Below, piece by piece: positions 1 to 64,000 of a DNA stretch of 64,000 bases. Position 1 is the stretch's first letter. The number at the start of each line of letters is the position of its first letter. The translations under genes and the position numbers were made by a program. Source of the stretch: Auricularia sp. M13 (lineage: Eukaryota; Basidiomycota; Agaricomycetes; Auriculariales; Auriculariaceae); the NCBI GenBank assembly GCA_037042915.1, contig CM073200.1, positions 310,001 through 374,000 of the forward strand, read 5' to 3'. Under the pieces are notes generated by a model. It was not told the DNA's origin. It did no database searches and saw only the letters and a list, made by a program, of their open reading frames with translations.

Positions 1-1064
1 GGTGGCCGCCGCTGACGCTTCAACGGCCGCCGCCGTGGGTTTAAGTTCTGCTGTCTGACACGGCGCTCCTCCCTTGGCTGGCGAACAGAACACGGCGCGC
101 TTTTGCAGTGCATGTCACCGGTTGCAGTGCTCCAGATGCGCCTTGAATAATACGGCAACGTCATCTTCTTACTGCTGCCATGCCTGTCTTGGTCACTCTC
201 TACATATGGGCCACCCCGAGCCAATGGTGACTTCACAACTGGGCCTGCTGCGCAGCGCGGACGCAGGTAGCTCGTAACATCTGATCGACTGAACCGAGTC
301 ATACAAGCACAAACAGACTCATACAATGACGGGGGCCTGTGCGCAGCGGTGCGCTTGCTGGGACTTGCTGGCTGTGGACCGTGCATGAGAGCTCACATCA
401 TTGGGTCTGTGTGCCGAGCTTCTTGCGGCATGAGGGATTGCAGGGTCGTTTCAGTGTCGTTTCAAGTGTCTCCTGAGAATCATGGCTCCGGCAGACGAGT
501 CCACCGGGAGGACCAAAGTTTTGTGCGCGCCGAGAACTACCGTGACGGCCGCCTTACCGACTTTCTCGTACCCACATTCATTGCTGCGTCCATGGCTCTC
601 GTCGGATAGTACTTATCAGAATATTCAGCATAGCTGCCCTCCGGGAAACCTGATGCGGAATGCCATGAGCCCGACTGTTTTGTTTGTACGCTACTCGGCC
701 GCGGTATTATCAATGAGGAACTTCGGGCCTCCCACGAGCTCTCTCCCCCGCTGGTCATGAGAATGGAAGAGGCAATAGCATACCAAATGCTGCCTTCGCT
801 TCTGCGAGCCTATATCGATGACTCGCGACAGGGATTTGGTGTGGATTGCACACAAAATTCAAAGTGCCGGTCTTCGGTGGGAATTCCGGTGGAGTGGGGC
901 AGTGGCTTTGCGGTTTCTCACACGCTCCCGCCCAGTCTGGCCCACGGATTCAGAAGGGCCGCTGCAAGGACGTCACGTCGGGGCATCACAACTATAGGTA
1001 TACGTCAGGGAACACAGGTAGGAGTGTACATGTAGAGACAGTGTCAGGTTCGACTATAACAAGA
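1..1064. other. Intergenic or unresolved left edge
   Basis: I see no convincing gene here. The open frames are short, overlap one another on both strands and carry no recognisable motif or plausible exon chain. The right end is the downstream flank of the minus-strand kinase-like gene that stops at 1065. A gene entering from the left of the window cannot be excluded. Confidence 0.5.
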
Positions 1065-2543
1065 CTAAACTGGTGCCTCTGCGGCGGCTGTTTCAGTGGC
1101 ATCGGTCGACGGTGAAATGGCCTTCACATCCTGGGCCTCCCGTGCTTTCCAGTACCAACGTTGCATCAATTGCGAAACCACCTTCGCGAGTGTTCTCGAA
1201 AGTGGGCGAGCAGCACGTGCCGCAAGTTTTTGCTCGTGTTTGGCGAGCTTCTCTTGTCGACGCACTTCCCGCAAGGCTCGCCGTATCAGCTTGTCGTGGG
1301 TGAAATACTCCATATGGCGGCGTAGGTGTTTGGATAATTGCTTTGATGGGATGGTGCCACGTATAGCCTCAAAGCGCGAGACCACTTCCGCTGCGGTTGG
1401 GCGAAGCGTAGGGTCCGATTGAACCATGTCCCTGACCAGCGGTTGTATGAACTCGACGTCCTTGTACGCCTGCCGCAGTTTGATTAGTAGGTTGCTGGGG
1501 ATGATGTTCATACGTACTGCCAGCCAGTGTTCACGAATCAAGTTTCCGAGACAGTAAATATCCAGGGCGAACGGGTCACATGGCTCTGGTGTAGGGCAAG
1601 ATTCCTCTGGGACAGTTTTATCTGCGTGTGTCTTCCTTACCACAGCGTGCCGAGCTTCGAAGGATTCAAAATGAACAGAGCCCTCAAAATCAATAAAGTA
1701 GTACTTGATGGGCTGCTTAGACTGGTATCGCCTGTAGTAGCGAACATCGCGTTTTGGGTCATGTAAAGCGCGCAAGGGTTTCGCCGGATGATAGGGCTCC
1801 TTGAACAAATGTAGGCCGTCCATGAGGATATTGGAGACACCCACATCCCTGCGTCAATTAGTGGGCATTTCCACGGTCAAGTATTTCACTCACAGGTGGG
1901 CAATATTATGCTCGTGCATGAAGGCCAAACCCTGCTTGTCCGATCAGTCTATATCCTCGTTATTGATCGCAGACGTACCTCGAATATTTGACCGAAAAAT
2001 TCTACCGCCTCACTGACTTTGTCGAATGGCCAGAGGTTCCAAGGTAGAAGGCGGGGCATGACAAGTATCACTTGTCCCGGATAAATTTCCTGGTGCAGAA
2101 CATCGAGCACAGGGCAGCATCGGTTACGTGGGTCGCAACTGCGGGGAGGCGAGGAAAAGTACGCGCATAGTCGTTCGGAGTCGTCTTCTTGAGACTTAAC
2201 CAGTTTCAACATAACAGGGTGATTGTCCTCGATGCGTATAGCGTCGATTATACTGCGCTCCTGGGAACAGGCATCAATACTGTCATGGGGTGCGCTGGAG
2301 ATCGAGTACCGTAGAGGGCACACCATCCTCGTAGTCGTCAGGGATAGGGGAAGGCTTGTCGAGGATGTGCCACGAAGGCACCCAGTCTAAGTGTGCTTGT
2401 GATGAGGAGTACTAGCGTCGGGGCACTGAATACATACCAGGATGATACCTCGCACGCATCTCGTAGCCATGCGCGTATAGGAAAGGCTGCAAGTGAACCC
2501 ATTTCCACTCGCTGTACCATCTGTCCTCTTCATCCGAGCACAT
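1065..2543 (-). CDS. Kinase-like protein of the Agaricomycete-expanded family; altered catalytic loop and DFE motif
   Basis: Four or so exons read from an ATG at 2543 to a stop at 1065-1067. The first exon ends near 2436 with an N-lobe stretch containing LQPFLYAHGYEMRARYHPG. A second exon (about 2355-1980) carries VMLKLVK and LVMPRLLPWNLWPF. A short exon then leads into HEHNIAHL, which splices to DVGVSNILMDG in the last exon (1845-1065). This matches the layout of the protein-kinase-like family expanded in Agaricomycetes: a catalytic-loop Asp and Asn, then a long insert, then KYYFIDF, then CDPFALDIYCLGNLI, then the MVQSDPTLRPTAAEVVSRF helix. Two oddities are visible. The HRD-type loop is HLDVGVSN rather than HRDxxxxN, and the DFG triplet is DFE, so activity is doubtful. 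The C-terminal ~80 residues are highly basic. A relative lies at 18624-19881. The family is secure; the exact exon ends and start are less so. Confidence 0.75.
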
Positions 2544-2717
2544 GACGATTCGGGAAAAGCAGCCTGGCCGCGGCACCGACCGAAATTGGACCGCTATTGC
2601 TGCCTCAAAGACCGATGGTTCGAGAAGTCCGTAACATGGATGACTCGGGACTCTCACGATTCACGAGGCCGCGTACCGTGTAATGCTCATTTGCTGCGGG
2701 GAAAGGAAGCCAACGAG

Positions 2718-2724
2718 TATAAAG
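2718..2724 (+). promoter_or_regulatory. TATA-like box upstream of the 2847 gene
   Basis: TATAAAG lies 123 nt before the proposed ATG at 2847 on the plus strand. The spacing suits a promoter with a short 5' leader. Only the match to the consensus supports this. Confidence 0.3.
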
Positions 2725-2846
2725 TCGCCAGAGAACCGCGGCGCAAACGTCGCAGACTCTTTCAGTCCATCGTCGCAGTTCAGCTCTACTGGTTCTCTCT
2801 CCCGTCTAAGACCACTCACTCCCTCTTAGACTTTGCGATACTCAAG

Positions 2847-4491
2847 ATGGGTCTCTGGGAGGATTTCTTACGTGAAGCCGGAATCCTTGCTCGCGCTGCC
2901 AACCCCCGCAAGAATGCAAGGATCTGTGAGCTCATCCTCAATCTCATCGAGCAAGCTCTGCGTACGTGGTGCGATCGTAAAGGATCAGATTTTACCCACA
3001 CGGATGAGTATCGCCGCCACCTCAATGCCCTGAGGAGGTACGAACATCCTGTCATTGAGCTTTTGTGCGCGTCTCAGCCTCTATATCCAGCTTCAGGAAC
3101 AGGCTGGAGTTTTACAACCACAATAACATGAATCTAGAGATATCCAAGCTCCGAGCCGAGATCCTGGCATGGCGAAATGAATTCATGGGAAGTAGAGCGT
3201 CTGTTGTGATTCTTCTGCTAACTTGATTCGCAATGCAGATCGACTCGATGAGGGCCGGAATGGATCTCGAGGCTGCATTCAAGGAGCTAAGAACACTAGG
3301 TAGATTGTGCTTCGCTTCTCCCCCCTCGCTGAAAATTTGCAGCCAGGGACCCGGGACGGCTGCCTCTTATAAACGAATTACGCTCTCCTCCTGGTCCAGT
3401 ACGTTCATTCCCGAATCTTACTCAGTCTATCGTGCGGCGATATCGAAGGCTCATTACAGTATGATCCACTGCCTGCACGTCCGGGTCCGTCTCGCCAGCC
3501 AATCGTTCCGCCCTCGCCGCCACCGGCTCAATCCAGCGCGGGTTTGAAATTCTGGAAGCGTCCGCGGGTTAATTCGACTCCACACGCTGGACGGAACGCT
3601 TGGCCAGGGCAAAACCAAATGCCCCATCAGGGCGGCGGGACGCCATATGCAGTCGACGATCAGGGCCAAAGGTCCCAGTCATCTCGCAGTCTTAATCGTC
3701 AGACGCCCGATGCCTCTCGCACCAGTTGGCGGCCTGACCAGCGGGCGGCTTCCTCGTCCCACCTTCCTCCGCGTCCCCCCCAGGAGCCGGTTCCCCCGGT
3801 TCCCCCTATGCCCCCTTACCTGGACACCCGAACTGCGTGGCAAAGTCAGATTCCCCCGCCGCCGCCGCCCGTTACGAACCCACAGCATGGGCGCCGGTTG
3901 GGAAGCTCGACTATTTCTCTGCCAAAGACGGTAGATGATGGCAGCCAAAAGTCTCAGTCGTCTCGCAGTGTTAACCGTCAGGTGCCTGACGCTTCTCGCA
4001 CCAGTTGGCGGCCTGGCCAGCGCGCGGTTTCCTCGTCTCACCTTTCCCTGCGTCCCCAGGAGCCGGTTCCCCCAGTTCCCCCTGTGCCTCTTTACCCTCA
4101 TACCCGCACTGCGTGGCATAATCAAGCTCCCCCGCCGCAACAGCCTGCTGTGAACCCACAGTTTGCGCGTCAGTTCCAACAGCCTCAACCTCATCCGAGT
4201 GCTGCACACAGACAGCCTGGCTCTGGTTCTATGAGGGCTGCAGCGGCCAGCATGGTAGACATCAGAGCGTCTCGTGGCAGCGAGTCCGACGCTAGTTTGG
4301 CATCTCGTTTGCAGAAGGATGAGTATGAGATGGATCCCGACGAGTATGAGGATGATGACGCCCGAAGGCGCAAAGCAAAGGGCAAGGGACGCGCGGACGG
4401 GAAGGTATTCAATCGCTTTAATCCGAGGTGGCAGCCGCCTCCTGGACCGGGCTCTGGCCCGGCTGGTGGTGCGGGTTTTGCGCACGCCTGA
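2847..4491 (+). CDS. Proline-rich protein with N-terminal helical region and a 93-codon tandem duplication
   Basis: Proposed exons are 2847-3037, about 3091-3190, about 3239-3299, 3343-3398 and 3460-4491. The join between exons 2 and 3 does not close perfectly in frame with standard GT-AG ends, so one boundary there is uncertain. The first exons encode a charged helical segment (for example MNLEISKLRAEILAWRNEF and LEAAFKELRTL), probably a coiled coil. The last exon is disordered and rich in Pro, Ser and Gln. It holds two copies of a unit that begins at 3655 and 3934, each with SQSSRS, NRQ, PDASRTSWRP, SSSHL and EPVPPVPP followed by TRTAW. The C-terminus carries an acidic patch (DEYEMDPDEYEDDDARRR) and a basic tail. 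I do not recognise the family. About 480 aa; role unknown, plausibly a scaffold. Confidence 0.6.
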
Positions 4492-5648
4492 AGTTGCTCG
4501 AGCTCGTCTGCGTCCAGAAAGACTTGCACCTACCGCATCACCTTTTCCCGGCGCGATTCCCCCTTTCTATGCTGCCTGCTTAACTGTCTGCTTCTCCTCT
4601 CCGCGTCGAGCCTGAAGACTCTCGCCCCGGAATTCCGTTCTCCTCCATAAAGTCTCAAGATCAAGAACACGAAGATCTCAACGTCCACGTCTCTGAATTC
4701 CCAGCTGCTGCGCCGGCGCGTGCACACCGACCTGCCTTGACCCCAAGTCTGTGTCTTCATTCCGAGCCGACGCAGCGTGGGAAAGGCTTCCCACTTGACG
4801 AAGAATCCCTGAACGTCTCTCTCTGCTGCGCCTGGAAGCGCAGATTATGCCAGATATCTCTCTGCTGCCCGATTTACCTCTTGGCTCCGAATCAACAGAC
4901 CGCGGGAAAGGGTTCCCAGGTCGAGCTCCCCATCTCAAAGCCGCTCATAGTAGGTTCCCGGTATCGCACCTTGTACCCTTTCGTAATCACTCGAATGAAT
5001 GAAAGTGTTTTCTCTCTCCCATTCGCACGTAGTAGCACGCGATTGCTGTCCGCAAGAGTGTTGTTCTGCTGACAAAGCCGAGTCACATCGCCGGGACGTC
5101 CGCCAGGGCGTCTGCTCTAGACCTCGGCGCTCAGCGGAGAGCGGGCTCGGGTGCGCGGCGTGGTGCGTCTCGCAGGCACACCCGTGACGCCGGTGGCGCA
5201 TGCGAGGCGTTGTCCCATGCCACGAGGATCCATGCGCCGGGATCCATGTACTTAGGCGGGCGGGATGTCGGCGTTGACGTCGTGGTTTTCTAAGACTGTC
5301 CTATTGCAGACGGCCAGTGTTGAAGGAAGCTGGCAGGGAATACTCAGGGAACACGGTGGCCGTTAATGCTGTTGGTGGTGGCAGTGGCAGCGTGATTGCA
5401 TTCGGGCGTCCGCGGAAATGGAAGAGCACGCAGGAGGCACAGCGCCGGATTGGGAATCGGGGACATCCGGGGCGTCATGCGGGGCGCAGGGAGGGCTGCG
5501 CGAGGCGGGCGCGAGGATGGAATGCGGCCGCAAAGACCGTGACGCGACTCTAGACTCCGACTCCGTCCGAGTCCGACTCGGAGATCCTTTCTGTCGCTGC
5601 TTCTCGCCGGTACCGCGTCCTTCTCGTCTTCGCCGCCGACCGCGCACG
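4492..5648. other. Intergenic region holding copy 1 of a diverged repeat
   Basis: No gene is supported between the proline-rich gene and the coiled-coil gene. The stretch 4875-5095 aligns with 11178-11415 beyond the coiled-coil gene, and a related shorter piece lies around 4745-4800. Near 5539-5561 is a 23-nt word that recurs almost unchanged in the 18.1/20.0 kb repeats. Confidence 0.5.
4875..5095 (+). repeat. Diverged direct repeat, copy 1 (left of the coiled-coil gene)
   Basis: This stretch shares ordered blocks with 11178-11415: a GGGAAAGG…CCAGGTC block, CTCCGAA, a TCGCACCT…CCCT block, an ACTCGAATGAATG-like block, and GACAAAGC(C/T)GAGTCA near the right end. The blocks keep the same order, orientation and similar spacing, so the two are old copies of one sequence. 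No terminal inverted repeats or coding sequence are seen in it. Confidence 0.6.
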
Positions 5649-8600
5649 ATGTCGCAGGCGCAACTGGACGAAAAGGATGCAAAGGTGCGATTTTGGCGCG
5701 GTCAACGAACAAAGGCCTGGCGGCGGGCTGACGACTGCCGTCACGGTGACGTTTGACAGATAGCCATACTGCAGCGCGCACTGGCCGAGCGCGCCTCCGA
5801 GCTCGCGCCGAAAGAATTCATGAAGAGGATGGGGGAGGGCCTTAAGTGCCAGGTTCGTCACGTGCAAACTCGCGCGCTGCCCGTGGCTCATACAGTACGA
5901 CACAGTTTGAGAAGCTGGGGGACGAATTGCGCAAGACACAGGAACTGGTACGCTCTGCGGTCCTTGGCTTCCCTGGTGCTGATTGGTCCTGTAGCTCGCC
6001 GCGGCGTCCTCCAGAGCGTCGCGGGCAGAGCAAGAGGTCGAGCGGCTGGGCGAAAGTGTTTGTAGCCACGGCCAGCTGTTGTGCCCACGCTTGTGCTCAC
6101 GCGTTGTGCAGTCCAAGACACTCGAGCGCGAGCTTGAAGAAAGTCGAACAAGAGTGCGTGGAAACGGTCTTTGTGGACGCAAGCTGGCTCAAGTGATGAC
6201 AGATTACATCTCTCGAGTCCAGCGAACGCGAACGAGATACACTGAGGGAGAAAAGTGCCAAATTATCCTTAGTTGTGCGTAATTTTACCCGCCCTGTCCA
6301 CTTCGGCTGTACTGACTAGCCACGGCGTTGCCAGGTCGATAGGTTGCGCGAAAGCGAACAGGCGCTGAAGACGGAGCGCGCCCAGCTATTGCAGGAGAAG
6401 AATGTTCGTTCTTTTCCTACTCTACCGAAATTCTGCCTTGCTCAAACGACGTAGAATATGGGCACGGCCTACGCTGAAGAACGAGCGGTTCGTCCGTCCC
6501 CCCCGGTCTTGCGAGCTCGGACGCTCATCGATGGTCCATCTGCAGACCCTCGAAGAGAAGTGTGCGCAATTGGAGCGCGAGAAGACTGTGCGTTTGCATA
6601 CAGAATCCTTTCACGCGCATACGTGTGCTTACAAGCCTCGGATAGACTCTTGAAACCGCACGCGCACAAACCGCACGGGAAAACGCGGTACTGCTCTTTG
6701 ACAGCGCAATGTGGCGCGCGTTGACAGCTCCGCGTAGAACCTCGAAGCGGAGAACGCGCGACTGACCGAGAATAACACCGTGCGTTCCCTCCATCAATAG
6801 CTAATCCCATCCTAAGGACCATTCGCATGCGCGTCTAGACGCTCGAGGCAGAGCAGGCGCGTCTGTTGCAGGAGAAAGCGGTATATCATCTCTCTCTCCA
6901 TTCTCGTCTTTCATCAAACTCAACGACTGCATTTAGACGGCGGAATCGACCATCGCGGAATTGCGCGCAGAGAAGCAAGTGCGTCTTGGGTCTGTCCAGC
7001 GCGCTCCGCATTGCGCTCACTGTGTCCTCGCCGTGCCCGTCCGTCGTGTGACAGAACGCCGAACTGCGCGCTGGGCGAGCAGCTACGTATCTCGAGATGC
7101 ACGCTCAGACCCACGCGGTGTTTGAGGACATGCGCCAGACCATTCTGCAGCAGCGGGAGCGCATTGCTGCGTACGAGGTGCGTTGGGTTTTGCGGCGTAC
7201 ACAGCTGCGATGCTCATGCCGGCGTAGACGCAGGAAGAGGCGTTTAAGGAGGCGACGGCGCGCGTGGAGGAGATGCGGGTGCGTATTGGGCTTATTCGGT
7301 CCAGTCGACGGCGGCGTGTTCAGTCAGTGCTATCCAGACACAAATGGACGCGCTAGTAGATCGTGAGGTCCAGGCGTCTCAGCGTTACGCCGACCTCGAA
7401 CAGGAAAAGGTCAGTCTCCCACCCTTTCCCCCCGGCCACGCATTTTCGCTCACGCACGCTTGCACATCCTCAGGTGAAGGCGGACGCCGAGCTGAACAGT
7501 GTGCTCGCGCGCGAGGCGCAGCTTCTGGTACGTCTTACGCACATCGTCGGTGGCTATAGGTCCTTGAATATGTGGTGCAGGAGCAGGTGGAAGCACTGGA
7601 GAAGGGACAGGTGCGCATGAGGGAGCTTGAGGACGATCTGGAGCGCGCGAAGGTTTGTTCCTGTCCCTCGCCGTGCTTCATCCTCGAGCGCTGAGCATCG
7701 CGCGCACAGGCCCAGATCGTCGCGCTCGAAGCCCATGCGAAGCAGACGTCCGACTCGGCACAGCAAATGCTGCACGATGCGCGCGAGAACTTCAATCGCA
7801 CTCTTCAGGTACGCGCGCCCACGGCTTCCTCTTGCTTGTACGCTTACTTTCGTTGAGCAGGCAAAAGACGATGTCTGGAATGCGAAAGACGAGGAGCTGC
7901 GACGTGCGCAGGAGCAAGCGCGTGCAGCCGTACAGGTGCACACGCACATTGCTTCCTGCTGCCCGCCATTTTTGACCCGAAACCGTATTTCCCCTCAACA
8001 GCAATGTCAGCAGCTGGCCATCCAGTTGCAGGCAGCGAAGACGCAGCTTGCGCAGGCGCAGACGCATATCCTCAGCCTCCAAACGCAGGTCCAGGTGTGT
8101 GGAAGGAAGTTCTCGCCCGCTACGTGTTCGCTCACGACGCTGCGTTCGCGCTCGGAAGAATGCCGGGCCGACCTACCAGGAGGTGCTTGCGCTGCGCGCG
8201 CAAGTCACAAATCTGCAGAATCAAGTCCAGGTGCGCCTCCCGCTCATATTAATATTATCCCGCCTGCGCCTGCGTGCTGACGCGACAGCAGCAATACGGG
8301 CAGGTGCTCAACAACCGCGACGCGCGCGTGGCGAGCCTCGAGATCCAGCTGCAGCAAGCGCAGGCGCGTCTCCGCACTTTCTCCTTCTGACGGCTCGCGC
8401 GCGCGTGATGGTGTACTTATACTGTTGTCGGTTTTTTTTGTCCCGCTTGGGTATCAGGGGTCGAAGGCATGTACACTTTTTCTTTTTGGCATCAATGCAA
8501 TATTGTTATTCGCGCTTCTCATCATGCTTTTTGCTTTTTCGTAGGCGCGGCGCTCGCAGGTGGGCACACTTTTTTGCATCGATGGATGAGGTGTAAGATG

Positions 8601-10797
8601 TGTCTGGTTGGCTGACTCGTGTGGGTGTGCAGGATGCACAGACTGAGCCGATCCTTGTGCTGCGTGTCTCGAAGCAGGAGTTGGAGGCACGCGAGGGGAA
8701 GAAGGTGTGCCCCCAGCGCCCCGTATGCGCCCGTCCAGGCGATTGACGATTGTGCGCGCGCAGGACGGCAGTGTCCAGGCCAAGTTAGAAGACGTATGCT
8801 CCTCTTCGCTGATATCTGTGTGTTGTCTGATATTCTGCCAGAATACTATGGCCCTGGTGAAACGGTCCGCCACCGAGGCAGAGGTACGATGATGATCTGG
8901 CGTTCGCGTCGGAGGATCACTCATCTGCTGTAGATTGCGGCTCTTGTCGCGGAGCGCGATGACCTGCTGCAACAAGTTAAGGGCCAGGACGACCTGCAAA
9001 AGAGCCTGCTCGACCAAGTCGAGGCTGCGAACGTTCGTCGTAAATTATCTTTCCTTGCTCTATCTAAAAAATTGTGACAGAGGACGAACGCTGTGCTACG
9101 GAGCGAACTCAGCAGGCTGCATGAGATCCGCTATACGACTGGCGCCGTGCTGGCTGTGTGTACCTTGGGTTTCTCTTCCGTGCTCATGCTGACTGGTGCA
9201 GGCAAAACCGGGCGATGCCAGCACGCCGACTGTGGCTAAACCTACTCTCGGACCGTCCAATGCTGCTAATGCACAACCGGAGGCTGGACCGAGCACCATC
9301 AGGGTAACGCATGCGATTTCCGACCTATTATGTCTGCTCATTGAACTGTTGTAGCCCGCGAAGTCGCTCTCGCCTGGGTCAAAAGAGAATGCTCTTCCCC
9401 GCACACAGACACAATCTCACCAAACCGCTCATGCCGTGGCACCCCCCTCATCATCAGTCGTGTCCGAACCTGTCTTCGGTCGCGTGGTCCAGCAGAATTT
9501 GCGCTCTCAGACATGGCCCACGTCCGGTCACATGTGGTCAGTCGCCACCTCAATCATTCACTGACTTTTCGAACCGGTCTCACATCCTGCCAGGTTAAAT
9601 ATAATGGTGTGCCCCATGGAGGGGGGCAGCGTTCCGCTGCGCGTGCTGCTCGAAGCGTTTGTGCGTGACTCGGGCAGCGCTGTGGACGCCGCCGAGTTTG
9701 GCGCCTTGGTGCGGCAGTGGGGGGACAGGATGTTCGCGGGCAGGATGCAGCTCGTCGGGGACGCTCTCCGCGGCGTCGCGATGAACGACGGCACCACGGC
9801 GAAGACTGCCCTGGTGCCTGCGACGCCTCGTGCGCCACCGCCTGCTGCTGCTCCCCGGTCCCTTCCTACGCCGGCAACGGCGCCCCGTCCGCCTCCTCCT
9901 GCGGGACCCCGACCGCCGCTGCCAGCGCGGCTTGCTGCACCCCGGCCTCCGCCACCGCCCGCCCAAGTGAAAGCTGAGCCAGATACGGCTAGGGCTGCGC
10001 CGGCGAAACGGCGAACGGCGGAGGGACCCGCAGGGGAAGAACGGCCGGTCAAGCGCGCCCGCTCGGGTTCGCCGAGTGCGGCATCGAGCTCCGAGGCGCC
10101 GGCGTCGTCGCCTACTCGTCGTATCGCCTCTTCCAGCCGTGAGCTGGCGTCTTTGCCCCTCACGCGCCGTGCGCCGGCTGCTGCTCCTGCTGCTGTGAAG
10201 GTTTCTACGGCCGCGCAGTCTGCAACTACGGAAGCTGAGCTGCCGACAAAGCACAAGCCCAAGCCCAAGCCCGCGCAGGCTCAGGCCGGGCCCTCATCCC
10301 AGCCAGCCCACGCACCTGTCAATGCACGGTCGTCGTCTTCTTCTCAGCGCGCGGAATCGTCTTCTTCGCAGCGCGCGGGATCGTCTTCTTCGCAGCGCCC
10401 GGGGACGTCTTCGTCGTCGAGGCAGGAGCCGGCGCGCGTGGACCCCGAGCACACGCACGACGTGGCGTGGGATATCGAGGAATCTGGCATGGAGGACCTC
10501 TTCGTCCTCTGGCTCCGGCAGGGCATTCTGCGCGACATCTCCAGCACAGTCTCGCGCAGCGTTGCGGTGCAGCGTGCGACTGAGACGCTCCGCCGGCGTG
10601 GGTGGGTTGCGGAAGACGGCAGCTTCGTCGTCCCTAAGACTTCGTCTGGTGAGGCTTCCACTGGCATCGGGGTGTTGATGTTCGTTGACAGATCGGAAGC
10701 TGACGCTTTTCTTTTGTCCTTTGTTTTTGCAGAATATCGGTATGCTCGATTTGGGCAGCTGACCATTTCTACGGCGTTGGGATTCTTTGACTTTTGA
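5649..10797 (+). CDS. Large coiled-coil protein encoded by many small phase-0 exons; proline-rich basic C-terminal half
   Basis: Hand-spliced exons include 5649-5684, 5760-5852, 5906-5947, 5995-6057, 6112-6153, 6203-6274, 6335-6403, 6546-6587, 6738-6779, 6839-6880, 6937-6978, 7055-7177, 7228-7278, 7338-7409, 7474-7527, 7560-7652, 7710-7808, 7861-7935, 8002-8094, 8180-8230, 8292-about 8363, 8633-8704, 8764-8793, 8842-8883, 8934-9032, 9081-9155, 9202-9303, 9355-9536, 9594-10648 and 10733-10797. Nearly all of the first two thirds is heptad coiled coil (for example TLEEKCAQLEREKT, NLEAENARLTENNT). The rest is Pro/Ala/Ser-rich with a KRRTAEGPAGEERPVKRAR stretch that could be a nuclear signal, an SSSSQR repeat, and a helical C-terminus (MEDLFVLWLRQGILRDI). 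The join across 8364-8632 is unresolved. It may use a GC donor plus a tiny exon, or the locus may be two genes: 5649-8390 (TGA) and 8582 (ATG)-10797. Roughly 1,030 aa if one gene. Family not recognised. Confidence 0.65.
6546..6978 (+). other. Run of four consecutive 42-nt exons, each two heptads
   Basis: Exons 6546-6587, 6738-6779, 6839-6880 and 6937-6978 are each exactly 14 codons, begin and end in phase 0, and encode similar peptides of the pattern T/N-L-E-x-E-x-A-x-L. Three further 42-nt exons lie at 5906-5947, 6112-6153 and 8842-8883. A 63-nt exon at 5995-6057 equals three heptads. The pattern suggests growth of the coiled coil by duplication of an exon with its intron. Confidence 0.7.
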
Positions 10798-11547
10798 AAG
10801 TGAGAGATCCGTGTATGACTGTATGCGTGCGGTGTGTGTTCTATATTCCAATACTTCTATACCTCTCATATGCTATGCGGAATGTTTTCTTGCTGTCAGC
10901 GCCCCACGCGGTGCTCTGCTTCAAGCATGGAGATTCTACGTCTGCTTGAGTTCCAGCTGATGCGTGCGGTGCTATGCCAAATCTCTCGCCTGCATGATCT
11001 GCTTGGTACCTAATACCTTTCCTCCGAAGTGACTGAGCGTGGGAACCCTTTCCGAACCCAGGTCATTTCGAATCGGTTGAGCACGAGGATCCGAGGGTCT
11101 CTATTGGTATGAACCTCGCCGGCGCATGCTCTCATGCTGCATGTGCGTTATACTCGATCCAATCGTGTCGTCTATTTCCTTGCTCCGAACCGGGACCGTG
11201 GGAAAGGTTTGCCAGGTCAGGCTTCAACTTCAAACTCGCTCCTATCCCGATGTCGCACCTGTTCCCTCACAAAATCGCTTGAACGACTGAATGCATCTTT
11301 TCTCACGCATTCTCACGCGACAGGACGCGCTTGCGGCTCGAGGATGCACTCTTCTACCCAAACGCGACGCGGAGGGCGTTGTTCGGCTGACAAAGCTGAG
11401 TCAGCTCGTCATGCGTATTGCGACATGCGCAGACGCTGACGGACGAAGCGCGTGGGTTGCAGTGTGTGGCACGCCACGGCCTGGACGGTAAGTATAAGTA
11501 AACTTCGCGGAGTAGCGTAGCTGCCAGTGCGTTCTGCATATCCAACG
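10798..11547. other. Intergenic region with copy 2 of the diverged repeat
   Basis: No coding sequence is supported here. It contains the 3' flank of the coiled-coil gene, the repeat copy at 11178-11415 and the promoter side of the DOPA-dioxygenase-like gene. Confidence 0.5.
11178..11415 (+). repeat. Diverged direct repeat, copy 2 (right of the coiled-coil gene)
   Basis: Partner of 4875-5095, in the same orientation. The best-kept blocks are CTCCGAA, GGGAAAGG, CCAGGTC, TCGCACCTGTTCCCT and the end block GACAAAGCTGAGTCA. Together the copies bracket the 5649-10797 gene. Confidence 0.6.
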
Positions 11548-12293
11548 ATGAGCACCTACACCGGTAGCGAGCCCAACCCGTACGGGTCTCCGCTTGCAGA
11601 CTGGACAGGGCCCAGGGACCCGCTGCCCACGACTGTCAACGAGGACGGCAAGTCGCTCACGAATATCCCTGGGCCCAAGTCGCGTGCGTGTCCTGCGTCC
11701 AGTGCGCCGTGGACGCTGTTCTGATTGACACGGTTCAACGACGCAGCCGTCTACGACGCTTTCCCGAAGCAGTTCTTGCCCAATAAGAACGGGTTCGACT
11801 TCCACAGTGCGCTGTCAGACTTCCAAGTGTGCAGGGGTTCTGCTGATCGCGGGATACCACTGTGCAGTCTATTACAACGTACACGTGGAGTCGGAGGCGC
11901 AGTTCGCGCGCGAGCTGCACGAGCGCATCCGTCGCGAGTTTCCCGAGCTGAGAATCTACCGGGTACGCTGCTGTCGTGGCTGGCACACTCTTGGGCGTTG
12001 CTGACGAGCGCTGCAGTTCTGGGAGAAGCCCGTGGGCCCGCACCCTGTGCCGATGTTCGAGGTGAACGTATTTGACCCGCACCAGACGGGCGCCCTGTTC
12101 AGCTTCCTGGCCGTCAACCGCGGCCCGTGCTCGTGCGTGCGCTCTCGGCGCTTGTAAACTGGCTAACATCGGGTTTAGCGTGCTCATCCATCCCAATACC
12201 GGCGACGCGCTTGGAGACCACACTGAGCGCGCTACATGGATGGGAAGGCCGTATCCTCTGATTGTCGACTTTCTGAAGCAGAGATTCAACTGA
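11548..12293 (+). CDS. DOPA 4,5-dioxygenase family protein
   Basis: Five exons (11548-11683, 11747-11806, 11868-11962, 12017-12132, 12179-12293) join in frame to 173 aa. The family opens catechol rings extradiol, for example L-DOPA in betalain or muscaflavin formation. The protein shows the family signatures: NGFDFHIYYNVHVE with the His of the first metal-binding strand, then FARELHERIRREFPELRIYR, FWEKPVGPHPVPMFEVN, and SVLIHPNTGDALGDHTERA followed by WMG. Length and motif order fit the fungal small dioxygenase family. The start is the ATG at 11548 and no signal peptide is seen. The natural substrate cannot be read from sequence; many fungal members are not linked to pigment. Confidence 0.88.
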
Positions 12294-12445
12294 GGTTACC
12301 GCGTAAATACAATAATATTGCAATGTCTAGAGTCGTTTCGGAAATGTTGTTCGAGCCAGATGAGCGCTCCGCGTTCGGGGTTTCACGGCGCGCCTCCTCT
12401 TCTTCCGACAGCTTGCACGGGCGTGTCCTCGTCGCGTACTGCGCC

Positions 12446-15400
12446 ATGGCCGAGGCACCTCCCACCAGCCACGACGATGTCGACACATGTCGCATCTGCA
12501 GCATGCCCAGCGAGGAAGACCGCCCGTTATTCTACCCGTGCAAGTGCTCGGGCACCATTAAATACATTCACCAAGACTGGTCAGCCAGACCGCTCAGCGT
12601 TCTCTGAGTATTCTCTTACGCCGTCCCAGCTTGACTACATGGCTGGAACACAGTAAGAAGCGGTCGTGCGACGTCTGCAAGTACCGGTATTCGTTCACGA
12701 ACGGTGCGTAGCGTCCTGAAGACCCGCTACCATGATACCTGAACGAAATTTCGCAGTCTACTCGCAGGACATGCCCAAGCGTCTGCCGCTTCACCTGGTC
12801 GCTAAGCGCTTGGCGAGGCAGATGGTAGCCGCGGTCGTCATTTTCCTGCGCGCCACTCTGGTCTCGCTCATCTGGCTGGCCATCGTGCCCTACATGACCG
12901 TCCTGACCTGGCGCACGTATTTCTGGTTCGGCGATGTAATGTGCGCACGCGTGTCGGCCGGCGCTGTGCTCGCTCGCTCGCTAACCGTGCTTACCTCAGA
13001 GCCTGGTGGATCAATGCACGCCCGAAACCAGAGCCGCTGGCGCCGCCGCTGGGCACGCTGGCGTGGCTGGGCAACCTCACGACTTTCCTCATTGACGCGG
13101 ACGCAGACCCGACGGTGCTGCAGGTGTCGCGCGAGACGGCGCAGGTGGTGGCGCGCACCATCTCCACGGACATCTTCACTGGCCAGATCATCGCGTCCAT
13201 GATCGTGCTCGTCTTCCTGTGCGCGTTCCTCTTGCGCGAGTGGATTATGCAGAACGCCCGCCCGGGTCTCTTTGAGCAGGAGCGCGCGGCGGAGGAAGCT
13301 GCGGGTCTCGCAGCTGCAGGTGTCGCGGCCCCGTTGCCCGAGCCAGCAGGCCCAGAAGCCGTTCCACCGCCTGCTTTGGAAGCTGTAGCTCCAGCTGCTC
13401 CCCCGGCCCAACCTGAGGATGTGCTTCCTCCGCGACCACCAACGCCACCGCCCGCGCGGCCAGCGACTCCCATTCCTCGTGCACCTGCAGATCCTGTGCC
13501 TCGATTGGTTTTTGCCTCGCCTCCTGCTGAAAGCGGCCCATCTCATGCTCGACCGCGGCGGCGCAGTCCAAGCCCCTCCTCGTCACATGCATCGTCTGTC
13601 TATCCTGTGTCCGAGTCCGAGTCTGAGCGCGGCGCCGAAGACGACGTACCGTCTTCCTCTTCGCCTTCGAGACCTTGGCATAAGAAGACACCGTATGACC
13701 GCGTGTCTCCCCTGCGTAAGGGGAAGGGGACTCAGAAGAGTTTCGATGCATCCCGCGAGGCTTGGAAGGCGTTTCAGGCTAAAAACCAAGCGTCTGCGTC
13801 CCGTTCTTCAGAGACGCTCGCATCGAGCTCGGTCGGCAGCTTCGAATGGCCATCTTTACAGGATGCTCCCATCACGCCGCTCAGCGCTGCATCGCCTAAT
13901 ATCCCGTACCCTCTGCGAGCCGCTGACGGCTCGGCGCCGTCCTCTGCTGCGCCGTCCTCTGCTGTCGCACCTCATTCCGCTGGCAACACAAGTTCTCCTG
14001 TAGTAGACCTCGATGTGTCCCGCTCGCCCATACCGCCCTTTACGCCGTCTGCGTTTCAGTTTACTGTGGAATCCCCGCGTATGCCCAGCCCGGGAAGCCA
14101 GTCCATCGACCTGGACTCCAATCGCGGACCAGCATTTTCCTTTTCGCCTGGTTTTCCGCGGTCAGACTCGAGCTCGTCGCCGGCCTTTGAGGCCAGCTCC
14201 ATGTCGCCCATAGCGCCCTTCACTCCTTCCGCCTTACAATCACCTGGCGATGATCGGACACAGAGCCCTTTCTCGCAGACCTGGGGCAGCAGCGCTCCGT
14301 CGTTGTCCGCTGCGAGCTCCTCGAGTGGCGTACCGTCACCCTTCCCGCTGTCATCCGCTGACAGCCAGATTCCGGCCTCGGCGTCGGATAATGCAGCCTC
14401 GTCGCCCATCCCGCCGTTCACGCCGTCACTGTTCACCTTCCAGGGCATCGCGCCGCCGGAGGACCCCAACCGCCCGATCGCCATCCCCGGGCGGCAATTC
14501 GTGAAGCGGTCGCCACTCGCGCGCGCGGGGTCGCCGTCGCTTCCGGAGACGCCGGGCGCGCCGGACAGCGCGGCGGGCGAGAAATTCACGTTCACGTTCG
14601 CGCAGGACATGCCGGGCTCGTCGACGTTCAGCGTCGCGGCGGCGCCGTCGCGCCGGCCGGGGCTCGCGCCGGCGACGCCGTCCGAGGAGATCCCGATCGC
14701 GCTGTACCGCGCGCCGGAGGACCTCAACGACACGCTCGAGGAGGAGCGGCGCAAACGCCAGCGCAGCGTGACGAACGCCGAGATGGACCACTACTTCAAG
14801 CGCACGGACGCCGGCATGCTCACCGACGCGCAGCAGGCGGATATGCAGGCGCGCGCGGCGAGCTCGCGCTCCGGCACGTCGACGCCTGCGCCGGGCGATG
14901 GGGACGGGGACGGGGACCTCCCGCTGTTGGTGGACTTGACGGACCAGTCGGACACCGAGTTCGAGGACCAGGTTGATGTGGACGACGATGAGGACGAGGG
15001 GGAGTGGGAGGACATGGTCGATGGCGATGGCGGGGTCGACGTTGAGGAAGGCCTGCGGCGGCTGATGGCCGATGATGAGCCTGGCGGCGAGCAACGCCCT
15101 CCAGACGAGCCTGCACAAGCCGATCCTAACGTCGACGAGGATCTGGACGGCGCTTTAGAAGGTATGCTTTTAGCCTTGCCCTGAAAACGCGGGTCGTTAA
15201 TAAACCTTTGCAGCGGTCGGAATGCGGGGACCTATCGTCATCGTTTTTCAAAACGTGAGTTCGGATAGTCCTGTCCTTTTTATTTGTTCTGAATGAACTC
15301 AGGCTGCGATCGCCTCCGTGTTGTTGGACCTTGCCATTGCAATATGTATATGGTGGCCATATACAGTTGGCAAGACCGTAGGACTCCTCACCGTAAGTCT

Positions 15401-18088
15401 CTGCGCCGCTGATTCTGCAGCTTGCTCATTCACCTTGCAGCTGAACCCTCGTCGAGCCTTGACATTACTCAACATGCCAATTCGCGCGGTACGACTCGTG
15501 AGCGACCCCATCGTCGATCTTGCCGTATATCTGGTCGTCAAAGTCTTTGCGTGGTCCTTGCTCGTCATTCCTCGCCTGCTACGTATTGGCCTCATTGGTG
15601 CATGGTTGCTTTGCAGTCGCCTGTTCGTCCGCGCAGGCGACATCCTGTTACGCATTGTCGCCAGCTTGCCTGTGATTGGAGACGTGTCGACGGTTCCTAC
15701 AGCTCGGGAACGCGCGGCGCTGATGCGCAAGGGTGACGCCGTCGTGTTCAAAGTGCTTCGGCCCAACTGGTCCTCCGTGCTTAATCGCGTTAGTGCTCTG
15801 TGGCCTGCTTCCTCGAGCGACACGACGACGGCGTTGGAGCAGTCTCTGCCGTCAAATTCCTCGAGTGACTGGTTGGCCGAGATGGCGCAGAAACTCCCAA
15901 TTGGCAGTGACTATGCGCTGCAAAGGGTTGAGGCTTGGAAAGCATTTTCGGCTCGGTTTGCTACGCGCTGGGTCGCACTGGTTGAGGGAGACGGCACGGT
16001 AGAGCGACTGCTTGCCGTTGTATTGGGATATTTCTTGGTTCTTTTTGCCGCAGCCAGCTATCTGCACCTGTTCAGCTCCACTAATGCCCGGAACGCTGGG
16101 AGGGCGGCGCGGAATGCTATCCGTCAGCAACTAATTGTTATCAAGGTCGGTTCATGTTGACAGTGATAATATCGCGATGCTGAATTCTCGCGCAGGTCGC
16201 AATGTTCATCGTCATCGAGCTCATCATGTTCCCCGTGGGCTGCGGCCTTCTGCTCGACCTGTGCACGATGCCCATGTTTCCGGACGCGTCGGTGCACTCG
16301 CGCGTGGCTTTCTTCAAGCATGCGCCTATCACTGCGGCATTTTCGCACTGGCTACTCGGCACGACGTTCATGTACCAGTTTGCTATCATGCTCTCGACCT
16401 GTCGCACTCTCATGCGCCCAGGCGCCATGTGGTTCGTGAAGGACCCCCAAGACCCCGCCGCACATCCCATTCGCGATATCATTGACCGCCCTGCTGTGAG
16501 CCAAATCAAGAAGCTCTCTATCAGCGTGGTCATGTATACGATTGTCATCGGCGTCGGCGTGGGGTGCATGGTGGCCATCATGCTGGCTTTCTGCGCCGAC
16601 CTGTTCCCGTTGAGATGGAACCTCAAGTAAGCTTTTCCCCTCACCTGGCTCCGATGAGGATTTTCATCTACACGTGCAGGGAACCACTGTCCGACGTCCC
16701 GATAGACCTTCTCTTTGCGCACCTTATCCTGCCGCCAACGCTCAAGTACATGCGGATCCGGTCGACGTTCCGAGCATTCCTTGAGCAGTGGTGGCGGTTC
16801 ACAGCCCACCAGCTGCGGCTGTCTTCCTTCATGTACGGCGGACGCTATGAGTCTGAGGAGTTTACGCCGGCAAAATGGTCCCTGGGGCATATTTTCAACG
16901 CAAATCGCCCGGTTCCTGACAATGCACCCCAGGATGGAGGATTTCGCCGCGTTCCGGCAAATGATAACGTGGCGCTCCCGAAGGAACGCAGGGCTGTTGT
17001 CAGGGTCGATGCTGAGGGAAATCCGTTGACTGTGGAGGGCGCGGCCGCCATTGCTGCACAAATCGCAGAGGCCGAAGAGGCGAAGCGCGATCCGAAGCTC
17101 GACTACACGGTTGTCTATGTCCCGCCCAACTTTGGATGGCGCATGCTGGCCTTCATGTTCTTCTTCTGGCTGACAACGGTCATTGTCGTCCTCTTCGCCA
17201 TCTCGTTCCCCGTGCGTGTCGGGCGGGCCATCATCGCGCTCGCTACCGACCGGATTCTGCACGACGTCTATGCGTTCACAATTGGCGCATATGCGCTGGC
17301 AGGCGGCTGGCTCATCGGCACCGAGCTCCCGGCGGCGCCGCGACCGTGGACATTCGTCCGTCAAGTCCTTCTGTGGGCTTCCAAGGCTGCCTACATGACG
17401 CTGATGATTGGCTTCGTCCTTCCGACGCTCCTGGCCATTGCGCTAGAGCTCTACCTCGTCCTCCCGCTTCGCATGTGGTTCTTCCCCAACACTCAACCCG
17501 TTATCCGCATCGTGCATTGCTGGGCCACCGGGCTCATCATCGGCCGGATCGTGCTGCGTACGCAGCGAGTACGGCGAGCACAGAGGCAGGCGGTCGAACA
17601 GGCTCAACCTGAGCCTGAACAAGAGGATGGTGTTATGCGTGCTTGGCATATGGTGTGTGCACTTTTTATACGTGCTCCAGTGTGTCTGACGGTGTCCCAG
17701 ATTGAGCGAAACGGGCTGCTCGCGCCCGACATCGTCGCCGCCACGCGCAATTTCATCGTGCCGGTCTTCAGTGCGCTGGTCACGACCATCGCCATCCCCG
17801 CCCTCGCTTTTGTTGCCGCGCAAAAACTCATGCCGGTTCCGATCCCGGCTACATTGCTCCGTACGTCCTTCCTTCTTCCGCTTTTTGGAAGTACATGTGT
17901 ACTCATTCATTCGCCTTGTCGGCCTTGCCTTTACAGCCCAGGTCGTGTACTTCCTGATCTTCTCGCTGGTCGCGGGCTCCGCTGTCATCGGAAACATCTT
18001 CGACAGCACGTCGACGTGGATGCAGGCCGTGCGCGACCAGGAGTTCCTCGTCGAGCGCCGGTTGCGCAACCTGGAGGCACGCAAGTAG
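12446..18088 (+). CDS. SSM4: ER/nuclear-membrane RING-CH E3 ubiquitin ligase, DOA10/SSM4 (MARCH6-like)
   Basis: Eleven exons (12446-12579, 12630-12703, 12757-12940, 13000-15161, 15214-15254, 15303-15392, 15441-16145, 16196-16626, 16680-17652, 17701-17860, 17937-18088) join in frame to about 1,701 aa. The N-terminus is a RING-CH finger (CRICSMPSEEDRPLFYPCKC, then HQDCLTTWL, then CDVCKYRY), followed by two membrane segments. About 600 residues of Ser/Pro-rich sequence come next, largely in one exon, ending in an acidic stretch. Then come many membrane helices, including the conserved central (TD) region around VAMFIVIELIMFPVGCGLLL. The extreme C-terminus, EFLVERRLRNLE, resembles the conserved C-terminal element of Doa10. 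In ERAD the enzyme ubiquitinates misfolded membrane and soluble proteins with Ubc6/Ubc7-type E2s (family knowledge). The disordered insert is unusually long and holds a repeated motif. Confidence 0.93.
14024..14434 (+). repeat. Three copies of an 11-residue SPI(P/A)PFTPSxF/L motif within the DOA10 insert
   Basis: Copies lie at 14024-14056, 14204-14236 and 14402-14434, starting at about residues 473, 533 and 599. They read SPIPPFTPSAF, SPIAPFTPSAL and SPIPPFTPSLF inside otherwise poorly conserved Ser/Pro-rich sequence. Spacing is 60 and 66 residues. Each core has two SP/TP sites, so they could be phosphorylation or docking motifs; that is inference. Confidence 0.75.
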
Positions 18089-18115
18089 ACCGGGTAGCCG
18101 GCGACAGTACCGACG

Positions 18116-18425
18116 CACCACATCACCCCGCTCTCTTCCAGTCTCTCGAATCGGTCACCTGCTTACATACCTACCGTAAGACCCGCAATGTATTATCGCA
18201 CACATCAACTCCTCACGCAAGGAAATGGAATAAAAGCTGTGTTTCTAGAGTTAAGACCTTGCGCGTGGTCGTGGCAGCAAGCTGGCTGTCGTCTGAGTTT
18301 CGGTAGACTTTTACGAAGACGTAATTCGGAATGGATGCTGACGAGCCGCAGCTGCGCGTCGCGTGCCAAGTGGACGCGACTCCAGACTCCGATCAAACCT
18401 ATCTTGCTTTCTGTCCCACAATGAC
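18116..18425 (+). repeat. Direct repeat copy 1, downstream of DOA10
   Basis: Begins 27 nt after the DOA10 stop and aligns along its whole length with 20011-20339. The blocks CACCACATCACCCCGCTCTC, ACATACCTACCGTAAGACC, AAGGAAATGGAATAAAAGCT and GACTCCAGACTCCGATCAAA are nearly identical. It contains no open frame and probably overlaps the DOA10 3' UTR. Confidence 0.85.
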
Positions 18426-18623
18426 CCATGAAGTCACACCACATTGCCTCCTGTGAGGCGAAGCTCAGTCAGAGTAGGTGCGGTTGCAGCCCTTAGGGAT
18501 GCAGTTGGCAGATTGAATACATCAATCCCTTTCTCACCATGGGCGTAGCGAGAATAAGTAGGATGCATGAAACATGAATGATACCGGAGGGGAAGCTCTG
18601 GTTGCCAAACAGGAAAAAAAAAA

Positions 18624-19881
18624 CTAGACGGCGTTGCTCTTGGTCTTGTCGACATACTGGCCATAATCCAGCGCGGGCGCCTTCAGTTCGGTTTCGCTCA
18701 TGTTCAAAATCATCAGTCGCATGGATTCTAGCGCCTCACGAGCGGTGGGACGTTCCGCGGGATCCGGAAGCTGCATCCACTCGATGACGCTCTTGACCGG
18801 CAGAGGTAGGCCATAAATCTGACGGGGAGCAGTCAGTCGAGCAGCAATGCCGAACGGATCTCTCACCGGAAGAAGGCAGAAATATTTCGAAAGCTGCCAT
18901 ATGTCAAGGCAAAACGGGGAGTAAGGCTCCTTACTCTCCAATTCCGGCGCGACTAGGCGGGCATATGTGCCTTCCTCTTCCGTGATTGGCTTGCCGACCG
19001 CGAGATGAGTCTGGGGGTCGCTGTCGGGGTCAAAACAGACAGCAAACTCGAAATCGTTGAGGAAGAGCCTAAATGGGAACGTGGACCGAAACGGCTTGGG
19101 TCTCCCGTCCGGCCCTGCGTCTGGCGGTGGAATACCAATATAGTTGCCTAAAATGTTGCCTTCAAAGATGTCCTAATAAATGCCTGAGTGTTTATTACAA
19201 CTTATATGACTGCTTCAGACCCACCCTGTGTGATACAAGTCTTGAATGACAGAACTCGACGGCCTGCGGCGTGTGAGCTGCTTATTGAAGCCGAAGGAGC
19301 AGCGTACCTCCAGTAATTGAACAAGGGTGTTCAAGATGTCTCTGGCATCTTCATATCCGTAATTCAGGCACGGCTCCCTAATCGCCAGAAAGGGCAAAAC
19401 GGCAAAAGTTATGTCCTGGTACGATAACCATTGCAAGACGGGCACTGTGTGGTTGCCTATGACTGACGCAACGTTGCCTGTAGCGAGGCGCTCAAGGGCA
19501 GTTTTATGTTGGATGCCGCTGTCACCGATCGATACTATCCGAATGATGACATCTCTGCCATCCTTGGTACGAGCGGGACAGATAGTAGGACGCTTGGGAA
19601 GGTATAATGTGAGAGAACCGGGCGTGCTCAACAGACGATGAGCTCACCGTCTGCGAAAAGCTCACAGGAAATGAGACGTCGGACGAACTGTAGATGAATC
19701 CATCTGGGGCTCGAGGACCATCGCTCGGAGGCAACATCAAGCCGACCCCGGCCACCCAAAGCTGATATCCATGCTCGAGCAAGAAAGCCTCGAAAGGTTG
19801 CCAAATGGTTCTAGGGCTGACGGCAATTGGGTCAGGTAGAGCAACGCGGAGGCTGCGGATCGAGCGGGGAAAGTCGTCCAT
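18624..19881 (-). CDS. Kinase-like (probable pseudokinase) protein between two direct repeats
   Basis: The ATG at 19881 is the first in-frame Met; the stop is at 18624-18626. Exons run from 19881 to about 19650, then 19631-19310, a short exon encoding DLYHTG, and then about 19175-18624. The product has the plan of the 1065-2543 gene: an N-terminal WQPFEAFLLEHGYQLWVAGV block, an ALERLATGN stretch, FAVLPFLAI, a catalytic-loop equivalent YHTGDIFEGNIL, FLNDFEFAV at the DFG position, SPFCLDIWQLSKYF, and MQLPDPAERPTAREALESM. The loop Asp and Asn are kept, but HR is replaced by TG and DFG by DFE. I would expect weak or no phosphotransfer. Its location between two ~320-bp direct repeats suggests insertion into a DOA10-DUF1295 neighbourhood. 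Confidence 0.72.
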
Positions 19882-20010
19882 ACTGTAGGAAGCCAGGCGA
19901 GGTTGTGTTTGTCTCCGTTTGCGCCCTTGTTTGCCCGCTACTGTATCGTCACTGTCACTGTCAGTGGTCTGCCGACTATTGAGTACGACGATCCTTATCC
20001 AAGCAAAACC

Positions 20011-20339
20011 CACCACATCACCCCGCTCTCTTCCAGTCTCTCGGATCAGTCACTTACCTCCATACCTACCGTAAGACCCGCTGTACTAGCGCACGACGCA
20101 CATCATCAACTCCTGAGCAAGGAAATGGAATAAAAGCTGTGTTTCTAGAGTTAAGACCTTGCGTGTGGTCGTGGCAACTCGCTGCTGTCACCTGAACTTC
20201 GGTCGACCTGAAGAAAGACACGGCAAGTACTCCAATAGTTTGGAATGGATGATGACGAGCCGGAGCTGCGCGTCGAGTGCCAAGGTGACGCGACTCCAGA
20301 CTCCGATCAAACCCATCTTGCTTTCTGGCGCACAATGAC
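20011..20339 (+). repeat. Direct repeat copy 2, between the kinase-like gene and the DUF1295 gene
   Basis: Partner of 18116-18425 in the same orientation, with start-to-start distance 1,895 bp. It carries a few small insertions relative to copy 1. The kinase-like gene lies wholly between the copies. The copies do not begin TG and end CA, and no reverse transcriptase, integrase or gag-like frame lies between them, so they are not LTRs of a recognisable element. Confidence 0.85.
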
Positions 20340-20474
20340 AATAATCTCTTACGCCTCATGAGTCCTTCGATCCCTCCGCGAGCTGCAGCCCGAGTCAGCC
20401 GCGCGCGCAGGATGACGCCAGAACTCCGATCGTCGCAGACAGATCGGACTGCTTCAGATTTGGCTCCCTTCCCC

Positions 20475-20480
20475 TATAAA
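20475..20480 (+). promoter_or_regulatory. TATA-like box of the DUF1295 gene
   Basis: TATAAA within CCCCTATAAAGCC lies 59 nt upstream of the ATG at 20534. The position is good for a core promoter with a short leader. Confidence 0.45.
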
Positions 20481-20533
20481 GCCACCCCCGCAGCGCTGGC
20501 CGTTGACGGCTTCACGCAAACCCCGCTCTAGTC

Positions 20534-22073
20534 ATGGCGGCCGTACACGTACTGGACGACTATTACCTGGCCATTACAGCGCTGTTCACCGTTGGCTATC
20601 AGCTCGCCGGCTTCTTCGTCGGCTGGACACTGCAGGTGCGCTGCAGCCTGCAGCTGTCGTCCCGCCAGACCTCGTTTGACGGTCTCTTGCAGTTCGACAA
20701 AGTAACTGACCTGACTGGCGGTATGTTCATCTTCCAGAGTGCGCCGTCGTTCGCGCTCATTTCCTCGGAGGCACCAACTTTTTCTGGCTCGGTGCGGACG
20801 TTTCGCTGGGAAGGCCACGAATACGGCGTCTGAATCAGATTTAAAGCATTATTCACCCTCCTGGCCGGCCATAGAACAGATGATACGCGCTCTCTCGTCG
20901 CCAGCGTCCTTGTTATGCTCTGGGCAGTGCGCATTGCTGTACGTGCGCGACGGCTACCGCTGCGACCGTCAACTATAATTGCAACACAGGGGTTTCTCTT
21001 CACTCGCGTCTTGATCGTGGGCTCGGACAGCCGGTTCAATGACATTCGCGCACACTTCTTCAGCTTCCTTGGTGCGCCGGTTTCTACAGCGGTAGCCTTT
21101 TGACTCACTTTTGAGTATTCAGGCTTCTGGATCTGTGAGTTGCGAACTCGGATGCGCTAGCTATGTCAATTCCGAGCCTGTTTCCAGCTCAAATGATCTG
21201 GGTGTGGACGGTGTCTCTACCTGTCATCATCCTAAACTCGCCTGCGGCGGCAGCGCCGGATGGAAAGGCGCATCCAGCTTTTGGCACCGGGCGCGATATT
21301 GCGGGTGTCGTCCTCTGGACCATTGGTCTGATCATTGAAGCCATATCGGATGGGCACAAGGTCACTTCTCTCGGTCATGTCGACCGCTGGCTGACTTTTT
21401 CTTGCAGTTCTGGTGGAGACAGTCCCAAGTCAAAAAGACTGCACCGCTGAAGGTACACTTTTACCGTCCCTGTTTCTGCCACATTTTCTGAATGTCGCTC
21501 CTCAGTCTGGATTCTGGGCGTGGTCCCGCCACCCGCCTTACTTTGGCGAGTGCGTCAAGCTATCAGCCTCGCACTATTTCATGCCATTGACCTGGTCTGC
21601 AGAATGCTCTGCTGGTGGGGCATCTGGACGATCTGCATCTCGCCCGCGGTCGCACACTCCGTCTCCCCCAGCGCACGCAAAGCGCTCTACGGCTCGGTCG
21701 TCTCGCCCCTGCTCACCTTCCTGTACGCCGCCTCCACCCTGCCTTCCTTCTCATCGCAGCTCACAGCCCCACCCGCACCTCTAGCATCCTGATGTTCTTC
21801 TCCGGCGTGCCCACAGCCGAGAAACCGCAAGCCAAGCGCTACTACCTCATGTCGCACGGGCCCGCCGCGTCGCCCGACGACGCGGGCGTCTGGCCGGCGT
21901 ACAAGGCGTACCTGCGCGAGACCTCCATCCTCGTCCCGCTCCCGCGCGCGCTGTACCGCCCGCTGCCCGGCTGGCTCAAGCGCACGCTCCTGCTGGACTT
22001 TGCGTTCTTCAACTTCGACGAGCGCACCGACGGCCCGCGCGCGGTCGAGGAGGCGCGCCGAAAGGCACAGTAG
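20534..22073 (+). CDS. DUF1295 / steroid 5-alpha-reductase-like integral membrane protein
   Basis: Ten or more exons; those joined with confidence are 20534-20635, 20693-20720, 20771-20791, 20847-20938, 20990-21071, 21123-21134, 21188-21360, 21408-21452, about 21506-21550, 21602 to about 21722 and about 21794-22073. The protein shows the DUF1295 landmarks in order: FDKVTDLTGGTNFFWLALF, the LVASVLVMLWAVRIA helix, GFLFTRVLIVGSDSRFNDIR, IWVWTVSLPVIILNSP, GTGRDIAGVVLWTIGLIIEA, and GFWAWSRHPPYFGE, the NADPH/substrate-side signature shared with steroid reductases and isoprenylcysteine methyltransferases. It ends with GVPTAEKPQAKRYYLMSHG. The family is multi-pass and probably reductive; the substrate is unknown. 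The last exon extends beyond the usual domain with a charged tail. Confidence 0.88.
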
Positions 22074-22520
22074 CTTCTCCCTTTTGCTGCAGTTTTTCTC
22101 GCGCATCTGACATATTCACTTGCGCTCGCGATTCCTCTAGAGCGGCGATGTATGAAAGCGTGGCTGTCCCGACTCGAAGCCTTGTACCCTAGATGTACAG
22201 TACATGAGCAGTCTTGTCCGACCAGCTGTAAGGTGTAGCATAGGAACAGCTTGCTGCAGCTGTCATGAGATGTTTCATGATTCATCCTATATGCGTGGCG
22301 CATGTGCTCAATTACCAGGCAATAAATATGTTCCACGGGAGCATGGGGCGGAATCCAACGACAGTGTTAGTGTATAACTGAATGAATACCTGGTAATCAG
22401 ACCAGGATGTTGAGCAAATTTTCTGTTGCGAAAGAGTGGCCCAAATAATAATTTAATGTGAGCTTAAGAGCGATGCAAAAGATAATTTATGGTGCGCTAA
22501 AGAGTGGCCCGAATGATAAT
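22074..22520. other. Convergent intergenic region with a duplicated 26-nt word
   Basis: Separates the plus-strand DUF1295 gene from the minus-strand GH2 gene. It should hold both 3' UTRs. A 26-nt word at 22431-22456 recurs at 22499-22524 with two mismatches; the second copy covers the GH2 stop codon. No gene is seen. Confidence 0.5.
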
Positions 22521-25291
22521 TTAAGGATCCAAAGGAGCAGCAACGCGCCAGGTGACGTCTGCCGCATAGCTGGTTGCGCTGTCCGTGTTCTTCGGCCCAC
22601 CCTCGATGGCGATCCAGACCTCGGCGTTGTAATGACGCCAGTTGTGTCCCGCAATGTTGAATGACTGCAGCGTGATTCCCTCCGCCTCGCCAGCGGCGCC
22701 GGGCTGCGCGCAGAACGTCGCGTCGCGCTTGAAGACGTCTCCGCCGTCGTTGCGCGCGATCTGCAGGCGGAAGCTGGAGTGGCGGAGGAACTGGCCGGCG
22801 GCGTTGCTCGCCTCGAACGAGTAGCAGCCGGGGTCCGCGAGGCCCGCGCGCGCGATGAACGTCGCGTCGGCGCGCGTGCCGGCGTCCGAGGACGCGCTCG
22901 CGACGGACGTGACGGCGAGCGCGCCCTGGTGGCGCAGGTAGCGGTCCGTCAGGCCGGCGGTCGTCACCTGGAACGAGACGCGCGCGTCGGGCGCGATGTC
23001 CGCGCGGCTGCGCCACCACGGCGACGCGACCTGCCACGTCGTGTCCTCCGCGCGCGAGCACTTGGTGTCCCACGGGTTGGCGCCGCCGCGGTTGCTCGCG
23101 AGGTACACCTTGCCGTCGTAGTGCCGCAGGAACTTGCCCGGGACGCTGAACGACTCGAAGCGCACGCCGGACTTGGTGCCGCCGACGCGCAGGCAGAAGG
23201 TCGCGTCGCGCTTGAAGGCCGTGGTGTTGGTGGACGCGTCGAGCCGGATGCGGCTGTTGAGGTGGCGCAGGAAGCGGCCGGGCTGGTTGCGCGACTCGAA
23301 GGACCAGCACGAGGACGACGCGAGGCCCGCGCGCACGCGGAACGTCGTGTCCTGGCGCGACGCAGCGTCCGAGATGGTAGACGTCACGCCGAGCGAGTCA
23401 ACAACGCGCAGGTAGCGGTTAGAGAGGTTCGGTGTCGTGACGCCCAGCGAGATGGATTCGCCCGCGCGCAGCCACGCGACCGAGTTGAGGACGGCCAGGT
23501 GGACGGCCTTGAGCTGGTCGAAGTTGCCCTTCAAAACCTGGCGGTCGTACGTGTAATAGCCGTTAACCTCGTTCTCGACGTCGGTAGGTTCGGTGTAGAT
23601 TGAGCCCGAGAGGCCACGACCCCAGATGAGGCCCTGGAGCGTAGCAGAAACTTCTACATAGCGCCTGTTGTACGCTGCGGCGTCCGCGACGACCTCGTAG
23701 CTAAAGCCCTTGCCGGGCTGCCACTCATGACCGGCGACCTTGAGGCCTATGCCGCCGAACTCGCCAAGCTGCGCGAAGCGATTCGCGTTGGGAGGGTGCG
23801 TATTGCCAGGCCCGACGTAGATGTGGTCGTCGACGACATCGCCGTTGCCTGGGTCGCGGCCGCAGCAGTTCGAGCCGGAGTTGCCGTTGACGGGGCGCGT
23901 CGCGTCGAACGACTTGGTCAGGGTGGTGATGCGCGACTCCTCGTACTCGCCCCAGCCCTCGTTGAACGGGATCCACTGCACGATGGACGTGATGCCGCGC
24001 AGCTGGTCGATCATCCGCCTCAGCTCGTCCTCGAAGTTCTTCTTGTCCGCGGCCGACAGCGGGCCCGACGTCGCGGGCATGTCCTGGAAGACGAGCAGCC
24101 CGAGGCGGTCGGCGTGGTAGAACCAGCGCGCGGGCTCGACCTTGATGTGCTTGCGGACGGTGTTGAATCCCAGCGCCTTCTGGCGCTCGAGGTCGAAGAC
24201 GAGGGCCTCGTCAGTGGGCGCGGTGTAGATGCCGTCGGGCCAGTAGCCCTGGTCGAGCGTGCCCATCGTGAAGATGAAGCTGCATATGGTCAATGATCAT
24301 GCGCGCGGAGCACCAGGTGATACAACACATACCGTCCGTTCAGCACGGGGCGCAACCAGCCGTTGACGACGGCAGTACCAATGCTGCGCATGCCAAAGTA
24401 TCCAGTGACGACGTCTCCCGTACTCAGCGAGACACGGAGGTCGTAGAGGAACGGGTCATCCGGGCTCCAGAGACGAGCATTGGGCACAGAGATGCGCAAC
24501 GGCTTGCCCACAGCAGCAGTAGCAGTTCCCACGGTGACACCCTTGGACGAGACGACGGCAGTCACCAGTCCCTTAGCCCCCGCACTAGTCTTAACCACGA
24601 GGTTGAGCACACCAGCCTGGATGTCGGGCGTCGTGTCGAGCTGGGTGATGCGCGCCGCGGGCGCGGGCTCGAGCCAGACGGTCTGCCAGATGCCAGACGC
24701 AGCGGTGTAGTAGATGCCCGAGCCGCTCAGGCGCTGCTTGCCCACGGGGATGCCCGCGCTGTCAACGGGCGAGTACACGCCGACGATGATCTCGTTCACC
24801 GCGCCCTTCCCAGGCTTCAGCAGCGGCGTGATGTCGAAGCTGAACGCCTCGTAGCCACCCGAGTGCGTCCCGACCTCCTTGCCGTTGACCCACACCGTCG
24901 CCTGCCACGTAACCGCGCCGAAGTTGAGTATGACGCGCCGCGCGGCCCACGCGGCGGGCACGGTGAACGTGCGGCGGTAGAACGAGTGGGTCTCGTGCCG
25001 CATGATGCCCGACAGCGCGGACTCCAGCGGGAACGGCACCAGCACGGTCTCCGCGAGCGTCTGGCCCGTCGGCGGGCTCGTGATCTGCGCCGCCGCCGCG
25101 AACTCCCACGGGCCGTTGAGCGACTGCCAGTCGCGCCGCACGAGCTGCGGGCGCGGGTACTCCGGCAGCGGGTTTGTCAGCGACACGTTCGACGTCCACG
25201 GCGTCGCGAGCGGGGGCGTCTTCTGCACGTAGGCTGCGTGCGCGGCCGTGCTCAAGGCCGCGAGAGCCAGTGTCAGGTATCTGAAGGCCAT
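22521..25291 (-). CDS. Secreted glycoside hydrolase family 2 enzyme with two C-terminal AbfB (CBM42) domains
   Basis: Two exons (25291-24333 and 24279-22521) give 905 aa. A signal peptide (MAFRYLTLALAALSTAAHA) leads into a GH2 sugar-binding domain (SLNGPWEFAAA, then FYRRTFTVP, then VWVNGKEVGTHSGGYEAF), an immunoglobulin-like domain, and a TIM barrel. The barrel holds FNTVRKHIKVEPARWFYHAD, the acid/base motif WIPFNEGWGEYEE with Glu near residue 427, and GEFGGIG with the candidate nucleophile Glu near residue 493. Residues ~600-750 and ~755-905 are two beta-trefoil AbfB units, each with NRYLR/DRYLR, CxSFE and GRFLRH-type repeats, a fold that binds arabinose side chains. It probably acts on arabinose-decorated plant polysaccharides outside the cell; beta-galactosidase, beta-mannosidase or exo-glycosidase specificity cannot be read. 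The single intron, in a region where other genes have many, is notable. Confidence 0.9.
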
Positions 25292-25699
25292 TTTCGACTA
25301 CTCAACCTGAGAGTTCCTTCGTTCAGCCATTATGCACTGACGGTCAGACTGCAACGCACCTCGAGGAGGCCTTCCTTCGTCAACACACACCAGCACTCGG
25401 AGTCGAAGGGCGCAGATGACGCCTTTCCTCAGCCAGTGATTTTATACGAGGGCGCGATGAACTTGGCTGGTCACGGGAAGACTTGCCATTTGGTCGGGCC
25501 CGCGTGAGCCAAGGGGATGTCGAACATCCAACAGTCATGCAATGCGCAGCGCTCTCGATGATCAGAGATTATGAAGATTCTCGGGGGAAGATCTGCAAAA
25601 CACCTGTGATGATCGGAGGAGAAAGAGAATTGCCCGGCACTAACCGAGCACCGCGGAGGACCGAACCAGGACGGAACGCGCGAGAAAAGGGATGAAAAA
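25292..25699. other. Promoter-side intergenic region of the GH2 gene
   Basis: Upstream flank of the minus-strand GH2 gene and downstream flank of the minus-strand tRNA. No gene or clear repeat is seen. Confidence 0.5.
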
Positions 25700-25805
25700 G
25701 GGCCTAACCGGGAATTGAACCCGGGACCTCACGCATATCGGCCGTTCACCGCTCTCCGCAGCGCACAGTCCCTAAGCATGAATCATACGACTAGACCATC
25801 AGGCC
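25700..25805 (-). tRNA. tRNA-Pro (AGG) with a 34-nt intron
   Basis: On the minus strand the acceptor arms GGCCTGA and TTAGGCC pair with one G-T wobble and one mismatch-like end pair. The T arm GGTCCCGGGTTCAATTCCCG is canonical (B box GGTTCAATTCC). The anticodon stem CATGC/GCGTG encloses the loop TTAGGG-T. The anticodon AGG lies at 25773-25771. The intron (25769-25736) sits between positions 37 and 38, the canonical eukaryotic site. The A box reads TGGTCTAGTCG, where most fungal tRNA-Pro genes have GTGG, so one of the paired D-loop guanines appears changed to C. Confidence 0.92.
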
Positions 25806-26199
25806 ACGAAAACAACGGCATTTCTAATCATTATAACGTTTTTGTTTAGTCGAGGCCCTGCACTACATTTGCGAGCATGCAACTAACGAATGTGGAAACC
25901 GTAGTCCAGCGAAATACCGATTTTAAAGCATATTATCGGGAGCACCAAACCATACCTCACATGAAGACAGAAAAAAAACGAGAATCAGATGGGCGAATCA
26001 TCAGAAGGGGACCAAAACACACAGAACATCGACAAAGGGGCGAACTGAGCGGCATCACTGAGAGGAAGGGAGGGAGTGTGGGCGGGGGACGGGAGAATCC
26101 AACAGGGAGGGTGAACGAGCGGGTGGCGCGGGCATATGTACACTGGCAGCGGCAGGCCGAGGGAGAGGTCATGAATGGGATGATATGGTACGGCGTCCA
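25806..26199. other. Intergenic region between tRNA-Pro and the PEP-repeat gene
   Basis: Probably the 3' UTR of the minus-strand gene ending at 26200 plus the tRNA 5' flank. Long open frames here are on the wrong strand and lack support. Confidence 0.45.
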
Positions 26200-27762
26200 T
26201 TATGCAGCAGCGGGCTTCTCCTCCTCCTCCTCCTGCTTGGCGTCAGCTTCGGCGGCGACGGCGGCGACGGGCGTCTCCGTCGTGGCGGGCGCGGGTGCGA
26301 GCGCCTCCTCAACCGGGGCGGGGGCGGCGACGGCGGGCTCCTCGACGATGGGCTCTGGTGTGGGGGATTTCTCGACAATCGGCTCGGGGGTCGGTGCCTT
26401 CTCCACGATGGGCTCGGGCGTCGGTGCCTTCTCGGGAATGGGCTCAGGGGCGGGTTCCTCCTCAACGATGGGCTCCGGTGTGGGGGCCTTCTCGACGACA
26501 GGTTCAGGTGTAGGCGCCTTCTCGGCAACAGGCTCTGCAGCGGGCTCGTCCTTGACGACAGGCTCGGGGGTATGTTCCGCGACGTCGACAGGCTCAAAGT
26601 CTGCCTCCTCGGCGGCGGGGTCCGGCGTCGCAGCCTTCGCGACGACGGCCTCGTCCTTCTCAATCGGCGCGGGCGGCTCGGGCGTGGCTGCCTTTGCGAC
26701 CTCCGGTGCAGGCGCAGGCGTCGGCTCGACGGGTGCCGGAGCGGGCACCGCCGCTGCGTTAGTCTCGACGGCATGTGCTGCAACGGGGTATGCATGTCAG
26801 TTGTAGCCATAATGCAGCACGACGCGCGGATCGTCGCGCACCTGTCCCGTTTGACTTGGGCTTGGGCGACGGCGGGGGCGGCGTGGCGTCCTTCGCCGTC
26901 TTCTCGGCGCCGTTCGGGTGCGGTTGCTCGTGCAGGGTCGGTGCGTCCTTGGGCGGGGTGAACGAGTTCCTGCGGAGCGGATTGGTGAACGACGCAGTGA
27001 CGGATCGTCTCTTTGGGGGCGCGTCTTCTTGCGGTGGCTGTGGAAGAAGGGGGGGTCACTTGCAAATCAAGTCTATTGCTTGCCACGCACAGACGCCGTC
27101 TCCGAGCCCTCCTTGTGTCCTTTACTGCGACGGAAGAGCGCACCGAGCGTCTTGGTGATCGAAGACTCCTTGCTGCCATGCGCGCTCTTCTCCGACGCCG
27201 TCGACGCCTCCTTGCGCGGGCTCGTCGCTGGCGGCGGCGGCGAGGCAGCCTTCTCCGCGGGCTTGGTCGGGGTGGGCGAGGTCGCGCGGCTGCCGAGGGC
27301 CTGCGCCTGGGTCTTTTCCGCCTTCGGGGACGGGTCCGCGGACGGCAGGGCGAGGAAGCCGGACGGGGTGACCTCGAGGTGCAGCGAGGTGTCGATGTTC
27401 TTGGGCGGCGGCAGCTGCGGGCCGCCCTTGACGATGGGCACGAACGTCGACTGCTTCGAGGCGACGGGCGGCGCGATGTCGCCGGGCAGGTTGAGCACGG
27501 GCGCGCCGCCGGCGAACTTGGACGCGCGCGGGCTGGCGGTGGCGGCCGCGGCGGACGAGCTCTTCGACGGCGAGTGCGGCGCGGGCAGCGGCGAGAGCGC
27601 CTGGTCGGCGGCGATGCCCTCGAGCGGCGGCAGCCACGGGGCCGAGTCCGGGATGGCGCTGGGCGACGTCGGCGACGAGGGCCCAATGGAGCGTTTTCTG
27701 GACAGCCGCTTGAAGAAGCCCGAGGAGCTCGTCACTGATGCGCTATCCTTGGTGGTCGCCAT
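26200..27762 (-). CDS. Low-complexity Pro/Ala/Ser-rich protein with C-terminal PEP repeats
   Basis: Three exons (27762-27091, 27037-26842, 26777-26200) join in frame to 481 aa. The start MATTKDSASVTSSSGFFKRL is followed by a basic KRS patch. The central part includes a short conserved-looking block (FVPIVKGGPQLPPPKNIDTS) and TLGALFRRSKGHKEG near the end of exon 1. The last exon is acidic and dominated by about eight units of a 10-residue repeat, EKAPTPEPIV and variants, followed by an Ala/Glu tail. Nothing marks a known domain. Length and composition suggest an intrinsically disordered scaffold. It shares a ~450 bp divergent promoter region with TMA16 (28214). Function unknown. Confidence 0.7.
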
Positions 27763-28213
27763 TGAAGCCTGCGGCGGCGCGGGTAAGCAAAGCAGATAAG
27801 TCTTGGGCCTGGCTGGGCCTGGCGACAGCGGCAGCGGCAGCGAGCTCGCCTTTTGTCCGTCGTGTCCGTCGTCGTGTCGTGCGCTCGGGCGTCGCTAGCG
27901 GCAGCGTGGGCGGCGGCGGCAGCGAGCAGCGAGAGAACGGCCGAAGTCGAACTTCCCTCCAGCGGAGAATCGAAAAAACCGAACGAGTCTGCGGAGGCCG
28001 AACCCGCCTCTTTTCATTTCCCCAGCCTTCCACTGCCTGAGACGGCCTGTACAGTTCCCAGCCATTTATCTCATAGACACCCAGAGACCCTGGACGCTGC
28101 CGCCGCCGCCGTGGGAAATTTCAATTCCATTCAGCGGCTACACAGTAACCCCGGCAGGTGGCACGGCACGCCGGCGTTGACCGCTAAAGCAGCCTCCTTT
28201 GAGCAAAGCAGCC
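27763..28213. promoter_or_regulatory. Divergent intergenic region between the PEP-repeat gene and TMA16
   Basis: The two start codons face away from each other across 451 bp. The region should hold both promoters. I see no clear TATA box; several GTCC/CGTCGT pyrimidine-purine tracts are present. The bidirectional role is inferred from layout alone. Confidence 0.4.
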
Positions 28214-28930
28214 ATGGCCGCCACACCAACAGCAACACCAGCCAGCACAGGCGAAAAGAAGCCCAAGTCCAAAACCAAGCAACCGCAAAAGAAAGAAAAA
28301 ATCTTCCACCCAGACTCGCGCAAGGCCGGCCAGCTCGCGCGCACGGCCCTGCGCAAGGCCAAGCTCGCCGGCGCCCAGGTCAAGCGCGCCCGCAGAAACT
28401 CGGCGCTGGGTGCGTCAACGGCGCGCTCTCACCACACTGCGCGCTCACGCCTCTCCCGCAGTGGACAAGTTTGTTTTCTTCTTCCACGCGCTGCCGCCCG
28501 ACGCAGAGTGCATGACGCTGCCCGAGCTGCACGCGCTCATCCGCGACGGCTGGCTCGCCCGGCACGACGAAGAGCTCGAGCAGGAGCGCGCAGCCCGGCG
28601 CAAAGGCCGGCCGCAGAGCGCACGCGAGCTCGCCCTCGAGCAAATAAAGCAGCAAGAGGCCGAGGAATACCGCACGGGCATAGGTGGGCAGCTCACCACA
28701 GTTATTCCTCCTCTGAACACGCTCTCCCCTCTACAGAAGTACTCGATCTCACACACCCCACAAACGTCGCCCTCTTCCGCCGCTGGGACACGCACGAAGC
28801 AGCCTACATCGACCACCTCCGCTTCGTCCGCATCTCCTCCGAAAAGCCAGACCAAATCGTCGTCTCCCGCCCCGGCAAGCACGCCTCCCTAACCAAGAAG
28901 GACGACTCCGTAATGGACACGAGCGCGTGA
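28214..28930 (+). CDS. TMA16: Ribosome biogenesis factor TMA16
   Basis: Exons 28214-28409, 28462-28683 and 28737-28930 join in frame to 203 aa, the usual length of the family. Family landmarks are FHPDSRKAGQLARTALRKAK in the N-terminus, FVFFFHALPP, LHALIRDGWLARHDEELEQE, ARRKGRPQSA, and DLTHPTNVALFRRWD followed by LRFVRISS. Tma16 associates with pre-60S ribosomal particles in yeast. An earlier in-frame ATG at 28199 would add five residues; I prefer 28214 because MAATPTATP is followed directly by the basic N-terminal tail typical of the family. Confidence 0.93.
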   Translation: MAATPTATPASTGEKKPKSKTKQPQKKEKIFHPDSRKAGQLARTALRKAKLAGAQVKRARRNSALGASTARSHHTARSRLSRSGQVCFLLPRAAARRRVHDAARAARAHPRRLARPARRRARAGARSPAQRPAAERTRARPRANKAARGRGIPHGHRWAAHHSYSSSEHALPSTEVLDLTHPTNVALFRRWDTHEAAYIDHLRFVRISSEKPDQIVVSRPGKHASLTKKDDSVMDTSA

Positions 28931-29205
28931 ATTGCTCAGCGGAAACGAGACTACACAATCGAAAAAGTACATGACACGAAATGACTACAGGTGGGTTCTA
29001 GAGACGAGGGCTGGGCTACACTATCGACTATACTACACAAATCATCGGTATAATCAGGCTACAAATCAACAACGGCTACACGTGTGTTCTTTATTCATTC
29101 ATTCGTTCGCGAGAGGGGAGGGGAAAGAAAAAATCGAAATGTTCGGTGGCTCCGAGTCTTGCTGTCTCTGGCCGCCTTCAGATGATCTGGAACAACTCGC
29201 GGCCT
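28931..29205. other. Short convergent intergenic region
   Basis: 3' flanks of TMA16 (plus) and the GIN4-like kinase gene (minus). The 20-nt word GCGGCCTTCAGATGATCTGG occurs here at about 29200-29219, and a close copy, GCCGCCTTCAGATGATCTGG, at 29171-29190. This tandem word lies just 3' of the kinase stop. Confidence 0.4.
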
Positions 29206-32200
29206 TCAGATGATCTGGAACGACTCGGCCGTATCGAGCGCGCTCGCCGGCGTCCTCGGCATCCCATCCAGGTCCCACTCGCGCCGCAGCCGGTTGTACA
29301 CGAGCTTGAACGACGACAGCGCGCCCTTCTCCTGCACCATCGTCATGCCCGTCACGTACCCAGCGACCGCATGCGCAGTGCTCGCGCCCACGGCATGCAT
29401 CTCCACGCGGAACCGCACCGCCTTCGCCACGGCCGTCGTCCCCGTCGGGTCTACCACCAACCACCAGCCTTGTCAGCACCAGTAACCGTGTCTCCGCAGC
29501 CCTGCCCAATGCAACACGCACCTCTGATCTCGTCCATCCTGCACCTGAGCGCCGCGCCCGAGTCGGACACATGCACGCCCATGCCCACCAGCAGCCTTGC
29601 GCACTCCTGCCGCGTCACAGCGCCGTCGAACACGCTCAGCAGCTGGTACGACGCCGGCTTGAACTTGAACAAATTATTGAACCAGCTGCGTTTGGGCGTC
29701 GTCTCGCCCGGCACGACAAAGAACGACCCGTCCGACATCGCGGGCGACGCTTCCACTTTTTCCACATCGATCCGCATCAGCACTGTCATCTCGCAAAAAA
29801 GGACAGAGAACGGAAGAAACGCACCAGCCACCATACTCTTCTTCTTCTTGAGCACCTTAGGCGGCTCGACGATATGCACATGCTTCCCGCCGTCCGTCTT
29901 GCGCCTCTCCAGCACCGGCGCCGCCACGTTCGCCCGGTTGGCGCCCATCGCGCTCGCGCGGTTCGGCGCGCCCATGCTCATCGGCCGCGCGCCGCCCACA
30001 CCAGGCCGGCCCGCGCCGTTCTCCTTGTCCGCCTCGCGCGCATAGCTATTGCGCAGCGCAACGGGCGGCCGCGGCGGCGCCTCGCGCGACGCCTGCAGGT
30101 GCGCGCCCATCCCGCGCGGCGGCAGCGGCAGCGGCAGCATCGGGCTGCCGTACCCCAGCCCCGCGTCGTGCCCGTGCCCGTGCCCACGCGGCGTAACAGT
30201 GCGCACGCTCGTGGTGGTGGTGGTGGTGGTGGTGCTCGCCGTATCATCGTCATCCGCGTCCGCGAACCTGTCGTCAAACACCGCGCTGGCGGGCGTCGGC
30301 GGCGGGGCGGCCGTGCTCGCCGGCGCGAGCACGATCTTCGGCTGCTCCCCGCCCGACGCGGGCGCGACGACGGTGGGGACGACGAGCGACTGCCGGATCT
30401 GCATCGCGCCGAGGTGCTCGACGATCTGCCTGAAAAACCGCTGCACGCTCTCGTCCTGCAGCTCGGGCATGTCCAGCACCGGTGTGCCGTTCGACAAGTA
30501 CGATGTCGTCGTCGCCGGCGAGGAGGGCGTGGGCACTGGAGATGTCTCCGCCATCACGGGCGCGGGCATCGGCGAGTTGTTCTTGGTCGGGGATGCTGGA
30601 CGGGGCCCGGAAGGTCCAGCAGGACGTGTCGGGCTAGCCGGACGCGGCACGATGGGCTGCTGTACAGCTGCGCGACTATGCACTTTCGTCGGCGAGGCCG
30701 GGCGTGTAGCTGGCGGCGCGACTCCCATCGCCTTGCGCGGAGTGGGGGGATCAGGCCGCTTGGGTCGCTCAACCGGCGCGCTGACGGGCTCCATGGTCGA
30801 CGCCGTACTCGTAGACGGCGTCTCCTCCTGGGGCGCCTGCCGCGCCGAGCGGACATGGTCGCGCGGCTTCGGCACCTCGCGCCTCTTGGAGCGGCCAGAC
30901 GAGTCCTCGTCTTCGTCGTCCATGTTGAAATTCTCCATGTGACGCGCGCGATACCTGAGAAGAAGATGATATACCGCCTTTTCCCACGTTTTGCTGCCCA
31001 TCCAGCATCAGCTAGTATTCGTGGCTGCAAATGGAGAGGGCTTACTCGGTATTCGTCAAACCTTCGATGATCTCTTCGTCAGGCGCGCCGTGCCACAGGG
31101 TCTGCAAGTTCCCGAAGATGTCGGCGTCGATATCCTCGACGCCATTCACCGGACGGTCAACCTCCTCGAGCGACGGCGGAGGCAGAGCACCCTCGACTGG
31201 CCTGGGCGGCTTCGACACGAAAAAGGGGTGCTGCATGATCTCGGGCATCTGAGGTCGCGTTTAAGCTCCAGCAGACGGCACGGCACACCATGACCGACAT
31301 ACCGTGATGCGCTTCGCGACGTCCTTCTGGAGCATGCGCGCGATGAGGTCCTTGGCCATGGGGTCGATGTCGCCGGGCATGGCGTACTTGCCGAGCTTGA
31401 CCTTCTCGAGCAGGTGGCGGATGTTCTCGTCGTCGAACGGCAGGCGGCCCGCGAGCAGCGCGAACAGGATCACGCCGCACGACCAGATGTCCGACGTCGA
31501 GCCGTGGTACGAGCGCCCCTCGACGACCTCCGGGCTCGCGTAGTGCGGACTGCCGCAGCTCGTCTCGAGCATCCCCACGCCGCCCTCCCACGCGGCCATC
31601 CCGAAGTCCGCGACCTTGATGTTGCGCGACTTGTCCAGCAGCAGGTTCTCCGGCTTCAGGTCGCGGTGCGCGATGTTGAACCGGTGGCAGTAGTCGACGG
31701 CGAAGATGATCTGTTGGAAGTAGTGCAGCGCTTCGTCGACGGGGAGGCGGCCGCGCGAGACGAGGTAGTCGAACAATTCGCCACCCTCGACGTATTCCAT
31801 GACAAGATAGCTGTACGTATATATGTGTGAGCCTGGTACGGAACGAGGGTAATGCGTATGACGTACAGCTCGCCGCTGGTCTCCCAGACGTCGTAGAGCT
31901 TGAGGATATTGGGATGGTCGATCAGCTTCATGATGACGATTTCGCGCTCGATTCCGAGGAGAATCTTGTCCGCCGTGTCGGCTGCGTCGGACATGGACAT
32001 GCGCGAGGTGATGAGGGCGTGCTTCGAGACTATCTTGATGGCCGCATACTGTCCCGTCTTGACGTGACGCGCGATCTTGACCCGTCCTGTGACAGGCTGC
32101 ATGAGCGACTGCCTCGCCCACTGTACACCCACGACATGCGCACCAGAGCTGCCCTTTCCAATGGTACGCCCTATCTTCCAGTTGCCTATCATCTTGGGGT

Positions 32201-32261
32201 CGTCGCCGCGCCGGGAACGATGTGCCATCTTAGGAGCGCCGCGCGAGCCGTGGTCGGCCAT
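29206..32261 (-). CDS. NIM1/GIN4/CDR2-type protein kinase with long disordered tail
   Basis: The ATG is at 32261 and the stop at 29206. About eight exons are needed; introns near 32160-32097, 31870-31804, 31312-31249, 31030-30955, 29826-29775 and 29520-29450 are supported by frame and splice sites. The kinase domain is complete: [13 protein letters not shown] loop, AIKIVSK lysine, [12 protein letters not shown] catalytic loop, DFGMAAWE, a long activation segment ending SPEVVEG, and the [13 protein letters not shown] end. The [15 protein letters not shown] start and the [19 protein letters not shown] segment are typical of Gin4/Hsl1/Kcc4/Cdr2 kinases, which link septins or cortical nodes to Wee1 control. 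The ~500-residue tail is Pro/Ser/Thr-rich with a TTTTTTTTS run. The last ~130 residues ([11 protein letters not shown], then [17 protein letters not shown], then [13 protein letters not shown]) look folded and resemble a KA1-like membrane-binding end. Confidence 0.88.
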
Positions 32262-32956
32262 GGACGGTCGGGGTGAGGGCGGAGAGGGCGGAGGCGTGCG
32301 CGATGCGCCTGCTTGTCGGCAGGGACAGTGTGAGAGCAAGAGAAGAGGAACGAAACTCCGTCAGGAGACGCGGGGGGCTGCTGCTGCAATTCGACACCGG
32401 AATTATCCACGCGTCTCCGAGTCCGGCTCTAAATCGACCACGTCGGCCCTTTCCTCTAACCCGAGCTGCATTCAGACAATCACGCCCCCGAAGCAATTAC
32501 GTTACTGAGCTTGGATATGCTATTTCAGTGTCTTTCAGGGCATGTTGGCTCTTGCGGCGTCGCGTTGTTGCCGTCCCGATGATGCAAGGAACAAGCTTTG
32601 CACGTGACTCGCGCGTCGCCGCAACCGCGCAGGCACGTGCAAAGGTAACTCGACGGGAACTCTGCACCGTCCATTAAATCTCCGGTAGCAACGGAGAAGC
32701 AGTTCTCAAAGACTGTGAATTCTACGGCCGCAGACGTGGACATTGAACGAGTGTCATCGCGTACATTTAATTACTCACTAGGTGCGTAGAGCAGTACCGG
32801 ACGCGTCGGTACGCATCGCATGAAAATTACATCAGGTAGTCACATACATTGTCGCCAGGTGAGACGTAAACCACTGTAAAGAATGGATAAGGAGCCAGTT
32901 TCGAAAATAAATCAGTGCAGAAAAGAATGGTATCAAAGTCGTGGCTTCCCTCCGAG
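32262..32956. other. Intergenic region
   Basis: 5' flank of the kinase gene and 3' flank of the Cys-rich membrane-protein gene, both on the minus strand. No gene, repeat or RNA was found. Confidence 0.5.
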
Positions 32957-34360
32957 TCATCTTCCGATCGTCTCTTTGCTCTTCCCACCGCTGATAGAGT
33001 CTGCTTGGTCGCGCTCTGCAGATGGATAAAGCGTATACGGATTAAACTCCGTGATGGGTTGGGATGTAGTCGTTCCAGGAGATGAAACAGACGAAGCATC
33101 GTATTGACTCTGCGCGGGAGTGTATTGGGGAGGCTCGTGCCCAACTCGTCTCAAAATAGCGAGAGCGATGGCGTCCGCGTCAGGAATAGACGCACCACCT
33201 GCGGGCCGTTGAGGTGGCAACGCAGGTAGGGGAGGGAGATCACGTTCTCGAGCGGTGGAGCCACCGGAGCCGGGCGACTGTTTCTTGTCGCCGTATACGT
33301 CGAAAGTTTGAACACTGCCTGGCGAGGTGATGCTGGGAGCAGTATTCTGGTACAGCAGCTCGTTAATGGACGGCTTAGCGGCGAACGCGTCCTGCTGGAG
33401 TCTCCGCTGCCGCTGACGATACCGTGACCAGCCTAGGTAACCCAGACCCATGAGGAGTAGCGAGCCAGCGAACGCGCCAATGACAGCTCCGGCGATGGCT
33501 CCGGCACTGAAGTGCGCTTTATGGGTGTATGCATCATTGGGCGAGATGTTTCCGAGCGCGATATTCCGGGAGATCACAGGGTCCCACTTGGCGCCATGTG
33601 TAGAAACATAAGCCCATTCGGGAAATGTGCGGTTGCCGAGGAAAGCGCTGACCCTATCTCCAGCGTCAGTGACATCAGGTTTCACCAGCGTGCGCGCAAG
33701 ACGTTGTTACGGTACCCTTTCGAGTTGTAGTCGCAATTCTTTGCCCAGACTTTCTCTGAAAGCCAGTTGGAGTTATAGTCGGGAGATTCACACCTGTGAC
33801 AAGCGAGAGATTGAGATTTGAGCTGATGAGGAGCGCAACAAAGCCTCGGCATGCTTACCATGTACAAGCCGCCATGAGATTGTATGCCAGAACACTACAT
33901 CCGCAGGGCTCGTTGTGATCTGGCTCGTTGTACGAGGTACTGACGTAGTAAGGTGAGTGGAAGATAGCTAGCACCATATGAAATTCAACGGACTTGTTAG
34001 TTGGCAGAGGTCCCAAACTCCAGCCCCCATAGCAAGCCGTTCCCTGAAGGGTCGGGTGAGAATGCAGACAATGCTATGTTAACGCAGTTCCTGACGCACC
34101 AGATTCCACCACATGTGGCAAGGAGTCTCTCGATGAACGTTGAAGGTCCTTTGACATGACGTTAGACACAAAGTTGTCGGTGAGAGCGCCCGCGTCTTAC
34201 CATTCAACCTCGCTGGACATGACCATGATCAGCGTCGTTCAATCCGTCGCGGGTGTATTCACCTTGACGAGCGATTACAGGTTGCAATCTCATATTGCGC
34301 TACTGAACCCAGCACGAGGCTCAGTGCAAGCCCGACGCGGGTGGCCAGATTGCGTGCCAT
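32957..34360 (-). CDS. Cys-rich secreted-ectodomain, single-pass membrane protein (paralogue of 48429-49966)
   Basis: The ATG at 34360 opens a signal peptide (MARNLATRVGLALSLVLGSV). Several short exons follow: one with TFNVHRETPCHMWWNL, one with EPCGCSVLAYNLMAACTW, one with CESPDYNSNWLSEKVWAKNC, and the final exon from about 33670. The last exon has FPEWAYVSTHGAKWDPVISR, then a transmembrane helix (AIAGAVIGAFAGSLLLMGLG) and a basic stop-transfer YRQRQRR. The ~150-residue cytosolic tail is Ser/Pro-rich with LPPLPALPPQRP. The same ordered ectodomain motifs occur in the gene at 48429. The architecture (Cys ectodomain, GxxxG helix, disordered tail) fits a surface sensor or adhesion receptor, but I know no function for it. 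Exon ends in the 33.7-34.2 kb part are approximate. Confidence 0.65.
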
Positions 34361-34717
34361 AGAGGGAAGTGGAGAGATGTGAGAGCAGCAAGCAAGGAAC
34401 GATTCCAAAATATCCGGTTTCGATGCCATGGCGAATCAATGGCTGTTCGGGCTTTTGTGCCCGGACCGCTGTCAACGGTTCAGGACACACAGCTCTGCCT
34501 CACGCTCATTCCGACGACCGACGCACCTTTTAAGTAAGAGCGGTCACGTTCCTGTTGTTCTTACGCCGGAATTTACTTCGTTTGGGTTTGAAATCGGAGG
34601 ATGTTGCTGATACGGGCACGGGACCTCAAAGTAGCGGTTGTTTTCGGTCCGAGAAAATACGACCAGAGCCGCCGTGCATTGAAGTCTGAAAGCAGCCTGC
34701 CCTTAGCCAAACCCACC

Positions 34718-35272
34718 ATGCGCCTGCCCTACGTACCTGTACCCGTGCCTACGACGACGCCCGAGGAGGCGGCCATCGTCGAAAGGATCGCAGCTCGCCG
34801 CGCACCTCGACCGCTGATAGCGCTTGACCTTGCGCTCTTGCACTCTCCGCCAATTGCGGACGGATGGAACAGCCTCCTTCGAGCAGTCCGGACACAGACA
34901 CTCCTGCCTTCCGACGTGCTCGAGCTGGCCATTTGTACGGTGGCCGCCGCCAATAACGCTGGCTACGAATGGGCAGCCCATGCCCCGCTGGCTCGCGCTG
35001 CTGGAGTATCAGACGCCGGTATGGATGCAGTCCGTGCATGCCGTGCCGACGGCGACGTGCTGGGAGCGGTTCAGAAGGTTACGGTGGAATACGCGTTGGC
35101 CATGACACGTGACATCCAAGTGCCAGACGATGTCTTCTCGCGTGTTCGAGCGCACTTCGACGACAGGCAGGTGGTGGAACTGACCACTGTGATTGCGACG
35201 TACAATTGTGTCTCCCGCTTCCTCGTGGCCCTTGATGTCGGGGAGCGCAACGGGAGGCCGCTCGAGGGATAG
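34718..35272 (+). CDS. Carboxymuconolactone decarboxylase (AhpD-like) family protein
   Basis: An intronless frame of 184 aa starts at the ATG at 34718. The core shows ELAICTVAAANNAGYEWAAH and APLARAAGVSD, matching the CMD helix pair with Cys, Glu and His in the usual places. It then has VEYALAMTRDIQVPDDVFSRV and a C-terminal VELTTVIATYNCVSRFLVAL helix. The family includes decarboxylases and peroxide-linked disulfide reductases; only one Cys sits near the active helix, so an AhpD-type CxxC reaction is unlikely. It lies tail-on to the metal ATPase gene, about 300 bp away. Substrate unknown. Confidence 0.88.
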   Translation: MRLPYVPVPVPTTTPEEAAIVERIAARRAPRPLIALDLALLHSPPIADGWNSLLRAVRTQTLLPSDVLELAICTVAAANNAGYEWAAHAPLARAAGVSDAGMDAVRACRADGDVLGAVQKVTVEYALAMTRDIQVPDDVFSRVRAHFDDRQVVELTTVIATYNCVSRFLVALDVGERNGRPLEG

Positions 35273-35574
35273 TGACCAACAAAGTTCATAATTTGGTATT
35301 GCGCCCACACTGGTCCCGTTGCTGAAAATGTCCACCCCTGCGAGGGCCCGAGTATAGCTATGGTACCATGTAACGATGTGAGGATGCGAAAATGTCTCTG
35401 GATTCGTGAGAACCAGGTGTGAGTACTATCTTGTGATCCGGGTTCTTCCTTCCTAATCCTATCCCGGCGCTCGATCACATTTGCAAAGCGGCAAGAACAC
35501 ACGGCATCCTCCGCGTCCTCGCCGTGGGCTTCTTCCTTCCTTGCCGTCACGCCAGCTGGTCAGTCTACACCATC
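35273..35574. promoter_or_regulatory. Upstream region of the metal ATPase gene
   Basis: A ~300 bp gap before the ATPase ATG. No TATA box or obvious metal-response repeat is seen by eye. Confidence 0.3.
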
Positions 35575-38500
35575 ATGTCCGCGCCCACAAACGGCTGCCT
35601 GGGAACGACAGAGCGCGGACATCCCGACGAACGCACGATAAGCGCAGGCTGCGACTGCCCCCGCGCAAGAGACTGCATTGCCGACGGGGTCGATTGCGAG
35701 CTCTCTCAGGATGGTGACCAGTTCTGCTGCAAGACGACTGACACGTCCGGTGCGTTACACAGTCCCTCAACGCCGCCCCAACTTACGGGCCTAGACGCTT
35801 GCCTTCTCGCGTGCTGCTCAGCCTCCGACAAGCCTGCGGTAAATAACTCCGCCGAAGCCGCGTGCGCAGACCCAGAGCGAGACGCATGCTGTTCTCAGTG
35901 CGACGACGACCAGGATTGTTGCGCGGCCGATGAATCGCGTTCGACGGTTGAGCTTGCATCCATCCCAGCTGCAAAGGATTGTTGCGCCGACTGCTTCTCC
36001 GAGCCACCACCAGAGCAAAAGGGTCACGAGGACAATTGCTGTTCGACTCTCAAGCTGGAAACAACCCTAGTTTCCAGTGAAACATCTGTGGCTGGTCTGT
36101 ACTGTCTGACTCCCTTCTTATCTGTAATTCAGCTCATTCTGTTACAGGTGCTTGCTTTCAAGGCGGCTGTTGCGATGGGCTTGTGCCTGCAGTTGCTCAT
36201 GCCACATCCTGCGTCGCCCAGTCTATCGCCGACAGCGCGTGCGGAGATGGGTGCTGCTCTGACTGTAGCGATGAACAGGAGTGCTGTGCCACAGCAGCGC
36301 CCGTGCTAGGCGAACCGCTTGCAAGAGTTGGTGCTCTCGACTCCGCTTCGAATGATTGTTGTTCAGATTGTGCTCACGATACCAACCCGTCGCCGCCAGA
36401 AATCTCTGCTGCACCCGTGTCACAGGGCTGCTGTTCCGACTGCCATTCTCCTCCTGCTGACGAACCATCGCATTCTCATGTAGAATCTGCGCGTGATGCC
36501 TGTTGCGCTGGACGTTCACCAGTCCAAACCATTCGCCGCCGAGTTGTGCCCGCTGTCTCTGGAGCGTCTGGCTATAGGCACGCTGATAGTCACGACCATG
36601 TCAATCGTCTGCCGCGCCAGCGCCGCCAGAGAGCCGGTAGAAGAGCCACGCACAACTGTGCCACTGGAACCACGATGGGCCGTTTCTACGAGGTTGCCTC
36701 GTGTTGCCTCGGTGACTGGGCCAGGGGCAGGCGAGGCTCGAAGCAGAAGTGCTGCGGAGACCATCCCAGCCCCGTCGAGAAGCATACGCACCGCCCGAAG
36801 GAACCCGCACCGTCGTCCAACATCGGGCAGTCGCCGGCCGGCTCAATTGCCCTCGAGCTTGGAGGAGGACGTCGCCTAACAATGGTCATGTCCATCGAGG
36901 GCATGGATTGTCCATCATGCGCCACCAAGGTCACTCGAGCTCTGTTGAGCATCGCGTCTGTGGGCGACGTCAAGGTGAACGTGTTTGCTGGGCAGGCCAC
37001 TCTGGGATATACCGACGGCATCGTATTTCCGGCCGACGTCGCCAGGCGCACCGCAGAGTTGACTGGATTCGCCTGCGCAGTGCTGCACGAGGTACTACCG
37101 CAAGGAGAATTCGGTCTCATGCGTATTCGCGTACCGCCCGCTACAGACGTGTCCTGGGAGAAGGCTGCTCTGCCGTCGGGCGTCTCAGTGAAAAGCTTCC
37201 GCTTGGAGAGCGAGGGGACGCTGCTTGATGTCGAGTACAACACCCTCACCATACTCCCTCGTGACGTCGTCGCCGCATTTACCAGGTGGCACGGCATCTT
37301 CGTACCCACACCCAAGGTTCGTGCAGGCGAGCAAGCCGAAAAGGAGCTTCGGGCCCTCTTCGCTCGCGCTAGTATTTCTGCGCTCTTATGCCTTCCCGTG
37401 CTCGTGTTCTCCTGGGCACCACTTCCGTCGCATACCGCCGCATACGGAGGCGCGTCCCTTGCGTTGGCTACCATCATACAGGTCTATGCCGCGGCGCCTA
37501 TCTACTCAGCGGCGTTGCGGTCACTGTTCCTGCAACACATTCTAGACATGGATCTCTTAGTCGTTCTCAGCACCTCCATCGCCTACGTGTTTTCTGTTGT
37601 CTCCTATTTCTTGATGGTGTTCGGGCACCCCTTCTCCGATCCATTCTTCGAAACGTCCGCTCTCCTCATCACGCTCATCATTCTCGGACGCTTGCTCTCT
37701 GCGTACGCTCGCCGCCGAGCAACTTCAGCTTTGGACGATCTTTATCTTCTTCAAGTGGATGTCGTCGAGCTCGTCGATAACAGAGGCTGCTTCCACACCA
37801 TTTCGATGGAGCTTCTCCACAAGGGCGACATCCTGCACATCGCCTCCAATACGATCATTCCGACCGACGGCGTAGTGATTTCGGGGAACAGCCATGTCGA
37901 CGAATCGTCCATTACCGGTGAGAGCTTCCCCGTGGAAAAGCTCAAGGGCTCGCGCGTCACTGCCGGGACTACGAATGGGGATGGTGTGCTGAGGATGAGA
38001 GTCGAGCGCCTGTCCACCGACAACACTGTCACAGAAATCGGCAACCTCATGATCGAGGTTCAGAACCAGCGGCTACCTGTCCAGGATCTCGCGGACTACG
38101 TCGCCTCCTGGCTCGCTCCCAGTATTCTCATACTTTCGGTCATCACGTTTGCGGTTTGGCTGGCCGTCGGGTTGCGTGTGCGCGACCAAAGTGGTTCTTC
38201 CGCGGCCGTTGCAGCTTTGCGTTACGCGATTGCTGTCATGGTCATATCGTGCCCGTGCGCGCTTGTGCTCTGTGTACCAATGGTTGTCGTCATTGCGACT
38301 GCAGTGGCGAGCAAATCTGGTGTACTGTTCAAGGTCAGTCTCGGGAGCGAGGGCAGCTTTCAAATTTTGAACTTTTTGTAGTCAGCAGAGGCCGTGCAAA
38401 CAACAAGAGACGTCCAAATAGCCGTTTTCGACAAGACGGGCACTCTGACTACCGGTGTTCTCGCGGTCTCCGAGACTCACATCGTGGACGAGCAGTATAT

Positions 38501-39347
38501 CGCTGTCATCCTCGGCCTCGTGGCGGGGAGTGGCCACCCTGTCTCGCAGGCGATTTTCGCGCAGCTCTCAGCGCGTTACCCGAACATTCCCGTCAGGCAA
38601 TTTCAGAATACCTCGTTCCTCCCTGGACAGGGCCTCGAGTGCATGGAGAACGGCTCCGTAATCCGCGGCGGTAACCCTTCTTGGCTCGGATTGGAGGGAC
38701 ATGCCGAGATCCAGAAACTCCAGGACGCAGCACTGACCATTTTTGCTGTGACCATCAACGGCTCATTGGCGGCGGCGTTTGGACTGGCGGATTCACTTCG
38801 GTCGGACGCTCATGACGCTGTAAGGATGCTCGAGAAACGCGGGATTGAGGTGTATATCGTCTCCGGCGACTCTCAGCCTGTCGTCAATGCTCTCGCCGCC
38901 AAGTTGGATATTCCCGCTGCTCGGGCATTCGGTGGGTGTCTGCCACAGGACAAGCTTTCCCACGTTCGGAACCTGCAGGCTGGTGGCCAGAGGACCTTGA
39001 TGTTTGTTGGCGATGGGACCAACGACGCGCTCGCACTTGCCCAGGCCAACGTAGGCATCTCGTTCAGCACCGGCACTTCCGTCGCCGCGTCGGCGGCGTC
39101 CGTCCTGCTCCTCAACCCCAGCCTTCACACTGCGCTTGCTGCCATCCTCGCACTTTCCCGCGGAGCCACCCAGCGAATTTATGTCAACTTCGTCTGGGCA
39201 TTCGTCTACAACACCTTTGCGGTTCTCGGCGCTGCAGGAGCGCTGGTCAAGGTTCACATCGCGCCGGAGTACGCTGGATTGGGCGAGATGGTCAGCGTGG
39301 TCCCCGTTGTCCTCGTTGCTTGGAGCATGTGGTTGCTTCGGAAGTAG
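35575..39347 (+). CDS. PCA1-like P1B-type heavy-metal ATPase with Cys-rich N-terminus
   Basis: Exons 35575-36094, 36148-38333 and 38382-39347 join in frame to 1,223 aa. The first ~420 residues contain 14 CC pairs, several as CC(S/A)(D/Q)C (CCSQC, CCADC, CCSDC three times). A heavy-metal-associated domain follows with MDCPSCATKV near residue 426. The pump has paired N-terminal helices, the TGESFPVEK actuator loop, the metal-site motif SCPCALVLCVPMVVVIA, the phosphorylation site FDKTGTLTTG, the P1B-specific GHPVSQ, and GDGTNDALALAQ in the hinge. The SCPC-x-L-x-x-x-VP form resembles yeast Pca1, a plasma-membrane Cd/Cu exporter whose Cys-rich tail controls metal sensing or degradation. Cu, Ag or Cd export is therefore likely; which metal is not readable. 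Confidence 0.92.
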
Positions 39348-39586
39348 GTTTCGGCCTGGGGGTTTATGCTCATGAATATCTTGATGCGAATGTACAATCA
39401 TGTCTAGACGAAGTCGAGGCTGAGGTCGGATACCCACGAATACACGTCCTATACACGAGAGCGTAGATGCTGACGTCGCACTAGTTCTTCTCTGCCGTGA
39501 AAGAGGCAAACATCATAGCGGGCGGATGGGAAAGGGGCAAGACAGGGGCCCATCCTTTCCACCTGCCACTCGACGTCGGCGAGCTG
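39348..39586. other. Short intergenic region
   Basis: Lies between the metal ATPase and the next plus-strand gene. Nothing distinctive seen. Confidence 0.4.
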
Positions 39587-40695
39587 ATGCGCTCTTATGT
39601 TCCACTGCTTGTCCTCGCTGGCTCCGCGGCCGCGCAGTTGTTCGCGCACCACGACTACACGCGTCACAGGGAACCGCTGCAGCAACCTCCAGCGCCGGAT
39701 GCTGCAGAGCCCGACCGCCAGTCAACAGGGTACCTGGCGCCAAACGACGCGTTCGACGCACCCCCACCTTCTGAACAACGTACGCGCGCTGCTAGCCGTG
39801 ACTCTGATGAAGACATTTTTCGCGGTCTATTCGGAGGGTCGAGCACGCGCGGGTATGATACGACGCCGACGGTCGAATCTGTGGCCAGCGTACGGACTGT
39901 TGAAGCCAGCACAGACGCCATTGATCCAATTGCGCTCGGACTGACGGACGATGCGACGACGGCGACTAGTGAAGCGTTGCCGCAGACAGTGACCCTGACT
40001 CGAAGCCGACTGCGCGCTTCCCGGACGGCGTCGACGCTTACACTGGCGACGAGCACAGCAACAGCGGACCCAGAGTCTGTTCCAGAACCCCAAGCGACAG
40101 ATCAAACAGCACCCGAGCATTCACATAGTCATTTGAGCTTGCTCGCGCGTGCAGGCATAACTCTGGGAACGCTTGGAGGCGCTGGACTGCTTATTGCCTT
40201 GTCGTACAACCGCCGGCGGCTCGCGCGCGCGCTATCGAGAGACGACGACGTGTCCTGGGCCTCTACGGACGAGGAGAAGTACCAAGAGATTGCCTATCAA
40301 CACCGTGGTAAGTAGTCTCCTGGATATACGAAGAGCGAGGACAGCTCCAGACTAACTTCGCCCGGTCCGCAGAGCCTACAAAGCCGCCCGCGACGTTTCG
40401 CGCAGCGCGCCCAATGACTATGCTTGCTGCTGCGCCATCGGACGAGATTCGCTTATGGGAGAAGCTGCAATACGGGGCCGTGCAGACGGGATGGAAGGCG
40501 CAGCCGGGAGACATCGTGCGACAATCGCTCAGGCTGTTACGATCAGACAGCAGGCCAGCGCCGCCGCCCATTCTGACGGAGCTGCCGCCAGCGCGCAGGA
40601 GCTCGTTGAAAGGTGCCACGCGCGGTCCAGTTAGCGCGGCCTGGCGCAGCGACTCGGAATTGGAGGAGGGTGTCCTGCGCATGCTCACACGATGA
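39587..40695 (+). CDS. Predicted secreted, single-pass membrane protein with Ser/Thr-rich ectodomain
   Basis: Two exons (39587-40307, 40373-40695) give 347 aa. MRSYVPLLVLAGSAAAQLFA is a clean signal peptide. The ectodomain is Thr/Ser/Ala-rich, probably O-glycosylated, without the Cys motifs of the 33 and 48 kb genes. A helix, AGITLGTLGGAGLLIALSY, is followed by NRRRLARAL, a stop-transfer. The cytosolic part carries DEEKYQEIAYQHR and a ~105-residue tail in exon 2 with IRLWEKLQYGAVQTGW, which looks folded. An earlier start at 39497 has no signal peptide and is less likely. No family recognised; the layout suggests a wall-stress-type sensor, which is inference. Confidence 0.7.
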
Positions 40696-40886
40696 TCATG
40701 AATGCCTGGGAGCACGTTATAATGTGTATGAATTGCATTTGGTATGTATTTTTACGCACAAGATGTGTCATATAACTCGAATTGTATATGGTGGCCATTG
40801 CGCCGATGAATCGCGCGATGTGAGTGAAGCCTCGTACTAGTTGTAACCGTAGCGGGGTTGGAACCGTGTCAACTTCGGAAATCGAT

Positions 40887-40930
40887 ATACAGCGACCCCG
40901 CCCGCACCGCCGGAAGAGGGGTCGCTGTAT
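40887..40930. terminator. Perfect 13-bp inverted repeat between convergent genes
   Basis: ATACAGCGACCCC (40887-40899) and GGGGTCGCTGTAT (40918-40930) are exact reverse complements around an 18-nt GC-rich loop. The hairpin lies between the stop of the plus gene (40695) and the stop of the minus gene (41026). It could form in either 3' UTR or be a relic of a small inverted-repeat element. Typing it as a terminator is only by position. Confidence 0.4.
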
Positions 40931-41025
40931 TAGCGTCGCTCTCAGGTAGACTAACCACAGTGTACAGAGATGAGGCTTGTTGCATGCGTTACGCGAAGAT
41001 GTGGGAAAATCTATGCTACAGTGGT

Positions 41026-42250
41026 TCATTGCCGTAAATCTAACGCGTCGAGGTTAACACCTTCGAAAGGCAGATCGTCGATACGGAGTGATTTCATAGT
41101 TTGCCGCTGTCTGAGGCATTTCATCGTGAGTGAAAGTGCGTCACGCGAAATCGTGATAATCGCGATTCCGAGGAGTGAATGCCACCTGCAACTGCGGTGA
41201 GTAAGTAGCTCATGGCGAACAACGAGGACGTGCGCACCACACCGGTTCAAAGTCCCCCCACGTTTTCTGTATCATAGGGGAGAACAGTATACTCCACCAT
41301 CCTTGCTTGGGCTCCCCGACGCATATGAATCTGCCAACCCAGCTGTCTGACCCCAGCGCCATGCCCGATCTGCGTAGCATACCGCCTACCCAGCCCGCGC
41401 ACGGCGGCAGCAGCAGCATAGAACCAACAGTGTATCCTTGGGCAGCGCGCCTGTCTGCATCACGTCTGCCGTGTTCATGAGGCATGTGGCCGATGATATG
41501 AGGGGGGAGATCAAGCCGCCTGGCAAGCGCATTCCGGAGTGCAACGTAGGGCATGCTTATCATAGGGAAGAGCACGGAGATGATGAGAGGCGAGGGTGGC
41601 CAGTCTAAAAATGTGCGCTTGAAGAGTATTCCGAGGGTCGGAGGCGACTGGCCGGGCAGTGTTACCAGCGGACGGATGGGAGTTTGGCAGACTATCCACA
41701 CGCCGACTGCGTGTATAATCTCGATGGACAACCAGGGAGTCTGCTCAGCACTGGCCCACCAGAACGCCACAGGCACCACAGGCAGTACAGCCCAGGCGTG
41801 AGGAGACCACTTCGACGGTTCGGAGGGATTGAGCGCATGTGCAAAGAGCTGCCGGCCAAGCATGAACCGCGCGGCGTAGCACCCATAGGAGATTGTTCCT
41901 AGGTAGCAGAAGCCGACGAAGCTCAGATGAACGCAGGCAACAGTGCCCATGAATACGAGGCCGCCTGCTCGTTCAACTACTCGTTGACCAGCGTCGAGAA
42001 TGCGCAGTACGAAGGGCGTGCGCTGGACGATCGAGTACGGGGCGCCGCATTGGGCGCATTTAAAGCGCTCTGGACCACCCGAGCAGGTCCATGCAAGAAG
42101 ACATTGTTCATGTGCAACCAGCGTGCAGTTGCAGGCGTGCACGAAGCCATGATTCCGACCTCTGCTACTGTCGTCGTCCAGGCAAATGAAGCAGCGCCGA
42201 ACCTGCTCGGAACGTCGTATAAACGGCATAGAACGCTGGGTAAAACACAT
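41026..42250 (-). CDS. RING-CH (MARCH-like) membrane E3 ubiquitin ligase
   Basis: Two exons (42250-41238, 41185-41026) give 390 aa. An N-terminal RING-CH finger has the order CFICL, HACNCTLVAHEQCLLAW, FKCAQC. Several hydrophobic segments follow (VFMGTVACVHLSFVGFCYLG, VLPVVPVAFWWAS, PSPLIISVLFPMISMPYVAL, VGSMLLLPPCAGWVGG). After splicing, the second exon supplies WHSLLGIAIITISRDALSLT and a basic tail ending FEGVNLDALDL. The layout matches fungal MARCH5-like membrane ligases of mitochondria or endomembranes. The start could also be the ATG at 42229. It is convergent with the preceding gene and divergent from the AIF-like gene. Confidence 0.85.
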
Positions 42251-42594
42251 ATACGCGCTTTCAGGTCATGCACTGTCGGTATTCGGTTCTGCGGCCACAT
42301 TTGGCACGAACGGTCTGTTCAGAGTGGTTCAAGTTGGCGGTTATGTCTTGAACTCCGCAACGCGACCTTTCACCTCTTCCAAGCAGCAAGCTCATAGCTC
42401 AACTGCGCGACGGCAACCAAGGACGGACATGCGCCTGCTACTTCGTATGCTTTGTGGACAACGCCGTACACTTTCGTCGGAAAATCGGCTCATGCTGCGA
42501 ACGCGTGTCCTCCGGCCGGTAGCACAGCATCTCTTGGTCATCTTATCAGATAAATCTGGTGCCTATTTCGTTCTCTTCGCCGATTGCCCCCACG
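42251..42594. promoter_or_regulatory. Divergent promoter region between the RING-CH and AIF-like genes
   Basis: A 344-bp interval between two outward-facing start codons. No core motif is clear by eye. Confidence 0.35.
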
Positions 42595-44077
42595 ATGTCT
42601 TCCGCACAGAGTGACAACGTCGAGCTCCCCCCACCTCCGGCACGATGGGTTTCGGTCGTCATCATTGCCAAAGTCATCACGCTCGTAATACCACAGATGA
42701 TCTATAACGGGGTATCCGAACGCCTAATCAAGCTGGCCCACGACTGGACGTACCGCCCTCCCAATGACGCTTTCCAACTTCTTTCCAGCATCCCTAATGA
42801 TTGCGCTCCGACGCGGAACATTGTCATCATTGGCGGCTCATGGGGCGGCTTCATGACCGCAAAGAACATCGCCAACCGCATGCCGTCCGGCTACCGCGTC
42901 GTCGTAATCGAGAAGAACGACACGTACCACCACGTCTTCAACTTCCCTCGCTACACGGCACTGCCCTCCTACCCCTCTCATTATCCCCGTGCCTTTGTGC
43001 CATTCACCGGCATCGCAAAGTCGTGCCCTCCGGGTTCGCTCGAATGGATTACCGGAAAGGCAGTCGACGTCGTTTCCTCCAGTGACCCGGGAGCTCCTGA
43101 CGCTGCACGAGGATACGTCCAGCTTGCGGATGGGTACTTCGTTCCCTATCGCTATCTCATCGTAGCCACTGGCGCCGACACGTCGAGACTAAAGGCGACC
43201 ACGAAGAAGGCCGCATTCGAAGAGCTGCGCACTCGCTCTGACGCCGTCGCTGCGGCGAAGAGCATTCTCATCATCGGCGGCGGCGCCGTCGGCGTCGAAC
43301 TCGCCACGGACATCATGACTCAGTACACTGGCGACGACAAGAAGACCGTCACGCTCGTCCACTCGCGGTACCATCTGCTGGACCGTTTCGGTGTGCAGCT
43401 CCACGCCGCAGCAATGAGACGCTGCAGGGAAGTGGGCGTCCGCGTCGTGCTCGGCGAGCGGCCGGAGGGTGGCGTCGACGGCGAGCCGGGCACCATCACG
43501 CTTCCCAAGAGAGGCGAGGCGATATCGTACGATTTGCTGTTCAAGTGCATCGGCGGCGGCTCGCACGAGATGACCAAGCCGTTCCGCTCTTTCCTGCCTG
43601 CTTCATCCTTCAATGCTCATGACGGACGTCTCCGCACATCTCCGACCATGCAAGTCGTCGACGCGCCGGACGGTTCCATATTTGCCCTGGGAGACGTCTC
43701 AGACCCCGACGTTGCCAATGTGGCGAAGATGGGCAGGGCCGCATTCTACCAGGTATGCTTGCAGCTTCTCCCTGGTCCTTTGCTCGCTGTCTCATTCATT
43801 TCTGCAGGGAAAGATCGTCGCACAGAACGTCGTGCGCATGATCCAGCACGAGGGAAAGAGCGGCCAGCCATCGTTAAGACGATACAGTCCCATGATAGGA
43901 GAAGACACCATCAAGCTGACGCTCGGCCTCTGGGACGCCTGCCTGTGGATGCATATCGGCAAGTTGGAGTGGGCGCCGATGTCGAAGCTGAAGAGTCTCG
44001 ACCTGGACGCGAAATTCGCGTGGAGGCATTTCGGCGTTCTCGACCAGTACCCCGAGATTGAAGGTGAGAAGGCCTGA
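42595..44077 (+). CDS. AIF/FSP1-like FAD-dependent NAD(P)H oxidoreductase
   Basis: Two exons (42595-43752, 43808-44077) give 475 aa. A hydrophobic N-terminal segment (WVSVVIIAKVITLVIPQMI) is followed by the FAD-binding motif IVIIGGSWGGFMTAKNIA and VVVIEKNDTYHHVFNFPR. Then come YLIVATGA, the second Rossmann motif ILIIGGGAVGVELATDI for NAD(P)H, and the FAD-closing GSIFALGDVSD. The first motif is GGSWGG, a known variant of GxGxxG. Members reduce quinones or act near mitochondrial or lipid-droplet membranes (AMID/FSP1 group). An ATG at 42559 would add 12 residues; 42595 is preferred because it matches the usual short N-terminus. Confidence 0.88.
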
Positions 44078-44498
44078 GAGTACGGATTGGCACCGTATCT
44101 GCATATGCACTGTGGACTTTTCCTAGATGTAGAGTAATCTCAAGACGAATGCATACGAGTGCGACGAGCATCTATCCCTACATAATAGGTCGCAATCTCG
44201 CACACCCACATGTCGAGCATCCTGCCAGAAAATATGTTTGCAATCTAGTTGCTATGTATTAGCCGAGAATAGCAGGCAGCGCAGAGCCCAAGCCTATCTA
44301 CATAAATAGCCAGACGAGGCGAATATGCTTGAAAATACACCGACGACGACGACGTTGACAGGACGAAGGCTGAAGCGCTGAATCCTACCACTGTTGACCA
44401 ATAAATGCAAATAACCCGACACAGAACAAGAGATCGAAAGGATATGTTCACGTATGTTCTCCGAGTCCGTCCCTCGTTTTGCAGCCTCGCGCAAGCAG
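44078..44498. other. Convergent intergenic region
   Basis: 3' flanks of the AIF-like gene and the bestrophin-like gene. No gene or repeat seen. Confidence 0.5.
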
Positions 44499-46280
44499 CT
44501 ACTTGCGCGTCAACTCGTTGACCTCGCGCCAATTGCGGAGCAGTGTGCGGTGGATCGAGCCCATGCCAGTGTCCGGCGCATGGTACTCGTTCTGCGTGCT
44601 GGTGATGATCTCCTTCGCGGTCCTGCGGTCCGCAGGCGCAAATGGCTGGTTGTCGACGGTGAAGATGTACGTCGCGGGGTCGGGCGCGGGGTGCGCGCTG
44701 ATCTCATGCAGCTCGCGCTGGATGGCCAGGCAGATGGAGTCGAGATCCAGATCGTTGAGGTCGTATCCAAACGGATCCTCGATCTCCTGTCCGATCTCGA
44801 GGAAGCCCAGTAACAGGAAGGACGCAAAGGCCGTTGCCCTGCGCGACATTTCCAATGCGTCAAAAAACGGATCGGGCTGTGCTATGTCGCAAACTCACGG
44901 GATGGTCAGCCACTCGTATGCTGCGCGAATCTGGAACGGCAGGAATAGCAGGTACATCCTGAAAACGACCGTAAACAACGAGAAAAAAACATGGGGCGGA
45001 CCACCAAGCACGTACCACATGCACATGCGCAGGTGCGCCTGGTAGGCGAACGGCAAGGGCGTGCTGCGTACGCGTTCCAGGTTGGCGACCGAGTCTTGCA
45101 GGGAGCCCAGAGTGTTCAAGAATCCGGTTGCGATCGCCGGCGCAATCAAAGACTGCTTCAACAAGAACGAGAAGTAGGTCTGCAAGAATAGGTTCAACTC
45201 CATTGGAACATTGGAGTCGACATGGGCAGGCTTGCGCCGCTTGCCGGTGAAGGTCAAGTGTTCGTCAGAATGGGCCTTTCGGCGCAAGAAGATGAGGGTG
45301 AACATCGTCACGAAGGGTTTGAAGATGATCGCCAGCGGAACGACGTCGTAAATCGTCGACTTGGGTGGGCTGCGCGCGGGAAGCAGCTCGTACTGCGCGG
45401 GGACGTCCGGCATCGCCTTTTCAGGGTCGAAGTTGGAGTTCTTGCGGGTGTGATTCGGGGACGAAGAGCGCGAGCCACCCGGGGACGCGGGCTTGAGCTT
45501 CATCCCGTACTGGTGCCAAACCGGGAGATCTTCATTGTGGGTGGCGCCGCTGTGGGCAGCGTAGCGAGGAAGGAAGGAAATGAGGGGATAGAGGTCGGCG
45601 TAGTATACGCCGGGCTCTCCACGAAGCAGATGCTTAACGGAAACCGAGAATGCTTGCACCTGCACAAGCGACAAATCTTAACTGTGTAGCACGACGGCCT
45701 TCATTGAGGACTCACTAGGTTGATCATGGACCTCTTTTCAATCACTGCCTCTAGTCTGCGATTCCGCGTGGGATCTTCGGTCTCGCTAGCCTTGAGCGGG
45801 CGGTCAACGGGAACATGAACCCAGATGAGGGTTGCCAGGTTCCTGCTGGCAAGCTGGATGGCCGTCCAGAGTTTCCGGCCCTCTGAAGAATAAAGTTAAA
45901 CAGTAGTGGGATATTTTAGGAGATCGTCGTTGTACCTTGGTACCTGAGATCACCATCCGTAGATTAGCTCCAAGGCGAAAACAAATGGAGGTAAGGATTC
46001 GCAACTTGCCTTTCGTACGCTGAGGATGTGCGGAACGAGACGACGAGACCGAGGACGGTACCGAGAACGGTGAGGATTTGGTTGCTGATGCTGAGGTCGT
46101 GGACGTAATGCGAGATGAGCTGGATGGCTGCGGACGGCGATGAGCAAGGCTGCGCGTCGAGCAGACATCGTGCGTACCCGCTGCCCATGCTGAAAACAAG
46201 ACGACGGGGAACCAGATATCGTTAATGACGGTCGCGCGGTAGCGCTTGACCATCCAATGCACTCCGTCGCTGAAGCCCAT
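44499..46280 (-). CDS. Bestrophin-like / UPF0187 anion channel
   Basis: The ATG is at 46280. Exons cover the N-terminus (MGFSDGVHWMVKRYRATVI, then WFPVVLFSAWAA), a short exon with ISNQILTVLGTVLGLVVSFR and TSSAYERQ, an exon with YYEGRKLWTAIQLASRNLAT, the main exon 45674 to about 44958, and the last exon about 44845-44499. The SFRTSSAYER and RKLWTAIQLASR blocks and the C-terminal FASFLLLGFLEIGQEIEDPFGYDLNDLDLD block are hallmarks of the UPF0187/bestrophin family, in which the acidic DPFG-x-D-x-N-DLDLD cluster corresponds to the Ca2+-clasp region of animal bestrophins. It should form an oligomeric chloride/anion channel. A ~70-residue Ser/Pro-rich insert around 45400 is specific to this gene. 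Confidence 0.88.
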
Positions 46281-48428
46281 GCTGAATCCTGATTATAATG
46301 CGAGCGTGTGGTGGAAGTGTGGTTGCGAGCGCGAGCCAAATGGACGACCTGGTCACTGACCCGAGGCCGATGGAGAAGAAGAGACGAGACCGGAGCGGGG
46401 CGTGGGGTAGCGAGGCCCCTGTAGTTTTAAATGTGAGGCGCCTCGATGGGCGGAATAGAACCGGGAACACGAGGCCGGACGTTTGTGTACAGCCAGGTAA
46501 ATCACCGACCTTCCTCATTTGGAGTGGGCGCATCATTATCCTGCTTCAAGTGCTTGCGACATCCGACGTACACGTCAAATAGTTACTCATAATCTGAGGG
46601 GCTTTCTCTAATACTTCTATCTGTACCAATCTCAAGCTATTCTCAGCAATGGCCCGGGGCCTGACCCGAAGACAAGAGCAGCTGAGAGTATTGACCCAGA
46701 ATCACTGCAACTCACTGTGTAAGATTCTTTCCAGTCACGACGACATCGGTCCGTGATCTTCACAGCTTTAGGTGTACAGTCGGGGATTCAAGAGATGTGA
46801 TTGAGGTTCCCCACCTCGTCTCAGCTTCGGTCTTCTTGACCGATCCGATCATTGCTCCCACCCCCGCCACCGCGACCGTGGTTTCCAACGTCCCTCAGCA
46901 GCACAGCAAACCTCAATGCATCGGATTGGAGATCATGGTCCGCCCGATGACAAGTAACTTCAGCCAGAGTCGGCCCCGCTCGTAGCAACCCACCGTTCAG
47001 TACGTACTGAAGGGATCTGCTAATCGATGTTCGGCCACTCATTCGTAGGCTATGCCCTCCCCGGTCCCGCCCATGGCGGACGCGGTGAAAGCAGGCAACT
47101 CCTGTCCAGTTTCCACTGCAGGAGCCAGGATGTGTCGGACAGAAGAACGCTTCTGAGGCCGTTTGTCCGTAGCTAGGCCTGAACAGTCCAAGTTTATACT
47201 GCCATCCGGTTGCACACACCGCGCCGGCCGTACCAAGAGGCGCCAGACGAGGTCAAAACTGACGATTTCACTCGCCACAGAGACGAAGCACTCGGAGGGA
47301 CGTCGCGTTCGTGCGGGCGGTGGGCCCTCTAGAGGCCGGTCTCGATGAGTACACCAAGGATGGGCAATAAGTACGGAGTAAGGTCGCGTATGCCATGCAA
47401 CAATGCGAGAAAATAGAGCAGGCGGAGTCACGGCTGGAATATGAAAAGTGCAAGACAGGTTCTTGTACTTTCTGGAGCAAATAAATCGACAAGGGACGTG
47501 GATGCGGATCTACCAGGTCCCAGGAGGCGGCGTGGAAACAAGAATGCAGGGCATGGAACGGTTCTGCATGGCGCTCAGTGTTTGACATCCATTGGCGACC
47601 CGGATGTTGTTCATCGCACGGTGCTGGCATCAACAAAGCCTAGATCCGCGGAGACGGAGTGAAATGCGACTGGTAGGTAGGATGTGTGCGGCACAGCAAG
47701 CCAGCAATGAACCGCTCCAGTGCAGTAGGCAGCAAATCGAACGCTTGCGAACTCTCTGATTGGTAGCCTATGCTTGGAGGTCGGTCGTATCGCGGTCTAC
47801 GAAGTCCAGTAGGGGGGGGCACAACAGATGCTCAGGCGAGCTCAGGCGGCAGGGCAGAACGGTCGGCAGAGGAGGCCAGAGAGACGCACCTAGACAGAAG
47901 CACATGCACAAAGACAGGCAGACGGTTGGCTCCGCTACGCTTGGTGATTAGCAAGCCACGATGAGCAGGACCAAGAGCCGCGTTGTGATGCTCTGTTTGT
48001 GCCGTATGAGTTGCACGTGACGGTCGTTTCGAAAGATTTGAGACTCCGCCTGCGCACCTTTCTCTTCGCCTTTCCGTTGCGTCTGGATGACAGCGCGCTC
48101 TTCAGGGCGTCTGATGCCTCATAAAGACTAAAGCGCTTTCACTATCCAGCTCGCTTGTGGTTTCGGACCGCGCTGAAGAGCCTGCTGTGCGATGGCGAAC
48201 ATCATAGAAATACTATGCTGCCCGGCAACTCATCCTGTCCCATGAATCAATGAGGGGCCGTGATCTCTGAGCTGATCATCGTGGACAACAACGGAAGCGT
48301 CAGGGCTGATGGCTTGGTCTCTCCGGCAGCCCAACTGCACATTCAAGCATACCCTGTCGGCATCATGGTCACGCTGTCTGCCGGCTATACTCCCTGTTAC
48401 CTCTTCTCAAACCTTTCTGCTAGGCCAC
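46281..48428. other. 2.1-kb intergenic region without a supported gene
   Basis: All frames here are short and lack joined exons, signal peptides or motifs. There is no clear long repeat. The left end is the bestrophin promoter; the right end is the promoter of the Cys-rich membrane-protein gene. A non-coding RNA or a decayed gene cannot be excluded. Confidence 0.45.
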
Positions 48429-49966
48429 ATGCGTCTGGCTATCTTCACGCTCTCGCTCTCCGTGGTGGCGGCGGCGGCGAAGGATTCTACCGTTTGCAAT
48501 CGTTCTCCGAAGTGCGTCAATTCCTTGAGATAGTCAGTGTCATACCTGACGTCCGATATGTAGTGAAACTAAATGGCACGTCCTTCGTGAGCGCACCAGA
48601 AATACTTCTCGGCTAACTAGCATTATTCCGCGAACAGGACATTTAGCAAAGTCGGAGAGACGCCGTGCGCAATGTGGCATTTCCTCGGTATGTTCATTGA
48701 AATAGCTTCCTACGCTATCTGACTCTGTGCTATCGCAGAAGCTTTATGCTTTCGTGAGCAACGGGGCTTCGACTGACAATCGGGTTTTCTCAATGCTTGG
48801 CAGCGGATTGGGAGCTCAAAAATATGCCTGATGATCCCGCACAGTATGTATCCGCGTCTTCCGAGTCGGACGAGTATCGATGACTGCGGATTCTGGAAAC
48901 GACAGCTCCCACTTCACTGCGCCGCCCGGTCCCGATCACTGCGCCTGTTCTGTGCTCACCTACAACCTTATGGCGGCGTGTACATGGTAACTTCTCCTGG
49001 CATCAGCCACCGACCTCAACTGACCCACTCCCGTTTCTGATAGGTGCATGTACGACGATTTCAGCTCCAACTGGTTAACCGAAGCCGGCATGCTGAATTC
49101 GTTTGCCCCTACTCTGCTCGTATGCTGACATTTGGCAGCATGGTTCGCAAAGTGTGGACAGTACAGATATCTCATCAAGTTCGTGGTCTCTTTGTATCAA
49201 TTGGCACGCTCAATTGTATTTCCAGGCCTAAAGTCCCACTCGATCGGACATTCCCTAGTTGGGCAGAGGCATCCAACAATGGCGGGATGTGGGATCCCCT
49301 GAGGGCAAAAGCGCTTGCTGTTGAAGCTGAACCCGCGAAAAATCCAGCACCTAGTCCGTCTCATACTACAACTACCAGCACAGTGAGCATCCTGACTTTG
49401 ATTGAATGCAGAAGCTGAATCGGGGCTCCGCTCAGTCCACACCAACCTCCACCTTCACTCCCACATCCACGACTACGATCCCCACGGATTTTGAGCCGCC
49501 GCGACGTGCCACTAAAACCGATGGCAGTAGTTCGACGGTCGAACCGGAAGAGATCCCGTCAGAGATCGACTCGGAGCACAGCGCTGGAGGTACAACCATC
49601 TCCGTGACAGGCCCGGGGACACCGTCCCTGCGTCTCATTCCCGATGATGAAGGGCCCGGGGGCGAGCCCAAAGAAATACTCTCGAAGCATGTGCTCGCCG
49701 CGGTCGCAGCCATGAGCGGTGTCCCGGTAATCTCCTTTCTCAGCATTACTCTGGTCTGCTTTATCAGGCGGCGCCGCCGACGTGACTCTCCGACTCGTCT
49801 CGCGTCCAACAACTTGTCTGCGGTCGCAGGCCCGGTTCAGTCCAGAACCACAAGCCTCGAGGTCGTACAACTGCTGCCCACGGTCGTGCATACGCGTCTG
49901 GAAGACGTCCGAGACCCCCCGCCTGTGTATGCACTGCATCGCGGTAAGAGTAGCCGAACCCATTAG
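48429..49966 (+). CDS. Cys-rich secreted-ectodomain, single-pass membrane protein (paralogue of 32957-34360)
   Basis: MRLAIFTLSLSVVAAAAKDS is a signal peptide. Proposed exons: 48429-48511, 48638-48687 (TFSKVGETPCAMWHFL), about 48803-48840, about 48901-48987 (PDHCACSVLTYNLMAACTW), 49041 to about 49118 (CMYDDFSSNWLTEAG), about 49227-49382 (FPSWAEASNNGGMWDPLRA) and about 49411-49966. Motif order and several short phrases match the 33 kb gene: ETPCxMW, CxCSVLxYNLMAACTWC, NWL-(S/T)-E, FPxWA…WDP. The transmembrane helix VLAAVAAMSGVPVISFLSITL is followed by RRRRRR, and a cytosolic tail carries DPPPVYALHR. A further 3' exon after 49945 is possible. Function unknown; likely a cell-surface receptor-like family. 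Confidence 0.65.
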
Positions 49967-51191
49967 CCATTCGACGGAACAACGAGACATAGCAACGGGA
50001 TGGTATTAGTATCGTTCTGCGCGCCGTAGTATTTGGTGTCAGGGCATGCTGTTGACTTTTCAATCGTTTGTGTTACGATTTAGCATTGCACTGTCGTTTC
50101 TCGATCACATTCCCGCCAATAATTTCTGCGCTGGGATCCAATGAACTAGGCAGTAGCTTTTGTGAGAAGAAGGCTTCTTCGGCGCACTAACCTTCGAGTC
50201 AACGTTAACGAGCGTTATCGATCCAGTGGAGGCTGCTTCCCGTGGCGATTCTTTTCCTCACCGGAGGACTATACACCGCACCAACCTGCGCATTCACGTG
50301 CACCACGGGCCGCGAGTTGACGTGTTTGCTAAGGGTGCAATGTCCGGGGTTTCACGAAGATTCGGTGGCCCCGTAACAGTGGCAAACACGCCTGCAGTTG
50401 GCTCGGACCTGGCTTCTGTTTCTGTTCTCGCATTTCCCGGATCTGTCAGTATGAGAAAACTAGACCGTCGTGTTGTCTGTCTTTCATACCCAGAACGGCC
50501 GTAGAACCGCCGCCGCATCAGTCTGCGGCTACCCTTGATTGCGCCAAACTGTGCACTGCGACGCGCACACGACCGAGCTGTGTCAGGTGCATGTACGACG
50601 ATTGGCCTCGAACGCTCGAAAGAGTCGTTCCCTCGAGCCTGAGCGCTCCGACGAAGGTACATACGGATCATGCGCATGCACAGTCCGCGTGTCGATCTTG
50701 CACTGGCGAAATGGCTGGCAGAGCGAGACGAGACGGTGAGCAGGGCTGTTCTCCGGGGCAGTACGGACGAGGGGGATCGTTGATGGTGGCAGCGGGGAGA
50801 GCCCGCAGAGAAAGAATACGGTGTTGGAGCCTCCGGGGTCCGGGCTCGGAGAAGGAACATGCAGGGACGGTGCAAAGCGCCAGACACATTGGATCCAGCT
50901 GGGCATTGTGGGTTGTGTGAGGCATGGCGAGCGTCCGGTAGCAGCAAGATGGGTGTTGCTATTAGTATTAGGACGAATTGGAATGGTTGGCGTCATTGGC
51001 AGGGCTTCTTGCAAGCGATGATGGGGAAGCCTACGAGCCTTGAAACTCTCGATTTTAGCACGAATTCCGGGCAAAATGAAAAGGCAGGGCCAGGCTGAAA
51101 GAGTGCCTGGTTGTGGAGTGGATGGTCGGGGTGACGTGACCTCGGTGTCACACGCTTTCCTTCCCGTTCCCGTCGTCAGCGCACTGGCGCG
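49967..51191. other. Intergenic region upstream of the LIM-RhoGAP gene
   Basis: No intact gene is supported. It contains a short block (50586-50655) related to one exon of the Cys-rich membrane-protein genes, listed separately. The last few hundred bases are the promoter and leader of the LIM-RhoGAP gene. Confidence 0.45.
50586..50655 (+). pseudogene. Possible exon remnant of the Cys-rich membrane-protein family
   Basis: GTGCATGTACGACGATT occurs here and at 49041-49057, each right after a plausible 3' splice acceptor (TGTCAG and TGATAG). Here the frame reads CMYDDWPRTLERVVPSSLSA, and in the neighbour CMYDDFSSNWLTEAG. No other family exon is evident around it. It looks like a decayed third copy or a partial duplication, but the match is short. 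Confidence 0.3.
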
Positions 51192-54100
51192 ATGAGCGAC
51201 CCACACTCGCTGGCGCCGCAGGCTCCCAGGCGCAACAACTCGGGCGACAGTGCCGACTCCCAGCACTCGTCCTTTGCCCACTCGAGCTCCCATCACGGCC
51301 ATGCCCACCACTACCATCCCGCCCAGCCGCCGTACCCGCCGCCAGGCTCGTCCCAGGGCCACGGCAGCAGCGACCAGCTCGCCCCAGGCCGCCGCTCGAA
51401 GCCGCCAAGTCGCTCGTCGACCGTGGACTCGTTCGGCCAGCACTACGCACGCTCACAGGACGGCGAGCACCAGCCGCCGAATGGACGCAGCACGAGCCCC
51501 GCCGTCTCTGAGGGCGATCTGAACAGCCCGCTCTCGCCGCCGGCGCCGAGCTACCTGTCTGCGTCCTCATCGCGGCCCACGACGCCATCGCTCGCATCTG
51601 GCCGCAGCGGACCATCGTCCTCGCACTCGGACGACTCGCTTTACACGGGCTCGACGTCCGTACTCCCCCACAGCGTGCCCTCGAGCCTGCAAGGCCACCA
51701 GCAGCAGCCTTCGAGCCTCGTATGTGCCGAGTGCCATCTTCCTATGACGGGCCAGTTTGTGCGTGCGCTGGGCACTGTGTTCCATCTGGAATGCTTCAGA
51801 TGTCAGGTAAGGCGATCATTGTCTATGCCATTTCCCAAGCTCATCCCGCCAGGACTGCAACGTCGTCGTGGCGAGCAAATTCTTCCCCATCGAGGGCCCC
51901 GACGGCAAGCAGCATCCGCTCTGCGAGCGCGACTACTTCCGCAGGCTCAACCTCATCTGCGGCAAGTGCGGGCAGGCTCTGCGTGGCAGCTACATCACCG
52001 CGTGCAACAAGAAGTTCCACGTCGAGCACTTTACTTGCTCCGTCTGTCCCACCGTCTTTGGCCCGCACGACTCGTACTATGAGCACGACAACGAGGTGTA
52101 CTGCCACTTTCACTACTCGACCCGCTTCGCCACCAAATGCGTTGGCTGCAACTCGGCCATTCTCAAGCAGTTTGTCGAAATCAACCGCAACATGCGCGAC
52201 GAGTGTTGGCACCCAGAGTGCTACATGATCCACAAGGCACGTCCCGCATTTTCACAGCCACTGTAATCCTTGTGCTCACCCTTTGCAGTTCTGGAATGTC
52301 AAGATCGCGTCCCGTCGCCCAGCGAGTCCTCTCCCTGCGCCCTCGGATTCCATCAGTGGTGCGATCGATGCGCTTGCGCCTCCTCATTATCAGGAGGAGG
52401 AAGAGCAGGAGTCGCCGCAGTCACTGCGCGACAAACAGACACGGATGGAACATCAGGTCTACCGCGTCTGGACGTGAGTTGGCATCCTAGCAGCTTGGGC
52501 CATACTAATAAAATTTCTCAGCGTACTGTCTGCGTTCGAAGAGTCGAGCGCGGCGTGCATTTCCGACATGCTCCGTCAAGTTAGCGGCGGGCAGTACCTC
52601 GAGGCCATACGGCAAGCCGAAAGGTTCATCCTCCACGTCGAGGTGCTTTTCGCCACGATCGATGACCTGGAGACGCACTTTGCGCAACACAACGCCAAAG
52701 GTGAGGCGGTGTGCCTTCTTTTCCTTGGCGGCCGCGCTGACGGCGGTGATGGCACAGGCATGTCGCACGTCCGCGAGGCCCGCATGCTCTGCCGGAAAAC
52801 GGTGGACCTGTTCACGCTGCTCTCGCGCACACAGGATTCGTCGCAGCAGCGCAAGGTCGGGATGACCCAGGAGCTGCTGTCGCTCGTCACCGGCTTGGCG
52901 CATTATCTCAAGATCCTCATCCGCATTGCGCTCACTGGCGCGCTGAAGCTCGAGCGCGACTACAATAATGCCCAGGCCATGGAGGACTTCCTCGACAAGC
53001 TGCACCGGTTAGGCCAAGAGGGCGGCAGCCCTACGGTCAAACGCCTCGTCGACGCGGGTGCAGCTGGAAACGCGCAGGAGCGCGGCACCCAAGGCGTTAT
53101 CTACGGCTACAAGAGCCTTGCGCCGGAGAATGCGGGTGAAAGCCCCTTCGGACGCGAGCACATGGTCGCGCAGATGAAGACTCCCAGCGATCTTTGCATG
53201 TCGTGCAAAGTCACTGTCGAGGAAGATTGTGTGCGGTTGGGGACGTACATGCGCTGGCATTCACAGTGCGTCAGGTGCAAGTCGTGCGACAAGGCCGCTG
53301 CGCCGCCCCCCGTCAAGGAGTCCAAGCCTGCTCCGTCGGAGGACAAAGACAAGGACAAGGAGGTTGCGACGACCAAGTCGAGCATGACGCGCCGCCCGCC
53401 CGCCAACGTCTCGGAGTTCTTGTTTGAGCCGGAGGGATGGAGTGGGGAGGGACCGCCGCCGCTAACGGCCGGCGACGCCTCGCTCAGTGCGATATACTGC
53501 ACCACGCATGCGCACTCTGGCTGCAGGGCTGGCTTCCAGGCCGTATCGCGCTTGGAGCAGTACGCGTTCCTGCTCAACGTTGCGCTCCGCCGGTTATATC
53601 TGCTCCTGAAGCGGAGGGGAGTCATGCCCGCTTCGCCGGGTAAGCATTGTGTTCTGTGACAGAGACGGAAGTGTTTAGCTGACCATTTCATGTGTTTTGG
53701 GACTGCAGTGGTCGAGCAAGAAGATAGCAGAAGGCTATCGACGTCGAGCAACGACTCGTACCGCGACTCGGCGGACATCATGCGCCTGCGGACCGTCCAT
53801 CTCGACAGGAAGCTATCTTCCACTGCACAACGACCCAAACGGTCAACTATCGTCGAGAGCCCCGCAGGCAAGATTGCGCACCAGACGGACGTTGCGCACG
53901 CGCAGAAGCACCAGCATCACCACGAGCAGCGAGAGCGGCTGCCGCCGCCACAACAGTCGTCTTCCGCTGTCCCCACTGTGCGGCAACCACAGCCGCGTTT
54001 GCCCCAAGCGCCACCGCAGCAACAGCTGCTTCCGCCGCAATCGCGGGGGACGCCGTCGATACCGTCGAGCGACTCGTCGTCGACGCTGACGGACTCCGCG

Positions 54101-55996
54101 GGCCAGCAGGTACTGCGGCCCGCGTTCGCGCGCAACAACACGCAGGTGTGCATCGTCGACGACGAGCGCGACCCCGGGGACGAGGATGCAGAGCCCGAGC
54201 GGACATCGATCGAGGAGGGCCTCACGCTCGCCGACATCCCGCAGCTGATTGAGGTCGAGCAGGCGCGCGTCGAGCAGCGCTCGCTCCCGCGCCAGGGCGG
54301 TAATCCATATATCGCGGACCTCAGCCCGCTCGAGCTCCAGCTCGTCAAGCACTGCGCACTCATCACGCTGTACAAGTCCGGCCTGCGCGAGCAGTTCGAT
54401 CTGGACGAGGTGCTCGAGCTTATCGATGTCCGGAGGAACACATTGTGGAACCAGCTGTTCAAGCGTGGCGGACAGAAGCCCAAGAAAAAGGGTGTGTTGT
54501 TATTTCTTCTGTGGCGGACTGCAGACAGAGTAATCTAACATGCTTGCCAGGCGTTTTCGGCGTGCCGCTCGAATACCTTGTCGAGCGTGAAGGTGTGGAC
54601 TCGATGCTGGGTGCTTCGCGCACTGCTGTGCAAATACCGAGCTTTATCGACGACGTCATTTCCGCGATGCGGCAAATGGGTTCGTGTCTATGAGCATATC
54701 GCCCTTACGACTACTGACATTGCAATCCTCGTTGTTAGACATGTCGGTGGAGGGTATCTTCAGAAGAAATGGCAACATTCGGAAACTGAATGACCTTGTC
54801 CATGCCATCGACCGGGACCCGTCGTCGGTGGACTTCTCGACGGAGTTCCCGGTGCAGCTCGCGGCCCTTATGAAGAAATTCTTCCGCGACCTGCCCGACC
54901 CGTTATTGACCTTCAAGCTGCACAAGCTGTTCTGCGCAACACAGAGTGCGTCGATCTCTTGCCCATGTTATCACTCCGTTTACTGGTACATGCAGCGTTA
55001 CCGAACGAGGCAGATCGGAAAAAGTATCTGCACTTGATCACTCTGTTATTGCCAAAGCCGCACAGGGACACGATGGAGGTTCTCTTCGTGTTCCTGAAGT
55101 GGGTGGCGAGCTTCGCGCACGTGGACGAGGAGACTGGGAGCAAGATGGACCTGCCGAACCTGGCGACCGTCATATGCCCCAACATTCTTTATTCGAAACT
55201 CGGCGTCGTTCGTGACGAGAGTTTCCTGGCCATTCGCTGCATAACGCAGCTGCTGGAGCAGCAGGACGAGTTCTACATCGTTCCCGACGACCTGATGCCC
55301 ATCCTAGCCGACCAGGAATACTTCGCCAATAGCCTCGAGTTGCCGCGCAAGGACTTCATGAAGAAGTGCGAGACATACATGAAGCTCAAGGCCGGCAATG
55401 ACAACAGGCCTGGCGCGATCAACCTCCCTACCGGCAGCGGCGCAGCAACGCCTATCGGTTCGCCTGGCGAAGACGCTCGTTTGACTGGACAGCGGTCAGA
55501 TCCCCAGATGTCGCGCGGGCGTCAGCAGGAACTCATGCGGCCGCCGCCACCAATCCGAGATCGTCACACGAACTCGGTAGAGCGCGGCGAGGCCCGCTCT
55601 CCCCAGCCGCCGTACGGCGACTACAGCGGAACTGCGAAGGGACAGGCGCAGACGCTGGGGCACGGGTATGCGCAGCAACAGCAGCAAATCACAGCGTCCG
55701 GACAGTCGCAAATGCCCATGTCGCCGCGCAAGACGCCAGGCGAGATGCCGTGGCAGCAACAGCAGCAACAGCAGCACCTGCTGCGGAGTGCTGGAAACAT
55801 GAATTCGCAGATGATGGCGCCGCGTCTGCCTATCGCGATGCAGCAGAACCATCCAATGCAGAGCGGGCCGCCAACACCGACCGCGACGCGGAGCCGGCCG
55901 CTTTCGTGGATGCGAAACGGAGAGCAGCCCCAGAGCATCAACGGGCAGTTATCCCCAGTCTCGACTTCGCCCGCAGGTAACTACCAACGCCAATGA
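51192..55996 (+). CDS. LRG1: LIM-domain Rho GTPase-activating protein, LRG1-like
   Basis: Exons 51192-51806, 51853-52236, 52289-52473, 52522-52700, 52758-53639, 53709-54491, 54551-54679, 54739 to about 54943 and about 54993-55996 join in frame. After a disordered Ser/Pro N-terminus come LIM fingers: CAECHLPMTGQF through CFRCQDC; CGKCGQALRG through FTCSVC; CVGCNSAIL through ECWHPECYMI. A fourth, degenerate one follows (CMSCKVTVEEDCVRLG through CVRCKSC). The RhoGAP domain near the C-terminus has VPLEYLVE, VEGIFRRNGNIRKLNDL with the arginine finger, AALMKKFFRDLPDPLLT and NLATVICPNILYS. The Gln-rich tail is disordered. Yeast Lrg1 turns off Rho1 in cell-wall and fusion signalling. The intron 52237-52288 appears to use a GC donor. 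Confidence 0.93.
52237..52288 (+). other. Probable GC-AG intron in the LIM-RhoGAP gene
   Basis: Reading on past CACAAG at 52231-52236 meets a stop within 30 nt. Joining CACAAG to TTCTGGAATGTC at 52289 keeps frame and the LIM domain spacing. The only donor in phase 0 is GCACGT, with acceptor TTTGCAG and 52-nt length. Confidence 0.7.
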
Positions 55997-56545
55997 GCCT
56001 GCCGCTCATCCTGCATCTGGCTACCCTACATGCTTTCCCATTACTCGCACTGGCTCTCGTCTCTTTCGCGCTTGCCTACCACACCAGCCACCCTGTTATA
56101 TCAGTACGGACCTCATGATGTTTGGCTTGTTTTTTTACCGTCTCTTCTCCACTATCCACTCTCTCGTCCGCTCTACCTCCACGATATTTAGGCATTCAGG
56201 GATACCCGCCCGACCTCCACTATCATTGTCGTCGCATGACTCTTTTCCGCTTCTTATGTGACTCTGCTTATCATCTTTCCGCAACAATGCTCAATTTTAC
56301 GTCTGCACTGAATGTTCTTTCCTGTGCCGTGTGATGCGTGCATAGATTCTCACTCTGACTTTTGTCTCTTCCTGTGGGTGGACGAATCTTACTGTATCTC
56401 TCTCTCTACGTCTCCGAACATGCGATCAGTTCTATAATAATGCAAAGAGTGGTCCAAATTGAATGAAGAAACAGGAAAAAAAAGATTGCAGTAGAAGCTG
56501 CCCAAGAGTACAACAATTAACCAGATGCGTGAAGTCCAAGAGGGC
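55997..56545. other. Convergent 3' region
   Basis: 3' flanks of the LIM-RhoGAP gene (plus) and the sirtuin gene (minus). It is AT-richer and pyrimidine-rich. No gene seen. Confidence 0.5.
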
Positions 56546-58914
56546 TCATACAATGCGCAGGCGTTTCCAAGCCTGCTGAGACGGTGCTACTTCTAATCCG
56601 TCCTGCAACTTCTTCACATATCGCCCACCCTCTGCCCCCTCGAATAACCAGACGTGGCTGCGTTTCTTAGCAGGTTGCGCGGCCCGAACCATAGCAGACG
56701 TACCTATCACTGACACGAATGGGATCAGGCGTTTCTGCGGGCCGTTTGCGCGACTCTGAGCCTGGTAGCGTCCAGCCCAGGTTATCGCAGAGATACTGCA
56801 CGATATTGTCTGCGTTGCCCAGGAGCACGACCTGTTTGAGGGGCAGACAGACATCACACAGATTAGCACGACGGGGCCCTGAAACCACTATCATAATAAA
56901 CATACGTCCGCGTTTGCATGAGCGACAGGCGTCTTGTTGATGAGGATCTGCGGGACGGAATGCGGGATGTGGCCTGTGCAGTGCAGCCGGTAAGCTTATG
57001 CGTACAGCAATACAGGGACGCACCCAGGACGTCCGCAACGGGTGCTACAGCCAGCGACGTGCCCATGATTAGGAGCAGGTCGACCTTCTCGCGGTCCTCA
57101 AACAGCAGGCGGTCGAACTCGTCTGTGAGCTTTTCGCCTGCCAGTGTGCATGAAGACGATGAGCGGCGGAGACATTCAGATATGATGTATAAAGCTTCAC
57201 TGACCGAAGAATGTTATATCCGGCTTCGTGTTTGAGAGCACATCAGAACATAAACGAGCATGGGGGCTGACCACTCGGACTGACCTTCATAATGCCCGGA
57301 GCGCGGAGGGGTCCAATGATCTCGTCCTCCTCGTCCTCCACCTCCCACGGCTTCGCGTGCTTCGCCTTCGGCTGCTTCTTCTTAACCTTGCGGACCGCAA
57401 GCGGCTGCGCGTCGGCGGGCTTGCAGATCGGCGAGGAGCAGTACGGTATGCGCTGCGCGAGGATGTCTTCGCGGATGGCGTCGCCCGCGACGTGCTCTCC
57501 GCACTGTATACATGTCGCGCTGGCAAAGGAGCCGTGGCATTGGAGGACGCGTCGGACGCCGGCAGCGTGCTCAAGCGTGTCGATGTTCTGGGTATAATTT
57601 CTGAGAAGCTACGATTGACAGCATCTGGGTGTTAGCGACGAGCTTTCTTCCTGATCGTAAGGTGCCTTACCTTGTTCTTGTCCTCTAACAGCTTGATAAA
57701 GCGATGACAGGGGGACGGGGAAAACTTCGAAGGGTATATATGACTGTGATTGTCAGCGGCTTCCTCCCTCCATGACGCACGCAACATTACCTCGCAAAAG
57801 AACTGAAGGGGTTGAATATAGTACCCAAGAGGGCTAGGCAACATTGACTCACTAAAATATGGCGGGATTCTCTCTGAAATACTCTATGTCAAACCTGTTT
57901 CCGCTCATGTCAGTGCTGGGCGCGAGGATCGGACGACTCCAAACGGACATCTGTTGTGGATCGTCTAGCTGGAGCTCTGGCTTGTCGGCCAGCATGGCGT
58001 ATATGCCATGGCGAGAGCGAAAGTCGGGTATCCCACACGAGACGCCTGCACGACGCGGGCGTTTCAGCCGGCATCCGAGCGCGGCGGAGCGAAGCAGACG
58101 CACTGATCCCGGCGCCTGTCAAGACCATGATCCTCTTCGCATTGCGAAGCAGCATGAGCACGTCGTCAATGGTGTTGAAGTGCGCGAGCTTTTTGCGCTT
58201 GCGCAGTCTGGGCGGGTCCAGGCGGTCAGCGGCGCGACCCCGGGCGAACAGCACGCAGGTGCATACATGCGCGTCAAAGCCGCTTTCAGCAGGCGCAGGT
58301 GCGTGAGATCACCCATGGCTTCCGATTCTGGGGCCTGCCACGAGGCGGTCAGGTTCGGATCGCGTGGCGCAGAGGGTATATTGGGTCGCGTACGAGCGCG
58401 ATGCCAAATGCGAGCAGAAGCCGTTTCAGCGGTATCCGACGGCGAACAACGTATTCTTGCAGCCATGCAATTATGCCTGAGGCGTCACAATCAGCATAAC
58501 AGAACCAGTGCGATGCATGAGCTGCTACTGACCGCGTTCTTTCAGTTTGGCGATCATGTCGGCCGTCTCAGCTTCGCTGGGTATATCATCCTTCACTTTC
58601 AGCCACAGCCAGTCAACAGGAGTCTCTTCGAAACGAGGACAAAACCGCGAACATTTCTCCAGAAGCTCGTCCTCGCTCAGCTCGCCGTATTCGTCTTCGG
58701 ACTCCTCCGCGGAGGCGTCCTCGGGCGCCACAGGAGTTGCCTCGACACCGTGGCCATGACCATGTTCATGTTCATGATGATCGTGTCCATTTTCGCTGCC
58801 GTCACTGAGCACTTCGAGGATGTCGTCCAGGACGCCGACGGTCTCTGCGTTATTGCATTCGTCCACAAATTCGGCCGAAAATGCAGCCAGCGACGACGAG
58901 GTGGGCGGTTCCAT
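56546..58914 (-). CDS. Class I sirtuin, NAD+-dependent protein deacetylase (SIR2/HST1-like)
   Basis: The ATG at 58914 starts an acidic N-terminus ([20 protein letters not shown], a His-rich run near residue 50, then [19 protein letters not shown]). It is spliced through an exon with [20 protein letters not shown] into the catalytic core: [79 protein letters not shown] and QCHGSFA. The zinc ligands are CIQC and, 22 residues on, CSSPIC. Then [26 protein letters not shown] and [16 protein letters not shown]. All NAD+-binding and catalytic (His of CHGSF) residues are present. The insert between the zinc site and PDITFFG is Lys/Glu-rich, typical of fungal Sir2/Hst1. The enzyme would silence chromatin by deacetylating histones. 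About nine exons; their exact ends were not all fixed. Confidence 0.92.
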
Positions 58915-59123
58915 GCAAGTTGCGGAGCTTGCCGATCCCGAACAAACGCAGTTGTTTGTGCAAATTGCAATGCATAGGAAGTACAATGGCGTTCTACAGT
59001 GTGTTGGCACAGTCTAAGGCATACAGTGACGGATACAAAGGAATCAGTCATCAGCTAGTGAAATGAAAGCTTCAGGGTAAGTAGTAAAGAATGCTTGCCC
59101 GCGGGCGGGCTCAGTTCTCTAGT
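58915..59123. other. Short intergenic region
   Basis: Lies between two minus-strand genes. Nothing distinctive. Confidence 0.4.
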
Positions 59124-60791
59124 TCAGAGTTCGGAGTCAGGGTCCACCCACATATCGCCCGCTTTCAGCAAGAGCTCGTCTTCCGACCCGCTCGTGCTGG
59201 ACTTGAGCGGCGACGAGAGCGTGCGCATCTTGATGGTCGGCGGCGCGAAGCGCTGCAGGGCCGCTGGCGTTCACGATTGAGCAAACGCCGAACGCGCTAG
59301 CACGCACCACACTGCGCGCTCCACCGGCGCGTCTGGATCGGGCGCGGATGACAGTCCTTTCCTGCGCGGCGGGCGACGGCGGCTTGAAGAGGTCGAGGCT
59401 GAAGTCGCTTTCGCTCGTCAGGCGCGTCCAACGCTCGTCCTCTGCATGGCTGTGCGTTAGTGGCGGCGCGGTGATCAATGTGGATTGCGCTGCAAACCGT
59501 CGAGGCCGAGCACGTTGAACATGTCGCGCAGCTCGTCACCTCCTGAACTTGCCGGGGAAGGCTCCAAGGTCGCTAGAGTGTCTAGAGTGTCACGGGCTTC
59601 CCCGTCCAAGCGCTGTTCTTCTTCGTCGGATGCAGGGTGAGCAACAGCAGCAGGAGGAACGGGCACAGCAGGAGTGGCAGGTCGGACGGGCGTAGCATAT
59701 CGGAGCGGCGAGGTAGGAGCACGGATTGGCAATACAGCAGATTCAATAGCAGAAACAGCAACGGAGAACTGGAAGGGAGAAGGGACAGAAGCGTGAGTCT
59801 TGCGTGAGGAAACAGCACTAGGAGCGTCAGGCTGCGAGGACGGGTTCAGAAAAGCGGGAGGCTCGTCAAGCTGCATCATGTCGTCACTATCGACTTCGCC
59901 AGCGCGACGCTTCAGTTTCTTCGCGCGGGTTGGCGTGGAGAATGCAGTAGGACGGGCAAACGAAAAGCCCGGAGCGTTGTCCGAGGTGCCAGTCTGAGGG
60001 ACCGGATCAAGCCCTGCATAGCCAGAAAAAGCCTCAAGACGTATGTTGGGAGGAGAGAGTAGCCAACTATTCGACAGACGCTTCTTCTGGGGCTGCGCAG
60101 CGCTCGTACGGCGGCGCGTAGACGAGAACGAAGCCATGGCAGCATCAGACTGGCGAGGACGGCTGCGGACAGCTCTCCCGGGCGCGTAGCTATGGCGAGC
60201 CGCGGCCGTATGCTGGCGGCGGCGAGAAAAGGGGTCCCCAGACGTCGAGAGGCGAAGCGGGGAAGCAAGGCGAGCGGATGAGGGACCGGGACCGGCGGCT
60301 GGAGCAGACATGGGAACTTGAGCACTACCAGTACGCGAGCGCGACAGCACACGGCCCTCTTCGTCCCTGTTCTCTTTAGCAAACATCGAGCTCGTAACCG
60401 GCGTCTGGCCGTGCCGCCTCTGAGGCCTGGAAGACAGCCCAGCCAGGATGTTGCGCTCGGAAGGCGAGACGGACGACAGAGCTGTAAATTTCGCGGCGGG
60501 CGCATCGACCTGCATCGAGTCCGTGCGAGCGAGCTTGGGTCTCTTGGGAGCGGGCTGGTCGAACTCTTTGGACGACGCTGCAGACTTCCTCTTCGAATTA
60601 GACGAGCTGCGGCGGCCTCTGGCTGCCCGCCGACGCATCTTGCGCGCCATGTCGTCCAGCGTAATCGTCGCGTCCAACGGCGGCGTCGAGGACGATTTCT
60701 CCTCTGGCTGATTAGCTGATGAGCCAGACGACGACGACGACGACTGCCGTGCGCGCTTGCGCCCGTAGACCTTCAGGCGTCCCTGTGCCAT
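59124..60791 (-). CDS. Unrecognised basic, Ser-rich, nuclear-looking protein
   Basis: The ATG is at 60791. A long first exon runs to about 59490, and the 3' exons (about 59447-59320 and 59277-59124) close at a TGA at 59124-59126. The N-terminus is MAQGRLKVYGRKRARQ followed by a Ser run, then ITLDDMARKMRRRAARGRR, a basic cluster with PAPKRPKLARTDSMQVD, and many SP/TP sites. Toward the end are GGDELRDMFNVLGLDGLQ and, after splicing, FAPPTIKMRTLSSPLKS and an acidic end. It lacks an enzyme domain. The basic clusters suggest nuclear localisation, and the SP/TP density suggests cell-cycle phosphorylation. About 550 aa. No family named with confidence. Confidence 0.65.
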
Positions 60792-61115
60792 GCTCAGCTG
60801 TGAACGAAAAAAAAAAACGAAAGGCAGAGAGCCTGAAGGCAATTGCCGGAACGCGTCGCGTCAGCTCACGTGCTCGCATACACAGCAGCAAAAATTGGGG
60901 GTGTGCAACGGGTATCGTCCGCGCGCGCGCCATGACGGCGCCCTCTATTTCACTAAGTTACAGGGACACTGCTGTGTACGAAAGCACATATTATAGCAGG
61001 AGCCGAAAAATGAATGCAATAACGACAAGATTGACAAGATGTGGAGGGGTGCAGTGCTGGATGTGAGTGCGCAAAGCGAGGTCCAGGTCTATGTGCGATG
61101 AGGGCAGCGCGCACG
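60792..61115. other. Intergenic region
   Basis: Promoter side of the minus-strand basic protein gene and 3' flank of the minus-strand transporter gene. A 10-A run follows the start at 60807-60816. No gene seen. Confidence 0.45.
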
Positions 61116-62804
61116 TTACTGCGCGGCGATCGCCACCGGCAGCAGCACTTGCCGTGGCTCCTCTGCGGCCGAGCCGACGGAGACAACGGGCGTACTTGCC
61201 CGCGGCTCGTGTTGCGGCGGTCGCCGCGTGAACAACGTCCCATTCACGAGCGGATGCGACTCGTGCTGAGGTTGTATGTGCGAGGGCGGCGGCGAGTCGA
61301 ACGATGCGGGGGGCGAGGGATACGAATCGACGATGGGGGAGACGATGTTGATTCGCGGCTTTGCGGGCGGCGTGATGTGCAGTGGCGGCGGCCCGTAGTT
61401 AACCTTATGTGGATCCATGAAGGCGCCTTGTTGCGAGTGCGACATGGTGCGTTTCCGCGCGACTTGCGAGGCCATGTCCGGCGATACCTCCGACAGCGAC
61501 ACCGGCAGCGCTAGGTCGAACGCGGCCTCCACCCTGCGCGCCTTGCTCTCGCCCCTCTCGACGTCGCCCTTGGCGTTGTTGTACATCCAAAGTCCGAAGA
61601 ACGTCAAGGCGATGCCGAAGCCCTGCACTGGGTGCACCGACTGGCGGAACCAGATGATAGCCATGACAATCACCACGATGCGCTTGATGAGCGATGCAAT
61701 CGAGTAGGTGACGGGCGAAGTGGACGAGAGGATGGCGAAGGCGATGATGTTCTGTGCCCAGTGTACGGTGCCATTGAGGAAGAAATAGTACAACACGCTG
61801 TGCGCATGGGTAGTAGCAGCGCTGGGCGGCGTGACGTCGCCCTGCGTCCACCGGACCCACAATCGTCCAAAGTCGGAGTAGAGCCACATTGGGATCATGA
61901 CAAGGAAGGCAAGGCCAGACGAGTAGAACAGCAAGTTCAACTTGTCTAGCTTGTGGTGCCCCTGCGCAGACCCTGAGGTCGACGTTGGCATTATCTTCTT
62001 GAAGAAGATGTTGGACGACACGAAGATCAGGGCCGACCCGAAGGCGCAGAGCAGGCCAAGCATGTTGGAGGCCGAAACGTCGAATGAGCAGGCGAGCATG
62101 ACGCCGAACGTAAGGGGGAGCAGCGAGAGGTAGGTCTTCGCTGAATAGCTGACGCCAAATAACATGGCGTAGGCGCCGACGGTAAATAACGGCGACAGTG
62201 CCTAGAACAACTGTCAGCATGAGGCGGAGCGCGCAAAAAGGGTGCGCGTTACCTTGATGGTGTGCACGGTGCTGACGGGGATGCGCGAGATGGCCATGCT
62301 GGAGAAGATATGGCCAAAAACCTGGAACAGAGCCATAGGCAGCGTGCTGCGGATTATTGCTTCTGTAGGTTGCCGGATGTGCGTGAAGCGCAGCACGGGG
62401 CTGGCGAAGACGAGACAGTAGCCCGAGACAAAGCCGAACTGCACGAACGTCAAGGTAACGGGGTACTTGAACCGGGTCATGATGGCCTTGCCGGTGTTGG
62501 ACGAGAGCGCAGACGACATGTACCACAGGGAGCAGAGCAGCACGAATCGTATCGTGGCCAGCGACGGCATGGGTATCGGGGCAGGGGCTCCCGCTGCCCG
62601 CGGTCTCGAGCCCAGCAGCCTGCTGGCGCTCTCCCGCCAGCTAGCAACGTCTAAGTTTCGTAGCGACGGCAGCGCCTGCGTCCAGCCGGCCAGCCAGCCG
62701 TCGCCTTTGCGCCATTTGTCGTCGTTGTCGTCGTATGCCGTCCAGCCACGTTTCTCCGACACGGGCTGGTACTGGTGGCCGTTAGGCACGGTCGTGGGCA
62801 GCAT
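61116..62804 (-). CDS. SLY41: TPT/DMT-family transporter, SLY41-like
   Basis: Two exons (62804 to about 62252, and about 62202-61116) encode roughly 545 aa. A hydrophilic N-terminus precedes ten hydrophobic segments typical of triose-phosphate/nucleotide-sugar translocators: IRFVLLCSLWYMSSALSSN with TGKAIM, PVTLTFVQFGF, FGHIFSSMAISRIPVSTVHT, the spliced IKALSPLFTVGAYAMLF, LSLLPLTFGVMLACSFDVS, and the second TPT half with NIIAFAILSSTSPVTYSIA and SLIKRIVVIVMAIIWF. This order matches yeast Sly41, an ER/Golgi transporter-like protein. The C-terminal ~150 residues are Pro/Ser-rich and cytosolic. Substrate unknown. Confidence 0.88.
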
Positions 62805-64000
62805 GCTGGCAGCCTAGAGAGCGGGGTCGTAGTGTAATCCCTGCAGCTGCACTCGCTGCAACTGGACAAGGTATAAAGCGGTGCGAGACTGACGGCTCCA
62901 AGGATCCAAACGCCGGGATTTTATCACTGCGCCGTCAATGGCCGAGTTCGAGATCGGCCCGCTCTGCAGACTCAAACGCGAACAACAGCCGATTAACCCG
63001 TCCAGCCCGTTTCAAACCAGAGCGCGCCGCAGAAATCTCACGGGGAAATGACTCAGAATTTTCATTTCGAGGCGCGGGGAAAGGCTGAAATACCACCTCG
63101 GAGCGGAACGCTCTTGCCACTGCCGCCTGCTGCAAGCAAGCTCAATTCCACTGACAGACGTCATCTTGGCAGGTCACCTGCAAAGGGGAGCAAGTCTAAT
63201 TTTGGGACATACTAACGCTAGGCTATAGCTACTTGTGTTCGAGGCTTTCAAGTTCAGCACTTCGGCCCTTGGTCAACTTGAAGACGATACTAATCAGTGT
63301 CGTTTGGAAGCAGAAACAATAGTCTCTCCTCAATTCCGCAGGCACAGTGACATTGCATGAATATAGGGATGCCGAAGGCACAATATGTAGGAGACTATCA
63401 ATGTCAGAGACAGGACGGAAGCGTCTCACCGCGGTCCAACTCGGACAGAGATGACGCTCCGGGCCGCCTCAAGGGTGTCCTCCGCATCGCAAGAGGAGGC
63501 TTGACATTTCCATAACCTGTGTACCCGAGGTTGACCAGGACTGTACCCTCTTCCAGTCGCACTATCTTGCAGGAGGGATATGACCAGCAATACTTAGCCA
63601 CGGTTACTCAGGATGCCCTGACGTGGGCCAAGTTTGCGGGGCACCCCGCGGATGATACCCCATTCTTGACGTTTATTTCCGACTAAGGTGCCTGCAAGAG
63701 CACGCGGGGTTTGGGGAAAAGGTTAAGTAAATATTCACAAAATGAAAGAACGTGGGGTTTTAAACGAGTGGAATGGCAGACGCTGCGGCGCGTATCTCAA
63801 TATTCCGCAGCCCAACGCTGAGTTCATGCTCGAATCATGCTGCCCATTAGAACTTGTTACGGCTGAATGGGATGTCACCGCCGGCGGTTGCTGGGGAATA
63901 CGTCGGCGGCGGGTCTCGGGAATTCTCGTGGGCGACGGTTGGCAGCAGGTGCGCCACCTCAAGACTTGTCGTGCTGGACTGGAGCGGCCCGGAGATTGGA
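62805..64000. other. Right-edge region; no firm gene
   Basis: The first ~100 bases are the promoter side of the transporter gene. On the minus strand 63601-63430 there is a frame with CKIVRLEEGTVLVNLGYTGY and AMRRTPLRRPG, faintly like the start of fungal aminoglycoside-phosphotransferase-like proteins, with a possible donor after LSELDR. It has no ATG and no convincing following exon in the window. It may be a gene fragment or chance. Confidence 0.3.

Follow-up and report, generated by a model that had tools for sequence, protein, structure and literature searches.

How a coiled-coil gene came to be divided into a long run of small exons, several of them of identical length, is the question raised by a locus of Auricularia sp. 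M13 in the window analysed here, a stretch of 64,000 nucleotides (contig CM073200.1, positions 310,001 to 374,000). The original prediction, which proposed that the coil had been lengthened by duplication of an exon encoding two heptads, is partly supported by our analysis: this is probably a coiled-coil gene in which part of the rod grew by old tandem duplication of symmetric phase-0 exons, and as such it is a noteworthy variation on an established process.

The completed splice model predicts a coding region at 5649..10797 of the forward strand, with 33 exons, 32 introns and 1059 aa, in which a coiled coil extending to about 9201 is followed by a low-complexity Pro/Ser/Lys/Arg-rich part and then by a C-terminal region. 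The splice model is frame-blind, carries no preference for intron phase and was trained on 264 kb of the same Auricularia genome; in the forced run the gene model was started at the ATG at 5649. This forced chain reaches a score of +73, whereas eight dinucleotide shuffles lie between -198 and -234, with phases scattered over all three frames. The unforced run called ten exons across 7097-8390 (gene score 44.9, a piece that belonged to the training set) and five further ones across 8725-9354 with a score of only 4.6; all 15 have lengths that are multiples of 3 and 11 of them match the final model at both ends, while 5649-6978 was not called as one gene. Two exons skipped by the forced best path were added by hand, 6646-6687 for its homology with the neighbouring exons and the 72-nt exon at 6203..6274 (forward strand), whose coding score is negative, because of its donor, GTGCGT at 6275. 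Also picked by hand was the last splice pair, with its donor at 10649 and the end of its acceptor at 10732, and the large exon at 9594..10648 (forward strand) shares its start with the forced path, which ends this exon at 10679. The coding score is negative in several N-terminal exons. The introns are basidiomycete-like; a long one of 181 nt on the forward strand (8364..8544, with the GC donor GCGCGT) could contain one more micro-exon, and a putative duplicated micro-exon, with copies around 8461 and 8554, gives a score of 22 (p=0.011) for a pair pre-selected from an earlier comparison.

On the forward strand between 5649 and 9303 the model places 30 exons of 5-41 codons, 626 codons altogether, each closing at a phase-0 intron. 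Flanking introns are therefore of one phase throughout this part (30/30 by the model), and among introns sampled before 9300 with the model that has no phase preference 26865/27042 (99%) are phase 0; of the last two introns, the one at 9537 is phase 2 and the one at 10649 phase 1. The earlier description of about 30 exons, the first 27 nearly all in phase 0, holds by the model and is mended to 33 exons and 30 phase-0 introns. For comparison, among 60 other genes predicted to have several exons, a list which includes a few faulty exons (e.g. of lengths 0 and 3), 67 of 158 introns are phase 0, and in four coiled-coil control loci 20 of 32. The composition of the rod by itself favours phase 0, as AAGG/CAGG sites in the joined coding sequence fall in this phase in 31/33 cases, AAG/CAG in 72/112 and NAG in 126/183.

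All seven 42-nt exons that had been named were recovered by the forced model with posteriors of 0.857-1.0, as was the single exon of 21 codons (63 nt, 5995..6057, forward strand, posterior 0.95), so that at the level of the gene model the observation of small phase-0 exons, the 42-nt set included, is confirmed. The counts of seven exons, four of them consecutive, become eight and five in the completed model, one exon having been overlooked. The consecutive five, all on the forward strand, form an array: exon 1 at 6546..6587 (TLEEKCAQLEREKT, posterior 0.944), the overlooked and hand-added exon 2 at 6646..6687 (TLETARAQTARENA), which has a weak donor, GTACTG, and is a candidate cassette exon, exon 3 at 6738..6779 (NLEAENARLTENNT, 1.0), exon 4 at 6839..6880 (TLEAEQARLLQEKA, 0.947) and exon 5 at 6937..6978 (TAESTIAELRAEKQ, 0.997). 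Their starts are 92-101 nt apart, as is expected for copies of an exon together with its intron. The scattered 42-nt exons of the same strand, 5906..5947 (FEKLGDELRKTQEL, posterior 0.857), 6112..6153 (SKTLERELEESRTR, 0.964) and 8842..8883 (NTMALVKRSATEAE, 1.0), had been listed among the seven, and the exon comparison finds them unrelated to the array. Among 98 internal exons of the 60 other genes none has 42 nt. An array scan that uses no gene model, covering 264 kb on both strands for at least four equal open units of 30-63 nt, gave two hits with bare GT donors, this array and a 33-nt chain in another place; when the stricter donor GTNNG was required it returned no 42-nt pair in the same 264 kb, because the donors of the array are partly weak.

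The claim that consecutive 42-nt exons encode similar peptides is borne out, and we show that the similarity goes beyond the heptad pattern. The five adjacent exons are homologous end to end and have one heptad register in common; their mean pairwise BLOSUM score is 21.5 versus -1.35 in register-matched windows of the same protein, a similarity reached by 0/4000 sets of such windows (null maximum 11.3), and under a stricter register match the null maximum is 11.0 in 3000 sets. Non-core positions alone give 17.2 versus -2.8, swapping the heptad halves cuts the similarity (p=0.0012), and DNA identity averages 20.8/42 nt versus 13.8 in the null. In an all-versus-all local alignment of exon peptides against a shuffled-exon null, 6335/6839 was the only exceptional pair of 406; no single pair within the array was exceptional, and homology is therefore argued from all five exons, compared jointly in exon alignment.

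Beyond the array, the last 42 nt (ALKTERAQLLQEKN) of the 69-nt exon at 6335..6403 (forward strand) are a copy of the same unit, with a score of 23.4 against the array while the best of 495 other windows reaches 15.2. The 33-nt exon NMGTAYAEERA at 6455..6487 (forward strand) is possibly a shortened copy: alone it is weak, its best single protein comparison being reached by 2.1% of windows and its mean score over the array by 11.8%; joined to the 42 nt before it and compared as one block with array exons 4 and 5 it scores 49 (null maximum 26 among 473 windows), a value that comes mostly from those 42 nt. Apart from this tail and perhaps 6455-6487, no exon of the gene is homologous to the array, the array profile shows no excess at other exon starts (p=0.83), and exons of the first block are related to one another only at p=0.097.

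The proposal that the exon was duplicated with its intron stands as to the homology of the exons and their spacing, and does not as to the introns, which in the array are not alignable and resemble one another no more closely than random introns from this gene do (p=0.49). Homology therefore does not extend into the introns, whose copying we infer, and the comparison among this gene's introns reveals no introner-like similarity in the array. We regard intron homology as a supporting rather than necessary feature, since age may have erased it. The suggestion that the copies are recent finds no favour here: with about half of their bases identical they are, to judge from the sequence, old.

The expectation that exon lengths would be multiples of seven codons does not hold in general; 9 of 30 exons have such lengths, or 5/26 when the array is entered a single time (p=0.31), and heptad-multiple length was rejected as a rule. 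Exons whose length is 0 or 3 modulo 7 are overrepresented (19/30; with the array counted once 15/26, p=0.002), an excess that was spotted post hoc and prompted the register test. With a heptad model whose residue weights were set by hand, four of the five settings put neighbouring introns at the same heptad position in 14 of 28 cases, and the remaining setting does so in 13 (null 3.5, 0/4000). We report as new that neighbouring introns tend toward the same heptad position even when the array's inner introns are dropped (10/24 at four settings and 9/24 at the remaining one, with a null of 3.1 and p 0.00025-0.0025), and in the coiled-coil control loci the position is common to neighbours in 3/27. 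The overall register spread without these inner introns is borderline (p 0.016-0.064). The second common exon length is 72 nt, or 24 codons, with six exons; as a group these are not supported as a second duplicated family (mean pair score -9.0 versus a background of -10.6), though two of their 15 pairs are alike (7338/7581 in the top 0.05% and 7581/8292 in the top 0.2% of window pairs).

It might be suggested that introns were simply inserted into a pre-existing repetitive coiled-coil coding sequence, with no duplication of exons, phase 0 being the natural phase of insertion where Lys, Gln and Glu codons end in AG. The placement of AAGG/CAGG sites and the leaning of the coiled-coil controls to phase 0 agree with this, 13/30 exons close with an NAG codon compared with 20% of codons, and massive intron gain is known for a Basidiomycete alpha-amylase gene (PMC3584928), although that case, in the passages covered, has no phase-0 excess and little sequence information at its insertion sites. 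In the array itself, however, none of the five exons nor of the three before them ends in NAG, all five start with A and not G, and chance would have to set introns at exactly 14-codon steps five times running, in register with the peptide repeat. We consider such an origin rather unlikely.

Convergence, by which Leu/Glu/Ala/Lys-rich heptad segments would be alike without common descent, draws on the low-complexity composition, on the little information that 14-residue units carry and on the ordinary scores of single pairs, but same-register windows never attain the similarity of the array (0/4000 and 0/3000), and this similarity is carried by non-core positions and lowered by the heptad-half swap; we hold it to be very improbable. 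Just as improbable is that some or all small exons are not real. They are exons of a model, with negative N-terminal coding scores, an unforced run that does not join 5649-6978 and a forced path that skips two of them; against this stand the gap between the forced chain and its shuffles, the 99% of phase 0 from a model blind to phase, and the 11 downstream exons with identical ends in the unforced run.

The growth of the rod by old exon duplication starts from what was computed, namely the model-based exon structure, the phase-0 run, the homology of the five exons and the 6335-6403 tail, and the shared register. A symmetric phase-0 exon of 14 codons would have been copied in tandem with its intron long ago, each added copy extending the rod with frame and heptad register intact, since the unit spans two heptads exactly and has its introns between codons. 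The intron would have been copied along with the exon, some event may have duplicated a pair of units together, and this same process, its traces in the sequence now too old to be visible, could account for the register-sharing introns elsewhere in the rod. A wider account, which we think unlikely, would derive the entire rod from phase-0 exons copied again and again in heptad register, with 6646-6687 as a cassette exon. Introns would then still be tied to heptad positions, first a series at a and after it a series at c, having outlasted a sequence similarity that faded, and skipping of 6646-6687, with its very weak donor, would yield rods differing by exactly two heptads.

In the large exon the Pro/Ser/Lys/Arg-rich linker is flanked by two less biased stretches, the second giving a weak hint of a domain. 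Pfam returned no family at E<=1 for the full protein and a 68-aa piece; a 92-aa C-terminal piece matched PF25213 at E=0.0038 with 17.5 bits, under the cut-off of 35, and no curated Pfam match places the protein in a known coiled-coil family. The structure predicted for 71 residues at 10435-10647 has a mean pLDDT of 58.1, too low for a fold search. Searches of its own genome gave three matches with a C-terminal query, all within this gene, and eight at E<=1 with an N-terminal query, seven within it and one on C3 (E=0.23), where the predicted protein looks unrelated; the gene has no detected second copy in its own genome. The large-exon query matched none of the viral contigs. The composition of the protein would suit a scaffold or tether.

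If the introns do keep the heptad register, the gene would record how a coiled-coil rod was assembled, and it would serve as a natural experiment on whether symmetric exons allow protein length to be adjusted, by duplication or by splicing, with frame and register kept. Among the literature matches listed, whose coverage is partial, there is no fungal coiled-coil gene with heptad exons. In repeat-protein genes symmetric exons have been duplicated in tandem, the 54-nt exons of collagen being an example; the likeness lies in exons that hold a whole number of structural repeats and in a single intron phase, so that copies add without a change of frame. Unlike such genes, this fungal one has a two-heptad coiled-coil unit, few and strongly diverged copies, and many neighbouring exons that differ in length.

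In TNNT3 (troponin T), a gene with a heptad-repeat domain, small exons share one phase, as they do here, and are attributed there to exon shuffling (PMC2447309). In the passages covered those are the 5' alternatively spliced exons, distinguished from the 3' heptad-domain ones (PMC2447309), whereas here same-phase exons, predicted from genome sequence, build the coil. The Basidiomycete alpha-amylase gene, with its rapid intron gain, is similar in its many short introns (median 56 bp), GTrnG...yAG signals and some GC donors, and the passages covered make no mention of repeat-unit exons (PMC3584928). In Drosophila, the part of the report covered describes introns gained when coding sequence that contains a proto-splice site is duplicated in tandem (PMC2891723); there too tandem duplication makes new exon-intron borders, but these are single novel introns in conserved genes, while in Auricularia it is equal-sized exons that recur.

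The window, C8:310001-374000, belongs to a genome of 52 Mb in 14 contigs. Introns predicted by a model trained on the window and a further 200 kb from this genome are 56 nt long at the median, with a GTRCGT donor and a CTGAC branch point, all typical for mushroom-forming fungi. This small splice and codon model carries no intron-phase preference, and its final training set, 76 genes with scores of 15 or more and 168 introns between them, included a ten-exon piece of the coiled-coil gene. For the introns of one Basidiomycete gene the median is likewise 56 bp (PMC3584928).

The predicted exon structure of the coiled-coil gene (5649-10797, plus strand) is well supported by the model. Left unforced, it placed ten exons across 7097-8390 (score 44.9) and another five across 8725-9354 (4.6); the lengths of all 15 are multiples of three, and 11 match the final model at both ends. 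It did not predict 5649-6978 as one gene, and a cheaper-gene setting yielded only fragments there. A forced run, with the start fixed at ATG 5649 and the end required after 10700, gave 32 exons and scored +73, versus -198 to -234 in eight dinucleotide shuffles with mixed phases; phase 0 accounted for 26865 of the 27042 introns sampled before position 9300. This run recovered the 63-nt exon and each of the seven 42-nt exons of the original prediction. The forced path bypassed 6203-6274 and 6646-6687 via introns of 181 and 150 nt; with these two exons and the last splice pair set by hand, the completed gene has 33 exons and 32 introns and encodes 1059 residues, and introns 1-30 are all in phase 0. 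A probable GC-AG intron at 8364-8544 (181 nt) far exceeds its neighbours in length, has stretches rich in T and may contain a decayed micro-exon near 8458-8466.

Five consecutive 42-nt exons, starting at 6546, 6646, 6738, 6839 and 6937, encode TLEEKCAQLEREKT, TLETARAQTARENA, NLEAENARLTENNT, TLEAEQARLLQEKA and TAESTIAELRAEKQ. Their similarity, claimed by the original prediction for four of them, is borne out: the mean pairwise score of 21.5 was unreached by register-matched rod sets (maximum 11.3 in 4000 sets and 11.0 in 3000), and non-core positions also contribute to it. Single array pairs do not stand out because the units are too short, and only 6335/6839 did so among 406 exon pairs. Exon 6335-6403 ends in another copy, 14 codons long, which scores 23.4 (15.2 at best in 495 windows). 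Taken jointly with the 33-nt exon that follows, this copy scores 49 against array exons 4+5, the best pairing (14-33 for the other three; 26 at best across 473 other windows), which hints at a two-unit copy, the first part supplying most of the 49. The array copies are old, since their DNA identity averages 20.8 of 42 and a search for similarity among the array introns found none; the "recent" tandem copies originally named as support do not agree with these values, and the sequence analysed bears no sign of recent or polymorphic copies.

Heptad register was assigned by a simple seven-state model at five settings of stiffness. All five array exons share one register, with c as the first position of each. 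Six introns precede exons 5760 to 6335, and every one of them falls before position a (five of six at the stiffest setting). Among the 29 introns of the phase-0 part, neighbours share register in 14 of 28 cases (13 at the stiffest setting; 3.5 expected). Without the four array-internal introns, 10 of 24 neighbours do so at four settings (3.1 expected; p 0.00025-0.0005) and 9 at the stiffest (p 0.0025), and the overall register spread is borderline (p 0.016-0.064). The null, drawn from the same codon-end classes, takes account of the NAG preference ahead of introns and leaves preferences in the codon after the intron uncorrected. In control genes, 3 of 27 neighbouring introns of all phases share register.

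The controls, all from this genome, were L033, the one locus that the TPR/MLP1 family matched above its cut-off; L036 and L039, which matched less strongly and read as coiled coils; and L041, whose SMC gene was predicted in two pieces. Exons in these loci are mostly far larger than those of the coiled-coil gene. The loci from the search that also gave L034, L035, L037, L038 and L040 are about 3 kb each, so their genes may be cut. L032, L034, L035, L037, L038 (without a run) and L040 were excluded as not clearly coiled-coil, and the same applied to another short prediction within L036, with intron phases 0, 0 and 2. All six introns predicted for the coiled-coil-like gene of L036 (C11:1632754-1636044) are in phase 0; its exons are mostly larger, and none of its neighbouring introns share a heptad position.

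Within the part of the genome sampled, 264 kb plus a small number of additional loci, the coiled-coil gene is unusual. Across 60 other predicted genes with several exons and scores of at least 20, phase 0 occurs in 67 of 158 introns, and their 98 internal exons, a few plainly faulty, have a median of 193.5 nt with none of 42 nt. Thirty consecutive phase-0 introns would have a chance near 7e-12 at that rate and near 7e-7 at the coiled-coil control rate of 20/32 (both by hand from counts), assuming an independence that duplication-made introns do not possess. A model-free scan of both strands over 264 kb, covering unit lengths of 30-63 nt at three-nucleotide increments, found two chains of at least four open units of one length, each unit with a bare GT donor: the array (42 nt, five long) and one elsewhere (33 nt, four long). 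When the donor had to fit the stricter GTNNG, the number of 42-nt pairs was 0 (other lengths 1-4), because donors inside the array are partly weak.

The full 1059-residue protein matched no Pfam family at E<=1; its C-terminal 92-residue piece matched PF25213 (HVO_A0261_N) below cut-off, and the structure predicted for 71 residues of this region had low confidence. A search of its own genome found no second copy, and the protein may serve as a scaffold or tether. Segment 9355-9536 encodes SPGSKENALPR, whose KEN-type motif may be a cell-cycle degradation signal, and the large exon holds three direct repeats with 24-nt spacing (10333-10416) encoding a Ser/Gln/Arg-rich stretch. Similar short non-coding stretches lie on either side of the gene, roughly 6.3 kb from each other, within 4761-5090 and 11023-11408 (5055-5090/11373-11408, 83% identical; 4761-4783/11023-11045, 78%). 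A genome search with 11020-11430 gave two relatives near C8:266000 (68-78% identity), the upstream copy being absent from its matches. The neighbouring same-strand gene at 11548-12293 (five predicted exons) presumably resembles DOPA 4,5-dioxygenase.

Intron gain alone would likewise yield many phase-0 introns here, because the composition of the Lys/Gln/Glu-rich rod puts AAGG/CAGG at phase 0 (31 of 33; AAG/CAG in 72 of 112). However, the array borders do not lie at sites of this type, and a documented Basidiomycete burst of intron gain showed no phase-0 excess (PMC3584928). Duplication of a symmetric exon together with its intron most likely built the array, and the exact two-heptad length is permissive for it, every copy keeping frame and register. 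We also hypothesise that 6646-6687 may be skipped as a cassette-like exon: the splice model favoured its skipping, and its donor GTACTG (-3.29) is the weakest in the phase-0 part, falling at the 0.6% point among 158 background donors, with that at 9304 almost equally weak (-3.15). Exon number varying in two-heptad steps, in relatives or cDNA, would heighten interest if true, as would a register lock that is a trace of exon-by-exon assembly; the structure itself is mostly explained by a known process.
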